This document shows, in pieces, positions 1-60,093 of a stretch of DNA of 60,093 nt. Numbering within the stretch: position 1 is the first letter of the stretch; each line of letters starts with the position of its first letter. The DNA comes from Spirulina subsalsa FACHB-351 (GTDB lineage: Bacteria; Cyanobacteriota; Cyanobacteriia; Cyanobacteriales; Spirulinaceae): NCBI RefSeq assembly GCF_026130165.1, contig NZ_JAIHOM010000014.1:1-60093 (forward strand), given 5' to 3'. The notes below the pieces were generated by a model that saw nothing but the letters and a program-made list of their open reading frames with translations, had not been told where the DNA came from and ran no database searches. The position numbers were made by a program, and so were the translations under genes.

Positions 1-2
1 TG

Positions 3-170
3 CGGTCGGTACTGTGCCTCAACTGTGGTGCAGAACAAGACCGGGATGTGAATGCCAGTGTAAATATTATGGCGGCAGGGCTTGCCGACCTGAATGGACA
101 GGCGTTAAGCAGTGTGAGACCCCAATCGGGGGCGGTTGCTTGTCTGTCTACCCATCAGGAGTCCACTTAA
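3..170 (+). CDS. tnpB: 3' end of an IS200/IS605 TnpB protein (partial, cut by the window edge)
   Basis: The frame from base 3 reads through CLNCGAEQDRDVNASVNI to a TAA at 168-170. This is the second half of the TnpB zinc ribbon (CxxC) followed by the last RuvC aspartate in the context DRDVNAS. TnpB is an RNA-guided nuclease encoded by IS200/IS605 elements. The N-terminal part lies upstream of the window, so it cannot be said whether the gene is intact. A hairpin end of the IS follows about 15 bp after the stop. ATG-started frames here lie in another phase and are not real genes. Confidence 0.85.
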   Translation, partial: RSVLCLNCGAEQDRDVNASVNIMAAGLADLNGQALSSVRPQSGAVACLSTHQEST

Positions 171-183
171 TGTGGACAGACTG

Positions 184-219
184 GGAATCCCCGTGCCTTT
201 AGGCCGGGGAGGATGTCAA
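184..219 (+). repeat. Right end of the IS200/IS605 element (subterminal hairpin)
   Basis: CCCCGTGCC-TTTA-GGCCGGGG forms a hairpin with a TTTA loop, followed by AGGATGTCAA. Two other elements in the window end the same way (28061-28088 on +, 59500-59530 on -), each with a TTTA-loop hairpin and a TGTCAA tail. Hairpin ends instead of terminal inverted repeats are the hallmark of IS200/IS605. The element overlaps the last codons of the convergent gene at 199-1002. Confidence 0.8.
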
Positions 220-1002
220 TTTAGGATACACCCGATCACACCAGAATAATGTTCCAGCACTGACACAGAGGGGAATGGTCAGTAAGTTTAACAAGGGAAC
301 ACTACATAAAACCCAACAAACAAGGCTAAAACTGGCACTAGCAGGTAAGGTCATTAAGACAATTTTGACTTTTTTCCGAAAGGGAAAGCGACGACGTTCT
401 GATGGACCGTCGAGGAAGTCAAGGCAAGCAATAAACGCGGTGAGGGATACCCAACAAATGGTTAAAAAAAGGGGGCCAACTCCCGGAATAAAACCCAAAA
501 TCAGTAAGGGAATAGCTAGACCTAACCAGAAAACCAGTTTTTTGAGTTCAAAGAGTAAGGCTCGCCAAATATCCCGGATGATGCCAATATCAATGGTGGT
601 GGCCTGACCGAGGCGCTGTTCTTCTAGTTTTTCTGAGAGTAAACCATACCAAGGTGAGCCTAAAATGCTGCCAAATTGTAGCAATAAAAACCCGGTGATT
701 AAGAGTAAGAGGATTAATATAAGACCTTGGAATACATAACCTAGGGCGAGGATAAGATTATCTAATAAGCCTAACCAAGGGGGTAAGGTGGCGATCGCAT
801 TATTCACCCCTTGAGTGACTTGTAAGGTCAACCGTTCCACCCCCCGAAGACCCGGCAGGAGTAAGCTGAGATATAATACAACCCCAATGATCAAATTCAC
901 CAAAATGGGCAAGATGAGATAAGCAAGGAGTTTAGGCGTTTGCCAAAAAACCGCGATCGCACGGAACGGATAAATTGCCCCAGAAACCAATCCACGCACC
1001 AT
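199..1002 (-). CDS. EI24/CysZ-like integral membrane protein
   Basis: This 267-residue protein has several long hydrophobic segments (around 15-60, 80-125, 155-190 and 225-255) and the EI24 domain (formerly DUF540). CysZ of enterobacteria, in the same family, is a sulfate uptake channel; the cyanobacterial members have no proven substrate, so sulfate or anion transport is only a possibility. The start ATG at 1000-1002 lies next to the 1007-1738 gene on the same strand, so they probably form an operon. The last six residues and the stop are encoded inside the IS right end at 184-219, so the native C-terminus has been replaced by transposon sequence; the loss looks small because the hydrophobic core is complete. 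Confidence 0.8.
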   Translation of the reverse strand: MVRGLVSGAIYPFRAIAVFWQTPKLLAYLILPILVNLIIGVVLYLSLLLPGLRGVERLTLQVTQGVNNAIATLPPWLGLLDNLILALGYVFQGLILILLLLITGFLLLQFGSILGSPWYGLLSEKLEEQRLGQATTIDIGIIRDIWRALLFELKKLVFWLGLAIPLLILGFIPGVGPLFLTICWVSLTAFIACLDFLDGPSERRRFPFRKKVKIVLMTLPASASFSLVCWVLCSVPLLNLLTIPLCVSAGTLFWCDRVYPKLTSSPA

Positions 1003-1006
1003 GAAT

Positions 1007-1738
1007 TCACCTAATCCCGTCTAACGCATTTAACACTTGATTAGCCGTTGCCGTCCACCCCACAATTCCCCCCTGCGCCGAAATCATCGCTAAAGTGGCC
1101 TGTTTAAACTCCGGGAAATAACTAGCTGTAGCATCTTCCACCAACAAACATTCATAGCCTCGATCATTGGCTTCCCGCATGGTACTTTGAACACAGACCT
1201 CCGTAGTGACTCCCGTTACAATTAAATGGGTGATACCTTGGGTCTGTAAAATGTCCTCTAAAGGGGTATTATAAAAAGCCCCCTTGCCCGGTTTCGGGAT
1301 GATAAATTCTCCTCGTTCAGGGGTCAATTCCGGGATAATGGCGTTACCCGGTTCTCCTTTAATCAAAATTCTACCCATTGGCCCCTCATCTCCAATTTTC
1401 AGTAGTCCTTCCCCCCGCATTAACTTACTCGGAGGACAGTCAGAGAGGTCAGGAGCATGGGATTCTAGAGTATAAATAATCGGCCATTGTTCTTGGCGAA
1501 ACTTCTCTAGCAGACGCTGGAGAGTAGGGACAATTTCCCGTAGGGTGTTCACTTCATTGCCCAGAGATTCACCGAAACCCCCTTGTTCAAGAAAATCCCG
1601 TTGCATATCAATGATGACGAGGGCAAATTGACCGGGTTTCGGGAGGGGATAGGGATAGGGTTGAGCGAGAATAAAAACCATAGGGACTATCTCAGGATCA
1701 ATGGTTACTTCTTCATTATTGCCCTTGTGGGTGGACAT
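1007..1738 (-). CDS. Cysteine hydrolase of the isochorismatase superfamily, biuret-hydrolase-like
   Basis: The protein (about 243 residues from the ATG at 1736-1738) has the isochorismatase-like fold signature: the catalytic Asp in [10 protein letters not shown], a Lys in KPGKGAF and the nucleophilic Cys in [16 protein letters not shown]. From memory, the stretches [22 protein letters not shown] and [11 protein letters not shown] closely resemble biuret hydrolase (BiuH), which cleaves biuret to allophanate and ammonia. Substrate is therefore inferred to be biuret or a related ureide. The start overlaps the end of the ABC ATPase by 23 nt, suggesting translational coupling. A second start at 1679-1681 ([10 protein letters not shown]) is possible. 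An upstream extension to 1801 would lie deep inside the ATPase gene and is rejected. Confidence 0.78.
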
Positions 1739-3257
1739 GATCATGGCCAGCCATAGCTTGACCAATTTGCAGGAGATCCGCCTCAGAGATCGGGCTTTCA
1801 TAGACTAAACGCCCTTCACTAATCACCAAAATGCGATCGCCCAAGCTTAACAACTCATCTAAATCCTCACTCACTAACAAGACCCCAACCCCCCGGTTTC
1901 GTGCCGCCACAATTTGCTCATGAATATAGTCTACCGCCGCAAAATCTAAACCAAAACAGGGATTCGCCGCAATCAGCAGTTGAATCTGAGGAGACGATAA
2001 TTCTCGCGCTAAAACCGCCCGTTGAATATTCCCCCCCGATAACTGCTCCATAGGCGTTTCAGGGGAAGGAGTTTTAACCTTAAACCCTTGAATTAACTCC
2101 TGGGCCCGCTCCCGCATCGCTTTGAGGATTAACCACACCCCCCAACGAGTTTGGGGTGGACGGTCAAACGTGCGCAGAGCCATATTTTCCGCCACCGAAA
2201 AATGGGGAACACAAGCATTGCGCAGGGGTTCTTCCGGCAAAGCCACCACCCCATAGTCCAACATTTCTCGCCTTGTGGCATGGTAAACCTGACCTTGAAT
2301 TGTGACCCGTCCCCCCGTAGCAGAACGCTGACCCGCCAAGACTTCCACCAGTTCCTTTTGTCCATTCCCCGAGACTCCCGCGATCGCCACAATCTCCCCC
2401 CGTCCCACCCTTAAACTCACCCCCCGCACCGCCTCCAGCCCATTATCTTTCAAAACATGGAGGTCTTGAAGCTCTAAAATCGTCTCCCCTTCCAGCCAAG
2501 GCGTTTTATTCAAGACTTTAGGCGGTTTCGCCTCCCCCAACATCATCACGGCCAAATCCGCCACCCCCAAATCCGCCACCTTTCCCTGACCAGCCACCGC
2601 ACCCCGACGCAACACCGTCACCTCATCCGCAAACGCTGTCACCTCCCGAAACTTATGGGTAATCAGCAGAACACTCAACTCCCCCCGTTCAACGGCCTGA
2701 TGGAGCAGTCCTAACACCTCATCGGCCTCTTGGGGAGTCAAAACAGAAGTCGGTTCATCTAAAATCAACAAACGGCTTTGTAAATACAGTTGCTTGAGAA
2801 TCTCTAATTTTTGCTTCTCTCCTGCCGCCAACTGGCTCACAGGAACATCTAACGGCACTCGAAAGGGGGTAGTCTCCAAAAACGCCGCCAGGGCTTCATA
2901 CTCTTGAGGCCAGTTCAGCCAATTTTTGCGATCATAACGAGCTAAGACCAAATTTTCCGCCACCGTCATGGCCGGAATCGAGGTGAAATGTTGATACACC
3001 ATACCCACCCCATACTGATGGGCCCGGCGAGGAGAGTCAATGGTGCGAGATTGACCATTAATCACAATATCCCCTCGGTCAGGATGATAGTAGCCCATAA
3101 CACATTTCACCAGCGTACTTTTTCCCGCCCCATTCTCCCCCAGCAAAGCGTGAAACGTCCCCGGTTTAATGCGTAGGGAGACGTGATCTAAAGCCACTAA
3201 CGGACCAAAATGCTTGCTTAAATGGACAATTTCTAGGTTAGGGGGAGGGGTCATCAT
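1716..3257 (-). CDS. ABC transporter ATP-binding protein with two ATPase domains (BMP/sugar type)
   Basis: The 513 residues contain two ABC domains. The first has Walker A GENGAGKS at 40-47, the signature [10 protein letters not shown] and Walker [12 protein letters not shown]. The second has the degenerate P-loop GVSGNGQKE, signature LSGGNIQRA and the altered Walker [13 protein letters not shown]. This layout is typical of RbsA/YufO-type ATPases that drive import of sugars or, with a BMP-family binding protein, nucleosides and related compounds. No permease or binding protein lies next to it, which is unusual for this family. The coupled biuret-hydrolase-like gene suggests uptake of a nitrogen-rich small molecule such as a ureide or purine; this is inference from context only. 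Confidence 0.85.
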
Positions 3258-3337
3258 TGAGCCACCAAAAACGGAAAGACACCGCCTATTATAGGGGTGT
3301 CTTCCGGGTGAAAATTTATGCTAGGAGCTTAAACCCC

Positions 3338-4732
3338 CTAACTTAAAGACTCTAAATAGTCTCGCACCCGATTACGCCGTTTGGGTTGACGAAGTTTTTG
3401 TAATGCTTTGGCTTCAATTTGTCGCACTCGTTCCCGGGATAACTCCAGCGCTCGCCCGATTTCCGCTAAAGAATAAGGCTGTCCGTTGTTCAAACCGTAC
3501 CGCATTTGAATCACATCCCGTTCCCGACTGGTCAAATCCGTGAGCATATGTTGCAATTCTCTAACCAAGGCTTCCCGCATTAGGGTGTCTTCGGGAGAAG
3601 CTTCTTCGGTTTCTAGGAGATCCCCTAACTCCGTGTCTTTTTCCTTACCGACTTTAATTTCTAAAGATACGGAACGAGGAACCCGTAATAAGACTTCCCG
3701 CACCTGATCCGGGGTCATATCCAGTTCCTTGGCGATGTCCTCGGTTTTGGCAGTCCGTCCTTTTTCTTGGGAAATCTTGCGTTGGGCCTTCTTGATTTTG
3801 TTTAACTTCTCGGTGATATGGACTGGGAGGCGAATGGTGCGGCTTTGAGTGGCGATCGCCCGAGTAATCCCCTGACGAATCCACCAGTAAGCATAGGTAC
3901 TGAAACGATACCCTTTCGTGGGGTCAAATTTTTCTACCGCTCGTTCGAGTCCCAGCGTTCCCTCTTGGATTAAATCCAACAACTCCAGACCCCGATTTTG
4001 GTATTTCTTCGCCACGGAAACCACTAGGCGCAAATTCGCCTTAATCATATGTTCCTTAGCGCGAATCCCCGATTTTTGGATTTCCTCCAACTCCTCACCA
4101 TTCAAATCTGCCAAAATTGCCCAGTGCAGTTTCCCGCTCCAGAGTGCCTGTTTCAGGTCCACCACATCCAAATTCACCTCCTTGGCCCAACGTTCCCAAG
4201 AAGGGCGATGTCCTAATTGTGCCGCTAAACGATCATGCGCTTCAATCAAATTCATAAAGCGCGCCATCAATCGGTTCTGATAGGATGCTAGGAGATGAGC
4301 AACCACTAACTGTTCCTGTACCCACTGTTCCTGTACCCACTGTTCCTGTACCCCAAGAGAACCCACGCCCTCTAAAATGGCTTTAATCAGGATGACAGAA
4401 GTTGGTCTGCGAGCGGCTGCCGCCCCCTGAGCCCGCAAATTCAACAAAGCAACATAGCGTTGAATGATTTGCGCCTCAGAAACCTCCTCATCTCGTTTTA
4501 ATAACGGGACGCGGCCAATTTCGGTTAAGTATAAACGCACGAGGTCAGTAGTGTAGCGACCCGACCGTTTCGGAGCTTCTAGATTGGGTTCGGAGCCGTC
4601 CCAATCCTCCTCCATGAAGTCTGACGACAGGACTTGTGCCGCGTCATTGGACTCCTCAAAGGGAAAATCAAGGGTGTGAGACAATTCTAGATTGTCTTCC
4701 GGGGGGCTGATAGAGAAAGGAGGGGTTGGCAT
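3338..4732 (-). CDS. sigC: Group 2 RNA polymerase sigma factor, SigC-like
   Basis: The 464-residue protein has sigma-70 region 1.2 ([18 protein letters not shown] at 61-78), region 2 ([34 protein letters not shown]), region 3 ([14 protein letters not shown]) and region 4 ending in [17 protein letters not shown]. It recognises promoters as part of the RNA polymerase holoenzyme. The TTDLVRLYL start of region 1.2 with an acidic N-terminus of about 60 residues fits cyanobacterial SigC (a stationary-phase and nitrogen or CO2 stress factor in model species); the subgroup call is from memory. Residues 128-142 are a tandem VQEQW repeat in the non-conserved linker between regions 1.2 and 2. The start ATG at 4730-4732 is preceded by GAGAAA. 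Confidence 0.88.
4310..4354. repeat. Three tandem 15-bp repeats inside the SigC-like gene
   Basis: The unit CTGTTCCTGTACCCA occurs three times in a row (third copy slightly changed at its end). It stays in frame and encodes [15 protein letters not shown]. Because the unit is 15 bp, copy number can change by slippage without breaking the frame. Confidence 0.9.
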
Positions 4733-5198
4733 GGTAATTTCTCAATAACAAGCGGGGGCAACAACAGCATTAATCCGATTGGTCTGATTAAAGTTAATCC
4801 TAGTCAAGATTTTGCGTTGTGATGCAAACTGTGATCCATATCCCCGGGATAGAGTTGGTTTAAGCAAATCGGTTATAAATGATATAGGGAAATTGTGTGG
4901 ATACAGTGAGGACATGAGAACATCCTTGACCTTCAGTATAAAGAGAAAGTAAGTCCTCAGTAGTGACTTTCGTCAAAGGATATGTTAATCTACATCACTT
5001 CTTACCCCGATTCCTGAAAAGTAAGTGATTTTCTCTCGGGTCGAATCTATAATGATTTTGGCATCACCACGAGTTGAGTCGTGACATCCTCCCAACTCTG
5101 AATCAATTGTTTAATTCCAGTGGATCTGGAAAAAAGGACTGGTAAAGTGGGGGATGGCTAAAACTAGCCATCTTTTATCGATTCATCTGAAAAGACCT
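4733..5198. other. Divergent intergenic region between the sigma factor and carA
   Basis: This 466-bp stretch should hold the promoters of both divergent genes. No long ORF or RNA gene is visible. Near its carA end, GTGACATCCTCCCAAC (about 5079-5094) resembles the left-end motif TGACATCCTCCC of the IS type whose right end is at 184-219; it is short and may be chance. Confidence 0.5.
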
Positions 5199-6347
5199 AT
5201 GCCCATTTCCCACGCTCAACCTGCTCTACTGGTGCTGGCTGATGGTACCTCCTACCGTGGCTTTTCCTTCGGTGCGCCTGGCACAGCGATTGGTGAAGTT
5301 GTGTTTAACACCGGAATGACCGGGTATCAAGAGGTTTTGACCGACCCCAGCTATTGCGGCCAAATTATCACCTTTACTTATCCAGAGTTGGGCAACACGG
5401 GAGTGAATGCCGAGGATGAAGAGTCTGCCCATCCCCAAATCCGCGCCGTGATTGCCCGTAATATTTGCTATCGTCCCAGTAATTGGCGCTCTACCCAATC
5501 TTTACCGGATTATCTCAAACAACATCGTATTCCGGGGATTTATGGCATTGACACCCGTTCCCTCACTCGAAAAATTCGCACAGTGGGAGCAATGAATGGG
5601 GCATTGTCAACCGAAATTCTGGATCCTGATGAGTTACTCCGTCAAGTTCAAGGCGCTCCTTCTATGGCTGGACAAAATTTAGTCAAAGAGGTGACGACTA
5701 AAACGCCCTATGAATGGTCTGATGTGACTGAGGGAAACTGGGAGTTTAAGGAAGGGGAAGCCATCACGGGTGAACCTTTACGGGTGGTGGCGGTGGATTT
5801 TGGGGTGAAACGGAATATTCTCAAGCGTTTGGCGAGCTATGGCTGTCAGATTACGGTGGTTCCGGCTAATACGCCCCCAGAAGAGATTCTCAAGTACAAC
5901 CCGGATGGTATCTTTCTCTCCAATGGCCCTGGGGACCCCTCTGCGGTTCAGGAAGGTATTGTAACGGTGAAAAGCCTCTTGGAAAGTCAAAAACCGATGT
6001 TTGGCATCTGTATGGGGCATCAGATTTTAGGGCTGGCGCTGGGGGCGGAAACCTTTAAGTTGAAGTTCGGCCATCGGGGGTTAAATCAACCCTGTGGTTT
6101 AAGTCAGAAGGTGGAAATTACCAGCCAAAATCATGGTTTCGCGGTGACGGCGGAATCTTTAGGGGAGGATATTGAGATTACCCACTTTAATTTGAATGAT
6201 CAGACGGTGGCGGGTTTGGCTCATAAGAAATTGCCCTTTTTCTCGGTGCAGTATCACCCTGAAGCGAGTCCAGGTCCCCATGATGCAGACTATTTGTTTG
6301 AAAAGTTTGTTCGTCTGATGGCGGAAAATCGGGCGGCGCAGAATTGA
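5199..6347 (+). CDS. carA: Carbamoyl-phosphate synthase small (glutaminase) subunit
   Basis: CarA hydrolyses glutamine and channels ammonia to CarB for carbamoyl phosphate, the precursor of arginine and pyrimidines. The N-terminal CPSase domain ([23 protein letters not shown]) is followed by a class I glutamine amidotransferase domain with the nucleophile Cys at about 271 in [10 protein letters not shown] and the His-Glu pair in [11 protein letters not shown]. Length (382 residues) is normal. The start at 5199 ([16 protein letters not shown]) matches where this family usually begins; an in-frame ATG at 5154 would add 15 residues and lacks a well-spaced ribosome site. CarB is not in the window. 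Confidence 0.95.
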
Positions 6348-6454
6348 TTGAGGGCAGGGGGCGATCGCCGCTTTTCCAATTCTTTTACCCAAAAAGACCG
6401 AATAACCGATATACTAGAGCATTGATTCTATAAGGCTACAGTGAGGAGGAAGTT

Positions 6455-6826
6455 ATTCCTGAAGCACTTAACCTAACCGTAAGCTTAAGGGGCACGCGAG
6501 AAGTTAGGAAAGATTGCCAAATATTTCGGCTGACTGGGCTACTTGACGCTTTTTCTGAACCAACTTTTCGGAAAGTGTTAAGTGCCTGCATTGAGGATGG
6601 CCCCAAAAACACCATTCTAGTGCTATCACAAATTGATTTTGTCGATAGTTCCGGTCTAGGTGCGCTTGTGCAATTAGTTAAGCAAGCGCAAACCTTGGGT
6701 GGAAAGGTTCAAATTGTGACCAACGCCCGTGTGACTCAAACCGTGAAGCTCGTTCGCTTAGAAAAGTTTCTGTCTTTACAACCCTCGGTTGAGGTAGCAC
6801 TGGAAAATATTCAAAGTGCTTCCTAG
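6455..6826 (+). CDS. STAS-domain protein (anti-sigma factor antagonist type), apparent ATT start
   Basis: The C-terminal 85 residues form a STAS domain with the phosphorylatable-serine motif LSQIDFVDSSGLGALVQL. Such proteins act in partner-switching: phosphorylated by an anti-sigma kinase and released by a phosphatase. The conserved frame runs well upstream of the first GTG (6575), reading PEALNLTVSLRGTREVRKD and FRLTGLLDAFSEPTFRKV, which is normal STAS beta-strand and helix sequence. No ATG, GTG or TTG occurs between the in-frame TAA at 6431 and the GTG at 6575. The codon ATT at 6455 sits 5 nt after a strong GAGGAGG, so ATT is the likely initiator. A start at 6575 would delete the first strands of the fold. 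It is followed by a terminator. Confidence 0.82.
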   Translation: MPEALNLTVSLRGTREVRKDCQIFRLTGLLDAFSEPTFRKVLSACIEDGPKNTILVLSQIDFVDSSGLGALVQLVKQAQTLGGKVQIVTNARVTQTVKLVRLEKFLSLQPSVEVALENIQSAS

Positions 6827-6856
6827 GGGGTCAGGCTCAGAGGGCCAAGCTCTGTT

Positions 6857-6892
6857 AAACGCTTTCTGATGTAATATGCTAGGAAAGCGTTT
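6857..6892 (+). terminator. Terminator after the STAS gene
   Basis: AAACGCTTTC at 6857-6866 pairs perfectly with GAAAGCGTTT at 6883-6892, with a 16-nt loop, about 30 bp after the stop codon. The T-run is short (TTTTA), so termination efficiency is uncertain. Confidence 0.6.
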
Positions 6893-7102
6893 TAGCAGTT
6901 GTTTCGCCCGGCCTATCTTTAAATGTCACTCGTAAAATGTCAATCATAGGACTCCCGTTAGAACCGATGGGTTTAACGGTGGGAGTGTCAAAGTCTTCAA
7001 TTATGGCGATCGCGTCCGAAAATCAGGAGGGAGGACGGGGTTTTGTTGTCCCATCCCCTCCGACCCTGCTCCAATCCCTGTTTTACGGGAAGGTCGTTTT
7101 TT

Positions 7103-7558
7103 GTGATTCAACCCTCGCCCTCAAGCCAATCTGATCCCGGTTCTCTGTTGGGGGAGCCTTGGGGAGAAGTGGATGCCCTGACCTCTTCCCTAGAGGGGCA
7201 GCCCGTGGAACGTCTCTCTCCCATCGCTTTGGCCTATTTGGGGGATGCCATCTATGAGCTTTATATTCGTCAGTATTATCTGTTTCCCCCCCGTCGGATT
7301 GCTCAATATCACCAGCTTGTGGTGGCTCAAGTCCGTGCAGAACGCCAAGCAACTCAGTTACAATTATTGTTGCCCCAATTAACGCCGGAAGAGTTAACGA
7401 TGGTAAGACGGGGACGCAATGCTACCCATCGCCGTCCTCCCCGTTTGGCTCCCGAAATTTACCAACAAGCGACCAGTTTAGAAACTTTGGTTGGCTATTT
7501 GTATTTAACGAATCCCCAGCGCCTTCATGATTTGCTGGTGCAGTTGCAATTGGATTAG
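7103..7558 (+). CDS. mrnC: Mini-ribonuclease III
   Basis: The protein contains the RNase III catalytic fold without a dsRNA-binding domain: LSPIALAYLGDAIYELYIR carries the catalytic acidic residues, and MVRRGRNA and ETLVGYLYL follow. Mini-III matures 23S rRNA ends in Bacillus. The GTG at 7103 is chosen because GGAAGG precedes it at a reasonable distance; an ATG at 7043 in the same frame would add 20 unconvincing residues. It lies just upstream of rlmB, the same pairing as in Bacillus, which supports both calls. Confidence 0.88.
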   Translation: MIQPSPSSQSDPGSLLGEPWGEVDALTSSLEGQPVERLSPIALAYLGDAIYELYIRQYYLFPPRRIAQYHQLVVAQVRAERQATQLQLLLPQLTPEELTMVRRGRNATHRRPPRLAPEIYQQATSLETLVGYLYLTNPQRLHDLLVQLQLD

Positions 7559-7625
7559 AGTTTTTAAGTTTTGCCTTTAACTTCTACCCGTTTTTTTCTT
7601 CAGTACACCCTAGGACTATTGTATT

Positions 7626-8690
7626 ATGGATTTACCTCGTTCTTCCGCTAAACCTTCTTCGGCCCGTCCCACTCGGGGGGTTGGCAAACCTGCCGGGAAA
7701 CGGATTCGCGCTCGGGTGAAAGGCAAACCCGCCCGGCGCGATCGCACCTTTGGAGAGGAGTCATTTTCGGCTCAGAATCCCTCAAACCGCCAAGGGACCC
7801 CCCATCGGGTGACAAAACGCTCAGAACAACCTGAAAGTCAAGAGTTAGGCGGTCGCAAGAAAATGATTTCCTCGGGTTATCACAGGAATCCCCTAGCCAA
7901 AGACCCATCAGAAACCCCAGAAAATCCCGATTTGATCTATGGTCGTCATGCCGTGTTAGCCGCCTTAGAAAGCGATCGCCAACTCAATCGCCTCTGGATT
8001 ATTCCCCGTCTGCGCTATGATCCCCATTTTCACTCCCTGATTGAACAGGCCAAGGCTAAAGGCACCGTCGTGGATGAAGTAGCACCCCGTCGTCTGGAAC
8101 AAATGACCCAAGGGGCAAACCATCAAGGAGTCGCCGCCCAAGTCGCCCCCTATACTTACTGGGAATTAGCCGATTTAATCACCCAGGCGAAAAGTAAAAC
8201 AGAGCATCCGGTGATTTTAGTAGCCGACGGGATCGAGGATCCCCATAATTTAGGGGCGATGATTCGCACGGCCGAAGCGATGGGATCGCAAGGATTGGTG
8301 ATCCCCCAACGGCGCGCCGTGGGGATCACCTCTGGCGTAAGTAAAGCGGCCACGGGAGCTTTAGAAAATTTTCCCGTAGCTCGGGTTGTCAATCTCAGTC
8401 GAGCGTTGGAAGAATTGAAGGCCGCCGGTTTTTGGATTTACGGCACAACAGCCGGGGCGGAAACCCCCCTCCATAAGGTGAAATTTGAGGGTGCGATCGC
8501 CCTAGTCATTGGTTCCGAGGGCAAAGGTCTGAATTTATTAACCCAGCGCAACTGTGATGTTCTGGTATCTATCCCCACCACGGGCAAAACCCCCAGTCTT
8601 AATGCCTCTGTGGCCACAGCCATGACCCTCTATGAAGTCTATCGTCAACGCTGGAGCGAAGCGGTTTATTTGGAAACTGTGTCTGAATAG
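7626..8690 (+). CDS. rlmB: 23S rRNA (guanosine-2'-O)-methyltransferase, SpoU/TrmH family
   Basis: The C-terminal 250 residues match the RlmB family: substrate-binding domain ([20 protein letters not shown]) and SPOUT catalytic domain with motif 1 [20 protein letters not shown], motif 2 [10 protein letters not shown] and motif 3 [17 protein letters not shown]. The enzyme methylates a guanosine in the peptidyl-transferase region of 23S rRNA. The first 95 residues are basic, low-complexity and rich in Arg, Lys and Ser, a common extension in cyanobacteria, so the precise start is less sure. It is probably co-transcribed with mrnC 67 bp upstream. Confidence 0.93.
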
Positions 8691-8763
8691 ACTTTAAAAA
8701 AATGAGCATCCAGAGTATAAAGGGAGTGAAAAATCCGTCATCGTTAAGTATTGTAAAGAGCAA

Positions 8764-8777
8764 GGCATTATAATGCC
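8764..8777. promoter_or_regulatory. Perfect 14-bp palindrome containing a -10-like TATAAT
   Basis: GGCATTATAATGCC equals its own reverse complement and includes TATAAT at 8769-8774, 34 bp upstream of the DUF1816 start at 8808. A -10 box inside a palindrome suggests a repressor site, but it could be coincidence. Confidence 0.5.
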
Positions 8778-8807
8778 AGGTTGAATCCTGCTAAATCGGG
8801 GAAGAAC

Positions 8808-9092
8808 ATGAAAGATACTGTGGTTCAGATTCTTAACTTCTTTGGCTGGGCATGGTGGGTGGAAGTGAAAACCGAAAACCCCCGTTGCACCTATTATTTT
8901 GGCCCGTTCGCCAATCAACAGGAAGCCCAAGAAATGAGTAGTGGATACGTTGACGACCTCAAAGACGAGGGAGCGCAAGGCATTAGTGTTTATATCCAAC
9001 GCATGAAACCGGATGACTTAACGGTTTTTGATGAGTTGGGGGAGACTCCTGACCATGAGAGATTCCCCACTCTTAGTGGTCAGTTATCCTAG
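8808..9092 (+). CDS. DUF1816 domain protein
   Basis: This 94-residue acidic protein has the DUF1816 pattern: WAWWVEVKTENPRCTYYFGPF followed by QEAQEMSSGYVDDLKDEGAQ. The family is largely cyanobacterial and has no proven function; related sequences occur in phycobilisome-linker-associated proteins. The ATG at 8808 is preceded by GGGGAAGAAC. An in-frame start at 8781 would add nine residues without a ribosome site. The palindromic promoter candidate lies directly upstream, so the gene seems to be transcribed alone. Confidence 0.8.
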   Translation: MKDTVVQILNFFGWAWWVEVKTENPRCTYYFGPFANQQEAQEMSSGYVDDLKDEGAQGISVYIQRMKPDDLTVFDELGETPDHERFPTLSGQLS

Positions 9093-9180
9093 GGGCGCAG
9101 GGGAGGAGAAATGAAGGGCAGTCTAAACCCTGTTGTTAGGGTCTGGTGAGTGGGTATTAGCCTGCCCGACATTCATCTCC

Positions 9181-10008
9181 TTACTGCGTCACTTCGGGAT
9201 GAGCCTTTAGCCACTCCTGAAGGCGTGTTTGTAGAGCGCTGGGAACTTCCCAAGGGAATAAATGGGCTGTGTGGTGATAACAGTGCCATTCACAATTTGG
9301 TAACGCGAGAGCCGTTTCCTGACTTGACTCGGGGGTAATGTGAACATCCTCTGACCCGGCGAGCATAAGACAAGGAACCGTGATCTTCTGGAGATCCGGC
9401 AGTCGGTTATAACCCGATTGGAGGGCTTGACGAAGGGCTTGATGAGCCAAAGGAGAGGTTTGGTAATACGCGGGGGTTCCCTCACGAGCTAAGTAGCCAT
9501 AAGCTTCGGTCGTGTGTTGTTGGAGCAAATAACGAAAGAGGGAGCGTTTGCCCCATTGTTCAATATTCCAAGACCAGCCCGGTCGCCAAGTATTTAGCAG
9601 TCCGGCGATGCCTGTCGCCAATAATTCAAAGGGGGTGGTTTTAGGATGACGACCTCGGGGACGGGCAGCGGTGCCGATGAGAATTAACCCAGAATAGCGT
9701 TGAGGCGATCGCAACATTAATTCCAACGCCAAAATCCCCCCCAAAGACCAGCCCAACAGCAGACAGCGTTCAATCTGTCTCTGATCCAGTAGTGCCTCCA
9801 AATCCTGCAAATGTTGGGACAAGGTGAAAGGGATTCCGGTGCGACTCCGACCATAGCCCCGCAAATCCGGAGCCAAAGTTAAACACTGTTGGGAGAGGGA
9901 ATCCGTAAAAACCGACATAGCCCCTCCTGATCCCGGATGGCCATGTATACATAACACAGGGAAACCTTCCCCCCTGACATGAGTATAGATTGAACTACTC
10001 CCCAACAT
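9181..10008 (-). CDS. Alpha/beta hydrolase
   Basis: The protein (275 residues) has the alpha/beta-hydrolase fold: oxyanion strand VLCIHGHPGSGG, the nucleophile elbow GWSLGG, a late acidic residue in AGSEDVHITPES and the catalytic His in HHTAHLFPWE. Substrate is unknown. The ATG at 10006-10008 has an excellent GGAGG 8 nt upstream; the longer frame to 10128 would overlap the upstream gene by about 90 nt and is rejected. A 71-bp piece of the nucleophile-elbow region is repeated at 11249-11319 on the far side of the pyruvyl transferase gene. Confidence 0.85.
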   Translation of the reverse strand: MLGSSSIYTHVRGEGFPVLCIHGHPGSGGAMSVFTDSLSQQCLTLAPDLRGYGRSRTGIPFTLSQHLQDLEALLDQRQIERCLLLGWSLGGILALELMLRSPQRYSGLILIGTAARPRGRHPKTTPFELLATGIAGLLNTWRPGWSWNIEQWGKRSLFRYLLQQHTTEAYGYLAREGTPAYYQTSPLAHQALRQALQSGYNRLPDLQKITVPCLMLAGSEDVHITPESSQETALALPNCEWHCYHHTAHLFPWEVPSALQTRLQEWLKAHPEVTQ

Positions 10009-10036
10009 TAGATTAACCTCCAGATTAATCTTCTCC

Positions 10037-11083
10037 TTAGCGAATTTGCTCCAAACATTTTTGAGCCTGTTCAGATTCATTATTAATAAAATCTTCAGGT
10101 CTTTTATACTCCCTAAAAATTTTTTCAATTCTTCCTAAAGAAATTTCCTCCATAAAAGCAACTCTTCTTTCCTCGTATAATACGCCAGTTTTCTCAATAT
10201 AGTTGCCAATCTTAGATTTTTTTTCACCAATTCCAATATTAGGAATACCTAAAATATCAGCCATAATGATTGAGTGTAACCGATTTCCAAAATGGAAGTC
10301 CATTTTACCCAAAACCTCTAAAACTTCTTCGGTCTTACTCCATGAATGAACTAGACAATTTTTCTCAGGAATATACTTTCTTAACAACTCATGAAACCGA
10401 TTATCATTATTTTCCTGTCCCACATGACAGGGCAGTAAATGAATAACTGTATTATATTTTTCGATCAGTGGCATTAATTGCCGGCCATAAAATTGCGCTC
10501 GACCATCCCCCCACCAAAACATTCCAGAAAAGGATATTTCTTTAATTTCAGAATTGCGAAACCGACTTAAAAATGGATGGTATATGCTTAAATCTAAAAA
10601 GGCTAAATCTCCGCCTAAACCAACATTTTCATGATCCTTATTTAATTTTTTAGCCAATTCATAGGAAGAAGAATCTCGACAATATAGTAAGTTAGCCTTT
10701 TTAAATAATTCGTAGCTTGCATCTTGTACTTCTGACTTTATTCCTTCTAAACCAATTCCTAAGAATCCAAATTGTTTCCCCATGAGTTGAGCAATACTTT
10801 GCATCCTCAATAAATTGGTAGGTTTACTATCAATATTTAAAGTTCCTCCACCCCAAAAAATCTTATCCGCTTTCACAATCAACCCTAGACGTTTTAGCTT
10901 AGAGAGTTGCTGACTTGACCAAAAATTAATCTTTTCGCTGGTTTTAGGGTAATAGTTTGCTTTACATATCACATCAACTTGACCCACATCAGATCTCTGA
11001 TCAAAATAATTAGTAAGCTGCTTAACAAATAAATCATCTCCGAGGTTTTTCTGTCCGTAATAACCCATCAACAAAATTTTCAT
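10037..11083 (-). CDS. Polysaccharide pyruvyl transferase family protein
   Basis: The 348 residues show the family signature: MGYYGQKNLGDDL at the N-terminus, IFWGGGTLNIDSKP, FLGIGLEGIKS, LLYCRDSSSYELAKKL, and HFGNRLHSIIMADILGIP near the C-terminus. These enzymes transfer pyruvate ketals from phosphoenolpyruvate to cell-surface sugars (CsaB-like). The gene is clearly more AT-rich than both neighbours and is isolated from other glycan genes, pointing to horizontal acquisition. Its stop lies 28 bp upstream of the hydrolase start, so the two may be co-transcribed. Confidence 0.85.
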   Translation of the reverse strand: MKILLMGYYGQKNLGDDLFVKQLTNYFDQRSDVGQVDVICKANYYPKTSEKINFWSSQQLSKLKRLGLIVKADKIFWGGGTLNIDSKPTNLLRMQSIAQLMGKQFGFLGIGLEGIKSEVQDASYELFKKANLLYCRDSSSYELAKKLNKDHENVGLGGDLAFLDLSIYHPFLSRFRNSEIKEISFSGMFWWGDGRAQFYGRQLMPLIEKYNTVIHLLPCHVGQENNDNRFHELLRKYIPEKNCLVHSWSKTEEVLEVLGKMDFHFGNRLHSIIMADILGIPNIGIGEKKSKIGNYIEKTGVLYEERRVAFMEEISLGRIEKIFREYKRPEDFINNESEQAQKCLEQIR

Positions 11084-11248
11084 AAGCTGGTTTCAAATTA
11101 TTTTGATAATTAATAAGTTTTCACACTTAAATATGGCATCTATTGCGACGAAGAAGGGTTCACTCCTTTGATAATTCTTGCCTTGATTAGTTAAAAAGAA
11201 CTGGTTTTTGGATGGAAAGATCAAAGTCTTACAGTCGTGTCAACGGCA

Positions 11249-11319
11249 ATTGACCCAGAATGGTCTTGAGGCGATCGCAACATTAACTCCAACGCCAAAA
11301 TTATCCCCCAAGACCAGCT
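11249..11319 (-). pseudogene. Relic of the alpha/beta hydrolase gene
   Basis: This stretch aligns with 9684-9755 of the intact hydrolase at roughly 85% identity by eye, in the same orientation; it includes the exact block GGCGATCGCAACATTAA. On the minus strand it reads ILALELMLRSPQ, identical in residues to the intact gene, but nothing before or after continues the fold. Confidence 0.8.
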
Positions 11320-11359
11320 TAATACCCCGCTCTTGACACTATCTCCCAAAGTGCCTAGC

Positions 11360-11980
11360 TTAGTCGGTGACAGCCTTTAACAACACATCCGTTAAGCTCA
11401 TACTTTCCATATCATAAATCGTAATCGTATTGACAATATCAAACTTAGCCCCAATATCCTCTAGTTGCTTATCTAAAGCCACTAGAAACTGAGTTGCTAA
11501 CTTATCCCGTCCCACCTGAATCAGGGAGATCCCCAATTCTTCATCCCGATCAATTTTGCGCGACGCTTCCACAATCAACCGCATCACAGGTTTCCGCTCA
11601 TCTGGCTCCCCATCGGTGATCACCACAATCGTCTCCCCATTGGGTTTCGCCTCCCCAGCCTCCTTACGCTGGAAATAATTATCTAACGCATCAAACAAAA
11701 CACTGGCCAGATCCGTTTTCCCCATCGGTTCATGTTCTTCAAACACCTGAGAGACTTTATCCGAGGTTACATTGTCATAGCGCTTAAACCGACCAGAAAA
11801 TAGATAAACCGTGATCCCGTCAGGATCCAACTCCTCGCAGCGCTTCGCCAAAGCAAGAGTCGATTCTTGCACCGCTTGCCAGCGACTTTTGCCACCCGGT
11901 TGGTCTTGGGTGGACATACTGCCGCTTTTATCGATAATCAACGTATAGTCTCGTTGTTCAACAATCGAACCACTACCCAC
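11360..11980 (-). CDS. von Willebrand factor A domain protein
   Basis: The 206 residues are essentially one vWA domain. The metal-ion-dependent adhesion site is complete: DKSGSMS, a Thr in GKTDLAS and an Asp in VITDGEPDE. Such cytoplasmic proteins often scaffold complexes with chaperones or ATPases; TerY of the tellurite-resistance group has the same size. The start is a GTG at 11978-11980 with GAGGAGG 11 nt upstream, slightly far. A DnaJ-domain gene lies 84 bp upstream on the same strand. Function is not known. Confidence 0.82.
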   Translation of the reverse strand: MGSGSIVEQRDYTLIIDKSGSMSTQDQPGGKSRWQAVQESTLALAKRCEELDPDGITVYLFSGRFKRYDNVTSDKVSQVFEEHEPMGKTDLASVLFDALDNYFQRKEAGEAKPNGETIVVITDGEPDERKPVMRLIVEASRKIDRDEELGISLIQVGRDKLATQFLVALDKQLEDIGAKFDIVNTITIYDMESMSLTDVLLKAVTD

Positions 11981-12064
11981 AGTTGGATTAACCTCCTCGT
12001 CTTGTGCTGTTCTTAATCTAGCCGATTCCGTCCCCTCCAGACCTTGAGAAAAAGCAAAAATTTC

Positions 12065-12751
12065 TCAAGAAAAATGGGACACAGAACATTGAGCCTCTTC
12101 GCGCAATCGTCGGGCCCGACGAAAGAGTTCTTTTCCGGTGGCTAAATAATGGTCATCGTAGTTCAACGTAAACCATTCCAATTCTTCCAGCGCGTCACTA
12201 ATATGATTGAGACAATAGTATAAATTAGCCGCCACTCCCGCCACTTTGGCCGGATTGGGTTGGGAGACGAACAAGGACTGGGCTTGATTTAAGTCCTGAC
12301 GACAGTTGTAGAGATAATTCTGAAACAGGCTCATTAATTCATCATCGAAAGGATCGGCGGCTAATTGCTCAATTTGCGCCTCTAGGGGGTTCAAAATCTG
12401 GCTAATGAGGAGGTTAACGGGCTGATAGACTCCTTGACACCAACGGACAAAATGGAGATCGCGATCGCGCCCGGTTTCCTGGGTCGTCTGATACTCCTCT
12501 TGAGAAGCCTTACTCCGCCTTTGTCGCTGACTTTGGACAACCGTTTGTTGTTGATCATATACTGAGCGCTGTTGAGGATCCCCCAACACCTCATAGGCCG
12601 CATTTAACTGGACAATCTTCTCGTGATTTGCCCGTTCATGCTGACTATCGGGGTGATATTGTTTCACTAAACGGCGATAAGCGCGTTTAATGTCGCCCTG
12701 ACTAGCATGGGGACTAAGACCTAGCACCTTATAGGGATTATAATCTGACAT
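12065..12751 (-). CDS. J-domain (DnaJ-like) protein
   Basis: Residues 1-65 form a J domain with the HPD motif in RLVKQYHPDSQ, which stimulates Hsp70 (DnaK) ATPase. There is no Gly/Phe region and no zinc-finger domain, so this is a type III J protein. The remaining 160 residues are helical, with a conserved-looking FVRWCQGVYQPVN segment of unknown role that may select clients. The ATG at 12749-12751 is preceded by AGG. It is transcribed toward the vWA gene, 84 bp away, as a probable two-gene unit. Confidence 0.87.
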   Translation of the reverse strand: MSDYNPYKVLGLSPHASQGDIKRAYRRLVKQYHPDSQHERANHEKIVQLNAAYEVLGDPQQRSVYDQQQTVVQSQRQRRSKASQEEYQTTQETGRDRDLHFVRWCQGVYQPVNLLISQILNPLEAQIEQLAADPFDDELMSLFQNYLYNCRQDLNQAQSLFVSQPNPAKVAGVAANLYYCLNHISDALEELEWFTLNYDDHYLATGKELFRRARRLREEAQCSVSHFS

Positions 12752-12783
12752 AACAACCTAACATAGAGGCTTATTCCCCATTG

Positions 12784-13203
12784 CGAACTACCCCACCCTG
12801 CCGTTGGCGAGGATGGGGCTTCCTGATTCAACGGGAACTGCATCTAACAAAACCGATGTTTTGCCAAGTTGTCTTACACTCCCTCCCCAGGCATTATCGC
12901 TGGTTCCCAACGACAAGATCCGCAAGGCTTCATTTCTGATATTTTGTGCTTGGCTAGCTTGTGGTTTCGTAACATCCCTTTTACCTTCAGATTCTCTACA
13001 GCAATAACTTGGTTTTCGTTGACTATCTTGCGGGATAGTTTTTGTAGAAAGTCCTCACGGCAACGGGCAGTCTTGCCATAAACCGCCGATCACATTGTAC
13101 CTGATCATCCGAGGATTCGCGATCGCTCAGTTGGTTTATTGGTTGCTATTCATCCCCTCCCTGCAAGGGAGGAAGGGGAATTCCGCAACATTTTGTTAAA
13201 ATT
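12784..13203 (-). mobile_element. Internally deleted IS200/IS605 element
   Basis: Read on the minus strand, a left end (13203 to about 13111: TTTTAACAAAATGTTGCGG, then a CCTCCCTTGCAGGGAGG hairpin) is followed by a TnpB remnant and a right end (about 12825-12784: GCCCCATCCTCGCC, then ACGGCAGGGTGGGGTAG). The same two ends, fused with nothing between, occur at 20379-20496 and in shorter form at 44220-44275. Most of tnpB is missing. Confidence 0.8.
12874..13080 (-). pseudogene. tnpB: TnpB remnant
   Basis: The 68-codon frame reads CREDFLQKLSRKIVNENQ, VIAVENLKVKGMLRNHKLAK and then jumps to CGSC and a stop. Intact TnpBs have about 40 residues between the NHKLAK segment and the zinc ribbon, so there is an internal deletion. 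The VENL glutamate (RuvC-II) is kept but RuvC-I and RuvC-III are lost; the protein cannot be active. Confidence 0.8.
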
Positions 13204-13237
13204 CTTTTCCCCTAGCAACCCAAATCCCTCGCCCAGT

Positions 13238-13672
13238 TCATATGTAATACATAATATCTACTTTTTCTTGACGAGCATCCCGTTTTTCCAATAAATCTTG
13301 CAACGTATAACTCTGTAACAGTCTCTGCATTTGATCATACATCTCTCGCCAAACTTCCTCCACAACCATCGCCTCCACCGTTTGAGGGAGTCCTTCCGGT
13401 TTCATGCGACTATCCCCCTCCAAACAGTTAATAATATCTAACAGGGTGATTTTCCAAGGATCCTGTGCCAACAGATACCCCCCCTTTGCTCCCCGTTGAC
13501 TTTGCACAAATCCCCCCCGTCGTAAAATAGCCAAAAGCTGTTCTAAATAGCGATCTGGGATATTTTGTTGGGCAGCAATCTGTTTGATTTGTAATGGTTC
13601 TCCTTGGGGATAGTGGCGTGTTAATTCCAACAAGGCCAAGAGAGCGTATTCGGTGCGGCAAGAAAGTTCCAC
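13238..13672 (-). CDS. Rrf2-family transcriptional regulator
   Basis: The protein (144 residues) has the Rrf2 winged helix: ELSCRTEYALLALLELTRHY, then IKQIAAQQNIPDRYLEQLLAILRRGGFVQSQRGAKGGY. It resembles cyanobacterial Rrf2 proteins of the Slr0846 type. Rrf2 proteins often bind Fe-S clusters through three cysteines; here only an N-terminal Cys and one near residue 75 are visible, so cluster binding is doubtful. The GTG at 13670-13672 is chosen because family members begin MELSC. The longer frame runs back into the porin terminator at 13762-13791, which argues against it. Start context is weak, so 13702 (ATG) stays possible. Confidence 0.83.
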   Translation of the reverse strand: MELSCRTEYALLALLELTRHYPQGEPLQIKQIAAQQNIPDRYLEQLLAILRRGGFVQSQRGAKGGYLLAQDPWKITLLDIINCLEGDSRMKPEGLPQTVEAMVVEEVWREMYDQMQRLLQSYTLQDLLEKRDARQEKVDIMYYI

Positions 13673-13761
13673 AATGGTTTTAATCCCTTGGGAATAGAGC
13701 ATTATTTCCAGTATACTCCCATTCTCCGGTCGGGTTTGCAGGATTCGTTCACAAAACGACA

Positions 13762-13791
13762 AGAAACCCCACTCGCTCTGAGTGGGGTTTC
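13762..13791 (-). terminator. Terminator of the porin gene
   Basis: AGAAACCCCACTC and GAGTGGGGTTTCT form a perfect 13-bp stem with a 4-nt loop, 78 bp downstream of the porin stop (13869). Strength of the stem suggests it also insulates the Rrf2 gene from porin read-through. Confidence 0.85.
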
Positions 13792-13868
13792 TCCTGTTGT
13801 AATCTGAACAACTCAGGGTAAAGTTAGCCCAATTTTTCAGAGTCTAACCATCCTGAACCTAACTTTCT

Positions 13869-16073
13869 TTAGAAGGAGAAGGTCGTTCTGAGTGTCCCGA
13901 TAATCGCCGAGTCATTGCCTTTCCGTTGGTTAGGATCGGTAATCCAAAGCACACCGGGGGTAATACTGATGTTGTCAGTCAACTGGAATTTGTAGAACCC
14001 TTCAATGGTCCAAGAGGTGTCACGAGTCACCAGATTGCCATTGACTCCGGCCGCTTCAATGCTGCGTAAGGTCGGTTGAACCCCACCGAAGATTCCGAAA
14101 ACGCTGCCAGGACGCCCTAAATCAGGAACGGCAAGTCCAGCACCATAGGTCCAGATATCCCCATCACCGCGACCCAACAGGCGGAAATCGGTGCGAGTCA
14201 CAAAACCACTCAAGGACAGGCTATTCCCTAAACGGAAGGCTAATTCTGCCCCGTAGGAGTTGGTGACAGTAGGCACTGGACCACCATCTAGTAAGGCAGA
14301 GGGGTTATTGGCAATAAAGCTACCCACGGTTCCGGTTTGGGTATTGCGGGCGCGACCTTCAGCGAAGATGGGGCTGTTGGTGGCGTGATAACCGTGAACG
14401 TAGGTTAAGCCCAAGGCGATGGTATCGCTGATGTTGGCATTGATTTGGCCCAGGATGGCGTAATCTCCATCCACTAGTCCGGCGCCTGCTTGGGGAGTGC
14501 CGGGATTCCCAGCCATGTAGCCAATGGTTACGGTACTGGGTCCGAGAACGTTTTCTAGAGGGCTGAAACCAAAGCTCAGGGCTGCCCCTGCTCCACCACC
14601 AATGCGGTAGATGGGGTTGCGTTGGGCAAAGCTGGACAGGGAACCTTTCCCACCATCAAAGTCTTCAAAGTAGGGATTCAAAGTGGGGGCAATATCACTC
14701 CATTTCCCACCGACGGCGGAGATATAGGCTTGAGAGTTGCCAAAGGGGAAGTAATATCCTAACCAACCTAAATCTACGTTGTTAGGACGCGCTCCCGTGC
14801 CGAAGCCCAGTTGAGGATTATTGAAGGTTTGACCTGCTTCAAAGCTGCCAGAGTTGGCTAAGGTAGCTCCTGTTAGGGTGTTGGCGACGTTGGCGGGTCT
14901 AAACACGCCTAAGTTGCCAGCTTCTAAGCGAGTCACTAAACGATCTCGACCTGTAAAGCTGGTGTTTAAGTCTAAACGGACGCGGTTGCCGAGGACGGCT
15001 TTGCCGAGATCCCCCACTACGGCGGACACACCGCTATCGCTGCCAAAGTTGGTGGTAACAGCAATGATGGCTTCCCCAGACAGTTTGGTGGTGGTGGAGA
15101 ATTGATTATCTTCGAGGAAGGCAACTCGACCTTCTAAACTATCGACTCGGGTTCCGAGGGTGGCTAGTTCTGCTTCAAACTCTTGGATGAGGCGTTGCAG
15201 GGTTTCTAGGTCGGCTTGGGTTACAAAGTCGGCAGTAGAAGCGGCAATTAAACGCTCAATTTGTTGTAAACAAGCGTTTAAACCGGCGGCGAATTCAAAA
15301 CGACTGAGGGGACGTTGACCGCGATAGGTTCCGTCGGGATACCCTTTTAAACAGTCATAGCGACGAACTAGATCGTCTAAGGCTTGGAATGCCCAATCGT
15401 TGGGGGAAACGTCGCTAAATTGGGCGGCACCCGGGACTCCTTGACCCATTGAACCGTTAACGTCTTCGTTGCTATAACGGTTCAGTTGATCCAGCAGGGC
15501 GGGATTGGTTTCGGAGGGTAAGGCTTGAGCGACTTGGGCATTTTGCCCGGCTTGAATACCTAATAGTTCGGCAACGGAAGGTTCGTTGCTGGATTCGGTG
15601 CGCGCTAATTCTTCTAAGTTGTCTGGGTTGACGCGAACTTGGTTTAAGTTGGCTTCACTCTGACGAGTCAGGGGTTTAGCGGCAGTGGTTACGGGAGGAG
15701 TTGTGTTGTCTGAACGAACCAGTTCCTCTAAAACTTCTGTGGTGTCGTTCGTTCCTAATAGGGCTGAGAAATCAATTTCTGTGGCGGTTTCAGGCGCGAC
15801 AGAAGCGGCAGCAAGTTCTACGGGTTGCTGCTGTGTTGCTTTCTTGGCTGGTTCTTGAGATAAACCTTCGGCTACTTCCTGAGAAAATAAGTCCTCAGAG
15901 AGTGTGGAAAATTCAGTGGAATCGGAAAATTGAGAAAATTGACTGGAACTGGGAACTGATTTAGTTTCAGTCGGGGAACCTGCTGCGATCGCAACAGTCG
16001 AAGAAGAAAGTACAAGAGCCGCCCCCATCAGGGCAGGACTCATCAATTGCAGTCTCCAAAGCTTGTTAAACAT
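13869..16073 (-). CDS. SLH-domain outer-membrane porin (OprB / iron-uptake porin type)
   Basis: A signal peptide (hydrophobic core around 12-30, ending AIAAG) leads into a long low-complexity Ser/Thr/Glu-rich linker of about 170 residues, then an SLH domain (FSDVSPNDWAFQALDDLV, GYPDGTYRGQRPLSRFEFAA), a short coiled coil (FEAELATLGTRVDSLEGRV) and a C-terminal beta-barrel of about 400 residues ending in phenylalanine (TTFSF), the outer-membrane assembly signal. Cyanobacterial SLH porins bind peptidoglycan-linked polymer and admit inorganic ions, including iron. At 734 residues it is longer than usual because of the N-terminal linker. The ATG at 16071-16073 is preferred to a GTG at 16091. Transcribed alone, with its own terminator. 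Confidence 0.88.
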   Translation of the reverse strand: MFNKLWRLQLMSPALMGAALVLSSSTVAIAAGSPTETKSVPSSSQFSQFSDSTEFSTLSEDLFSQEVAEGLSQEPAKKATQQQPVELAAASVAPETATEIDFSALLGTNDTTEVLEELVRSDNTTPPVTTAAKPLTRQSEANLNQVRVNPDNLEELARTESSNEPSVAELLGIQAGQNAQVAQALPSETNPALLDQLNRYSNEDVNGSMGQGVPGAAQFSDVSPNDWAFQALDDLVRRYDCLKGYPDGTYRGQRPLSRFEFAAGLNACLQQIERLIAASTADFVTQADLETLQRLIQEFEAELATLGTRVDSLEGRVAFLEDNQFSTTTKLSGEAIIAVTTNFGSDSGVSAVVGDLGKAVLGNRVRLDLNTSFTGRDRLVTRLEAGNLGVFRPANVANTLTGATLANSGSFEAGQTFNNPQLGFGTGARPNNVDLGWLGYYFPFGNSQAYISAVGGKWSDIAPTLNPYFEDFDGGKGSLSSFAQRNPIYRIGGGAGAALSFGFSPLENVLGPSTVTIGYMAGNPGTPQAGAGLVDGDYAILGQINANISDTIALGLTYVHGYHATNSPIFAEGRARNTQTGTVGSFIANNPSALLDGGPVPTVTNSYGAELAFRLGNSLSLSGFVTRTDFRLLGRGDGDIWTYGAGLAVPDLGRPGSVFGIFGGVQPTLRSIEAAGVNGNLVTRDTSWTIEGFYKFQLTDNISITPGVLWITDPNQRKGNDSAIIGTLRTTFSF

Positions 16074-16091
16074 TGTCCTACTGGTCCTCAC

Positions 16092-16335
16092 ACCTTGCTA
16101 ACAAGTGACATCCTGATTGTGTTTTAGCCTATCATACACTACTAGAATCAAGACTAACAGTCCTAGATACTGACTCAGCTTCCACTATTCAGATTGCTCG
16201 GTCTACCGATTATCTTCATTATAGATTGACCAGACAACCAATCAAGACAACAAATAATGGGTTTCCCGTTCAACTGATTTCGGGCCCTTTTAGGGCTTTC
16301 ATCCTCCCATCATAGCGATTCTTAAAGGGATTGAC
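16092..16335. other. Porin upstream region
   Basis: No gene is seen in these 244 bp. A GGGCCCTTTTAGGGC hairpin at about 16282-16296 lies just after the pterin dehydratase stop and may be its terminator; the adjacent CATCCTCCC also resembles an IS end. Confidence 0.4.
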
Positions 16336-16617
16336 TTAAATGATTTGGGAAATTTCCTGAGCGAGGGCAAAATCCTTGCTAGTTAAGCCTCCTGAATCAT
16401 GGGTGGTTAAAGAGACGGTGACTTTATTGTAAGAAATTTCGAGATCCGGGTGGTGTCCGGCGGCCTCGGCTGGGTCTACTAATTGGTTGACAAAGGCGAT
16501 CGCCGCCACAAAATCTTTGAATTGAAAGGTTTGATAGATTTTTTTCCCGTCCTGCTGCCAGCCGGACAGTTGACCTAGTTGTTCCTGAATTTCGCTGGCT
16601 GTTAAGAGTTGCGCCAT
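16336..16617 (-). CDS. 4a-hydroxytetrahydrobiopterin dehydratase (pterin-4a-carbinolamine dehydratase)
   Basis: The 93-residue protein has the family active-site pattern AAGHHPDLEISYNKVTVSLTTHD, with the catalytic His pair, and ends GLTSKDFALAQEI. It dehydrates pterin carbinolamine; in cyanobacteria, which often lack phenylalanine hydroxylase, the role is less certain. Length is normal. The start ATG at 16615-16617 has GGAGATC upstream. It stands alone, 262 bp upstream of the porin start. Confidence 0.92.
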   Translation of the reverse strand: MAQLLTASEIQEQLGQLSGWQQDGKKIYQTFQFKDFVAAIAFVNQLVDPAEAAGHHPDLEISYNKVTVSLTTHDSGGLTSKDFALAQEISQII

Positions 16618-16668
16618 CTGTTGATCTCCTGTGTTTTTGAAATTGCTATCCCTTTAAACACAAACTAT

Positions 16669-16711
16669 CCGCCCTTACAAAAAAGTTAATATAACTTTCC
16701 TGTAAGGGCGG
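16669..16711. repeat. Long inverted repeat (hairpin)
   Basis: CCGCCCTTACA at 16669-16679 is matched by TGTAAGGGCGG at 16701-16711, an 11-bp perfect stem; inside it AGTTA and TAACT form a second short stem. It lies 52 bp upstream of the pterin dehydratase start and about 120 bp beyond the micro-ORF at 16829-16900. No T-run follows on either strand, so it is either a non-canonical terminator or an operator. Confidence 0.7.
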
Positions 16712-16828
16712 TCTAGCGGGTTTCCGTTGTTGAAGTCTGACTGCTGGATGGAACTCTACCAGCCCAGAAAATGTACTCGGTACTGTGTCCCCAATGGGTT
16801 TGTCCCGATTGGAAATTTTTCTTAGCTG

Positions 16829-16900
16829 TTAGAGAACAGCCCCAGCGCACAGCCGACTGTCACCAACTTGGAAACCCATGCTTTTACTACTATCACTCAT
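16829..16900 (-). CDS. Micro-ORF of 23 codons with a perfect Shine-Dalgarno sequence
   Basis: On the minus strand AAGGAGGTGAT, complementary to the 16S rRNA tail, stands 4 nt before an ATG. The ORF begins MSDSSKSMGFQVGDS and ends CAGAVL. GCTGTT and AACAGC form a hairpin over the last codons and the stop. The region follows the psbD terminator and IS debris. I do not recognise the peptide; it may be a leader peptide, an IS-derived fragment or a small protein. Confidence 0.4.
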   Translation of the reverse strand: MSDSSKSMGFQVGDSRLCAGAVL

Positions 16901-16996
16901 GGGCATCACCTCCTTGTTGCCTAGACGGTTCTTCGTTTCAATGGTTTAGTCGTGGTTCGACGTGAACGACTTGCCCAATACCATAGCACAAACTTG

Positions 16997-17041
16997 TGAA
17001 CTACGCCACCCTGCCGTTGGCGAGGATGGGGCTTCCTGATT
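16997..17041 (-). repeat. Solo right end of the 12.8-kb IS type
   Basis: GAACTACGCCACCCTGCC followed by GGCGAGGATGGGGCTTCC repeats the right end at 12784-12825 with a single visible change (TACG for TACC). No left end of the same type is adjacent, so it is a relic. Confidence 0.75.
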
Positions 17042-17083
17042 AAAAGGGGGCAAAAATTTTTTAATTTTTGAGGGGGTCGGGGG

Positions 17084-17131
17084 GCTATAAATCCCGCGCT
17101 GTAACCGTGGGGTGAGCATCGGGAGGATGTC
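17084..17131 (-). repeat. Solo left end of the IS type seen at the window start
   Basis: On the minus strand it reads TGACATCCTCCCGATGCT, then CAGCGCGGGATTTATAG. TGACATCCTCCC is the reverse complement of the GGGAGGATGTCA found in the right end at 184-219 (there GGGGAGGATGTCA). A similar end is at 47871-47920. It lies between the psbD terminator and the other IS relic. Confidence 0.65.
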
Positions 17132-17148
17132 ACCCTAGGGGAGAATAG

Positions 17149-17184
17149 CCAAAAGACTCCCGACAGTTGCCGGAAGTCTTTTGG
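17149..17184 (-). terminator. Terminator of psbD
   Basis: CCAAAAGACT and AGTCTTTTGG close a stem with further CCG/CGG pairing inside, 23 bp after the psbD stop. On the minus strand the right arm provides a run of T inside GTCTTTTGG. Confidence 0.8.
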
Positions 17185-17206
17185 AGTGAGCTAAAAAGCT
17201 TAACCC

Positions 17207-18265
17207 TTACAGAGCGTTACCGCGAGGTAGAACTTCTTCGGGGAATTCAAAGTTTTCGTGGGGTTGGTCTTGAGGAGCCATCCAAGCTCGCAGACCTTCG
17301 TTTAACAGGATGTTCTTGGTGTAGAACGTTTCAAATTCGGGGTCTTCTGCTGCCCGGATTTCTTGGGATACGAAGTCGTAGGCGCGCAGGTTTAAGGCTA
17401 AACCGACGATGCCCACTGAACTCATCCACAAACCTGTTACGGGAACAAACAACATGAAGAAGTGTAACCAACGTTTGTTGGAGAAGGCAATACCAAAGAT
17501 TTGACTCCAGAAACGGTTAGCTGTCACCATGCTGTAGGTTTCTTCCGCTTGGGTGGGGTTGAAGGCGCGGAAGGTGTTGGCTTGGTCGCTGTCTTCAAAC
17601 AGGGTGTTTTCTACGGTGGCGCCGTGGATGGCACAGAGTAATGCACCGCCGAGGATTCCGGCTACCCCCATCATGTGGAAGGGGTTTAGTGTCCAGTTGT
17701 GGAAGCCTTGCAGGAACAGGATGAAACGGAAGATGCCCGCTACTCCGAAACTGGGGGCAAAGAACCAACTGGATTGTCCCAAGGGGTACATTAAGAACAC
17801 GCTGACGAAGACGGAGATCGGACCGGAGAAGGCGATCGCATTGTAAGGACGAATCCCTACTAAGCGGGCAATCTCAAACTGACGTAGCATGAAGCCAATC
17901 AGCCCGAATGCGCCATGTAAGGCCACGAAGGGCCACAGTCCGCCAATTTGACACCAACGGGTAAAATCCCAGTTGGCTTCGGGTCCCCACAGGAAGAGCA
18001 GGGAATGTCCGAAGGCATCGGCGGGGGAGGACACGGCTACGGTGATGAAGTTTGCCCCTTCCAGGTAGGAGGAGGCGAGTCCGTGGGTGTACCAGGAGGT
18101 GACGAAGGTGGTTCCGGTGAGCCAACCGCCCAAGGCCATGTAGGCACAGGGGAAGAGCAATAAACCTGACCAACCGATAAATACGAAGCGATCGCGCTTT
18201 AGCCAGTCATCGACTGAATCAAACCAGCCTCGTTCCTGCTGTACGCGCCCGACTGCAATTGTCAT
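17207..18265 (-). CDS. psbD: Photosystem II D2 protein
   Basis: The 352-residue protein is D2, one of the two reaction-centre subunits of photosystem II in the thylakoid membrane. It shows [19 protein letters not shown] (helix A), the chlorophyll-ligand His in [19 protein letters not shown], and the QA and iron site around [18 protein letters not shown] and [20 protein letters not shown]. It ends [11 protein letters not shown] as usual. psbC, which normally overlaps psbD in the psbDC operon, is absent and a terminator follows at once, so this is a monocistronic copy. Such second copies are light-stress induced in model cyanobacteria. GGAG precedes the start by 11 nt. Confidence 0.97.
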
Positions 18266-18364
18266 AGTGCGTAAATCTCCAAATAGTTATATATGGCTTT
18301 TCGACTTTACCCTTCACCCAAACTGAGAACATTAAGCAGATAAAGGGGTGAATTGTGAGTAAAG

Positions 18365-18382
18365 TTTACTTTTCTTTACTTA
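18365..18382 (+). promoter_or_regulatory. HLR1-like direct repeat upstream of psbD
   Basis: TTTACTTT-TC-TTTACTTA gives two 8-bp direct repeats with a 2-bp spacer, the geometry of the HLR1 element bound by RpaB in cyanobacterial photosynthesis promoters (consensus half-site G/T-TTACA-W-W). One position differs from consensus in both halves. It lies in the 257-bp region between psbD and UPF0367, oriented toward the latter; a TATAAT follows at 18386-18391. Confidence 0.4.
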
Positions 18383-18522
18383 ACTATAATAAGGGATACT
18401 GTTCAAGATGGCTACCCTAATCTTTAATAAAAGCTTAAAAGTCCCTGAGAATCCAAAGCGGATGCAAGGGGGACGGAGTAGCCGATAATCTAATCATTAA
18501 GTGAAAAACTGAGAAAAGCTGA

Positions 18523-18786
18523 ATGTTCACAATTGATCTCGTTCTAAAATTTTCCCCCATCCCCGTATCCGTACAACGGAAGGAAGAAGCCGACGCGAAG
18601 GCTCTCTATCAGCAAATTGTCCAGGCTTTACCTCAAACTCCCCCCCAACTCATTCAACTGACCTGTGAAAAGCAACCGGATAAACAGGTAGCCGTGCTGA
18701 GTGATCAAATCAGTGCTGTCGTAGTGTCGGAAAAATCAGCCGCTATGGCAGGGCGTTCTACAGGATTCTTTGTGTCCGGTGAGTGA
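18523..18786 (+). CDS. UPF0367 family protein
   Basis: This 87-residue protein shows the UPF0367 pattern: [20 protein letters not shown] at the start and [20 protein letters not shown] in the middle. The family is confined to cyanobacteria and has no assigned function. It is divergent from psbD with a shared 257-bp upstream region. Length matches the family. Confidence 0.85.
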
Positions 18787-19058
18787 ACCGCACCGAGATC
18801 GTAAATATTGCCCCATTCTCCCCCTAAGGGTGGAGGGTGGGGAATGGGTAATCTTGACAAGTTAAGACCCAAAGTTAGAAGTCAAGAGCATCGGGAGTCG
18901 GGAATCGGGGGTAATGTCATTGCGAGGTACGAAACAATCTAGTCGGGAGTCGGAAATAATTGTCAATTGTCAATTATCAATTCCCTGCTCCCCCTCTCCC
19001 CTGCTCCCCTGCTCCCCCTCTCCCCTGCTCCCCCTCTCTTACTGTTTACTGTTTAAAC
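18787..19058. repeat. Dispersed intergenic repeats (heptamer and GC-rich units)
   Basis: About 18958-18984 carries period-7 repeats of the TTGTCAA/TTATCAA type, followed by the 15-bp unit CCCTGCTCCCCCTCT in tandem (about 18985-19040). The heptamer repeat recurs at 24070-24110, 42587-42622, 47937-47965 and 54690-54722. The repeats run up to the start of the following ABC ATPase and do not encode protein. Confidence 0.85.
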
Positions 19059-19721
19059 ATGAAACAATCCGCCATTCGTGTTCATGACCTTAATTTTAGT
19101 TGGCATCCTAACGGGACGGTCTTAGATGCTTGTTCCCTCAGTATTCCTCGGGGAGAATTTTGGATGTTGTTGGGGACAAACGGCAGTGGCAAATCTACGT
19201 TACTCAAACTTTTAGCGGGTTTATTGACTCCCCAAGGCGGAGAAATCGATATTCTACAACCTGTGGGCTTTGTTTTCCAAAACCCTGATCATCAGTTAGT
19301 GATGCCCACCGTTGGGGCTGATGTGGCCTTTGGTTTAGTGGCGGAACAGTTATCCGATGAGGCCGTGATGGAACGGGTGCGGGAGGCTTTGCAAGCGGTG
19401 AACTTGTTGGAATTCCAGCGCCGCCCCATCTATGCCCTCAGTGGGGGGCAAAAACAACGCATTGCGATCGCCGGAGCCTTAGCCCGTCATAGTGAAGTCT
19501 TGATCTTAGATGAACCCACCGCCCTCTTAGATCCCGACACCCAAATTGAATTAGTCGCCCAAGTGAGAAACTTAGTTAAAAGTCGAGGCATTACAGCCCT
19601 CTGGGTGACTCATCGTTTAAATGAACTGGACTATTGCGACGGGGCGGTTTTATTAGAAGGGGGCAGAATTGTCGATCAAGGAGAACCAGAACGCCTCAAA
19701 CAGCGATTAATGCAGCATTAG
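19059..19721 (+). CDS. ABC transporter ATP-binding protein, EcfA/CbiO-like
   Basis: A single ABC domain of 220 residues: Walker A LGTNGSGKSTLLKLL, Q-loop in GFVFQNPDHQLVMPTV, signature ALSGGQKQRIAIAGAL, Walker B EVLILDEPTALLD and H-loop WVTHRLNEL. The Q-loop sequence QNPDHQLVMPTV is typical of energy-coupling-factor ATPases for vitamins, cobalt or nickel. No transmembrane partner is nearby, as is common in cyanobacteria. The start at 19059 (MKQSAIRV) excludes an N-terminal extension made only of translated GC-rich repeats. Confidence 0.85.
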   Translation: MKQSAIRVHDLNFSWHPNGTVLDACSLSIPRGEFWMLLGTNGSGKSTLLKLLAGLLTPQGGEIDILQPVGFVFQNPDHQLVMPTVGADVAFGLVAEQLSDEAVMERVREALQAVNLLEFQRRPIYALSGGQKQRIAIAGALARHSEVLILDEPTALLDPDTQIELVAQVRNLVKSRGITALWVTHRLNELDYCDGAVLLEGGRIVDQGEPERLKQRLMQH

Positions 19722-19838
19722 CTGACCGCTCCCTTAATGTGAGGAAATGTGAACAAAACTAAATTTACTGTTAAGATTAGTCAAGCCATATGAAGACTAT
19801 GATTGCTAATTTTTTGTTACTGACCATACACTTGAACT

Positions 19839-20384
19839 ATGAAACCCTCTACTACTCGGGCTTTTCTCCTGGTTGATGGCTATAACATCATCGGTGCTTG
19901 GCCCACATTAAAAGAAGTGCGCGATCGCGACAGCCTCGAAGCCTCCCGTCAACACCTCATTGAAGCCCTGATTAATTACAGCGCCTTCCAAGGCCTAGAA
20001 GTGCAAGTCGTGTTTGACGCCCATCTCCAACGCACCCCCGCCTACCGAGAACCCCACACCGACCATTTATCCGTTTATTACACCAACTTTGAGCAAACCG
20101 CAGACACTTATATAGAAAGAACCTGCGCCACCTTTAGACATACCCTAGAAGGCTTTCAGCGTCGGCTTATAGTCGCCACATCAGACCGCGCTCAACAACA
20201 GACCGCCATCGGCTACGGTGCCGAATGGATGTCCGCCTTGCAACTGGTGAACAATCTAGAACAATCTCATCACCAGCACCGCCGCCAACACCGACCCCAG
20301 AAAAAGCATCAGGGTCGTTTTTTATTCCATTCCCTCGATCCCCAAGCTCAACAGCGTTTAGCTCAGTTACGGACAGGCTTTTAA
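19839..20384 (+). CDS. NYN-domain RNase, Rae1/YacP-like
   Basis: The 181-residue protein has a NYN (PIN-like) nuclease domain: LLVDGYNIIGAW with the first catalytic Asp, VVFDAHLQRT, DTYIERTCA and IVATSDRAQQQTAIGYGA with later acidic residues. Bacillus Rae1 (YacP) is a ribosome-associated endoribonuclease in mRNA decay; cyanobacteria and plastids keep homologues. The C-terminus after about 150 is basic. Its stop codon TAA at 20382-20384 lies within the first bases of the MITE at 20379, so the insertion probably set the present C-terminus. Confidence 0.85.
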   Translation: MKPSTTRAFLLVDGYNIIGAWPTLKEVRDRDSLEASRQHLIEALINYSAFQGLEVQVVFDAHLQRTPAYREPHTDHLSVYYTNFEQTADTYIERTCATFRHTLEGFQRRLIVATSDRAQQQTAIGYGAEWMSALQLVNNLEQSHHQHRRQHRPQKKHQGRFLFHSLDPQAQQRLAQLRTGF

Positions 20385-20496
20385 CAAAATGTTGCGGAAT
20401 TCCCCACTTCCTCCCTTGCAGGGAGGGGATGAATAGCAACCAATAAACCAACTGAGCGATCGCGAATCCTCGCCAACGGCAGGGTGGGGTAGTTCG
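20379..20496 (+). mobile_element. 118-bp IS200/IS605-derived MITE
   Basis: A left end (TTTTAACAAAATGTTGCGG, CCTCCCTTGCAGGGAGG hairpin, HIP1 site) is joined directly at CCTCGCC to a right end (AACGGCAGGGTGGGGTAG). It is the same two ends as the 420-bp element at 12784-13203, with all coding sequence gone. Identity of the left end over about 85 bp to the other copy is near complete. A second hairpin, CCCCACTCTTGCCGGATGGGG (about 20502-20522), follows and may be another IS end. Confidence 0.8.
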
Positions 20497-20655
20497 CACG
20501 ACCCCACTCTTGCCGGATGGGGCATTCTCAGCAATGTTTTCCTAGGCCTCCGAATCAATTCTCAATTCTCACTGAGCAAGTTGCCAAAAAATTTGAGGAA
20601 AACGGTTGACATATCCTGACCAGTTCGCTATATTTAGAAATGTCCGAAAAAACAA

Positions 20656-20728
20656 GCCCCCATCGTCTAGAGGCCTAGGACACCTCCCTTTCACGGAGGC
20701 GACAGGGATTCGAATTCCCTTGGGGGTA
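20656..20728 (+). tRNA. tRNA-Glu (anticodon TTC)
   Basis: The 73-nt sequence folds into a cloverleaf: acceptor GCCCCCA with TGGGGGT, D arm TCTAGAGGCCTAGGA, anticodon arm CCTCC-CTTTCAC-GGAGG with anticodon TTC, and T arm AGGGATTCGAATTCCCT. CCA is not encoded. In cyanobacteria tRNA-Glu(UUC) also supplies glutamate for the C5 pathway to heme and chlorophyll. A strong terminator follows directly. Confidence 0.97.
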
Positions 20729-20733
20729 CTCAG

Positions 20734-20771
20734 AAAGGAAGCTTAGGAAAATTTCCTAAGCTTCCTTTTTT
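20734..20771 (+). terminator. Terminator of tRNA-Glu
   Basis: AAGGAAGCTTAGGAAA pairs with TTTCCTAAGCTTCC around a minimal loop and is followed by TTTTTT. It is 6 bp after the tRNA. Confidence 0.95.
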
Positions 20772-20949
20772 GTGAAGTTCTCCCCCGCTAACCCTACGGG
20801 TATAACGGGCGACCCCTGCTGACTTTAGGTTGGGTTTTTTGGTTTCCCATAGCTGCGGGAGGGGGGAGACTTGAAGCCTCAAAATGATCCGAAATTTCTA
20901 GACTAGAATCTGAAGAACGGTCTAAAGTGTAACGGATCTGATCTGACCT

Positions 20950-21921
20950 ATGATGCAACCGGAAACGACTCTAAACCGAGAATTGGCGATCGCAACCCAC
21001 GGACTAACCAAGCAATTTGATCGCCAGATTGCCATTAACGACCTAGATTTGCGCGTAGAAGCCGGAGAAGTTTATGGTTTAATCGGCCCCAACGGAGCGG
21101 GAAAAACCACCCTCATCCGAATGTTAACCGCCGTCGAAGAACCCACAGCCGGAGAAATTTATTTATTTGGCGATCGCCTGCTCCGAGACGACAGCAACCC
21201 CAAACTCAAGCAACGTCTAGGCTACCTCCCCGACGATTACCCCCTCTACGATGATCTCAACGTCTGGGACTACCTCGATTATTTCGCCCGTCTCTATGGT
21301 TTAAAAAACCCCCGTCGTCGTGAACGCATCTATGAAATCCTCGAACTCATTCAACTCGCCGAAAAACGCCACAGCCCCATCACCACCCTCTCCCGAGGCA
21401 TGAAACAACGCCTCAGTTTAGCCCGCACCATCATCCACGAACCCATCCTACTCTTCCTAGATGAACCCGTCTCCGGCCTAGACCCCATCGCCCGGATGCA
21501 ATTCCGCGAAATCATCAAAATCCTGCAAGAAGCAGGCATGACCATCCTCATCTCCTCCCATGTTCTCAGCGACCTCGCCGAACTCTGTAGTTCCGTTGGC
21601 ATTATGGAACTAGGGTTTCTCATTGAAAGCACCTCCCTCCAAGACCTCTACCAACGTCTCGCCAGTCCCTATATCACCCTAAAAGCCCTCAACAACCTCG
21701 ACATCCTCAAGGCCGAACTCAATAACTGTCCTTGGGTGTCCAGTTGGGAAGCCCTCCCAGAAAACGGACACTTTCGCCTCCACTTCTGTGGCACCCCAGA
21801 AAACAGCGCCACCCTCCTCCGTACCCTCGTTCAGTCTGGTATTGCTATCACAGAATTTACATTAAGTCAAGAAGATTTAGAAAGTATTTTCTTAAAAATG
21901 GGACATAAACAGGCCTCCTAG
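20950..21921 (+). CDS. ABC-2 type exporter, ATP-binding subunit
   Basis: The 323 residues carry an ABC domain (Walker A LIGPNGAGKTTLIRML, signature TTLSRGMKQRLSLART, Walker B LLFLDEPVSGLDPIA, H-loop ISSHVL) and a C-terminal domain of about 90 residues as in ABC-2 exporters. The permease at 22277 lies downstream on the same strand after a 355-bp gap. Substrate is unknown. Start ATG at 20950, immediately followed by a second ATG codon, either of which could be used. Confidence 0.88.
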   Translation: MMQPETTLNRELAIATHGLTKQFDRQIAINDLDLRVEAGEVYGLIGPNGAGKTTLIRMLTAVEEPTAGEIYLFGDRLLRDDSNPKLKQRLGYLPDDYPLYDDLNVWDYLDYFARLYGLKNPRRRERIYEILELIQLAEKRHSPITTLSRGMKQRLSLARTIIHEPILLFLDEPVSGLDPIARMQFREIIKILQEAGMTILISSHVLSDLAELCSSVGIMELGFLIESTSLQDLYQRLASPYITLKALNNLDILKAELNNCPWVSSWEALPENGHFRLHFCGTPENSATLLRTLVQSGIAITEFTLSQEDLESIFLKMGHKQAS

Positions 21922-22276
21922 GGGAAATTTCCCAAAACCGGGAGCAGTTCGCTACTCTAGTGAAGGGATGTCAACAAACCAGACACTTTTTCTCGTCCCC
22001 CACGTCATCAACGGTTAATTCATCGACGGTTCAGTTAGCCCAAGTTCACGATGAATAGTCTAGGGAGCATAAAATATTTGCCCGTTAGACCTTTCCAGTT
22101 GGGACAATCCTTGAACAGAATAGTGTAAGCATCGCCCTTTTTTCCTCTAGTCTCATGGGTGATCTCCCCCCATCATTAACGTTTATTCCTGAACGTTTAT
22201 TCCTTAGTATTTTTTCAAACCTAAGTGCATCTAAACTTAGTCCAAAACCTAACCCAATTGGAGGTTAATTTACACT
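21922..22276. other. Gap between exporter ATPase and permease
   Basis: These 355 bp hold no convincing ORF or RNA. CATCAACGGTTAATT and CATCGACGGTTCAGT (about 22005-22035) form an imperfect direct repeat. The permease start has GGAGGTTAATTT immediately before its ATG, so it may also be transcribed separately. Confidence 0.5.
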
Positions 22277-23977
22277 ATGCCGCTTAATATTCTAAACAGA
22301 ATAGGGGAATGGAATCCCCAAATATTTCGGGAATTTAAAGGTCGTTGGAAATCTCGCAATGTAATCGTCACCCTCGGAATTTCTGCGGTGACTCAACTGA
22401 TTACCCTCGTTTTTTTCTGGAGTCAGATTCCCTTCATTAAACAATATACCAGTCGTTATTGTTTACATCCCATTGATTTTGACAATAAATGTCTTCAAGA
22501 TGCGGGGAGTCGAGTTTTAACTGAGTCCATAAACTATGAACTCTTATGGCTAGATTGTTTTGTGACCATTGCCATTGGAGTAATCGCCATTTTATGGATA
22601 CTCGGGACTTATTTCCTAATTGAAGATATCTCCAAAGAAAGCAACCGAGGCACCTTAGAATTTATCCGTCTCAGCCCTCAAACTAGCTGGAAAATTATCG
22701 GAGGGAAATTAGCGGGTGTTCCCTCCTTATTATTCTTGGCTGTCCTTGCTGCTCTACCCTTTCATCTCTGGACAGGATTAGCGGCTCATATTCCTTTAAA
22801 CCTGATTTTAAGCTTTTATCTGTTAGTCGCCCTGAGTTGTTTATTTATCTACAGTGCGGCTTTATTAGTGGGTTTTGTCACCAATGGATGGGGAGGAACG
22901 CAAACCTGGTTAGCCAGTGGATTACTAGCCATTATCTTTGCTGGTTTTACCCTATTTAGTCTAGGCTTAAATAACTCATCTGATGTCGTTATTCACAATG
23001 CCCTAGACTGGTTCACTATCTTATTGCCCCAGCGTATATTGCCCTTTTTAGTCAGTCAAACCCCTCATAGTTTAGGCACTATTGGCTATTTGAATATTAA
23101 TGACTTCACCCTAAAGTGGTTTGGGTTCTCCCTTGGGCAGTCTTACGGCATGACCTATGCTTTTATCTCCGTCAATTATTTGTTAGGAATTTATTGGCTG
23201 TGGCAAGCCTTAATCCGACGTTTTCATCAGCCCAATACAACCCTTTTAAGCAAGGCTAAAAGTTACTGGTTTTCTGGTGGGCTAAGTCTTGTATTATTAG
23301 GATTTACTACCCAACAACCTGCTTGGGGAACAATGAATGATCATTTGCCCAAAAATGTGGGGGCGTTTTGCTTCTTAATCGCGCTGTTTAGTTATCTATT
23401 GATGGCGGTTTTAACCCCTCATCGGCAAACTTTACAAGACTGGGTGCGCTACCGTCATCAACAACCCAAGGAAAAACGGGGATTGTTGCGGGATTTGGTG
23501 TGGGGAGAAAAGAGTCCGGCCACTCTTGCGATCGCACTTAATTTGTTGATCATCTTCTCCATTTTACACCTCGGTCTGGTGCCATTCTTCCCCCATCTGA
23601 CCCTAAACATCTTGCAAGCTAGTTTAATCACCAGTACAGTGATTTTAATGTATGCCAGTGTGATTCAGTGGATTTTACTCATGAAATCTCCCCGTCGTAG
23701 CGCTTGGGCATTAGGGACATTCTGTGGGATGCTTTTAACCCCCATTTTACTCTCGTTCCTCTTTGGTCTTCATTATCCCAACGAGGGGTTACTATTGTGG
23801 TCGATTGTATCCCCTACCATAGTATCTGACAGACCTCTCGCTTTTACTCACCTTTTGTTAAACGTCATTAGTCAAACCTTAGTGATTGTTACTGTAAATG
23901 CAGAAATGTCTCGTCAATTGCGAAAACTGGGCGCTTCTCAAACCCAAATGTTACTGACGGCAAAATCAGCCCCTTAA
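22277..23977 (+). CDS. ABC-2 type exporter, membrane subunit
   Basis: A 566-residue multi-pass protein with hydrophobic segments throughout (for example NVIVTLGISAVTQLITLVFF, LAGVPSLLFLAVLAALPF, WLASGLLAIIFAGFTLF, ALNLLIIFSILHLGLVPF). Residues 10-25 (GEWNPQIFREFKGRWKSRN) resemble the cytoplasmic start of large cyanobacterial ABC-2 permeases. It has about a dozen predicted helices, roughly double a standard ABC-2 permease, so two half-domains may be fused. Partner is the ATPase at 20950; substrate unknown. GGAGG lies 9 nt upstream of the start. Confidence 0.8.
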   Translation: MPLNILNRIGEWNPQIFREFKGRWKSRNVIVTLGISAVTQLITLVFFWSQIPFIKQYTSRYCLHPIDFDNKCLQDAGSRVLTESINYELLWLDCFVTIAIGVIAILWILGTYFLIEDISKESNRGTLEFIRLSPQTSWKIIGGKLAGVPSLLFLAVLAALPFHLWTGLAAHIPLNLILSFYLLVALSCLFIYSAALLVGFVTNGWGGTQTWLASGLLAIIFAGFTLFSLGLNNSSDVVIHNALDWFTILLPQRILPFLVSQTPHSLGTIGYLNINDFTLKWFGFSLGQSYGMTYAFISVNYLLGIYWLWQALIRRFHQPNTTLLSKAKSYWFSGGLSLVLLGFTTQQPAWGTMNDHLPKNVGAFCFLIALFSYLLMAVLTPHRQTLQDWVRYRHQQPKEKRGLLRDLVWGEKSPATLAIALNLLIIFSILHLGLVPFFPHLTLNILQASLITSTVILMYASVIQWILLMKSPRRSAWALGTFCGMLLTPILLSFLFGLHYPNEGLLLWSIVSPTIVSDRPLAFTHLLLNVISQTLVIVTVNAEMSRQLRKLGASQTQMLLTAKSAP

Positions 23978-24017
23978 AAGCTTGTCTCTGCTAAAAGTTA
24001 CGATGTTTAGACAAGGC

Positions 24018-24047
24018 AAAGGGAGGAAAATTAATTTTCCTCCCTTT
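24018..24047. terminator. Bidirectional terminator between permease and desA
   Basis: AAAGGGAGGAAAATT and its exact reverse complement AATTTTCCTCCCTTT form a perfect 30-bp palindrome between two convergent genes, with T-rich tails on both strands. Confidence 0.9.
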
Positions 24048-24059
24048 CTGCTAGTCGGG

Positions 24060-24111
24060 AGAGGGGGAGCAGGGAATTGATAATTGATAATTGACAATTG
24101 ATAATTGACAG
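24060..24111. repeat. Heptamer repeat cluster
   Basis: After GAGAGGGGGAGCAGGG come TTGATAA and TTGACAA units with a 7-bp period. Same family as the repeats at 18958, 42587, 47937 and 54690, here in the opposite orientation. Confidence 0.85.
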
Positions 24112-24136
24112 CAGAACCTTCACTTGATCTTAACTT

Positions 24137-25171
24137 TCACTTGATCTTAAAAGGACGATACCCTTGTTCTGGGTCGTATAAGTGACATTGGGTGGTGATT
24201 TGGTTCATTAAGTCCCAAGAAAATTGGCGGGTTTTGATGGCGCTGCCCCACTGGGTGATCAGACTCTCGTGAGCTAGTCGTAGATTGTAGGAGGGGATGG
24301 CAACAGAAAGATGATGGGGAACATGAACATTGATGTCGTGACAGAGAATTTCCACCCAACGGGGATAGGTACAATGGACGGTTCCGGCGAGTTGGGCCTC
24401 TACTTCGTGCCAGTCTTGGGGGGATTTAAAGTGAATTTCGGGGATGGTGTGATGGACGATGGTAAAGGTACTCATCCAGAAGTGATAGACTAACCAGGGC
24501 ATCAGCCAGAGTTTCACGAAGCCCCAGAGTCCGGTGGTGGCGAGGAGGAGGGGAAAGGCGATCGCCGCAAATAGAATCACCACCCCAATGGACAGTTTCA
24601 CTTTCCCCTGATCTCGGGCTTGAAAGTTATCTAATTTAAAGTGCATTAACCCCCAATGGGCAATAGACCCAATCCACCACAAACGCCCTCGGATAGCTTG
24701 GTAAAAGACGCGAATTAACCAAGGTTTGGCTTGATAATCGCTCTCAGTCCACGGTTCCCAAGCGTTATCTAACTCTAGTTTGTTGGTGTGGGCGTGGTGT
24801 TGGTTGTGCAGAATCCGCCAACTGTGGAAGGGGTAAATGAGGGGCATCATGAAAATGTGACCCACTAAATCATTCACCCAGCGACGTTTAGCAAAAGAAC
24901 GATGACCACAATCATGACCGATGACAAACCATCCCGTCAGGGCGGTTCCGGTCCAAATCCAAGTCAGGGGTAAACAGTACCAAGGCAGGGCAATAATACC
25001 GAGATACCCGATGAGAACCGCACAAAGGCTGATTACTACAGAAGTCCAAGCTTTACGGCGATTTTTCTCAAAGCATTGGCGGGGTAGGGTTTTTAAAACA
25101 TCTTTGAGTTGCAGCGTGGCGAGTTTGGGGGAAACCAATGTCTGGATAAACTTTTCCGTCGTGGCGGTCAT
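24137..25171 (-). CDS. desA: Δ12 (omega-6) acyl-lipid desaturase
   Basis: The 344-residue membrane enzyme inserts the second double bond of C18 fatty acids on membrane glycerolipids. The three histidine boxes are complete: HDCGH at 86-90, HNQHH at 122-126 and HVPHH near 288. Two pairs of hydrophobic helices separate them. [20 protein letters not shown] and [23 protein letters not shown] match cyanobacterial DesA as I recall it. GGAGACGG precedes the ATG. A 17-bp direct repeat spans the stop codon, but the end PFKIK looks normal. The gene is transcribed convergently with the exporter permease. Confidence 0.94.
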
Positions 25172-25280
25172 GAATTTTTTTCCGTCTCCGTAAAATATTA
25201 AAGGCAGTTAATAAACCTTTACATATATACCACGCTGGGACGGAATTACTTGCATCACCTAGGAATTTGTACTGATTTGT

Positions 25281-26414
25281 TCAAGAAGGATACCAAAGCT
25301 GCTCAATGGGCTGTGCGATCGCCAACCCCCCCGCCTCATCCAAAGGCTCCTCACTCAAAACCGTGATATGAGCCAGTTTCCGACCCGGACGCGACTCCGC
25401 CTTTCCATACCAATGCAAAGTAGCCCCCGGAATTTCACTCAAACGCGCCCGCTTCTCTTGATAATCATGGTAAGCCGTCTCATAGCCCAATAAATTCACC
25501 ATCACCACCCCCCCCGTCTTCAACTGCGGCACAGGCAACGGTAAACCAGCCACAGCCCGCAACTGCATTTCAAACTGAGACACTTCACAAGCATCTAAAG
25601 TGTAATGACCAGAATTGTGGGTACGGGGTGCAATTTCATTCACTAACACCCGTTGATCTTGAGTTAAAAAAAACTCAATGCCAAAAATCCCCACCACCTC
25701 AAGACTATTTAACAACGTCGTGGCCGCGTGAATAATCTCCGCTTCTAACGCCGGAGCCAAAACCGCCGGAGCCATCACCCGACGACAAACTTGATTAATC
25801 TGTTGAGTTTCCACCACCGGATAAACCACCACCTCCCCCGTTAGGCTTCTCGCCGCCATCACCGCCAGTTCTCGCTCAAAGGGGATAAAAGACTCCAAGA
25901 GAATCGAAGGCCGTCCTAGACGCTCCCAGAGTTCAATCAGTGCCTCCCGACTTTTGAGAATAAAAGTCCCCTGACCATCATAGCCATGTCGTCTCGCCTT
26001 CAGGACAACGGGAAAATCACAGGGCGGAATAGTCCCATCTGGTTCTAATAATTGATAATCTGGGACTGGAAGCCCCATCTGTTCAAGGGATTGGTGTTGA
26101 GTATATTTATCCAACAGGGGAGCTAGAGCATCCAAACGCGGCCGAAAACACACCCCCGCCTCTTCAAGGGGTCTAAGTGCATCTAGGTCGATAAATTCGT
26201 TTTCAAAGGTAATCACATCACAGCATTGGGCTAATTTAGCCGTCGCTGCTGCGTCTGCAATGGGAGCATAAATAACCTGATCGGCAATGCTCACGGCCGG
26301 ATCATCCGGGCTAGGTGTTTGTATGATTAATTGCAGTCCTAATTTTTGCGCGGCCGCGGCCATCATCCAAGCGAGTTGACCGCCGCCAATTATCCCAATT
26401 CGTTGGACTGTCAT
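25281..26414 (-). CDS. purK: N5-carboxyaminoimidazole ribonucleotide synthase
   Basis: PurK makes N5-CAIR from AIR, bicarbonate and ATP in purine synthesis. The 377 residues start with the family pattern RIGIIGGGQLAWMMAAAAQKLG, then the ATP-grasp domain with FPVVLKARRHGYDGQGT, ESFIPFERELAVM and the metal-binding VNEIAPRTHNSGHYTLDAC. Length is normal. The IS605-type element at about 26475 lies only 60 bp upstream of the start, so the promoter region has been partly replaced by IS sequence. No purE is adjacent. Confidence 0.95.
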   Translation of the reverse strand: MTVQRIGIIGGGQLAWMMAAAAQKLGLQLIIQTPSPDDPAVSIADQVIYAPIADAAATAKLAQCCDVITFENEFIDLDALRPLEEAGVCFRPRLDALAPLLDKYTQHQSLEQMGLPVPDYQLLEPDGTIPPCDFPVVLKARRHGYDGQGTFILKSREALIELWERLGRPSILLESFIPFERELAVMAARSLTGEVVVYPVVETQQINQVCRRVMAPAVLAPALEAEIIHAATTLLNSLEVVGIFGIEFFLTQDQRVLVNEIAPRTHNSGHYTLDACEVSQFEMQLRAVAGLPLPVPQLKTGGVVMVNLLGYETAYHDYQEKRARLSEIPGATLHWYGKAESRPGRKLAHITVLSEEPLDEAGGLAIAQPIEQLWYPS

Positions 26415-26544
26415 GGTTTTTCCCTCTTGACTCGAAATGTTCCACTGGATGGTTGATCATAGAAAATATGGCGGTAAGCGGGAAACTCAGCGGCTTTAGC
26501 CCTGAGAGGGAATCGACTCGTCGAATTTATTCGACGTGGTCTTT

Positions 26545-26706
26545 TTAATTTTTAGCATGATGCGGGTCTTCAATATATCGTTTGATGACTGCACTGCTGA
26601 CATTACCCGCTGTACTGACCAAGTAACTGTTAGTCCATAACGTAGGTAACTTTTTGAGTTCTGGAAATTCTTTTCTGAGATAGTTACTACTACGTCCTTT
26701 TGACAA
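26545..26706 (-). pseudogene. tnpA: C-terminal remnant of the Y1 transposase TnpA
   Basis: The frame reads KGRSSNYLRKEFPELKKLP, then LWTNSYLVSTAGNVSSAV and IKRYIEDPHHAKN before TAA. This is the last third of IS200-type TnpA, including the region of the catalytic tyrosine (RYIE). The HUH motif and the N-terminal two thirds are missing; a stop at 26707-26709 closes the frame. Confidence 0.85.
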
Positions 26707-26751
26707 CTACTAATTTAACTGATAGTCTAAATTCAGTCAACTAAAAAGGAT

Positions 26752-28074
26752 ATGCCTACATCCAAAAAATTGATCGGTGTTCAACAAATATTGTTGCACC
26801 CTGACCAAGAAACAGAAGCGATTTTAAGGTATTTGTGTGAGCAATCAGGCAAGCTTTACAACACGGGTGTTTATTTCGCTCGCCAAATATTTTTTAAGAC
26901 TAGCAAGATTTTAACAGGTAAGTTTGATTTAGCTTATGAACCCTCGGTTTCTAAATCAATGGTTGCTCGGTCTTTACCATCCACACCAGCGCAACAAACA
27001 CTATTGTCTGTACTGGAGGCTTTTAAGTCTTTTAAAAAACTCAGGGAGAAATACCTTAAAGAGCAGTTACATTTTAAGCCTAAACTACCTGATTATCTTC
27101 AAGGTACTAAGTTATTTAAAGTGGCTTACCCCAATAGTGGAGGTCAAAAGCCTAAGCTTATTGATGGACAATTGCGATTTTCTTTGGGTTTAACAGTTAG
27201 ACGTTGGTTTGGTCTGTCGGATTTGAAATTACCAATGCCTTCTAATTTTGATTATTCAAGGGTTAAAGAGTTTACCATTCTTCCCAAAAATGGGGCTTTT
27301 TACCTTGAGTTATCTTATAATATTGACCAAGAAAGCCATGACTTAGACATTAATCAAGCGTTATCCATTGACCTTGGCACTGCCGATAATCTGGCCGCTT
27401 GTGTTGATACTTTGGGTCATTCTTTCTTGATTGATTCTCGTGCAATGAAGGCCTTGAATCAGCTCTGGAATAAGAAAGTATCAACCCGGAAGGAAGGTAA
27501 ACCAGAAGATTATTGGGATAGCTGGTTAGACCGTGTAACCCGTAAGCGTAACCATCAAATACGTGATGGTACAAATAAAGCGGCAAAACTGATTATTGAC
27601 CACAGCCTAAAATATGGGATTGGTACATTGGTAATCGGTTGGAACGATCGATTTAAAGCTAATGCTGATCTGGGTAATTTAAACAATCAAAAGTTTGTTC
27701 AAATGCCATTAGGCAAACTTAAAGACAGGCTGAAACAGCTTTGTGAATTACACGGTATCAGATACCAAGAAACTGAAGAAAGCTACACTTCAAAAGCCAG
27801 CTACTTAGATGGAGACTCCCTACCCCAATACGGTGAACAACCGTCAGGGTGGAAAGCATCGGGAAAGCGTGTTCAACGTGGGCTATATCGTTCAGCTAAT
27901 GGTTTTGTTGTCAATGCAGATTTGAATGGGGCGGCAAATATCCTCAGAAAAGTAGCCAGAAAGCTAGGCTTAGACCTTAGCCAACTGGGTAGACGGTGTT
28001 TGACGACCGTAGCGAGAGTCAGACTTTGGACAATACCAAAATCTACTCTGTCCGCAGAATCTCAGTGTCTTTAG
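26752..28074 (+). CDS. tnpB: TnpB, RNA-guided nuclease of an IS605-type element (atypical catalytic layout)
   Basis: The 440-residue protein has the RuvC-like core of TnpB: first Asp at 207 in LSIDLGTADN and last Asp at 390 in FVVNADLNGAANIL. The usual RuvC-II glutamate position (VIxVExL in most TnpBs) reads LVIGWND; the nearest conserved-looking acids are in QETEESYTSKAS (340-343). The zinc ribbon is absent: no CxxC pair lies between 345 and 400, where SGKRVQRGLYRSANG occurs instead. TnpB cuts DNA next to a transposon-specific motif, guided by an RNA from the element's 3' end. The stop codon falls inside the right-end hairpin. The N-terminal half (1-190) looks complete. Confidence 0.88.
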   Translation: MPTSKKLIGVQQILLHPDQETEAILRYLCEQSGKLYNTGVYFARQIFFKTSKILTGKFDLAYEPSVSKSMVARSLPSTPAQQTLLSVLEAFKSFKKLREKYLKEQLHFKPKLPDYLQGTKLFKVAYPNSGGQKPKLIDGQLRFSLGLTVRRWFGLSDLKLPMPSNFDYSRVKEFTILPKNGAFYLELSYNIDQESHDLDINQALSIDLGTADNLAACVDTLGHSFLIDSRAMKALNQLWNKKVSTRKEGKPEDYWDSWLDRVTRKRNHQIRDGTNKAAKLIIDHSLKYGIGTLVIGWNDRFKANADLGNLNNQKFVQMPLGKLKDRLKQLCELHGIRYQETEESYTSKASYLDGDSLPQYGEQPSGWKASGKRVQRGLYRSANGFVVNADLNGAANILRKVARKLGLDLSQLGRRCLTTVARVRLWTIPKSTLSAESQCL

Positions 28075-28207
28075 ACCTGAGAGTGTCAAAGCGTGACTTG
28101 GGGTGGGGAACTCTCAACTCCGTTGTTGCTTCTTGTACTGCACTAAGATTCTCCTGAAAACCCCCCATCATGGGTGAAAGCAAAATTTAGGCTGAATTTT
28201 AGCAGAT

Positions 28208-28233
28208 CAACCCTATTGGGGGTTGTAATTTTT
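28208..28233 (+). terminator. Short terminator-like hairpin downstream of the IS
   Basis: CAACCC at 28208-28213 pairs with GGGTTG at 28220-28225 and is followed by TAATTTTT. It could end transcripts leaving the IS before the M23 peptidase gene. A second hairpin, CCCATCATGGG, lies about 45 bp upstream. Confidence 0.5.
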
Positions 28234-28243
28234 GAATGGGTTT

Positions 28244-29131
28244 ATGAAAAGAAAACAAGATTTCGCAAAAAACTGGCGCAGAATTGGCTTATTCTTCACC
28301 CTGAGTTTATCGGTTCTCTTTGCCACAACTTCCAGCGCGACCGATGATCCGACGGTGGTTAGACCCCCATCTTCGGGTCAACCGGCCCAAGTCGCCCGTC
28401 AGATGGGCAATGGTTTGGTCTGGCCGACGACGGGGATTATTTCCCAAGGATTTCACACTTACCACACCGGGATTGATATTGCAGGCGCTCCCGGAACCCC
28501 CATTGTGGCGGTTAAAGAGGGGGTCGTGGTCACGGCAGGTTGGGATGATTGGGGTTTGGGGTATGCGGTAACGTTACAACATCCGGATGAATCCCGGACG
28601 GTCTATGGTCACAATCGCCGTTTACTGGTGCGTCAAGGGCAATCTGTCCAACAAGGACAACTGATTGCGGAAATGGGCAGTACAGGCAACAGTAGCGGCC
28701 CGCATCTCCATTTTGAGTTTTATCCGTCTCAGAGTCGTCAAGCGGTCAATCCAATGTATCAGTTGCCGCCCTTGGTGGGGGGGCGCATTCCTACCACGGA
28801 GTCTCAGGCCGCAGAACCGAATCTGGGGGTAATGGGACAAGGGGCGAGTCGCCCGGAATCTAACCAACGGACGGCATCCACTCTGACCTGTGATGAGGCG
28901 TTGTTAGACCGGGAAACAACTAATTTCTACGTCCAAGTTTGTCGTCAAGGCGGACAATTGTATTATATTGGGCGGTCAAAATTAGAGGCTCAAAGTGTGG
29001 TGCGTTTGCCTGCTTTCCCGGTGGCTGGAGGATATCGCGCCCAAAATGGCAGTTTTTCCTATGTGGTGCGGGGGGAACGGGTGGAGGTGTTTCGCAATGG
29101 TGTCCGTTTACGGACGGAATATTTTCTTTAG
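28244..29131 (+). CDS. M23 family peptidase (LytM-like), secreted
   Basis: An N-terminal hydrophobic segment (about residues 14-30, ending ATTSSA) is a signal peptide. The M23 domain has the zinc ligands in FHTYHTGIDIAG and GNSSGPHLHFEF, plus VYGHNRRLLVRQGQSV typical of LytM lysostaphin-like peptidases, which cut peptidoglycan cross-bridges or regulate amidases. The C-terminal 80 residues (ETTNFYVQVCRQGGQLYYIG) form an unassigned domain. The ATG at 28244 is preferred to a TTG at 28232. The gene heads a run with coaX and rpsN. Confidence 0.85.
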   Translation: MKRKQDFAKNWRRIGLFFTLSLSVLFATTSSATDDPTVVRPPSSGQPAQVARQMGNGLVWPTTGIISQGFHTYHTGIDIAGAPGTPIVAVKEGVVVTAGWDDWGLGYAVTLQHPDESRTVYGHNRRLLVRQGQSVQQGQLIAEMGSTGNSSGPHLHFEFYPSQSRQAVNPMYQLPPLVGGRIPTTESQAAEPNLGVMGQGASRPESNQRTASTLTCDEALLDRETTNFYVQVCRQGGQLYYIGRSKLEAQSVVRLPAFPVAGGYRAQNGSFSYVVRGERVEVFRNGVRLRTEYFL

Positions 29132-29137
29132 GGGAAG

Positions 29138-29905
29138 ATGACTATGGAACTGGAGGCGTTAGCGCTTTCGATTGGCAATTCTCGTCTACATTTTGCGGGG
29201 TTGCGTGGGGATAAGATTGAATGGGTGGCTCATGCTGCCCATTTACGGGGGGGTTTGGAGGAGTTACCGGAGGCTATTACCTCGTTTTTGTCCCTTTCCC
29301 TGCCCCTTTATCTGGCTTCGGTGGTGCCGCAACAAACGGAATTCTGGGAACTGTATCCCCACACTGAGATCCTCACCTTGGCGGATTTGCCCATCCAAGG
29401 GCTATATCCCACGATGGGCATTGATCGGGCGTTGGCGCTCTATGGGGCGCTGAGAACCTATGGTGCGCCCTGTTTGGTGATTGATGGGGGAACGGCGTTG
29501 ACGTTCACGGGGGCAGTTCGGGGGGGAAATGGCTACCAATTGGCGGGAGGGTCTATCCTGCCGGGTTTGGGGACTCAGTTTCAATCCCTTTACCGTAATA
29601 CGGCTGCTCTGCCCTATCTCTCCCTCCCTCTGGCTCTGCCTGAACGCTGGTGTCATGATACGAATGAGGCGATCGCCAGTGGAATTTTGTACACGGTTTT
29701 GGCGGGGGTACAGGATTTTCTCTCGGACTGGGGGGCACGGTTTCCCAAGAGTGCTATGGTGGTGACAGGGGGAGATCAGGCGCGTTTTCTGGCCTATTGG
29801 CGATCGCGCTATCCCGAAAGCCCCTTTTCTCTGATCGGCGACCCTTACCTAATTTTTGCTGGGATTCAAGCCTGTATTCATGGTAGAATGAAAAACGCTG
29901 TCTAA
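29138..29905 (+). CDS. coaX: Type III pantothenate kinase
   Basis: CoaX phosphorylates pantothenate in the first step of coenzyme A synthesis. ASKHA-fold motifs are seen: SIGNSRLHFAG near the N-terminus, the catalytic-Asp motif GIDRALALYGA, LVIDGGTALTF and GGSILPGLGTQF, with VVTGGDQARF near the end. Family members usually read DxGNT at the first motif; SIGNS is a variant seen in cyanobacteria. The gene begins 6 bp after the M23 stop. ATG at 29138 or 29144 are both possible. Confidence 0.9.
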   Translation: MTMELEALALSIGNSRLHFAGLRGDKIEWVAHAAHLRGGLEELPEAITSFLSLSLPLYLASVVPQQTEFWELYPHTEILTLADLPIQGLYPTMGIDRALALYGALRTYGAPCLVIDGGTALTFTGAVRGGNGYQLAGGSILPGLGTQFQSLYRNTAALPYLSLPLALPERWCHDTNEAIASGILYTVLAGVQDFLSDWGARFPKSAMVVTGGDQARFLAYWRSRYPESPFSLIGDPYLIFAGIQACIHGRMKNAV

Positions 29906-29926
29906 ATTAACAGGCTTAAAGCTGGT

Positions 29927-30229
29927 ATGGCAAAAAAATCTATGATGGAGCGCGAGAAAAAGCGCCAACGTTTAGTAGAAAAATATGCAGCGAAACGGGA
30001 AGCATTAAAAGAAGAGTTTAGAACTTGTACCTCCCCCGCGCAAAAACTGGAACTCCACCGCGAATTACAGCGTTTACCCCGCAACAGCGCCAAAGTGCGG
30101 GTACGGAATCGTTGCTGGGTAACAGGTCGTCCTAGAGGATATTATCGTGATTTTGGACTCTCTCGCCACGTTTTCCGGGAATGGGCCCATGAGGGATTGC
30201 TCCCCGGTGTGGTTAAGTCGAGTTGGTAA
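29927..30229 (+). CDS. rpsN: 30S ribosomal protein S14
   Basis: The 100-residue protein matches S14 of the long, zinc-free type: [20 protein letters not shown] at the start and the conserved [20 protein letters not shown] and [12 protein letters not shown] at the end. It binds 16S rRNA in the head of the small subunit. It follows coaX by 21 bp and is closed by a terminator, outside the main ribosomal operons as usual in cyanobacteria. Confidence 0.98.
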
Positions 30230-30248
30230 GGGATTCCTAAGAAGCAAG

Positions 30249-30286
30249 AAGGGGCAAGGTTTAACGAAAAACCTCGCCCCTTTTGC
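30249..30286 (+). terminator. Terminator after rpsN
   Basis: AAGGGGCAAGGTTT pairs with AAACCTCGCCCCTT with one mismatch and is followed by TTGCTTTG. It starts 20 bp after the stop and also lies before the convergent gene at 30299. Confidence 0.85.
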
Positions 30287-30298
30287 TTTGGGGGAATT

Positions 30299-30631
30299 TT
30301 ACCCGTTGCCACAACAGCGATCAATGCCGAGACTATCTAAGAGAAGATCACTCACCGCATTGGCGATCGCAAACTCACTGTAAAAACTTTTGCTAAAATC
30401 AAAAGCCTGCATTTCCGTTACAATAGCGATAACCAGGGAGCCTAGATCATTCTCCCCTTCTAGGCGTTGACGCATGAAAATCTGAGCAGCACGTTCTGCT
30501 ATTTTCCTATTCACCAGTTCAGGGATAAACTCGTGATCTAGCCACTGCTGCAAGGCTGATTGTAACCATTTTCCTTCTTGTTGGGCATCTTCTACGGGAG
30601 GTAAAGTAATCGGAGGAATGGGTTGTGTCAT
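30299..30631 (-). CDS. Conserved hypothetical protein
   Basis: The 110-residue protein begins MTQPIPPITLPPVEDAQ and is otherwise helical (GKWLQSALQQWLDHEFIPEL, IAERAAQIFMRQRLEGENDL). It has no membrane segment and no motif I can assign. The pattern resembles short cyanobacterial hypothetical proteins, but I cannot name the family. It stands alone, convergent with rpsN. Codon use is ordinary for the window. Confidence 0.6.
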   Translation of the reverse strand: MTQPIPPITLPPVEDAQQEGKWLQSALQQWLDHEFIPELVNRKIAERAAQIFMRQRLEGENDLGSLVIAIVTEMQAFDFSKSFYSEFAIANAVSDLLLDSLGIDRCCGNG

Positions 30632-30916
30632 AGGAACTTATGTCACAAAGGGGAATAAACAGCTAGAGAAATGCGGTATCGTAAAAGTATATCCTATCCT
30701 AGTCTTGCCTTAAAGCAATCTGACCTTAAACCAATCAACTTATGGTACGACAGAATTGTAGTTTAGATTCTTTCTAGCACGTTCTGTAGCAATGATGGAC
30801 GCTTAATCTCAAGACGATTTTTTTCGCTGATCTCTTCAATCCTAATTGATGAGATAATTTCGACTCTCTTTAATCTATCTTACAGGCAACCGTTTCTCAT
30901 CTAATTCTTACTTCCT
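30632..30916. other. Phytochrome promoter region
   Basis: These 285 bp separate divergent genes. No ORF, RNA or repeat is recognised. Confidence 0.5.
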
Positions 30917-33364
30917 ATGCCAACTCCCGTTCAAAAATTACTCAATTCTCTCTCAAAAGATGAACAAGAATCCATCAACACTCCCGGATGTATTCAGCCT
31001 CACGGTGTTTTACTGGTTTTACAAGAACCGGACTTAAAGATTCTCCAAGTTAGTGCCAATAGCGACGTGATTCTGGGACTTTCCCCTCAATCCTTAATTT
31101 CTAAAAATCTATCGGCGGTTTTTGAACCCTCCCAAATTAAAAAATTAAAACGAGTTCTACAATCGCCCAATCTGGTCGGTATGAACCCCATTAAGTTATC
31201 TTTCCAAGGGGATGAATGTTACCGATGTTTTGATGGGATTGTCAATCGAACAGATGGGGTTCTGATTTTAGAACTGGAAGAAAACACCAGCGTTCATCAC
31301 TTCAGTTTTTTGGATTTTTATCAACTGATTCAAAACACAGTTGTTGAACTACAAAAAACAGAAAGTATGCTACATCTTTGTGAAGTAGCCGCTCAGAAGT
31401 TTCGCGAAATTTCCCAGATGGATCGGGTGATGATTTATCAGTTTCAACGCCAAGGACATGGTTTAGTCATTGCGGAAGATAGACGGGAAGATTTAGAGAC
31501 ATTTGTCGGCTTAAGCTATCCCGCTAGTGATATTCCCGCCATAGCCAGAAAACTATTTTCTAAAAACCGAGTGCGTCTGATTCCTAATGTTTATTATCAA
31601 CCCGTTCCCCTCGTTCCCTTAGATAATCCTCTCACAGAAAAACCCCTCGATTTAGGTCAATCGGTTTTACGCAGTGCTTCTACTTGTCATTTGCAATACC
31701 TACAAAATATGGGGGTGAGTGCTTCCTTAGTCGTGCCGATCCTGCGACATGGAGAACTCTGGGGACTGATTGCCGGTCATCATTATACCCCTCAATATTT
31801 TCCCTATGAAGTGCGGGCTGCTTGTGAGTTTTTTGGACAAGCTCTATCAGCAGAATTATCCTCCAAAGAAAGCTATGAGAGTTATGATGCTCGTTTAGTC
31901 ATCCAAGACATTCAAGGGCAATTACTCACCCAAATGACCCAAGCGGATAGTTTTGTGGATGGTTTAGTAGAAGATTCCCAACAACTACTAGATTTAGTCT
32001 CTGCCACTGGGGTAGCGATTTCTTTAGGTGATAAAATCACGACCATCGGCAAAACCCCTAGTCATAAAGCCATTATAGCCCTCTTGCAATGGTTGGAAGA
32101 GGGTCACTTCCGGGATAAACTCTACTGCACTGACTCTCTGGCTCTTGAATATCCTTCAGCTATCCAGTATAAAGACATTGCCAGTGGTTTATTGGCGATC
32201 GCCATTTCCCAATCTCAACAAAAATATATCCTCTGGTTCCGCCCCGAAGTCCTTCAAACCGTAGACTGGGCAGGCAACCTCAATGATAGCACCTATCAAA
32301 CCGACGAGGGGAATGTTTCATTATGTCCGCGTCGTTCCTTTGAACTGTGGAAAGAAGAAGTTCAACTGACTTGTTTGCCTTGGTATGCCTATCAAATTGA
32401 AGCCGCTTTAGATTTGCGCAAAAATATTATTAGTATTGTCATTCGTAAAGCGGATGAACTGGCACAATTGAATCAAGAACTCTATGCTGCCCTACGTCAA
32501 TTAAGGCAGGTTCAAACCCAGTTGATTCAAAGTGAAAAGATGTCTAGTTTGGGGCAAATGGTGGCGGGAATTGCTCACGAAATTAACAATCCTGTGAATT
32601 TTATCTATGGCAATTTAGCCCACGCGGAAGCTTATAGTAAGGGCTTGATTGATTTGGTTGAACTCTACCATAAACACTATCCTGAACCCCATGAAGAGAT
32701 TCAAGAAGAGTCAGAAAACCTCGATCTAGACTTTTTGATTGAGGATTTACCGAAACTGTTATCTTCCATGCACCTTGGAGCTGAGCGCATCCGTGAAATT
32801 GTCCAATCTCTGCGTAATTTCTCCCGGTTAGATGAAGCAGACGTGAAACCTGTGGATATTCATGAAGGGATCGATAGCACCCTTCTAATCCTCAGTAATC
32901 GTCTCAAGGCTAAGACCGATGCGCCCAGTATCCATGTGATTAAAAAATACGGTAAAATTCCCCCGGTTGAATGTTACCCCAGCCAACTCAATCAGGTTTT
33001 TATGAATTTGTTGGCAAATAGCATTGATGCCATTGAAGAATATAATCACACTCGCACATTTCGGGAAATTCGGGAAAATCCCAGTACCATTCTCATCGAA
33101 ACCGAATTAGTGGAGCAGATGGTTCGCATTCGCATCAAAGATAATGGCATGGGAATTCCTGAATCGGTTCAAAGCAAACTCTTTGATCCTTTTTTCACAA
33201 CTAAACCTGTGGGCAAAGGAACCGGGATGGGATTAGCCATTAGCTATCAAATTATTACCGAAAAGCATCAAGGTACACTCTGCTGCATTTCTCAACCCCA
33301 TCAAGGGGCAGAATTTATCATTGAGATTCCCCTCCATTCTAAGTCAGGTGCTTCCCCAGCTTAG
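30917..33364 (+). CDS. Phytochrome-type sensor histidine kinase
   Basis: The 815 residues carry PAS (about 15-125, with the lasso motif GCIQPHGVLL), GAF (about 140-315) and PHY (about 325-510) domains, then HisKA and HATPase domains. Chromophore features are present: Cys257 in RSASTCHLQYLQNMGV (aligned with the bilin-binding Cys of Cph1), Asp205 in YPASDIPAIA, His289 in WGLIAGHHY and the PHY-tongue motif PRRSFELWKE at 471-480. The kinase has the H box AGIAHEINNPVNF (His554), N box NLLANSIDAIEE and G boxes DNGMGIPE and GKGTGMGLAISY. It should be a red/far-red reversible kinase. Residue 25 in the PHG motif is an unusual Cys. No response regulator is adjacent. Confidence 0.92.
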   Translation: MPTPVQKLLNSLSKDEQESINTPGCIQPHGVLLVLQEPDLKILQVSANSDVILGLSPQSLISKNLSAVFEPSQIKKLKRVLQSPNLVGMNPIKLSFQGDECYRCFDGIVNRTDGVLILELEENTSVHHFSFLDFYQLIQNTVVELQKTESMLHLCEVAAQKFREISQMDRVMIYQFQRQGHGLVIAEDRREDLETFVGLSYPASDIPAIARKLFSKNRVRLIPNVYYQPVPLVPLDNPLTEKPLDLGQSVLRSASTCHLQYLQNMGVSASLVVPILRHGELWGLIAGHHYTPQYFPYEVRAACEFFGQALSAELSSKESYESYDARLVIQDIQGQLLTQMTQADSFVDGLVEDSQQLLDLVSATGVAISLGDKITTIGKTPSHKAIIALLQWLEEGHFRDKLYCTDSLALEYPSAIQYKDIASGLLAIAISQSQQKYILWFRPEVLQTVDWAGNLNDSTYQTDEGNVSLCPRRSFELWKEEVQLTCLPWYAYQIEAALDLRKNIISIVIRKADELAQLNQELYAALRQLRQVQTQLIQSEKMSSLGQMVAGIAHEINNPVNFIYGNLAHAEAYSKGLIDLVELYHKHYPEPHEEIQEESENLDLDFLIEDLPKLLSSMHLGAERIREIVQSLRNFSRLDEADVKPVDIHEGIDSTLLILSNRLKAKTDAPSIHVIKKYGKIPPVECYPSQLNQVFMNLLANSIDAIEEYNHTRTFREIRENPSTILIETELVEQMVRIRIKDNGMGIPESVQSKLFDPFFTTKPVGKGTGMGLAISYQIITEKHQGTLCCISQPHQGAEFIIEIPLHSKSGASPA

Positions 33365-33458
33365 GTTCATCAAGGGTTCAATTTTTTGAATCACCCGATT
33401 GGGGGAAGTAGTTTTAAGGGAATCCTAACTATAGTAAGAAGGTAAGAGAACTCCACAA

Positions 33459-33533
33459 GGGAGAGTCAATCATCAGGAAAACACCCTCAGCAAATTCCCC
33501 CATTGCAATGGTGTTTTCTCTGTTGACTTCTCC
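33459..33533. ncRNA. Long structured stem-loop, candidate small RNA
   Basis: GGAGAGTCAA and CAGGAAAACACC on the left pair with GGTGTTTTCTCTG and TTGACTTCTCC on the right, giving about 22 base pairs interrupted by small bulges and a 4-nt asymmetric loop, with a 24-nt apical loop. It lies 95 bp after the phytochrome kinase and about 440 bp before the sigma factor. No T-run follows, so it is not a standard terminator. Confidence 0.5.
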
Positions 33534-33974
33534 TAGGTTGTGATCAGGGATACCCCAGTAAAAGACCTCTGGTCTGTTCAGTTTAGTTCTCCAATCTGTT
33601 CGGAAATCCGCCCCTATTGTGTGGGGAGATTATGACCACCTCTCGTCATTCTCACAATCTTTAAGATTTGATGAACCTTTTTGCCTTTACGAACGTCTAA
33701 AGGTTGGTTATTATAAGATTAAGGTAAAGTCATAACGACTTCGATTTACCAGAAGTTTCCTGATAACTCAGATGGGTAGACGATGAAAACGATAGAAGAA
33801 CAAGCAGAGGGGAGGAGAAAACGGAAACCACAGAAAATCGAGACTGATTCACTCCATCTCCCGCAAGGGGGAAAGGGGGGGAGTGATTGGACAGATGCAC
33901 GCCTTTTTACTGCATAGAGAGGATAAACCTCAGAGAAAAACCTGTTGCGACTTTTAAGGAGTCATTACCACACG
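33534..33974. other. Leader region of the second sigma factor
   Basis: Some 440 bp without a convincing gene precede the sigma factor. Features include ACCTTT/AAAGGT inverted segments at about 33670-33705 and a purine-rich stretch at 33780-33890. It most likely holds the promoter and a long 5' leader. Confidence 0.45.
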
Positions 33975-34958
33975 ATGCCTACTGCCAACATTGACACCAA
34001 AGCGACTCACACTAAGATTTCTGGAGATATGGTGCGGACTTATCTCCAAGAAATTGGGCGGGTACCCCTGCTCACCCATGAACAGGAGATTATTTATGGA
34101 AAACAGGTTCAAAAAATGATGGTTCTGCTGGAGGAATACAGTGCGCTGCAAGATTGCTTGCGACGGGAACCGACTCGGGCAGAATGGGCGGCACATCTCA
34201 AGATGAGTGAAAGTGAATTAGGGCAACTGTTGCGCCAAGGGAAACGGGCGAAACGGAAAATGATTGAGGCGAATTTGCGCTTAGTGGTGGCGATCGCGAA
34301 AAAATACCAAAAGCGCAATATGGAGTTCTTGGATCTGATTCAGGAAGGGACTTTAGGCTTAGAACGGGGAGTGGAGAAATTCGATCCCATGAAAGGCTAT
34401 AAATTCTCCACCTATGCTTACTGGTGGATTCGTCAGGCCATCACTCGTGCGATCGCCCAACAAGCTCGCGCCATTCGTTTACCCATTCATATCACCGAAA
34501 AACTGAACAAAATCAAGAAAATTCAACGGGAACTCTCCCAACAATTGGGACGCAGTGCCACAGCAGGCGAAATTGCTCAAGAATTGGGCGTTGAACCTTC
34601 TCAAATCCGGGAATATCTGAGCGTTGCCCGTCAGCCTGTTTCCTTAGATGCGCGAGTGGGAGATAACCAAGACACCGAACTCTGTGACTTACTCGAAGAT
34701 GACGGGATTTCTCCCGACTTATTCATCACTCAAGAGTCTTTGCGCCAAGACTTGCAGAATTTGATGGCCGAATTAACCCCCCAACAGCGTAAGGTGATTA
34801 GTCTGCGCTTTGGTTTAGATGATGGTAAAGGGATGTCCTTAGCCAAAGTTGGGGAACGGTTAAACCTGAGTCGGGAACGAGTGCGCCAACTCGAACACCA
34901 AGCCTTAAATCACTTACGAAAACGTCGGGCTAAAGTGAAAGAGTATCTGAGCGCCTAA
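33975..34958 (+). CDS. Group 2 RNA polymerase sigma factor (SigB/SigD-like)
   Basis: The 327-residue protein lacks the acidic N-terminus of the primary factor and has sigma-70 regions 1.2 ([20 protein letters not shown]), 2 ([32 protein letters not shown]), 3 ([17 protein letters not shown]) and 4 ([32 protein letters not shown]). Cyanobacterial group 2 factors of the SigB/SigD/SigE type handle heat, light and redox stress; I cannot decide the subgroup. The ATG at 33975 gives the usual short start ([12 protein letters not shown]); a TTG at 33945 is possible. AAGGAG lies 13 nt upstream. It is in the same direction as the phytochrome kinase. Confidence 0.92.
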
Positions 34959-34978
34959 ATAGAATTGATGTGTGAGTT

Positions 34979-35020
34979 GCCCATGATTAGACTATGCTCT
35001 AGTCATGGGCTTTTCGTTTT
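34979..35020 (+). terminator. Terminator of the sigma factor gene
   Basis: GCCCATGA pairs with TCATGGGC, with an inner AGA/TCT pairing, followed by TTTTCGTTTTG; 20 bp after the stop. Confidence 0.92.
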
Positions 35021-35058
35021 GTTTAAACCGCGAAAAAAAATAATCCCCCTAAAATGCT

Positions 35059-35658
35059 ATGTCAGATTGTGGATGTCACATTGAAGCCGAAAATAAGCAA
35101 GAACGGAAAACCCTGTGGGTTTTGTTGCTCATTAATGGAAGTTTGTTTGTGATTGAAGTCTTCACGGGGATTTTCGCCGAATCTACCGCTTTAATCGCCG
35201 ATTCCTTGGATATGTTAGCAGATATGACAGTCTATGCTTTATCCCTTTATGCGGTAGGCAAATCCCGTCAGCACAAAAACCGTGCTGCTTCCTGGAGTGG
35301 CGTTTTTCAAATCACCTTAGCGGTTTTAGTTCTAGTTGATGTTTGGCAACGGTTTATTACAGGCAGTTCTCCTGAGTCGGTTTGGATGATGGGAATTGCG
35401 GGTTTAGCGTTGCTAGGAAATAGTTACTGTTTATATTTAATCTCCAAACATCGCCAAGGGGAAATTCATATGCGAGCCAGTTGGATTTTTACCCAGAATG
35501 ATGTGATTGCGAATGTGGGGGTAATTGTAGCGGGTTTATTGGTGGCCGTTTTGGATTCCCGTTTCCCAGATTTGATTGTGGGATTGATTATTTCCCTAAT
35601 TGTCTTGCGAGGGGGTGTAACGATCTGGCATGAAGCACGAGTCAATGGTAAACAGTAA
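35059..35658 (+). CDS. Cation diffusion facilitator family transporter (short form)
   Basis: The 199-residue protein has six hydrophobic segments and the CDF signature: SLFVIEVFTGIFAESTALIADSLDMLADM in the second helix, with the metal-site Asp residues, and QNDVIANVGVIVAGLLV in the fifth. It exports divalent metals such as zinc or cobalt in exchange for protons. The cytoplasmic C-terminal domain of full-size CDFs is missing, which is known for a cyanobacterial subgroup. MSDCGCHIE at the N-terminus offers Cys and His ligands. Confidence 0.85.
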   Translation: MSDCGCHIEAENKQERKTLWVLLLINGSLFVIEVFTGIFAESTALIADSLDMLADMTVYALSLYAVGKSRQHKNRAASWSGVFQITLAVLVLVDVWQRFITGSSPESVWMMGIAGLALLGNSYCLYLISKHRQGEIHMRASWIFTQNDVIANVGVIVAGLLVAVLDSRFPDLIVGLIISLIVLRGGVTIWHEARVNGKQ

Positions 35659-35709
35659 CAAGCATCTCTCGCTATATCAGAAGGAGAATAGTTGAAAAAT
35701 GGGTAATAA

Positions 35710-35734
35710 AAAGCCGTCCTGAAGGACGGGGCTT
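35710..35734. terminator. Bidirectional terminator between the CDF gene and prmA
   Basis: AAGCCGTCCTGAAGGACGGGGCTT contains the perfect stem CCGTCC/GGACGG with flanking AAGC/GCTT pairing, between two convergent genes. Similar hairpins also occur at IS200/IS605 ends, so an IS origin is possible. Confidence 0.75.
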
Positions 35735-35752
35735 GTATCCCATTATTTTCGG

Positions 35753-36643
35753 TCAAGGTCGTCGCACATTAAAACAACACCATTCTCCCCGCTTCCAAAG
35801 GGTGGCCACAATCCAACCATGAGCTTCCAAAGTATCCGCAATGGGTTTAGCTTGTTCTAATAAAATGCCACTAAAAATCCCCCATCCTTTTGGTTTTACT
35901 AAGTCCGTCATCTGAGGAATGAGTTCTAGAATCACCTCGGCTAAAATGTTGCAGAGAATGCCATCTAGGGGTTCTAGGATAAGTTGAGGAATAAGATCAA
36001 CACTCCCCTTGTGAATGCTGAGTTGATTTGAGTTAATACTGTTTAAATCGCGGTTGCTTTTAGCCGCACGAACAGCTAGGGGGTCGGTATCGACACTATA
36101 AACCTGTTGGGCACCGAGCAGAACCGCCCCGATGGACAAAATCCCGGAACCACAGCCAATATCTGCCAGCGCCTGACGGGGTTTATCTGCTGTAATGCGG
36201 ATTTCTAGTGATTCTAGACAGAGTTGGGTGGTGGGGTGGGTGCCGGTGCCAAAGGCCGCACCGGGATCTAAACGGATAATCACTCGGTCAGTATCTGGGG
36301 GAGGGGTCAACCAGGCCGGATAAATTAAAAAGCGATCGCCAATTTCTTGGGGTTGCCAATACTGTTTCCAGCTACTCGACCAATCTTCCTCATCAATCAA
36401 ACTCCATTTCGTGATGGGTGCAGGCAGTTCTAAGGTCAGAGCATCCTGTCGCAACAACAAGGAGAGGGCGGCTAAATCTAATAACTGGGCTGATTCTTGG
36501 TCTAAATAGGTGGTAATTAACCAAGAATAGCCCCGTTGTTCCCCGGCCATGCCACGACAACCAAATTGCTCCAGTCGCCAGAAGATCGTATCTTCTAGAA
36601 TTGGGTCGCAGAGAATTTTGATTTCCCACCAGTTGTTAGCCAT
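35753..36643 (-). CDS. prmA: Ribosomal protein L11 methyltransferase
   Basis: PrmA trimethylates lysines and the N-terminus of L11. The 296 residues include an N-terminal substrate-recognition domain and a class I methyltransferase fold with [19 protein letters not shown], the AdoMet-binding loop [21 protein letters not shown] and the post-I acid [26 protein letters not shown] is the motif IV region (N-I-L-A). Length is normal. It is downstream of serA on the same strand, 89 bp from it. Confidence 0.95.
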
Positions 36644-36669
36644 GCGTTTTGAGGAATGAGGGCCGATGA

Positions 36670-36700
36670 GCGATCGCCAATTCCGGAAATCGGCGATCGC
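36670..36700 (-). repeat. Hairpin built from two HIP1 sites
   Basis: GCGATCGCC at 36670-36678 and GGCGATCGC at 36692-36700 form a 9-bp stem with a 13-nt loop between serA and prmA. Each arm is a HIP1 octamer. It may act as the serA terminator or attenuator. Confidence 0.7.
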
Positions 36701-36732
36701 CCCTTCTGTACTAAATTAAAAGGAACATCCCC

Positions 36733-38313
36733 TTAAAGGGCAACAGTATAAGCGTCAGTAATCCCCGGAATGCGTTGAATTTCGCCAATAATCCCCTCGG
36801 GTAAAGGATCATCCAAACTCAAAGCCATTACCGCATCCCCTCGGACAATCTTACGCCCCACCTGCATACTGGCAATATTGACATTAAATTCACCTAGCAG
36901 CGACCCCAAACGACCAATAATCCCCGGCATATCCCGGTGTAGAGTGAATAACATATAAGGGCTAGGAGGCAAGTTAATGGGGAAACCGTCCAAATTCGTC
37001 ACCCGGATTTCACCATCGGACAAGAGAGCTCCCGTCACCGAATGTTGTCCCAAAGAGCCTCGCGCTTCCAAATACAACGACCCCGAGTAATCCGATGCCG
37101 ACGCATCTTTTGTTTCAATCACTCGGATGCCCCGTTCCTTTGCCTCTAAACTAGCATTAACATAGTTCACCCGTTCGCGTAAGGCCTTAGATAATAACCC
37201 TTTCAAAGAAGCAATCACAATGGGCTGACTTTGAGCCGTAGCTAAATCCCCTTGTAGACGGACATTGAATAAATCCACCCGTCCGCCGGCCAATTGTCCC
37301 ACTAGAGTCCCGAGGGTTTCCGCCAGTTGTAAATAGGGCTTTAACTGCTCCATCACATCGGGATTCAGCCCCGGAATATTCACCGCCGAACGGGCTGGTA
37401 AACCTAGCAGAACATCGCGAATTTGCTCGGCCACATCAATCGCCACATTGACCTGAGCTTCTGCCGTAGAGGCCCCTAAATGGGGGGTGAGGATGACCTC
37501 TTTCCCCAACTCCCGTAACTTGGACTCCCCAAGGGGTTCTTCATTGAACACATCCAAAGCTGCCCCAGCAATCCGCCCCTCTTTTAAAGCCTTTGCTAAC
37601 ACATCCTCATCGACAATGCCCCCTCGGGAACAGTTGATAATGCGGGCGGTGGGTTTCATTTTTGCGATCGCCTCCTCCCCAATTAAATTGGTCGTCTCCG
37701 GCGTTTTCGGCACATGGAGGGTAATATAATCCGCCTCTTGGAACAAAATATCTAAATCCACCAAACGGCAGCCCAACTGTTCCGCCCGGTCCGCCGAAAT
37801 AAACGGATCATAGGCCAACAACTTCATCCCCAAAGCCTTCGCCACTGTCGCCACATGGGAGCCAATTTTCCCTAAGCCCACCACGCCCAAGGTTTTCTTA
37901 TAAACTTCCGCCCCGATAAAACTCTTGCGGTCCCACTTGCCCGCCTTCACCGAGAGATTGGCCTCGGGAACATAGCGAGAAAGGGATAACATCATAGTCA
38001 AAGCGTGTTCCGCCGCCGCCGTGGTGTTTCCCTCGGGAGAATTCACCACCACCACACCTCGACGAGTGGCAGCCGGAATGTCCACATTATCCACACCAAC
38101 ACCCGCCCGACCGACAATCTTTAACTGAGTTCCCGCCTCAATCACTTCCTGCGTGACCCTTGTACCGGAACGGATCATTAGGGCATCATACTCAGGAATA
38201 ACTTGTATTAATTCTTCTGGACTCAGACCCGTTTTAACATCGACCTGAGCCACTTGAGATAAAATCTCAATCCCCGCTTGATCAATGGGGTCAGAAACAA
38301 GGACTTTGGACAT
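36733..38313 (-). CDS. serA: D-3-phosphoglycerate dehydrogenase
   Basis: SerA oxidises 3-phosphoglycerate, the first step of serine synthesis. The 526 residues show the long bacterial form: catalytic domain ([15 protein letters not shown]), NAD-binding Rossmann motif [14 protein letters not shown], the catalytic Arg in [11 protein letters not shown], His in [13 protein letters not shown], then the ASB domain and a C-terminal ACT domain ([22 protein letters not shown]) that usually binds serine as feedback inhibitor. Length is normal for cyanobacteria. Confidence 0.96.
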
Positions 38314-38517
38314 AGTAGCTAATCTAGTTCATACAGCGCATAGGCATTTTAAGGGGAAATGGGGCAACATGGATGGAATCATTGGAAAGATTTTCAGTTT
38401 TTCGTCTTGGTTTCCCTAGCCATTTGCTTTAAGATCAAGTCCACCCCGGTCTAGCACCATGAACCATCAGTCATTGACAATGGAATCTTGAGCCTTGAGT
38501 TTTAGTAATGAGTTAAA

Positions 38518-39024
38518 ATGAACTATCTTTTTGCTGTCTTCCCCGACCGAATTAAAGCCGAAGAAGCTTATACAGCCTTGGAAAAAGCCGAAATCCCTCC
38601 CCAGCAAATCTCAATTCTAGGGCGTGGCTACAAGAGTGCCGATGAATTTGGTTTAATTGATCCTGCTGTCCAAGGACGCAAACAAGCCCTGTTTATGGCT
38701 TTTTGGCTCGTCCCCTTTGGCTTCATTGCGGGATTTACCTTTAATCTCCTCACCGAGTTTAATCTCTTCCCTTGGGCAGGAGCTTTGGGAAATCACCTGA
38801 TTGGCGGTCTTTTTGGAGCCATTGGGGGGGGTATGGGGAGCTTTTTTGTGGGGGGTGGCATTGGTGCCGCTTCGTCGAGTGGGGATGCTTTACCCTACCG
38901 CAATCGACTCAATGCAGGCAAGTATATTGTCGTGGTCAGAGGATCGGAACAATTGAAAAATCAAGCTACTCCTATCTTGCGACAATTTGAACCAGAATCC
39001 TTACAGGGATATGCAGAAACCTAA
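38518..39024 (+). CDS. Conserved membrane-associated hypothetical protein
   Basis: The 168-residue protein begins [21 protein letters not shown], an alpha-beta start typical of YflT/DUF1269-like small stress proteins, followed by two hydrophobic, glycine-rich segments ([19 protein letters not shown] and [20 protein letters not shown]) and a short soluble end ([15 protein letters not shown]). It is common in cyanobacteria without known role. Its stop overlaps the dtd start by one base (TAATG), so it is the first gene of an operon with dtd and xseB. Confidence 0.75.
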
Positions 39025-39479
39025 TGCGTGTTGTAATTCAAAAAGTCCGGTCTTCTTCCGTCTTAGTTAACCAGAAAATTGTGGGGCAAATTGACCGGGG
39101 CTTAAATCTTTTAGTAGCCATTGCCCCAACCGATACCCCGGAAGAATTGGACTGGATGGCGAGAAAATGCTTAGATTTACGACTTTTCGCTGATACAGAA
39201 GGCGGACGGTGGGATAAGTCTGTGCAAGAAATCGGCGGAGAGTTATTAGTCATTAGTCAGTTTACGCTCTATGGGGACTGTCGGAAAGGTCGTCGTCCTT
39301 CCTTTAGTAATTCGGCTCCCCCAGACCAAGCTGAAGCTCTGTATAACCAATTTGTAGAACGTTTAAAAGCCAGTGGGTTAAGGGTAGAAACAGGTCAATT
39401 TGGGGCTATGATGCAGGTGAATATTGAAAATGATGGACCCGTAACACTATTGTTGGAACGTGAGAAACATTATGTCTGA
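39024..39479 (+). CDS. dtd: D-aminoacyl-tRNA deacylase
   Basis: Dtd removes D-amino acids, and glycine from tRNA-Ala, as a translation quality check. The 151 residues match the family: [15 protein letters not shown] at the start, [21 protein letters not shown] with the SQFTL active-site motif, and the cross-subunit NxGPVT motif as [10 protein letters not shown]. Start and stop overlap both neighbours. Confidence 0.96.
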
Positions 39480-39681
39480 GTGGAACTACGAAACAACGGT
39501 TCAGGAACTAGAGGCCATTATTCAAAATATTGAATCTGGTCATTTACCACTTGAAGATATTTTTGAGCAGTTTGAGGAAGCGGTGCAGCACCTCAAAAAA
39601 TGTGAAGATTTTTTGAACCAAGGTCAGGAACGAATGACTTTACTCATTGAGACACTAGATGATTCTGTGCTGTTGGATTGA
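39472..39681 (+). CDS. xseB: Exodeoxyribonuclease VII small subunit
   Basis: The 69-residue protein has the XseB helical pattern [27 protein letters not shown] and [22 protein letters not shown]. With XseA it degrades single-stranded DNA. The ATG at 39472 overlaps the dtd stop by 8 nt; an in-frame start at 39460 would overlap more and has no better ribosome site. xseA is not nearby. Confidence 0.93.
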
Positions 39682-40085
39682 TTGGTTGACTGTATAGCGA
39701 GGCAATATTGGAAAAAGATGCTCAATGAGTTGCAACAACCGTTCAGTTTCAGGAGGAGTTAATCCAAATCCATTTCTCTCAAGAGGGCGAGTTGCAACAT
39801 TCCAAAACTCAATGCAATTTTGAGAAGCGATTCGTAGTTGATGCTCATCTTGACGCACCTCTCCAGAAACTTGGCCAATAACATATCCTTGAGGATCGAT
39901 AATTACCAAAGTTGGTCATGCCCGCACTGCATACTGTTGCCAAATATAAAAATTATTATCCACAATTACCGGATGTTCGATGTCAAACGCAAGGGGTTTC
40001 GGACCAAATCAAGGAGGTTTTCCCGTCCCGGTTCATGGAGGGCGGCAATCAGAGCATCGGCAGAAGTTGGTATTGAGGTTGTCAT
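39655..40085 (-). pseudogene. Broken thioredoxin-domain gene joined to a PIN-domain fragment
   Basis: From the ATG at 40083-40085 the frame reads MTTSIPTSADALIAAL to a TGA. In another frame DIEHPVIVDNNFYIWQQYAV is followed by a stop where a Trp is expected, then LVIIDPQGYVIGQVSGEV; this is the thioredoxin-like domain that precedes NHL repeats in cyanobacterial proteins. After GEV the sequence switches to IASQNCIEFWNVATRP and LERNGFGLTPPETERLL, which is the middle of a VapC-like PIN toxin. Frameshift, stop and fusion show the locus is dead. It overlaps the end of xseB by 27 bp. Confidence 0.78.
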
Positions 40086-40204
40086 GGCATTATGGTTGGA
40101 GGAATCAAGAAATAATCACTAAAACATCGTTTATCGTCTCGGTAATGAGCGATCGCCCTGGCTTGGGGTTGAGGTGATGATGAGCGGATACCCCCTCGAT
40201 TAGC

Positions 40205-40534
40205 TCACTCGGCAAACATCTCCGCCAAGGTGTCGAGAACTCGGCTTTGCTCATCTGGACTAATTTGACCCAGTTTTTTGACCAATCGAGTTTTATCAAT
40301 GGTGCGGATTTGATCCAGAACAATTTGCCCCTCCTTACCCTGAAACTGACAGGCAATCCGAGTCGGGTAGGCTTTCCCTTTCGTCGTCATTGGTGCAATA
40401 ATCACCGTGGCAATATAACGGTTCATTTCATCGGGTGATATAATCACACAGGGTCGTGTTTTCTGAATTTCACTGCCAATTGTGGGATCAAGATTAACAA
40501 AAAAAACATCAAAGCGCTTGGCTACCACTCCCAT
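40205..40534 (-). CDS. mazF: MazF/PemK-type toxin (endoribonuclease)
   Basis: The 109 residues show the MazF fold: RFDVFFVNLDPTIGSEIQKTRPCVIISPDE with the catalytic Arg region, VIIAPMTTKGKAYPTRI and GQIVLDQIRTIDKTRL. MazF cleaves mRNA when free of its antitoxin. It overlaps the antitoxin gene by 13 nt, the usual arrangement. All expected motifs are intact, so it should be active. Confidence 0.95.
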   Translation of the reverse strand: MGVVAKRFDVFFVNLDPTIGSEIQKTRPCVIISPDEMNRYIATVIIAPMTTKGKAYPTRIACQFQGKEGQIVLDQIRTIDKTRLVKKLGQISPDEQSRVLDTLAEMFAE

Positions 40535-40782
40535 TCACTTTGCTCCCAATCGGTACTGTTAACTTGATCAAGAAGAACATCATCTTGTTCTTTCGCCATT
40601 GCTGCAAAGGCTTGCTCCCAGCCTGTTCGTAACGGTCGTGCGGTGCGAATCGTCAGATGATCGCTCTCCACTTCAATTTCAACCTCTGTCTGAATACCGC
40701 TTTGCTCTAACAGCAGTTTAGGAATACGCACCCCTTGGGAATTGCCAATTTTAACGATTCGGGTTCTAATCACTTTGCTCAT
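40522..40782 (-). CDS. mazE: MazE/AbrB-type antitoxin
   Basis: The 86-residue protein has the AbrB-like DNA-binding fold VIRTRIVKIGNSQGVRIPKLLLEQSG and an acidic, Trp-rich tail (DQVNSTDWEQSEWEW) that should block the MazF active site. It is upstream of mazF and probably represses its own promoter through the palindromes at 40807-40822. Confidence 0.95.
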   Translation of the reverse strand: MSKVIRTRIVKIGNSQGVRIPKLLLEQSGIQTEVEIEVESDHLTIRTARPLRTGWEQAFAAMAKEQDDVLLDQVNSTDWEQSEWEW

Positions 40783-40806
40783 GCTGGGATGGCCTTAAAA
40801 GCAGGA

Positions 40807-40822
40807 TGTAATTACATTGTAA
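40807..40822 (-). promoter_or_regulatory. Overlapping palindromes, likely mazEF operator
   Basis: TGTAATTACA (40807-40816) and TTACATTGTAA (40812-40822) are two overlapping palindromes (the second around a central base), 25-40 bp upstream of the mazE start. AbrB-type antitoxins bind such AT-rich repeats to autoregulate. Confidence 0.55.
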
Positions 40823-41007
40823 CCACAACCCAAGAAGCGGTCAAGTACAAGGTGTTCTCGATACTATAGCTAGTCCTAATGAGACGTGAACTCTGGGCTA
40901 TTGTTCTATGTCGATTCCAGGCGAGCCTTTTTTGCACGACTCAGATAGGTTCGCTATGTCAATTAAATCAATTGCTAGACTGAGGAACTTGAGTATAATT
41001 TTAGAGT

Positions 41008-41109
41008 ATGCCAACAGTTCTACGAGTCGCTCCTTACCGCTTCTATTTTTACAGCCATGAACCCAATGAACCCGCACCGAATGCCGCAAATCTGAATTTG
41101 AAAGGATAG
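41008..41109 (+). pseudogene. Truncated DUF4160 protein
   Basis: The 33-codon frame starts MPTVLRVAPYRFYFYSHEPNEP, the exact start of DUF4160 proteins, then loses homology and stops. Normal members continue with a PPHVHV motif and about 50 more residues, and are often paired with DUF2442 genes in toxin-antitoxin-like modules. No partner is present. Confidence 0.75.
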
Positions 41110-41307
41110 ACAGTAAACTTCAGAACTGTCAGGCAAAACAACTACAGGCAGCACCAGCGGCTCATTCACGCTTTCAGCAACAGCTAGTACCCCCTGATGA
41201 TTGCGATCGCTCTGATCCGTTACACTCTACACCCCCATATTCTCGATATTAGCACCTTATTCAGCAGACCCCATGTAGAAATGGCGTTCATTAACCATAG
41301 ATGCTCC
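41110..41307. other. Decayed spacer with a solo MITE end
   Basis: No gene is visible. TTATTCAGCAGACC at 41257-41270 matches the right terminal repeat of the MITE at 42550-42660, so a related element once lay here. Confidence 0.55.
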
Positions 41308-42501
41308 TTAAGGAACACCCCAAATTTTTAACTCATTATCTCGACCTAAACTGATTAAGTTTTGACCATTTTCTGTGAGGGCAAGGGCGGTAATCTCTTG
41401 ATGATGACCGGAGAGGGAATGGATTAATTCTGTGGTGTAGGGATTCCAAAAATAAATCATGCGATCGCCTCCAGCTGTGATTAAAATACGACCATAGGGC
41501 GTAAACCTAAGACAGTGGGTTTGAGGAACCATAATGACTCGCCGAACTTTTTGCAGGGATAAGTCCCACAACGAGAGATGCCCTGCCCAGTCAGTCGTGA
41601 CGAGGGTTAATTCATCGGGACTGAGGGCAAAATGAAGAGTATAAGTGTGTAGGGTACGAGGTCGGTCCCGGGTGCGCAAGTCCCAGAGTTTTAGGGTTCC
41701 ATCTTGACTGCTGCTGACTAGGGTGTTGCCTGTGGCACTAAATTGTAACGCCAAAATGCGATCGCTATGAGCGCCAAGGACTAAATGTTTCCCCAGTGTC
41801 CCCACTAATTTCCCAGTTTTGAGACTCCACAGACGCAGCACCGCATCACTGCCTCCCGTTGCTAATACTTGTTGTTCCGGGGAAAAGGCGATCGCCTCAA
41901 TACGGCCTTGATGACCCGAAAACTCCCATTTTAACTCCCCCTCCTCCCACACTTCAATCCGAGCATTTTTCTGTTGAATCACCCGAATCAAACAGTCAGG
42001 AGAACAGAGAAAAAGAGTTTCATTACGCTGTCGGGGGAGGGAAGATAAAACCTCACCCGTGGCGATGTCCAAGACTTCTAGGGTTTTTCCTTTCCGGTGT
42101 GCGATCGCCCGTCCCAACCCATCCACCGTCGCCCCCCGTCCCACCCGCATTCCCCCCTGTTCCTCAAACAGATGATAGGGCAAATAAGCCCTTAACGCCC
42201 GCCGTACATCCTCCTCCCCTCGATGTCGCAATAACTGATAGGCCACCCGTTGCACCTGCTCCGACTCATCATAGAGTGCCGTAATAATTAACTCTAAGCC
42301 CCCTTTTTCGTACTTTAAAGCCTCTTGCAACGCCATTTTGCGAGATTCCACCACCGGACTACTCGCCCGCTTTCTCACCCCCTCCAGACCCCCCAAAACT
42401 AACGCCGTCTCCGGGGTAACAGATTGGTGGAATCCCATCACCACATCAAAATCTCTCGGTTGTTGGGGTTGACCATGAACCATAGGAGCAAATGTAACCA
42501 A
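41308..42501 (-). CDS. WD40-repeat protein
   Basis: The 397-residue protein begins with a short HEAT-like segment (GGLELIITALYDESEQVQRVAYQLLRH) and continues as a WD40 propeller of about six blades (IEAIAFSPEQQVLATGGSDAVLRLW, ILALQFSATGNTLVSSSQDGTLKLWDL, ITALALTENGQNLISLGRDNELKIWGV). Such proteins are protein-interaction platforms, numerous in filamentous cyanobacteria; no partner is evident. The start is a TTG at 42499-42501 with GGGGAGG 4 nt upstream; an ATG at 42483 is possible. Confidence 0.85.
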   Translation of the reverse strand: MVTFAPMVHGQPQQPRDFDVVMGFHQSVTPETALVLGGLEGVRKRASSPVVESRKMALQEALKYEKGGLELIITALYDESEQVQRVAYQLLRHRGEEDVRRALRAYLPYHLFEEQGGMRVGRGATVDGLGRAIAHRKGKTLEVLDIATGEVLSSLPRQRNETLFLCSPDCLIRVIQQKNARIEVWEEGELKWEFSGHQGRIEAIAFSPEQQVLATGGSDAVLRLWSLKTGKLVGTLGKHLVLGAHSDRILALQFSATGNTLVSSSQDGTLKLWDLRTRDRPRTLHTYTLHFALSPDELTLVTTDWAGHLSLWDLSLQKVRRVIMVPQTHCLRFTPYGRILITAGGDRMIYFWNPYTTELIHSLSGHHQEITALALTENGQNLISLGRDNELKIWGVP

Positions 42502-42549
42502 AAAACCTCCCCTCCCATCTTAAACCCAAAAAGAGGACACCCATACATA

Positions 42550-42660
42550 GGGCTTGCTGAATAACTTGGGGAGCAGGGGAGTCGGCAATAATTATCAATT
42601 ATCAATTGTCAATTATCAATTCCCTTGTTGAGTCTAGCGTTGGGCTTTTTCAGCAGACCC
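42550..42660. mobile_element. 111-bp MITE with terminal inverted repeats and a TACATA duplication
   Basis: GGGCTTGCTGAATAA at the left and TTTTTCAGCAGACCC at the right are imperfect inverted repeats (12 of 15 match). TACATA occurs directly outside both ends (42544-42549 and 42661-42666), a 6-bp target duplication. The interior consists of heptamer repeats. Solo ends of this family lie at 41257, 49320 and 56766. Confidence 0.75.
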
Positions 42661-42745
42661 TACATAATGCTAAAATCAGGAGAAACCTAAACGGTAAACA
42701 TCAAGGATTGTCGGCGCTGGTTTAAGAACGCAGGAATAAAAAATT

Positions 42746-44200
42746 ATGTTTGATGCTCTAGCAGAACGCTTAGAAGACGCTTGGAAAAAATTACGCGGTC
42801 AGGATAAAATCTCCGAAACCAATATCAAAGAAGCCCTCAAGGAAGTCCGGCGCGCCCTACTTGAAGCCGATGTCAACCTGCAAGTCGTTAAAACCTTTAT
42901 CAGCGAAGTCGAAAAACAAGCCCTCGGAGCCGAAGTCATCTCCGGAGTGCGCCCCGACCAACAATTTGTCAAAATCGTTTACGACGAATTAGTAAACGTC
43001 ATGGGCGAAAGCAACGCCCCCCTCGCCCAAGCCGACACCCCCCCCACCGTCATCCTCATGGCAGGGCTACAAGGCACCGGGAAAACCACCGCCACCGCCA
43101 AACTCGCCCTCTATCTGCGCAAAGAAAAACGTAGCTGTTTAATGGTCGCCACCGATATTTACCGCCCCGCCGCCATTGACCAACTCATCACCCTCGGTCA
43201 GCAAATTGATGTCCCCGTTTTTGAACTCGGCAAAGACGTAAACCCCGTTGAAATTGCCAAACAAGGCGTTGCCAAAGCCCGAGAAATGGGCGTAGATACC
43301 GTCATCATCGACACAGCCGGACGCTTACAAATCGACCCGGAAATGATGGCCGAATTAGCCCAAATTAAAGCCACCGTACAACCCCACGACACCCTACTGG
43401 TTGTCGATGCCATGACCGGACAAGAGGCCGCCACCCTCACCCGCACCTTCCACGAAGAAATCGGCATCACCGGAGCCATCGTGACCAAAATGGACGGCGA
43501 TAGTCGTGGGGGGGCTGCCCTCTCCGTGCGCTGCATCTCCGGCCAACCGATTAAATTTATCGGGGTCGGGGAAAAAGTCGAAGCCCTACAACCCTTTTAT
43601 CCCGACCGCATGGCCTCCCGCATCCTCAACATGGGCGATGTCGTGACCTTAGTCGAAAAAGCCCAAGAGGAAATTGATCTTTCCGATGCCATGGCAATGC
43701 AGGAGAAAATCCTCGAAGCCCGCTTTGACTTTAACGACTTCCTCAAACAAATGCGCCTCTTGAAAAATATGGGGTCTTTAGCCGGGGTCATGAAATTAAT
43801 CCCCGGCATGAACAAAATTAGCGGCGATGTATTGCAAAAAGGCGAAACTCAACTGAAACAGACCGAGGCCATGATTAACTCCATGACCAAAGAGGAACGA
43901 GGCAACCCGGATTTATTAGCGAAATCCCCCAGTCGTCGCCGTCGCATTGCCCAAGGGTCTGGTCACAGTGAGGCCGAAGTATCTAAATTGATTGCCGACT
44001 TCACCCGGATGCGCGCCATGATGAAACAAATGGGCATGGGAGGCGGAATGCCCGGAATGCCCGGAATGCCCGGAATGCCCGGGATGGGCAACCCCTTCGG
44101 CGGGGGGGGCGCACCTCAGCCCGGTTTCCGAGGCTACAGTGGAGGTAGCAAGAAAAAGGCCGGTAAAAAGAAGAAAAAGAAAGGATTCGGCACTCTGTAG
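42746..44200 (+). CDS. ffh: Signal recognition particle protein
   Basis: Ffh binds signal sequences and, with SRP RNA, delivers nascent membrane proteins to FtsY. The 484 residues have the N domain (LAERLEDAWKKLRGQDKI), the GTPase G domain with G1 GLQGTGKTTATAKLA, TDIYRPAAIDQL, DTAGRLQIDPEM and TKMDGDSRGGAALS, and the Met-rich M domain (SRRRRIAQGSGHSEAEVSKL). The C-terminus adds five tandem GMP-type repeats (GGMPGMPGMPGMPGMG) and a Lys-rich tail. Length and motifs are normal. Confidence 0.98.
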   Translation: MFDALAERLEDAWKKLRGQDKISETNIKEALKEVRRALLEADVNLQVVKTFISEVEKQALGAEVISGVRPDQQFVKIVYDELVNVMGESNAPLAQADTPPTVILMAGLQGTGKTTATAKLALYLRKEKRSCLMVATDIYRPAAIDQLITLGQQIDVPVFELGKDVNPVEIAKQGVAKAREMGVDTVIIDTAGRLQIDPEMMAELAQIKATVQPHDTLLVVDAMTGQEAATLTRTFHEEIGITGAIVTKMDGDSRGGAALSVRCISGQPIKFIGVGEKVEALQPFYPDRMASRILNMGDVVTLVEKAQEEIDLSDAMAMQEKILEARFDFNDFLKQMRLLKNMGSLAGVMKLIPGMNKISGDVLQKGETQLKQTEAMINSMTKEERGNPDLLAKSPSRRRRIAQGSGHSEAEVSKLIADFTRMRAMMKQMGMGGGMPGMPGMPGMPGMGNPFGGGGAPQPGFRGYSGGSKKKAGKKKKKKGFGTL

Positions 44201-44219
44201 GGGTTTGATAGGGGGCTGT

Positions 44220-44275
44220 GAACTACCCCACCCTGCAAGCGAGGAAGGGGAATTCCGCAACATTTTGTTAAAATT
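44220..44275 (-). mobile_element. 56-bp IS-derived MITE (shortest form)
   Basis: GAACTACCCCACCCTGC-AAGCGAGGA (right end) is fused directly to AGGGGAATTCCGC and AACATTTTGTTAAAATT (left end). These are the same outer sequences as in the 118-bp and 420-bp elements, with the inner arms of both hairpins gone. It lies 20 bp after the ffh stop. The rest of the gap to 44465 shows no gene. Confidence 0.7.
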
Positions 44276-44465
44276 ACCAGAAAAATCCGGTTTTTTCCCT
44301 CAGCTTTGCCCTGGGAAAGCAAAAGCTTCCCCTTCTCCTCTCCAAGTCACAGCATCTAGGTTTCTGGCTCGACAAGTTTGAGCCGAAGTCCCAAGAAACC
44401 TAGTCATCACTGAGCTAGACTTGTTCCCCAGAAATGAGCTAGATTTAAGCCAAATGAGCCAAGGT

Positions 44466-45047
44466 CTACAATTCCACCGCTTGATATTGTGGGCTAGATT
44501 GACTCGTCACAAAGATAGCTCCTTGACTCGTCAATAACGTCACCAATTCAGAAGATAATCCTTCCACACAACTAAACTCCGCTTTTTCTACCTCCACATC
44601 TACCCAAGTCACACCTTGGGCATTCGTCTTGATTAATTTGGCATGATTCAAAGCCGTATCGACTAATTTTGCTCGCTTCAACGTCGCATTACTTAAATCC
44701 ACATAACTTAAGGTGGCATGACTTAAATCCGCCCCACTTAAATCCGCCCCACTTAAATCTGCCCCACTTAAATCTGCCCCACTTAAATTCGCCCCAATTA
44801 ACTCCGCTTCACTTAAATCTGCCCCGCTTAAATTAGCATTACAAAGATTAGCATTAATCAAATTGGCTCGGAAGAGATTAGTCCCTAACAAATTCGCCCG
44901 ATAGAGATTACAACTAAATAAGTTACAGCGAAATAAACTCGCACCGCTCAAATTCACGCCCTCTAAGTCGCAGCGAAACAGATCCAAATCCCGAAAATCT
45001 CTCGCCCCGGCCGCATATTTTTGTAACAAAGTATTTACATCCATCAT
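44466..45047 (-). CDS. Pentapeptide-repeat protein
   Basis: The 193-residue protein is dominated by A(D/N)LXX pentapeptides between residues 24 and 150 (LFRANLINANLCNANLSGAD, with GADLS repeated many times), which fold as a right-handed square helix. The underlying DNA holds several near-identical 15-bp units around 44720-44800, a sign of recent repeat expansion. The last 40 residues (VEKAEFSCVEGLSSELVTLL) form a cap. No signal peptide, so cytoplasmic; function unknown. Confidence 0.88.
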   Translation of the reverse strand: MMDVNTLLQKYAAGARDFRDLDLFRCDLEGVNLSGASLFRCNLFSCNLYRANLLGTNLFRANLINANLCNANLSGADLSEAELIGANLSGADLSGADLSGADLSGADLSHATLSYVDLSNATLKRAKLVDTALNHAKLIKTNAQGVTWVDVEVEKAEFSCVEGLSSELVTLLTSQGAIFVTSQSSPQYQAVEL

Positions 45048-45219
45048 GGTTTGTATCGCTAAGGTTGACCAATACTTCTATTGTCCCAAAATCCCAGAAA
45101 TTCATCAATTTTGTAAAGTTATTTTGCAATTTTAGGCGATCTTCTCCGAGTATCTTGTGACCCGGGGATGTTTTGCTGAGGTGTTCTATAATGTTCGTGG
45201 AGTTGTACCGATTAAGACT

Positions 45220-46773
45220 ATGATCACTATCCCAGCTACTTTTAACTGGAAAAAGCTACAAAATGGCTCAGATATTCGTGGGGTTGCTTTGGAAGGAGTG
45301 CCAGATGAAGCGGTTAATTTAACCCCGGAGGTGGCGACACTTTTGGGGCAAGCTTTTGTCCAGTGGTTGAGTGAAAAACTCGTCAAACCTGCGCCAGAAT
45401 TAACAGTAGGGGTAGGGCGAGATAGTCGGTTGTCGGGGATTGAATTAATGGAGGCAACAGTCAGGGGGATTCAAGCCTTGGGTTGCCGGGTGTATGATTT
45501 TGGAATGGCTTCAACTCCAGCTATGTTTATGAGTACCGTTACGCCAGATTTTGCCTGTGATGGGGCTATTATGTTAACGGCAAGTCATTTACCATTTAAT
45601 CGCAATGGTTTTAAGTTTTTTACAGCAAAAGGTGGACTTGAAAAGCAAGATATTAGGGCAATTTTAGGGTTTTCTGAAGGTCAAAATTTCCCCCCAAATG
45701 TGGAGAGAGGGGTCATAGAAAAACGAGATTTTATGGCGGTTTATGCGGCGAGTTTGGTCCAAAAAGTACGGGAAGGAGTGAATGATCCTGACAGGTTTGA
45801 ACGGCCGTTAGAGGGATTAAAAATTATTGTTGATGCCGGGAATGGGGCTGGGGGCTTTTATGTGGATCAGGTGCTTAAACCCTTGGGCGCAGATACAACA
45901 GGGAGTCAATTTTTAGACCCGGATGGGATGTTTCCAAATCATGTGCCGAATCCTGAAAATAAGGAGGCAATGGCGGCAATTTGTCAAGCTGTTTTAAGCC
46001 ATAAAGCCGATTTGGGTATTATTTTTGATACGGATGTTGATCGGGGGGCGGCGGTTGATGAAATGGGTCAGGAGTTGAACCGTAATCGTTTGATTGCTTT
46101 GATTTCGGCTATTGTTTTAAGGGAACATCCGGGGTCAACGATTGTCACAGATTCGATTACGTCTGAGGGGTTATCTAAGTTTATTGAGCAGGAGTTAAAG
46201 GGGGTTCATCATCGCTTTAAACGGGGCTATAAAAATGTGATTAATGAGGCGATTCGTTTAAATGAGGAAGGACAGGACTGTTGGTTAGCTATTGAAACGT
46301 CAGGACATGGGGCGATGCGAGAAAATTATTTTCTCGATGATGGGGCTTATTTAATTACTAAGTTGTTGGTGGAGTTGGCTAAGGCTAAAGGGGAGGGGAG
46401 ATGTTTGGGGGATTTAATTGCCCGGTTGGAGGAACCGGTAGAAAGTGAGGAGTTACGGATTAAGATTGCCGGGGAAGATTTTAAGGAGTATGGGAATGAG
46501 GTGATTAAGGCGTTGGAAAAGTTTGCTGGGGAACAACCGAGTTGGGGGATTGTGCCGCGTAATTATGAAGGGGTGCGGGTGAATTGTCAGGGGGAGCAGG
46601 AAAGGGGCTGGTTTTTGTTGCGTTTGTCTCTGCATGATCCGGTGATTCCTTTAAATATTGAGTCGAATGTTAAGGGAGGTGTGAATAAAATTGCGGGATC
46701 TTTATTTGAGTTTTTACGGGGTTTTGATCGTTTGGATTTATCGGCTTTTCAGGTTAATTCTGGGGATGCCTAG
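45220..46773 (+). CDS. Phosphoglucomutase/phosphomannomutase family protein
   Basis: The 517 residues have the alpha-D-phosphohexomutase pattern: DIRG loop (NGSDIRGVALEG), active-site serine in MLTASHLPFNRNGFK, metal-binding DTDVDRGAAVD, the sugar-binding AIETSGHGAM and a C-terminal phosphate-binding domain. It interconverts hexose 1- and 6-phosphates for polysaccharide or nucleotide-sugar synthesis; whether glucose or mannose is preferred is unclear. The ATG at 45220 (MITIPATFNWKKL) is chosen because upstream residues do not fit. The stop overlaps the next gene by 8 nt. The coding strand is unusually G/T-rich. Confidence 0.9.
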   Translation: MITIPATFNWKKLQNGSDIRGVALEGVPDEAVNLTPEVATLLGQAFVQWLSEKLVKPAPELTVGVGRDSRLSGIELMEATVRGIQALGCRVYDFGMASTPAMFMSTVTPDFACDGAIMLTASHLPFNRNGFKFFTAKGGLEKQDIRAILGFSEGQNFPPNVERGVIEKRDFMAVYAASLVQKVREGVNDPDRFERPLEGLKIIVDAGNGAGGFYVDQVLKPLGADTTGSQFLDPDGMFPNHVPNPENKEAMAAICQAVLSHKADLGIIFDTDVDRGAAVDEMGQELNRNRLIALISAIVLREHPGSTIVTDSITSEGLSKFIEQELKGVHHRFKRGYKNVINEAIRLNEEGQDCWLAIETSGHGAMRENYFLDDGAYLITKLLVELAKAKGEGRCLGDLIARLEEPVESEELRIKIAGEDFKEYGNEVIKALEKFAGEQPSWGIVPRNYEGVRVNCQGEQERGWFLLRLSLHDPVIPLNIESNVKGGVNKIAGSLFEFLRGFDRLDLSAFQVNSGDA

Positions 46774-47872
46774 TGAAATTGTTAAGTTGGCTGATTTTTC
46801 TCGGATTCGCTATGCCCAATGTTGGGAGGATGCGGATGTTTTATTGCAGGGATTGGCGATCCAACCGGATGATGTTTGTTTATCGATTGGATCGGCGGGT
46901 GATAATACTTTAGCGCTGTTAGCCTGTTCTCCGAAACGGGTGATTGCAGTGGATTTTAATCCAGCCCAAATTGCTTGTTTAGCTTTGCGGGTGGCGGCTT
47001 TTCGGGTGTTGAGTCATGGGGAGTTATTGGCGTTTCTGGGGTCAAAATTGGCGACGGGGGGGGAACGTCGGGCTTTCTATGGGCGCTGTCGGGGGCTGTT
47101 AGATGAGGCAGTCCGCCAGTTTTGGGATGGTCAGGAGAGGGCGATCGCACAAGGTTTCGCCCGTGTAGGTAAATTTGAACGATACTTGACAACATTCAGA
47201 AAGTATGTATTGCCTTTAATTGGCGATCGCACCACCCGAGAACATTTCCTCCAAAACCACCCCCAGTCCGTCCGGGAAGCCTTTTATCAAACCCACTGGA
47301 ATCATTGGCGATGGCGCTTACTCTTCCGGCTATTTTTCTCCCGTCCCCTCTTAGGTCGTTGGGGGCGAGATCCCCAATTTTTCCGCTACGGAGAAGGCGC
47401 AATCAGTCAACACCTCCTACAACGCACCGAGTACGCCCTCACCCAGCTAAATCCAGCCGAAAACCCCTATCTACAATGGATTCTCACCGGATACCACCCC
47501 CAAGCCCTCCCCTTTGCCCTCCGCCCGGAAAACTTTGACCCCATTCGCGACCATCTCAACCGTCTCGAATGGCACAACTCAGCCCTAGAAGACTTTTTAA
47601 GTCAAAATCCCCATCTGTCCATTAACCGCTACAATTTGAGCAATATTTTTGAGTATATGTCCCCAGACAACAGTCAAAAACTACTCCAACAAATCATCCA
47701 ACAGAGTCCCCCCGGCAGTCGTTTATTATATTGGAATCTTTTCGTCCCCCGTTGCCGTCCGGATAGCCTAGCGGCTGATTTGCGCCCTCTGAGCGACTTA
47801 GCTAACACCCTCTTTCAACAAGATAAAGCCTTTTTTTATCAAGCATTAGTCATTGAAGAAAAAGTACCATAA
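46766..47872 (+). CDS. DUF3419 (BtaA-like) S-adenosylmethionine-dependent transferase
   Basis: The 368-residue protein begins IRYAQCWEDADVLLQGLAI and has a Rossmann-type AdoMet site LSIGSAGDNTLALLA and VIAVDFNPAQIACL, as in BtaA, which moves the aminocarboxypropyl group of AdoMet to diacylglycerol for betaine lipids. Betaine lipids are not typical of cyanobacteria, so the acceptor may differ. RYNLSNIFEYMS near the end is conserved in the family. The start ATG overlaps the phosphoglucomutase stop (ATGCCTAG). Base composition changes inside the gene near 47190. The stop TAA is at the edge of an IS relic. Confidence 0.83.
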   Translation: MPSEIVKLADFSRIRYAQCWEDADVLLQGLAIQPDDVCLSIGSAGDNTLALLACSPKRVIAVDFNPAQIACLALRVAAFRVLSHGELLAFLGSKLATGGERRAFYGRCRGLLDEAVRQFWDGQERAIAQGFARVGKFERYLTTFRKYVLPLIGDRTTREHFLQNHPQSVREAFYQTHWNHWRWRLLFRLFFSRPLLGRWGRDPQFFRYGEGAISQHLLQRTEYALTQLNPAENPYLQWILTGYHPQALPFALRPENFDPIRDHLNRLEWHNSALEDFLSQNPHLSINRYNLSNIFEYMSPDNSQKLLQQIIQQSPPGSRLLYWNLFVPRCRPDSLAADLRPLSDLANTLFQQDKAFFYQALVIEEKVP

Positions 47873-47920
47873 CATCCTCCCGACGCTTATTGTCAACAAT
47901 AGAGTGCGGGATTCCCAAGC
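47871..47920 (+). repeat. Solo IS200/IS605 left end
   Basis: AACATCCTCCCGACGCTTAT and AGAGTGCGGGATTCCCAAG match the left-end pattern at 17084-17131 (there TGACATCCTCCCGATGCT and AGCGCGGGATT). It begins inside the TAA stop of the preceding gene. Heptamer repeats follow at about 47937-47965. Confidence 0.65.
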
Positions 47921-47990
47921 TAAACCCGTGTAGATTGAGAATTAATAATTGATAATTGTTAATTATTCCCCATTCCCCATTCCCTGATTC

Positions 47991-49235
47991 ATGGTATCTA
48001 TCGCCCGCAAAAACCTATTTGAAGACCTGCCCCGTTTTCTCGTAGCCCAAGCAGGCATCATGTTTGCTGTCAGTCTTGTCACCATTCAAACCGGACTCTT
48101 AAACGGTTTCACTCGGTCCACCGCCCTCCTCATTGACGCATCCCCCGCCGATATTTGGATCACCTCCGATGAATTAGTTCACATGGAACTCACCCTGCCC
48201 CTTCTTTTAGAACAGGTGAACCAAGCCAATCAAATCCCCGGAGTAGCGCGGGCGGAACCCTTAATGACCGGACTGGGACGCTGGCAGATTCCGGGGGGGG
48301 AACTCACCCCCCTACGGTTATATGGCTTTGACCCCAATGGGGTGCTATTTCGTCCCGGTCAGTTACAATCCGGTCAACTCGCAGACTTAAACACACCCTA
48401 CAATGTGCTAGTGGATCAAGGGAGTTTGAACAGTTTATCCGTCCGAGGAATTGGCGATCGCGGTTTTATCGGCAATCTCCCTGCTACCATTGTCGGCATT
48501 ACCTCCGACTCCCAATCCATCACCTCCGCCACCTATATTTTTTCCTCCCTCGAAACCGCCAAAGCCTTCGCCAGTGCTGGATTCTCTTCCAGTGTAGACT
48601 GTCGAATGCAGCCCGACGGCACCATCCAATGCACCACCTTATATGAAAAACAAGACCAACCCCTTGAGGGAGTCCCCACACCAGAACCCATGAGTTCCGC
48701 CGACCCCATTCAATATATCTTGATTCAAGCCGAACCCGGTCAAGATATTGAAGAATTACAAGCCCGTTTAGAGGCCGCCTTTCCTAATACCAAAGCTTGG
48801 ACAAAAGAAGAAATTTCCCAAGCCACTCGAACCTATTGGCAAAAGCGCACAGGGATCGGTTTTATTCTCGGTTTAGGGGCAACAGTCGGGGTCATTGTGG
48901 GCATAGTCATTGTCGGTCAGATTCTCTATTCCTCCGTCGCCGATCATTTAAAAGAATTCGGCACATTAAAAGCAATGGGCGCCTCAAATCGAATGTTATA
49001 TGGGGTGATTATTGAACAAGCCGTTTATATGGCCGTTTTGGGATATATTCCCGGAATTCTCCTCTGTTTAGGATTAGGAAAATGGACAATGGCCAGTCAA
49101 GGAATAATGATTTTAATTACCCCCTCTACAGCGATTGTCGTTTTGGGAATTACCTTAGTCATGTGTGTTGGGTCTGCTCTTTTTGCCATTCAAAAAGTCA
49201 CCCGTGTAGATCCCATTATTGTGTTTAAAGCCTAG
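47991..49235 (+). CDS. DevC-like ABC transporter permease (MacB/FtsX fold)
   Basis: The 414-residue protein has one N-terminal helix (FLVAQAGIMFAVSLVTIQTGLL), a large periplasmic domain of about 230 residues and three C-terminal helices (GIGFILGLGATVGVIVGIVIVG, AVYMAVLGYIPGILLCLGL and the final ITLVMCVGSALFAI). The loop SVADHLKEFGTLKAMGASNR is diagnostic of FtsX/MacB permeases. In cyanobacteria DevC works with DevA and DevB to export glycolipids or other envelope compounds. Neither partner is adjacent. Confidence 0.85.
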   Translation: MVSIARKNLFEDLPRFLVAQAGIMFAVSLVTIQTGLLNGFTRSTALLIDASPADIWITSDELVHMELTLPLLLEQVNQANQIPGVARAEPLMTGLGRWQIPGGELTPLRLYGFDPNGVLFRPGQLQSGQLADLNTPYNVLVDQGSLNSLSVRGIGDRGFIGNLPATIVGITSDSQSITSATYIFSSLETAKAFASAGFSSSVDCRMQPDGTIQCTTLYEKQDQPLEGVPTPEPMSSADPIQYILIQAEPGQDIEELQARLEAAFPNTKAWTKEEISQATRTYWQKRTGIGFILGLGATVGVIVGIVIVGQILYSSVADHLKEFGTLKAMGASNRMLYGVIIEQAVYMAVLGYIPGILLCLGLGKWTMASQGIMILITPSTAIVVLGITLVMCVGSALFAIQKVTRVDPIIVFKA

Positions 49236-49259
49236 TAAAAATTGCTGATGCTACATCAA

Positions 49260-49306
49260 TGGCTCGGGGCAGATTTGAACTCCTGACCTTGGGCGTATGA
49301 GTCCCC
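49260..49306 (-). pseudogene. 3' half of a decayed tRNA-Met
   Basis: On the minus strand GGGGACTCATACGCCCAAGG carries the CAT anticodon loop, followed by AGTTCAAATCT (T loop) and CCCCGAGCCA (acceptor 3' strand and discriminator). The 5' half is missing and T-stem pairing is lost. The junction at about 49307 could be an old integration site. Confidence 0.65.
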
Positions 49307-49669
49307 TAGTATGCGACCTAGGACTTGCTAAATAACTCTACTCGTGGGTCTAGGGAACAGGGAACACCGGATCTGGAAGGGGATAGGATAGCCTTTTTTG
49401 CCCTTCACACCTTGTTTATCGACCTCAAACAACTAGATGTATGCTAACATATACAGCACAAATTGTCATGCTAAGAGTGATCCCTGAGCCTTAGCTAAAG
49501 AAGCGCACCTGTACTGATCCAAACCGAACTCCCTACCGACATGGAGCATCAAGGCGATCGCCTAAATCGTCTTGAAAGATGAAGTCTACAAAGAAATTTT
49601 TGGGCAAGCGGAAAACTTCAAAAAATATCAGCAGAGAAGCTAAAGCCAAAATGCCTAGTGAACTACACC
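49307..49669. other. Intergenic debris
   Basis: TAGGACTTGCTAAATAAC at 49318-49335 is a degraded left end of the 111-bp MITE family. A basic 39-codon ORF (49579-49698, MKSTKKFLGKRKTSKN) overlaps the end of the next gene and is probably chance. Nothing else is recognised. Confidence 0.5.
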
Positions 49670-50722
49670 CTAATTCAACACAGCGCCCTGCTCGATAAAA
49701 TACTGCCGCATTTCCTCCGTTAGCCCAACGAGGTGGCTAACTTGAGCCGCTTTTAAAATCGCGCTGTGCCACGTAGTATTACTAACATTCGCCTCGGCTA
49801 GATTGGCTTGAGTGAAATTAGCCCCCACCAAATTGGCCAAGGCTAAACTAGCTCGGTGTAAGTCAGCACCCGTCAAGTCACTATCACTTAAATAGGCTCC
49901 ACTTAAATCAGCCCCGCTTAAATTAGCGCCCCGTAAGTCGGCCTCGCTCATGTCAATATCATTTAACTCAGCCCCTCGTAAGTTAATCCCAGCTAATTGC
50001 GCCCCACTTAAATCTACACCATTGAGTTGGGTTGCCAAGAAGTTCCCCCCAGCAAAATCCGTTAAGGGATTGAGTTCCACTAACTCCGCTAATTGCAAAA
50101 TGTGATCGGTGTTAGCATTTAAAATGGCTTGGCGATCATGATCTAACTTGCCCACCGCTTCGGGAGTGGGGGGATTAACCCAGTGTTTCGCTAAAAAACG
50201 AGCCAGCACCCGCTCTAAAATGGCGTGTTTGTTCGGGCTAATATCGTGTCGCCAGAGGTTTTCCGCATCGGTAAGGACGATGTGGCTCGGGGAGGGGGTG
50301 AAGCGGAGCGTGACAACTGGGGGGGTATTGGGGGCAAAGATGCCGAGGGGATAGGGCTGGCTGGTGCCTTGTAGAATGGCATAACGGGGTTCACTGAAAC
50401 AAAGCCACTGGGGTAAAGCACTATTTGGGACTAAGCTGAGGGATAGAGCAAGAGGTCGTGTCTCCGTGTTGTGTTGGAGAGAGAGAAAGGCGGGATTCTC
50501 ATTCTGAGAGGCTTCTCTAGCACACTCTAGGGTTAAGATCCCCCCTTTGATGCCAAATCTGACCCGACCGTTCAGTAACTCTGTCCACTGTTGTCCAAAG
50601 GTGAGTTTCACCCCTAACTCTCCCTCGCCAAATGATTCCCCTGTGGTGGCTAGGGGGAGGAGTTCTAGATTAACTGCATCAGGATAGGGATTGTGGAACT
50701 CTAATGCGGGACGATTCGACAT
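49670..50722 (-). CDS. Pentapeptide-repeat protein with a large N-terminal domain
   Basis: The 350 residues divide into an N-terminal region of about 210 residues with beta-rich character (ALEFHNPYPDAVNLELLPLA) that I cannot assign, and a C-terminal pentapeptide-repeat region (TQLNGVDLSGAQLAGINL through LTGADLHRASLALANLVGAN). Ends in VGLTEEMRQYFIEQGAVLN, a cap also seen in the shorter pentapeptide protein at 44466. No signal peptide. Function unknown. Confidence 0.82.
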   Translation of the reverse strand: MSNRPALEFHNPYPDAVNLELLPLATTGESFGEGELGVKLTFGQQWTELLNGRVRFGIKGGILTLECAREASQNENPAFLSLQHNTETRPLALSLSLVPNSALPQWLCFSEPRYAILQGTSQPYPLGIFAPNTPPVVTLRFTPSPSHIVLTDAENLWRHDISPNKHAILERVLARFLAKHWVNPPTPEAVGKLDHDRQAILNANTDHILQLAELVELNPLTDFAGGNFLATQLNGVDLSGAQLAGINLRGAELNDIDMSEADLRGANLSGADLSGAYLSDSDLTGADLHRASLALANLVGANFTQANLAEANVSNTTWHSAILKAAQVSHLVGLTEEMRQYFIEQGAVLN

Positions 50723-50908
50723 AGGAATGGCTTCGGATCAAAATGTAGAGCAACGCTGTTACCATAGCATATCCGAGGGAATAGGAGATAGGGAATAGGC
50801 AAGCTTCAGTGATTCCTGATTACCGACTTGTTTCCTCGGTCAGGCTAACGCCAACACTCTTGTCCAAATGATGGGAATCCCACGGTAACAACACTACACT
50901 AGAGATAA

Positions 50909-51352
50909 ATGCGCCAACTTATCGGACATACTCCTATGATGACTTCTATTCATTCTCTCGCCTTATTATTATTCTTGCTTGTCCTCCCCCTGCTGGGTTG
51001 CGAGACTCCCTCGGGGGACATCACCCTACCTTTACCGGATGATGTTGCAGAACCTCAGCCTTCTCTGGCTATGGTGGAAGAGGTGATGGTGGAAGTGGAG
51101 CAAGGGGATTCCCAACAAGTGACCTTAAAAGTGACGGGCATCTTGCCTGATGGCTGTGATTTACCCTTACAAGTTGAACAAGAACGGGAAGGGTCCCAAA
51201 TCACGGTACAACTTTATCGACTGTTGCCTCCGGATGTAATGTGTCCGGCGGTGGTGGTGCCGTTTGAGAAGGACATCCCCCTAAATGAGGGGTTGGAGTC
51301 TGGGAGTTATCGCCTGATGGTGAATGAAAAAACCCTAGATTTTGAGCTATAG
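50909..51352 (+). CDS. Small putative lipoprotein
   Basis: A hydrophobic segment (SLALLLFLLVLPLLGC) ends in the lipobox LLGC, so the protein is probably cleaved and lipidated at that Cys (residue 31). The mature part (about 116 residues) is acidic and beta-rich (VMVEVEQGDSQQVTLKVTGI), with two further Cys residues that could form a disulfide. Starts at 50909, 50936 or 50939 are all possible. I do not recognise the family. Confidence 0.7.
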   Translation: MRQLIGHTPMMTSIHSLALLLFLLVLPLLGCETPSGDITLPLPDDVAEPQPSLAMVEEVMVEVEQGDSQQVTLKVTGILPDGCDLPLQVEQEREGSQITVQLYRLLPPDVMCPAVVVPFEKDIPLNEGLESGSYRLMVNEKTLDFEL

Positions 51353-51391
51353 TCAAAGTCACAGTCGAACCATATAAGGCATAAAAGAACA

Positions 51392-51766
51392 ATGTCTCAT
51401 TTCACCACTATTAAGGTTCAAATCAAGAATGGCGAGGTGCTGCAAGAGGTTTTGCAAGAACTTGGCTATCAGGTTGAACAAAACGCGGAAGTACGCGGAT
51501 ATAAGGGCATGACGACCCAAGCGGATTATGTTATTCGTCAGAGCAATCGCTATGACTTGGGTTTCCGACGCAATGGGGAAAATTATGAACTGATTGCGGA
51601 TTTTTGGGGAAGTCAGGTTAATCAGCAAGAGTTCCTCAATCAGGTGAATCAAAAATATGCCCACAAAACCCTGTTAGCTACAGTGCAGGAACAAGGATTT
51701 CAGGTGGAGGAGCAAGAAACTTTAGAAGATGGGACTGTGCGGGTTTTAGTCGGACGTTGGGTCTAG
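51392..51766 (+). CDS. ycf35: DUF1257 protein (Ycf35-like)
   Basis: The 124 residues begin MSHFTTIKVQIKNGEVLQE and continue with ADYVIRQSNRYDLGFRRNG and HKTLLATVQEQGFQVEEQE, matching Ycf35 of algal plastids and cyanobacteria. The function is unknown; conservation in plastids hints at a role in photosynthetic or plastid metabolism. It follows the lipoprotein gene by 39 bp and is likely co-transcribed. Confidence 0.9.
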   Translation: MSHFTTIKVQIKNGEVLQEVLQELGYQVEQNAEVRGYKGMTTQADYVIRQSNRYDLGFRRNGENYELIADFWGSQVNQQEFLNQVNQKYAHKTLLATVQEQGFQVEEQETLEDGTVRVLVGRWV

Positions 51767-51878
51767 TGATCGAGTCTGAGGACTTGGGCAGCCCTTGCCA
51801 TTCATGCCCCAGATGTTGGGAGGTTGGAACTGAAGATCCTACTGTTCCACTCCCATTCTTCTAAATTTAAGGAAACTT

Positions 51879-52442
51879 TTGATGAAATTGCAACGCACCA
51901 CTTGGGGACTCTTGATGGCTGCCCTTGTGTTGGGGGGAGGAGTCTATTTCTATGAAATGATTGTTAGGTCTTATCAAACTGAGGTAGTAGCACGACAACG
52001 GAAGGTGATTGACTTGAAGGAGCAGGATATTCAAGAGATTACCATTGAAAAAGAGGGTCGAACGCTACAGTTTGAACGGGTCGAGGCGGAAACTTATAAT
52101 TGGCGGATGGTGAAACCGCAAGAGGAAATCGCCAATGATGCGGCGATCGCCTTTTTAACCAATTTGTTGGTGGAAAAGGAGCGGGATCGGATGTTTCTGA
52201 TTGCGGCAGAGGAGAAGGACACCTATGGCTTAGAAGAGCCTTTTGCGACTTTGACTTTAAAGGTGGCTGGGGAGGATCATACTCTGATTCTCGGCAGACC
52301 TAACTTTGATCAAAAGTGGGTTTATGCTCAAATTAACCCCCCCTCAGAGACTCCCGAAGAGTTAGAAGTTACCCTTATCCCCATTGAGTTTAGATACGCG
52401 GTTGAACGGGATCTCAATGAGTGGAGGCGTTCGAGTCGATAA
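51879..52442 (+). CDS. DUF4340 domain protein
   Basis: An N-terminal membrane anchor (WGLLMAALVLGGGVYFYEMI) precedes a soluble domain with the DUF4340 pattern: QEITIEKEGRTLQFERVEAE, YNWRMVKPQEEIANDAAIAF and YGLEEPFATLTLKVAGE. Family members are often linked to gliding or ABC systems, but no such genes are near. At 187 residues it carries one copy of the domain. Function unknown. Confidence 0.82.
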   Translation: MMKLQRTTWGLLMAALVLGGGVYFYEMIVRSYQTEVVARQRKVIDLKEQDIQEITIEKEGRTLQFERVEAETYNWRMVKPQEEIANDAAIAFLTNLLVEKERDRMFLIAAEEKDTYGLEEPFATLTLKVAGEDHTLILGRPNFDQKWVYAQINPPSETPEELEVTLIPIEFRYAVERDLNEWRRSSR

Positions 52443-52551
52443 GAGAAAAAGCCGGGGGGTGTCAACTTCCTCATCCAGCACTTTCTCTCTTTCCTATTGC
52501 CCCAGAATTCAGCTAGGCTTTAAGAAGAGCGGGACTGAGGGGGCGGGGACA

Positions 52552-53580
52552 TTGACTAAATCAGAACAACCGATTAAGAAATATTTAAATCCCAATCAGA
52601 CTATTGGGGTGGAGTCTGAGACTCATCCAGATTTGCCTTTTGCCAATGAAGAACAAGCAGAGGATCTGTTGGAACAAGGAATGCAGGCACTTCAACAGGG
52701 TGAGTTAGAGATAGCGCTTTATGCTTTGCAAGAGTCGGTTCAGCACTATCGCGGGGTGGGCAACCCGGAACAAGAGGCGAAAGCTCTGTATTATATTGGT
52801 TTGGTGGAATATGGACGGGGCAACTATGAACTGACGTTAAGTTGGGCGGAGTCTTGTTGTGATCTCTTGACTCCGAGGCCACGGTGTCGCCTGCTGGGAC
52901 AAGCGTTGAGTTTGATGGGCAATGCTTACCGCCATTGTCACCATCCGGATGAGGCGATCGCATTCCAAACCCAAAGTCTTAAGGTTTTTCAAGAATTGGA
53001 GGATTTGTCCGGTCAAATGGCCGCCTACAATAACCTCGGTCTGGCCTACAAAGCACAGGGACAAATGCAGAAGGCCATTGAGTGCCAACAGGAGGCTCTG
53101 GAAATTGCCCAAAAGTTGGAAGATCGCAATATTATTGCCCAAATTTTGCGTAATTTAGGCAATGCTTGTTATTCTTTGGGCAATTATCGGGGGGCAATTC
53201 GCTACTATGAAGAGCGCTTTCAACTCGCCCAAGAAATGAAGGATGAACGGACGGCTGTGCAAATTTTGCGTAATTTAGCCAATGCCTCTTATACCATTGG
53301 TGACTATCAACGGGCGATCGCCTATAGTGAACAACGCCTCCACATTGCCCGTCACTTGGGAGATCACCGTTCCCAAGAACAAGCCCTCGGCAGTTTGGGC
53401 GTGGCCTATGATGCTCAAGGGGATTATCAAAAAGCGATTCGCTGTTATGAACACCGTTTAAAGGTGGCTCGTATTCTCAAAGATCACCGGGTAGAACGTC
53501 AAGCTTTAGGTAGTCTTAGAACGGCCTGTTATGCCCTTGGAGATTATGCCAGAATTATGGAGTATCAATCGGAAGTTTGA
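52552..53580 (+). CDS. Tetratricopeptide-repeat protein
   Basis: From about residue 30 the protein is a row of seven to eight TPR units (ALYYIGLVEYGRGNYELTLSWAE, AAYNNLGLAYKAQGQMQKAIEC, QILRNLGNACYSLGNYRGAIRY), of the kind that binds partner peptides in regulatory proteins. The start is uncertain: the frame is open from 52384, but that overlaps the previous gene by 59 nt. TTG at 52552 after GGGGCGGGGACA gives a sensible N-terminus; GTG at 52459 is another option. No catalytic domain is present. Confidence 0.78.
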   Translation: MTKSEQPIKKYLNPNQTIGVESETHPDLPFANEEQAEDLLEQGMQALQQGELEIALYALQESVQHYRGVGNPEQEAKALYYIGLVEYGRGNYELTLSWAESCCDLLTPRPRCRLLGQALSLMGNAYRHCHHPDEAIAFQTQSLKVFQELEDLSGQMAAYNNLGLAYKAQGQMQKAIECQQEALEIAQKLEDRNIIAQILRNLGNACYSLGNYRGAIRYYEERFQLAQEMKDERTAVQILRNLANASYTIGDYQRAIAYSEQRLHIARHLGDHRSQEQALGSLGVAYDAQGDYQKAIRCYEHRLKVARILKDHRVERQALGSLRTACYALGDYARIMEYQSEV

Positions 53581-53588
53581 ACCCAAAA

Positions 53589-54443
53589 TTACTCTTTAAC
53601 TACGGCTTCATTTAACGCTTTTTTGGCGATTTTCGTCACATAAACCGTCACGGCAACCGTGGCGGCAAAACCCAGTATTCTAATCCCCCACTCGGCCACC
53701 GGATTAGCACTGGGACTTTCCGCCCCAATCCGGGCTAAATTCCCGGCTAAAGAGCCAATATAAACATACATAATAGTTCCCGGAATCATGCCCACTGAAG
53801 CGAGAACATAATCCTTTAAAGATACTCCTGTAATCCCATAAGCATAGTTTAATAAATTAAAGGGAAAAATCGGAGAAAGTCGGGTTAATAAAACAATTTT
53901 AAATCCTGCTTGACCTACGGCCTCATCAATGGCTTGAAACTTGCTATTCTCGGCAATTTTCGCCGCCACCCAGCCCCTAGCAAGATACCGACCCACTAAA
54001 AACGCCCCAGTTGCTCCTAATGTGGCCCCAATGAACACATAAACAGACCCCAAGGCCACACCAAACACAATTCCAGCGCCGAGGGTGAGAATAGAACCCG
54101 GCAAAAAGGCGACAGTTGCCACAATATAAAGGAACATAAAGGCGATCGCACCAACAGCCCCTAAACCGTCAATCCATTGTAAGGCATTCAATAACCACCC
54201 TTGAGGATTCATAGTATTTCCGGTAACATCTTGGGCTAAAGCGGGATTGGCCACTAAAACCATTCCCAATGTGAAACTTGAAACCGCAACTGCTTCTAAA
54301 ATATAACTGCCTATAAAAGCACAAAATGCCAAAATTGTAAAGCACTGCCAAGTAGAAGGTTTAAACCAAGCTGGAGGACAAGAATCCGCTAAAGCTTGAC
54401 GTTTAAATTTTTGACGTTTAATTTTGTTTTTTCCATTTAACAT
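53589..54443 (-). CDS. TVP38/TMEM64 (DedA-like) membrane protein
   Basis: The 284-residue protein has a basic N-terminus and several helices with the VTT/SNARE-associated domain: FLPGSILTLGAGIVFGVALGS, GATGAFLVGRYLARGWV and LTRLSPIFPFNLLNYAYGIT. Relatives act as lipid scramblases or in membrane homeostasis. The ATG at 54441-54443 (MLNGKNKIKRQKF) is preferred to a frame opening at 54581 that runs through repeat sequence. Confidence 0.87.
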   Translation of the reverse strand: MLNGKNKIKRQKFKRQALADSCPPAWFKPSTWQCFTILAFCAFIGSYILEAVAVSSFTLGMVLVANPALAQDVTGNTMNPQGWLLNALQWIDGLGAVGAIAFMFLYIVATVAFLPGSILTLGAGIVFGVALGSVYVFIGATLGATGAFLVGRYLARGWVAAKIAENSKFQAIDEAVGQAGFKIVLLTRLSPIFPFNLLNYAYGITGVSLKDYVLASVGMIPGTIMYVYIGSLAGNLARIGAESPSANPVAEWGIRILGFAATVAVTVYVTKIAKKALNEAVVKE

Positions 54444-54539
54444 GAGTCTCAATAGTTCCCTAGTTCTAGGAACATTAAACTGAGGGAAAATGAGGGAAAG
54501 ATGAAGGAAAACTGTGCCGAAAATAAAAGTTCCTCTGGG

Positions 54540-54740
54540 GGAGAGGGGGAGTCGGGTGTCGGGAGTTGAGGGTAATGTCATTGACTCACTCTAGTCAGAA
54601 ACCGGGTTGCGTTCAATGTCTAGTTTTCTCGATACACCCTAGCAAAAACCCGGTTTCTCATCTCGGGAGTCGGGAGTCAGGAGTCGGAAATAATTGTCAA
54701 TTGTCAATTATCAATTATCAATTCCCTACTCCCCCGCTCC
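54540..54740. repeat. Repeat cluster with a 62-bp inverted-repeat element
   Basis: AGAAACCGGGTT at 54597-54608 and AACCCGGTTTCT at 54647-54658 are perfect 12-bp inverted repeats around a 38-bp spacer. GGGAGTCGGGAGTC units and the heptamer repeat (54690-54722) follow. No gene lies between 54444 and 54807. Confidence 0.85.
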
Positions 54741-54807
54741 CCCTCCCCTCACGGCATAATAAGACTATCTTAAGTCCGTTATCTTGCCCGTCAAAGGAGA
54801 GACTTTT

Positions 54808-55362
54808 GTGGTGTTTCGTTATTTTCTCGCCTTGTTACCCCCTGTGGAAGTGCAACAACAGGCCAATGAGTTAAAAGAATATTTTGCCCGGGTGTATGAC
54901 AGCCGAAAAGCATTTAATGCACCGCCTCATATTACCCTGTACCCGCCCTTTTTGTGGTCAGAGACTCGCTTGGCAGAATTAACTCAGATTCTGGAGCAGT
55001 TTGCCCTCAATCAAAAGCCAATCCCAATTGTTCTTGATGGTTTTGGGGCATTTAAGCCTCGGGTGATTTTTTTGCGTCCCCGGAAAACGCCGGAATTAAT
55101 GGAGATTGAACAAACATTAGGGGCTGTTTTGATGCAGGAATTAGGGTTAGTTACTCCACAAAAAAACCGTTTTTTTAATCCTCATCTGACCTTAGCCTTT
55201 CGAGATTTAACGCGGGATAATTTCAAGGCGGCTTGGTCAGAATTTGAAACGCGAGAATTTCACGCAGAGTTCACCGTAAATCAGTTAACGCTGTTACGGC
55301 ATCAAGGACACCATTGGCAAATTGAGCGAGAATTTGCCCTCAACACCGTTACTGGGAGATGA
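54808..55362 (+). CDS. 2'-5' RNA ligase family (2H phosphodiesterase)
   Basis: The protein (184 residues) has the two HxTL motifs of the 2H superfamily, PPHITLYPPF and NPHLTLAFRD, spaced about 100 residues apart. Such enzymes open 2',3'-cyclic phosphates in RNA or tRNA fragments. The GTG at 54808 lies 6 nt after AAAGGAGAG; the longer frame to 54784 includes the ribosome site itself and is rejected. Confidence 0.85.
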   Translation: MVFRYFLALLPPVEVQQQANELKEYFARVYDSRKAFNAPPHITLYPPFLWSETRLAELTQILEQFALNQKPIPIVLDGFGAFKPRVIFLRPRKTPELMEIEQTLGAVLMQELGLVTPQKNRFFNPHLTLAFRDLTRDNFKAAWSEFETREFHAEFTVNQLTLLRHQGHHWQIEREFALNTVTGR

Positions 55363-55372
55363 TAAAAGACCC

Positions 55373-55495
55373 AAAGACCCCACTTAATATGTGAAAATTG
55401 GAGGAAGAGGCTGTTTCACCACCCCATACACAGAGAAAAGGCCTGATGGACAAATCCACAGACCTAATCTTTATTGATCTTCTCTGGGGTCTTTT
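55373..55495. repeat. Long-spaced inverted repeat between convergent genes
   Basis: AAAGACCCCA at 55373-55382 is the exact reverse complement of TGGGGTCTTT at 55485-55494. With a 102-nt loop it is not a classic terminator, although each arm sits close to one of the two converging stop codons. Confidence 0.55.
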
Positions 55496-55510
55496 CTCAA
55501 CCCTCAGCTT

Positions 55511-56242
55511 CTAGCGAGGTTGACGAGATTGGATGTATTGAATCGCCGACTGAGAAGGCACCAAAACGATTTGATTTAACCCAGCATTGTTGCTCGTTTC
55601 CATCGCTTGAATCACACCTTCTAAAGGCACAGCTTGAATAGACACCGTAGAAGCAAGACTAGGTTCTTGTTCTTTAAAGCGCTCAATCATTTGTTGCAAC
55701 TGTTGCTTATCAAAGAAGAACGGAATCACCTGTTCATCCCCTTGTTGCAATGTTAAATAACCCTGTTCCGGGCCACCCCGTGCCACAAATAAGGGAGTTC
55801 CTTGGAAATCTTGACTCAGTTGGCGAGCTTGTTGTACCTGTTGCTCAGTGGGAACATAGGTAAAGCCAAAATTGGCTTGAGTATTTTGGCTTGCTTGACG
55901 ATCTAACTGGTAAATCTCAGCCAACGACACCACAACCACCTGTACTTGATTTCCTAAAGCAGGATTATCGCGTTTGAGGTTTTGTACAAAACGTTCTGCA
56001 TCTTGGGGGCTAATGAACACACCCGCCACACTCCCCGCACTGGGGTTATCTGCATCAACTTGAGCCACTAACGGTTTCCCTTCGCGGTCTGCAATAGTAA
56101 AGACAGGGACATTTTGTAAGCGTTCCACAATTTCTTGTTCCGTTAAAGCTAACACTTCAAGCGCTCCACCCAATACAGTTCCTGCCATTGCAGCACCAGC
56201 AATTCCCAACATAGCAAACCGACGTAAAAGTGACTTCATCAT
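55511..56242 (-). CDS. Tic22-like protein
   Basis: The 243-residue protein has an N-terminal signal segment (FAMLGIAGAAMAGTVLGGAL) and the Tic22 pattern NVPVFTIADREGKPLVAQ, AGVFISPQDAERFVQNLKR and GTPLFVARGGPEQGYLTLQ. Cyanobacterial Tic22 is periplasmic or thylakoid-lumenal and has been linked to outer-membrane biogenesis. Length is normal. AGGTAGGTTATG provides the ribosome site. Confidence 0.9.
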   Translation of the reverse strand: MMKSLLRRFAMLGIAGAAMAGTVLGGALEVLALTEQEIVERLQNVPVFTIADREGKPLVAQVDADNPSAGSVAGVFISPQDAERFVQNLKRDNPALGNQVQVVVVSLAEIYQLDRQASQNTQANFGFTYVPTEQQVQQARQLSQDFQGTPLFVARGGPEQGYLTLQQGDEQVIPFFFDKQQLQQMIERFKEQEPSLASTVSIQAVPLEGVIQAMETSNNAGLNQIVLVPSQSAIQYIQSRQPR

Positions 56243-56846
56243 AACCTACCTCAAAATACATTGTCCTAAATATTAAACGGCATCCTCACGGCAGAACGCC
56301 TCACAAAGACAACCGCAGCAAACTGGGATAATTTTGGACTCCACTCTAGGAAACCCTCGTTTTAGGGCAAATCTAAAAGCGAGATTGTTTAGACTCACAA
56401 CCCAAGGGAGTGGAATTTGTCTCCAAAATACCTTATTTGTTTGTCCTTTGTGTATCCTTTGACCCTCATCCCCCCGATAGAGTTCCGGGAATCCATCAGC
56501 ATTTCTGCTGAACTTTCCCGCCTTGTGACACACTCCCGACAGAAACCGCCTAGGCGGTAGGGTGCGGGGCTTCCTCTGGGCTGCCCCAGACTTGCGTTTT
56601 ATCCTAACAAATTTAAGGGGGGTTTTGGAAAAGCACTCAACCCCAGTGCTGTGATATCCACATTGATGCAGTAATGAAGCTCACCCTACCTGCCTGGGGC
56701 GAGGTAGGGGAATGCGTCGCTATTTTGGCCAATTTCGGACACAACTGCATTTTCCCTATTACCTAGGGCTTGCTGAATAACTCGGGGAGTCGGGAGTCGG
56801 GAATGAGGAGAAAAGGCTTAACTTGTCAAGATTGAGGGTCGCCTTG
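56243..56846. other. Intergenic region with IS-like ends
   Basis: A perfect palindrome ACCGCCTAGGCGGT (56545-56558) is followed on the minus strand by TGTCGGGAGTGTGTCAC, similar in form to IS200/IS605 ends. An open frame on the minus strand (56273-56533, ending CCGCLCEAFCREDAV) has no recognised homology and may be chance. GGGCTTGCTGAATAA at 56766-56780 is a solo left end of the 111-bp MITE family. Confidence 0.5.
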
Positions 56847-59261
56847 TCATATCAAATAGGCAATGGTTACACCGGAACCCCCTTCATTTTGGGGGGCGAG
56901 TTCAAAGCGCTCTACTTGGGGATGGCGAGTGAGCCACTCATGGACTCCTTCCCGTAATTTCCCGGTTCCTTTGCCGTGAATAACCCATAAAATGCCGCTT
57001 TGAGTCGCCTTATTAATGGCCTGTTCTAAATCGGATTCGACTTGATGAACTCGTTTCCCGCGAATATCTAGGGTATTGCTAGAGGTGCGAATGGCGACGG
57101 GGGGTTTCGCTGGGGGCGTAATCGAAACCGTGGGGGTTTTGCGGGGTTCTTTGGGGGGGAGTTCTACTTTTTTCCCATCGAGGGACTCAATATCGGTGAT
57201 GGGGATGGTCATTTTCATTAAACCAAAGCGCACGGATAGTTCCTCTTGATTGTCGCTGAGGCTCAAGACTTCGGCGGTTTGCCCTAAACGAGGGACTCGC
57301 ACCCGTTCGCCAATTTTGGGTAGGTAGCTGGGTTTCTTTTTGGCCCGAGGGGCGGGTAAATGACGCTGGGCGACGTGCTGGAGGGCTTGGGTGGCTTTTT
57401 GGGCGTTTTGTCCGGTTTTGGGCTGTTGTTGCAGTTCTCGGATGACTTGGGCGATTTCGGCTTTGGCTTGGGCGATCGCAGTTTGAACGGCCTGTTCCTG
57501 AGATTGTTTTAGGGCTTGTTCCCGTTCCTGTAAGGATTGGGCGCGTTGGGATACTTCCTGATAAAATCGTTCGGCTTCGGCTAATAATTGGGCGGCGGCA
57601 TCGGCTTTATCTTCCTGTCGTTTCCGTTGGGCTTCTAACCCGGCAATCACTTCATTTACGTCTTGGGAGAGGCCTCCTACACGCTCTTGGGCAAGGCTTA
57701 AAATGGCTGGAGGTAATCCTAGACGTTGGGCAATGGAGAGGGCGTTAGAGCGGCCGGGGATGCCCCACAGGAGGCGATAGGTGGGGGATAAACTGGCTTC
57801 GTCGAACTCAACGGAGGCATTTTCAAAACGCTCGTCTTGGTATTTGAGGGCTTTGAGTTCTCCGTAGTGGGTGGTGGCGATGGTGAGATGGACGTGAGCG
57901 GCGAGGTATTGTAACAGTGCGATCGCCAAGGCACTCCCTTCTGCCGGATCGGTTCCGGCTCCGACTTCATCTAAGAGGATTAAATCAGGGGTAATGGTTG
58001 CTTCTGGGGTTTGAATCGCGTCTAAAATCCGACTAATCCGGCGAATATGACCGGAAAAGGTGGACAAACTCTGCTCTAAGGATTGTTCGTCCCCAATATC
58101 GGCTAAAATATGCTCAAACCAAGGTAATTCGACAGGTTCACGGGCGGGGAGAAATAAGCCAACTTTAGCCATCAGTGCCGCGAGTCCAATGGTTTTGAGC
58201 GTGACGGTTTTTCCCCCGGTGTTGGGGCCGGTAATGGCCACGACTCGCGTTTTGGGATTCACTTGCACATCAATGGGAATCACGGCGCTCCCCTGTTCGT
58301 GTTTGTGTTGCCACACCAGCAGGGGATGGCGCAGTTGTCGCAGGGTGATCCCTTCCCCTGACTCAATGAAGCGGGGAGGATTGCCTTCTAACCAGAGACT
58401 ATAGCGGGCTTTGGCGGTGGCGAGATCCAGTTTGGTGGCGGTGGCGAGTAAATGTTCTAAGTCGGCCTGCACTTCGGCCACGTTTAAGGTTAAGGCTTGT
58501 AAGATGGCTTCTTGTTCCCGTTGTTCTTGCCGTTGCAGTTGGCGCAGTTTGTTCCCCGTTTCCACAATGGCGTAGGGTTCAATGTAGAAGGTGACTCCGG
58601 TGCTAGAGGTATCATGAACAATGCCCGGAATGGTGTCTTTATGAGAGGCTTTGACGGCTAAGACGAAGCGATCGCCCCGTTGGGTAATCACCATCTGTTG
58701 TAAGCTGGTGGTCTGCCGTTGGATGATTTTGTTCAGGCTGTGATAAATGCGATCGCGCACGGTCTTTAACTGTTGCCGTAGGTCTGCTAATTTAGCACTG
58801 GCGCGATCCGCCACCTCCCCCCGCTCATCAATACAGTGGTGGATGTGCTGTTCTAATTCTGGATAGGTGCGAATTTCCGACACGAGACTCTGTAGGGTGG
58901 GGACTTCCTCCTGTTCATCCAGCATCCGCCGCAAACGCCGCATTCCGGCTAAAGTAGTGGCAATATCGAGTAATGCTTTACCGCTTAAAATCCCTTGCCG
59001 TTCCGCTCGTTCTAAGGAGTCCCCAATATCCTGAATCCCTTCAAAGGATAACCCCGTGGTGGTGCGACTTTCCAACAGATAGGCCTCTTTGGTCTGTTCC
59101 AAGAGTGCCACAGTCTCGGCCCGATTGGAGGGCAACTGTAAATGACGAGCGGCGATCGCACCTAATTTTGTAGCCGCAAACGTCGCCAAATGTTGGCATA
59201 AACGCGACCATTCCAACAGTTCTAAGGTTTCCGCCTGAATCAATGTCTTACCCTTAAGCAA
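56847..59261 (-). CDS. mutS2: Endonuclease MutS2
   Basis: The 804 residues carry the MutS core and clamp, an ABC-type ATPase with Walker A ITGPNTGGKTVTLK, Walker B DLILLDEVGAGTDPAEG and the STFSGHIRRI region, a coiled-coil linker (RKRQEDKADAAAQLLAEAER) and a C-terminal Smr nuclease domain (LDIRGKRVHQVESDLE, VIHGKGTGKLREGV). MutS2 suppresses homologous recombination and rescues collided ribosomes in Bacillus; it is not a mismatch-repair protein. Length and domain order are normal. Confidence 0.96.
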   Translation of the reverse strand: MLKGKTLIQAETLELLEWSRLCQHLATFAATKLGAIAARHLQLPSNRAETVALLEQTKEAYLLESRTTTGLSFEGIQDIGDSLERAERQGILSGKALLDIATTLAGMRRLRRMLDEQEEVPTLQSLVSEIRTYPELEQHIHHCIDERGEVADRASAKLADLRQQLKTVRDRIYHSLNKIIQRQTTSLQQMVITQRGDRFVLAVKASHKDTIPGIVHDTSSTGVTFYIEPYAIVETGNKLRQLQRQEQREQEAILQALTLNVAEVQADLEHLLATATKLDLATAKARYSLWLEGNPPRFIESGEGITLRQLRHPLLVWQHKHEQGSAVIPIDVQVNPKTRVVAITGPNTGGKTVTLKTIGLAALMAKVGLFLPAREPVELPWFEHILADIGDEQSLEQSLSTFSGHIRRISRILDAIQTPEATITPDLILLDEVGAGTDPAEGSALAIALLQYLAAHVHLTIATTHYGELKALKYQDERFENASVEFDEASLSPTYRLLWGIPGRSNALSIAQRLGLPPAILSLAQERVGGLSQDVNEVIAGLEAQRKRQEDKADAAAQLLAEAERFYQEVSQRAQSLQEREQALKQSQEQAVQTAIAQAKAEIAQVIRELQQQPKTGQNAQKATQALQHVAQRHLPAPRAKKKPSYLPKIGERVRVPRLGQTAEVLSLSDNQEELSVRFGLMKMTIPITDIESLDGKKVELPPKEPRKTPTVSITPPAKPPVAIRTSSNTLDIRGKRVHQVESDLEQAINKATQSGILWVIHGKGTGKLREGVHEWLTRHPQVERFELAPQNEGGSGVTIAYLI

Positions 59262-59499
59262 TTTACCAACAAACCCCCATTATAATCGATTGTCTTTGGG
59301 CTTCAGAGTTATCGAAAGTTCATCAGTACCGTCGAAGTCGGGGAGTTGGGTATGGTCAGGAAGGCGAGTAAGACCGAGGGGGGAAGATTTGGCGATGGTC
59401 ATAGTAAATGGGTTCTTATCGCAGGGGATAGCTAAGATTTTGACTACTCCCACCGTTAAGCTCCTCTCGTCTTCTCCACAATTAGAACAGTTTTGGCTA
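59262..59499. other. Spacer between mutS2 and the broken tnpB element
   Basis: No gene or RNA is recognised; it contains the mutS2 promoter region. Confidence 0.4.
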
Positions 59500-59530
59500 T
59501 TGACACTCCACTGCCTAAAGGCGAGTGGAT
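59500..59530 (-). repeat. Right end of an IS200/IS605 element
   Basis: On the minus strand CCACTCGCC-TTTA-GGCAGTGG is a hairpin with a TTTA loop, followed by AGTGTCAA. The layout equals the ends at 184-219 and 28061-28088. Confidence 0.78.
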
Positions 59531-59537
59531 TCTTTCC

Positions 59538-60093
59538 TCATAGACTCTTGTCTAGCCAATCAGAAATTGACCCCGACAGAACGTCTCCGAAAGCATTTTG
59601 AATCACGGGCTGTCCGACCGCGATTAATCCACGATTTCTTATAACTTGACTGGCCGCCACATCCCTATTGGTTTTATATCCACAATTAGGACAATTATGA
59701 ACCCTATTTGATAGATTCTTTTTCCCTGTATGTGTATTACAATTCGGACACATTTGGCTACTATAGTCTTTATCTACCTTGAGAAATTAGACCCCTTTTT
59801 CTTGTTTTTTAACCTTCTTTGCAGCGATTTAAGCTGGCCATGAAGTTGATTAAAAAACCGAGGTCTTTTGACTAATTCCCCGTCTGAAGTCGCTAGGTAT
59901 GAATCCAGTCCAATATCTACCCCTAGAGGATGTCCATGGATCGGGCTTGCAGGAATATTGACCGCTAACTGATAAATTAGCTGCACAAAATACCCTGATG
60001 CCCGTTTAACCACTCTGATTTGTTTCAAGAGAAACCCATCAGGAACAGGTCTAGACATTCTCATTTTTACTTCCCCAATTTTGGGAAGTTTCA
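59538..60093 (-). pseudogene. tnpB: Broken tnpB (internal deletion and frameshift; continues past the window)
   Basis: The upstream part reads KLPKIGEVKMRMSRPVP and LGVDIGLDSYLATSDG (RuvC-I) to LQRRLKNKKKGSN, then a stop. In another frame FLKVDKDYSSQMCPNC leads into the zinc ribbon and CGYKTNRDVAASQV (RuvC-III). The region between, which normally holds about 80 residues including the RuvC-II glutamate, is missing. The 5' end lies outside the window. Confidence 0.88.

Follow-up and report, generated by a model that had tools for sequence, protein, structure and literature searches.

The window analysed here is a stretch of 60,093 nucleotides from Spirulina subsalsa FACHB-351, and all positions given without further label are those of this stretch. 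At 6455..6826 on the plus strand it carries a gene for a STAS anti-sigma factor antagonist of 123 amino acids, which profiles, alignment and an AlphaFold2 model identify as very likely the orthologue of ssr1600 from Synechocystis. The frame is closed on its 5′ side by a TAA (6431..6433, plus strand), and a Shine-Dalgarno sequence GAGGAGG (6443..6449, plus strand), read from the sequence and recovered at homologous loci, ends 5 nt ahead of an ATT codon (6455..6457, plus strand). From the TAA up to a GTG at 6575..6577 (plus strand), the earliest canonical codon of the frame, not a single in-frame ATG, GTG or TTG is present. Directly upstream lies carA (5154..6347, plus strand, from the ORF list), which we take to encode the small subunit of carbamoyl-phosphate synthase. 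On the opposite strand, 1.7 kb from the ssr1600 orthologue, sigC (3338..4732, minus strand) was assigned by the NCBIfam equivalog NF005785 with 669.8 bits against a cut-off of 554; according to published work, SigC is what the Ssr1600/Slr1861 pair targets.

The order sigC, carA, ssr1600 was found in seven of eleven relatives fetched from family f1, with ATT in each of them. In three of the other four, carA and ssr1600 fall outside the fetched stretch, and in the fourth (L351) the contig ends too near sigC for the order to be read. A different arrangement was seen in genome G014: sigC is not beside carA and ssr1600 there, and a distance of about 1.1 Mb separates the two genes. Among 79 distinct named loci, a carA match was obtained in 63, always upstream and on the same strand (63/63), and the two genes downstream of ssr1600, which we take to be MrnC-like and RlmB, were found in 76 and 73; NCBIfam has no family for the MrnC-like gene. 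A candidate −10 box TATACT is located at 6410..6415 (plus strand), 45 nt before the ATT. A scan of 203 loci returned TATACT as the best TA...T match in 95, and in 83 of those it precedes the start by 36-50 nt. This suggests, as a possibility resting on a consensus match only, that the ssr1600 orthologue has its own promoter.

The protein read from 6455 matches the STAS family PF01740 of Pfam with 62.2 bits (cut-off 22.6) and TIGR00377 with 62.9 bits (cut-off 53.45). AlphaFold2 gave a mean pLDDT of 93.8, with residues 1-10 at 94, and the closest solved structure to this predicted model is SpoIIAA bound to SpoIIAB (1tid_D, E 1.5e-8, TM 0.80). The residues D64 S65 S66 G67 (DSSG) are invariant in 28 sequences, and S65 is a candidate phosphoserine, its phosphorylation being inferred. 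In Synechocystis, Ssr1600 was described as an anti-SigC antagonist that is phosphorylated by Slr1861 (PMC12329169); PmgA is reported to phosphorylate it as well (Nakamura 2024). The published suppressor changes L24S and G43V and the phosphorylation site S59 (PMC12329169) fall on residues that correspond to L30, G49 and S65 of the window protein, with a constant offset of six. This register was checked with the window and five loci of genus g6, not with a named PCC 6803 sequence. We conclude that 6455-6826 very likely encodes the Ssr1600 orthologue, while binding to and phosphorylation by Slr1861 and PmgA are inferred for it. Compared with the Ssr1600-Slr1861-SigC switch of Synechocystis (PMC12329169), the protein is orthologous and shares the key residues; the difference is that the published numbering begins six residues later.

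The constant offset implies that published Ssr1600 was numbered from residue 7. A start at this residue, or at another internal codon, is a first alternative to ATT 6455. It is supported by the offset itself and by the codon of residue 7, which is TTG in three of the five g6 genomes. However, TTG occupies codon 7 in only 25 of 204 loci (CTA, CTG or TTA in 167), the Shine-Dalgarno sequence is located at a normal distance from the ATT and its counterparts and not from codon 7, and none of the first 60 alignment columns is canonical in more than 33% of the loci. An internal start of this kind is thus very unlikely, and a published numbering that begins six codons late is consistent with a mis-annotated start.

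A second alternative is translation from the GTG at 6575, with the similarity upstream of it being a relic or untranslated. In its favour, this GTG is the first standard start in frame. Against it, a protein begun there would lack two strands of the predicted structure (11-17 and 21-30) together with the beginning of helix 35-48, in which the GTG encodes V41. The codons upstream are under purifying selection (dN/dS about 0.05 for codons 2-40 in 19 pairs, with dS near saturation) and hold the columns L7, T8, S10-G13, G28, D31, A32 and S34, which are invariant in 28 diverse sequences. Moreover, the homologues do not start at the position corresponding to 6575: 33 of 204 loci have GTG as codon 41, and ATG or TTG does not occur there. 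We therefore regard this alternative as all but excluded.

These results bear on a preceding sequence-only reading of the locus, most of which held. It had claimed an absence of ATG, GTG and TTG between 6431 and 6575 and a GAGGAGG 5 nt before the ATT, both confirmed by reading the sequence, as well as STAS coding upstream of 6575, confirmed by PF01740 and TIGR00377 scoring above their cut-offs. Its claim that gene finders restricted to standard starts would truncate the protein at 6575 held for a mechanical ORF list, which cuts the frame short to 6575-6826. Initiation at the ATT, its central claim, is supported by start-codon conservation across homologues. The check it had proposed turned out favourable in the loci read: the N-terminal 40 residues are conserved, together with a start of the set AUU, AUA or AUC (in the following AUH) behind a Shine-Dalgarno sequence.

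At the aligned position, 202 of 204 distinct loci carry AUH: ATT in 149, ATA in 42 and ATC in 11. The exceptions are one TTG and one CTG; ATG and GTG do not occur. A first sample consisted of the best 80 of 327 loci from named genomes (ATT 69, ATA 10, TTG 1). Of 386 genomes drawn across the phylum, 185 gave a match at 1e-15; 110 of these loci were read, resulting in 190 loci in total, and two genus searches added another 34 (5 and 29), leading to 224 loci, 204 of them distinct. Left out of the tally are 12 of the 42 matches of one genus search and about 75 matches of the phylum draw. Three loci with small N-terminal insertions (L132, L156, L168) were assigned manually to the ATT that follows the Shine-Dalgarno sequence, L157 was placed via a BLAST alignment, and L253, which the script did not place, was excluded from the count, its codon being ATA by eye. 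The rows share ancestry and thus do not represent 204 independent events. AUH is present in 29 of 29 coded families, with f9 adding the one CTG, and in all eight named orders, for instance in Nostocales (36 ATT, 7 ATA) and Spirulinales (4 ATT, 1 TTG).

It is this conservation, and not the motif, that lifts the start call above chance. The pattern GAGGAGG-N4-6-ATT occurs 87 times in the genome of the window, compared to 75 copies of the reversed pattern, so that in one genome the motif alone does not exceed chance. A search of this genome for a second AUU gene behind GAGGAGG found none in 26 parsed hits (30 of the 87 were fetched), where a frame of at least 60 codons, free of canonical codons upstream and within its first 20 codons, was required and AUA and AUC starts were outside the scan. 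AUH was also found in a second species of the same genus from another assembly (L342), and together with the wider conservation this makes a sequencing error very unlikely. We conclude that ATT 6455 is almost certainly the start codon of the ssr1600 orthologue, its position being established by comparison, without an N-terminal peptide or ribosome data.

Some lineages deserve a separate comment. In genus g64, with genomes of 0.8-1.8 Mb, a size from which we infer Prochlorococcus-like organisms, all 29 script-placed loci have ATA with an ATC directly before it. At these loci (L228-L257) a stop codon, TAG or TAA in the same frame, stands immediately before the tandem ATC ATA in 25 of 29 cases. 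Either of the two tandem AUH codons may accordingly be the start in this genus. At one of the loci, L232, a TTG lies ahead of the tandem codons, two codons before the ATA. Genome G105 (family f5, genus g25, same order as the window) has no STAS orthologue and yielded only matches of 25-41% identity; it is the sole genome of this order listed without an orthologue in the phylum draw. On viral contigs, 31 stretches matched the search pattern and none encodes a relative.

The ribosome-binding site is conserved along with the codon. A stretch of six or more nucleotides identical to part of TAAGGAGGTGAT, taken as Shine-Dalgarno sequence, is present in 172 of 204 loci. Among all 204, the Shine-Dalgarno sequence is separated from AUH by 5-6 nt at 159 loci and by 8-9 nt at another 41. 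Outside family f25, which we take to be Cyanobiaceae, the commonest base at each of the positions −10 to −6 is found in 90-100% of 164 loci; pyrimidines at −2 and −1 are conserved as well, and the sequence farther upstream varies.

A third alternative takes the AUH codon as encoding an isoleucine within a longer product, translated from an upstream start via read-through or frameshift. In its favour, AUH equals the isoleucine codon set and a canonical in-frame codon is located upstream in 58 of 204 loci. In addition, the out-of-frame start in xTGAGGAGG creates short overlapping ORFs in some lineages, as judged by eye. Against it, 144 loci contain no canonical codon between the in-frame stop and AUH, and in 34 of these the stop is the TAG inside the TAGGAGG Shine-Dalgarno sequence itself. 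Among the remaining 60 loci (the 58 mentioned and two open to the end of the available sequence), only two upstream canonical codons are preceded by a Shine-Dalgarno-like sequence, a distant one in L010 and the close TTG in L232. The out-of-frame start is missing in other loci, which have TAGGAGG, AAGGAGG or CGAGGAGG. We consider an internal isoleucine all but excluded. At this point we want to note a limit of the argument: the two exceptions TTG and CTG are leucine codons, and it is the upstream stops alone that exclude an internal residue.

As a fourth alternative, the codon might be held by another constraint on the RNA, such as a structure or the binding of a protein or sRNA at the ribosome-binding site. 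Restraint at synonymous sites of codons 2 and 4 speaks for it: codon 2 is GCT in 73 of 75 alanine codons and codon 4 is CCA in 90% of 96 proline codons. This restraint is not uniform, since CCT makes up only 50 of 71 proline codons at codon 2 and the synonymous sites of codon 5 are free. Against the alternative, folding energy is unremarkable in 80 sampled loci (mean z +0.49), and the start codon continues to vary between T, A and C at its third position. This constraint is very unlikely to account for the codon, and an RNA hairpin at the ribosome-binding site, considered as a candidate, was rejected on the same folding score. In these 80 loci the mean unpaired probability of the Shine-Dalgarno sequence was 0.44, for which no control was run. 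The low synonymous variation at codons 2 and 4 (6458-6466 in the window, and homologues) may represent an extension of the initiation signal, and it is possible that part of the constraint concerns the initiation region as a whole.

Returning to ATT as the start, the distribution of codons on the tree requires at least 14 codon changes, of which only two are changes between AUH and NUG. G is found at 19% of the fourfold sites in ssr1600 and ATA is one transition away from ATG, yet ATG is absent, which argues for selection, although no probability can be given due to the related rows. In the counts of Belinky and colleagues, one of 61,358 ancestral AUG starts had become AUU, and 202 of 5,080 ancestral GUG starts had switched to AUG (PMC5622118). 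With AUG-to-AUU switches this rare, a codon that has remained AUH in all cyanobacterial families sampled indicates selection in favour of a weak start.

Our main reading is that ssr1600 starts at a weak AUH codon that is held by selection to limit the amount of antagonist, which we consider likely (about 0.78). The identity of the gene, the position of the start by comparison and the conservation are shown; the limitation of expression, the dose as its reason and a response to IF3 are inferred. In the proposed mechanism, translation from ATT 6455 would begin with fMet. The strong Shine-Dalgarno sequence would recruit the 30S subunit, and AUU, pairing with the initiator anticodon at only two positions, would initiate weakly, so that initiation would be limited at start-codon recognition. 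A canonical start would yield an excess of antagonist relative to its kinase/anti-sigma partners Slr1861 and PmgA, and the excess would free too much of the growth-limiting SigC. It is for this proposed reason that selection would have kept the codon within the AUH set throughout the evolution of Cyanobacteriia. The weak start would probably also let the antagonist level follow the stringency of initiation, that is IF3 relative to ribosomes. Ssr1600 was visible on Western blots of soluble protein (PMC12329169) and is hence not vanishingly rare.

Weak starts of this class are known from other genes. The gene infC starts with AUU in E. coli, AUA in S. aureus and ATC in Streptomyces (PMC5472188, PMC13009471), and the sequence-only reading, which had named infC as the known ATT case, agrees with PMC5472188 for E. 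coli. The likeness lies in AUH on a dose-sensitive gene and, in S. aureus infC, in an extended Shine-Dalgarno sequence, whereas the window gene encodes a STAS anti-sigma antagonist and the main infC is canonical at the Cyanobacteriia loci read. In Streptomyces, replacing the GTC start of sigR by ATG, GTG or TTG overproduces SigR, and IF3 represses sigR (PMC5472188). Here, too, a conserved non-canonical start (GTC 32/34, GTT 2/34) with a long Shine-Dalgarno sequence occurs in a sigma/anti-sigma pair, but it is GTC/GTT on the sigma factor within one genus, in contrast to AUH on the antagonist throughout a class. AUU and AUA starts with an extended Shine-Dalgarno sequence in S. aureus gave about 10% of AUG expression in poor medium; ccpN rose to 30% in rich medium and cvfC1 was unaffected (PMC13009471). 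These two Firmicutes genes, ccpN (AUA) and cvfC1 (AUU), share the conserved AUH and the extended Shine-Dalgarno sequence with ssr1600, and ccpN is likewise a regulator; they differ in encoding other proteins and in a conservation reported between S. aureus and B. subtilis or within staphylococci. In E. coli, AUU limits the expression of pcnB (cited in PMC1780047, PMC13009471), which is not a sigma regulator. The gene pcnB encodes poly(A) polymerase. By its conserved non-canonical start and a strong Shine-Dalgarno sequence at normal spacing, ssr1600 fits the AUH-start class as far as sequence shows, lower expression and IF3 repression being inferred.

The sequence-only reading had further proposed that an ATT start would tie sigma control to initiation fidelity. 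This is still an inference, made more plausible by two findings: sigC adjoins, and an AUH start is present on a cyanobacterial IF3 paralogue. The main infC of the genome of the window starts with GTG. A canonical codon near the conserved N-terminus was found in 28 of 30 main infC loci, the two lacking one (L204, L219) coming from family f31, outside the class; nine further loci are all canonical (L299 repeats L222), and the main copy of G116 (L305) is canonical too. An AUU start on the main infC was accordingly rejected for the Cyanobacteriia loci read. The genome of the window encodes a second, divergent IF3 at L306:783-1265 (G000:C105:7015-7497), which matches IF3_N, IF3_C and TIGR00168 and has no ATG, GTG or TTG in frame. 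Across the class, 50 matches to this paralogue in 47 of 175 genomes, that of the window among them, are clear of the main IF3 (E <1e-50). We read 31 paralogues of this kind (30 loci from the 175-genome search and L301) and found AUH in 30, with ATC in 25, ATA in 3, ATT in 2 and one unresolved (L320). Eight of the 25 ATC starts sit one codon before the aligned position, and in three of the 31 paralogues a canonical codon occurs in frame, 8-14 codons farther upstream. The AUH of the IF3 paralogue is often followed by GCT, as in ssr1600. Other second IF3 copies in G105 and G118 (L302, L303) are of a different kind and have canonical codons.

Two AUH-start genes thus coexist in many genomes, shown as co-occurrence, and one of them encodes a type of factor that is known to discriminate against AUH codons. 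A bolder reading, which we put forward as possible only, is that the AUH starts on the IF3 paralogue and on Ssr1600 form a small circuit of initiation fidelity. If true, start-codon stringency, in other words the dose of IF3 relative to 30S, would be a third input to the SigC growth switch, in addition to CO2 and light kinases. A feedback loop via IF3 is not shown, since the main infC is canonical and the f25 loci read keep AUH on ssr1600 in a family where no paralogue was seen (one IF3 match per genome, 18/18 in the IF3 search). A more modest alternative is that the AUH start sets only a constant low rate of synthesis, as proposed for pcnB, without modulation by IF3 or growth state. A constant low rate suffices to explain the conservation, the AUU start of S. 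aureus cvfC1 showed no effect of media (PMC13009471), and in the work of Feeney and colleagues an increase of sigR translation under oxidative stress could not be demonstrated. On the other hand, the AUA start of S. aureus ccpN varies with the medium (PMC13009471), and an AUH-start IF3 paralogue coexists in many genomes. On balance we lean slightly away from a purely constant rate and towards our main reading with a tunable start.

The class of phenomenon is already known from the conserved weak starts of infC, pcnB, ccpN and sigR; what appears to be new, within the literature searched, is the gene concerned, how deeply its start is conserved, and its pairing with an IF3 paralogue that itself starts at AUH. 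The main text of PMC12329169 contains no mention of 'start codon', 'AUU' or 'annotat'. No AUH start on a cyanobacterial sigma regulator is mentioned in the searched passages of PMC5622118, PMC1780047, PMC9845219, PMC11497404, PMC11863333 and PMC13339759. In print we did not find this AUH start, with supplements and an arXiv survey of non-AUG starts cited in PMC9845219 excluded from the search. The result corrects the N-terminus of a protein under current study, and gene finders restricted to standard starts will mis-annotate ssr1600. SigC activity, and growth in high CO2, are set by the dose of Ssr1600, and the near-universal AUH suggests, by inference, selection to hold the switch at a low, tunable level.

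A last observation comes from outside the class. In family f31 of the same phylum, infC at L204 and L219 (genomes G092 and G075) has no canonical codon before its conserved part and carries ATA or ATC there, a pattern as expected if AUH autoregulation exists in the f31 lineage, which is possible.
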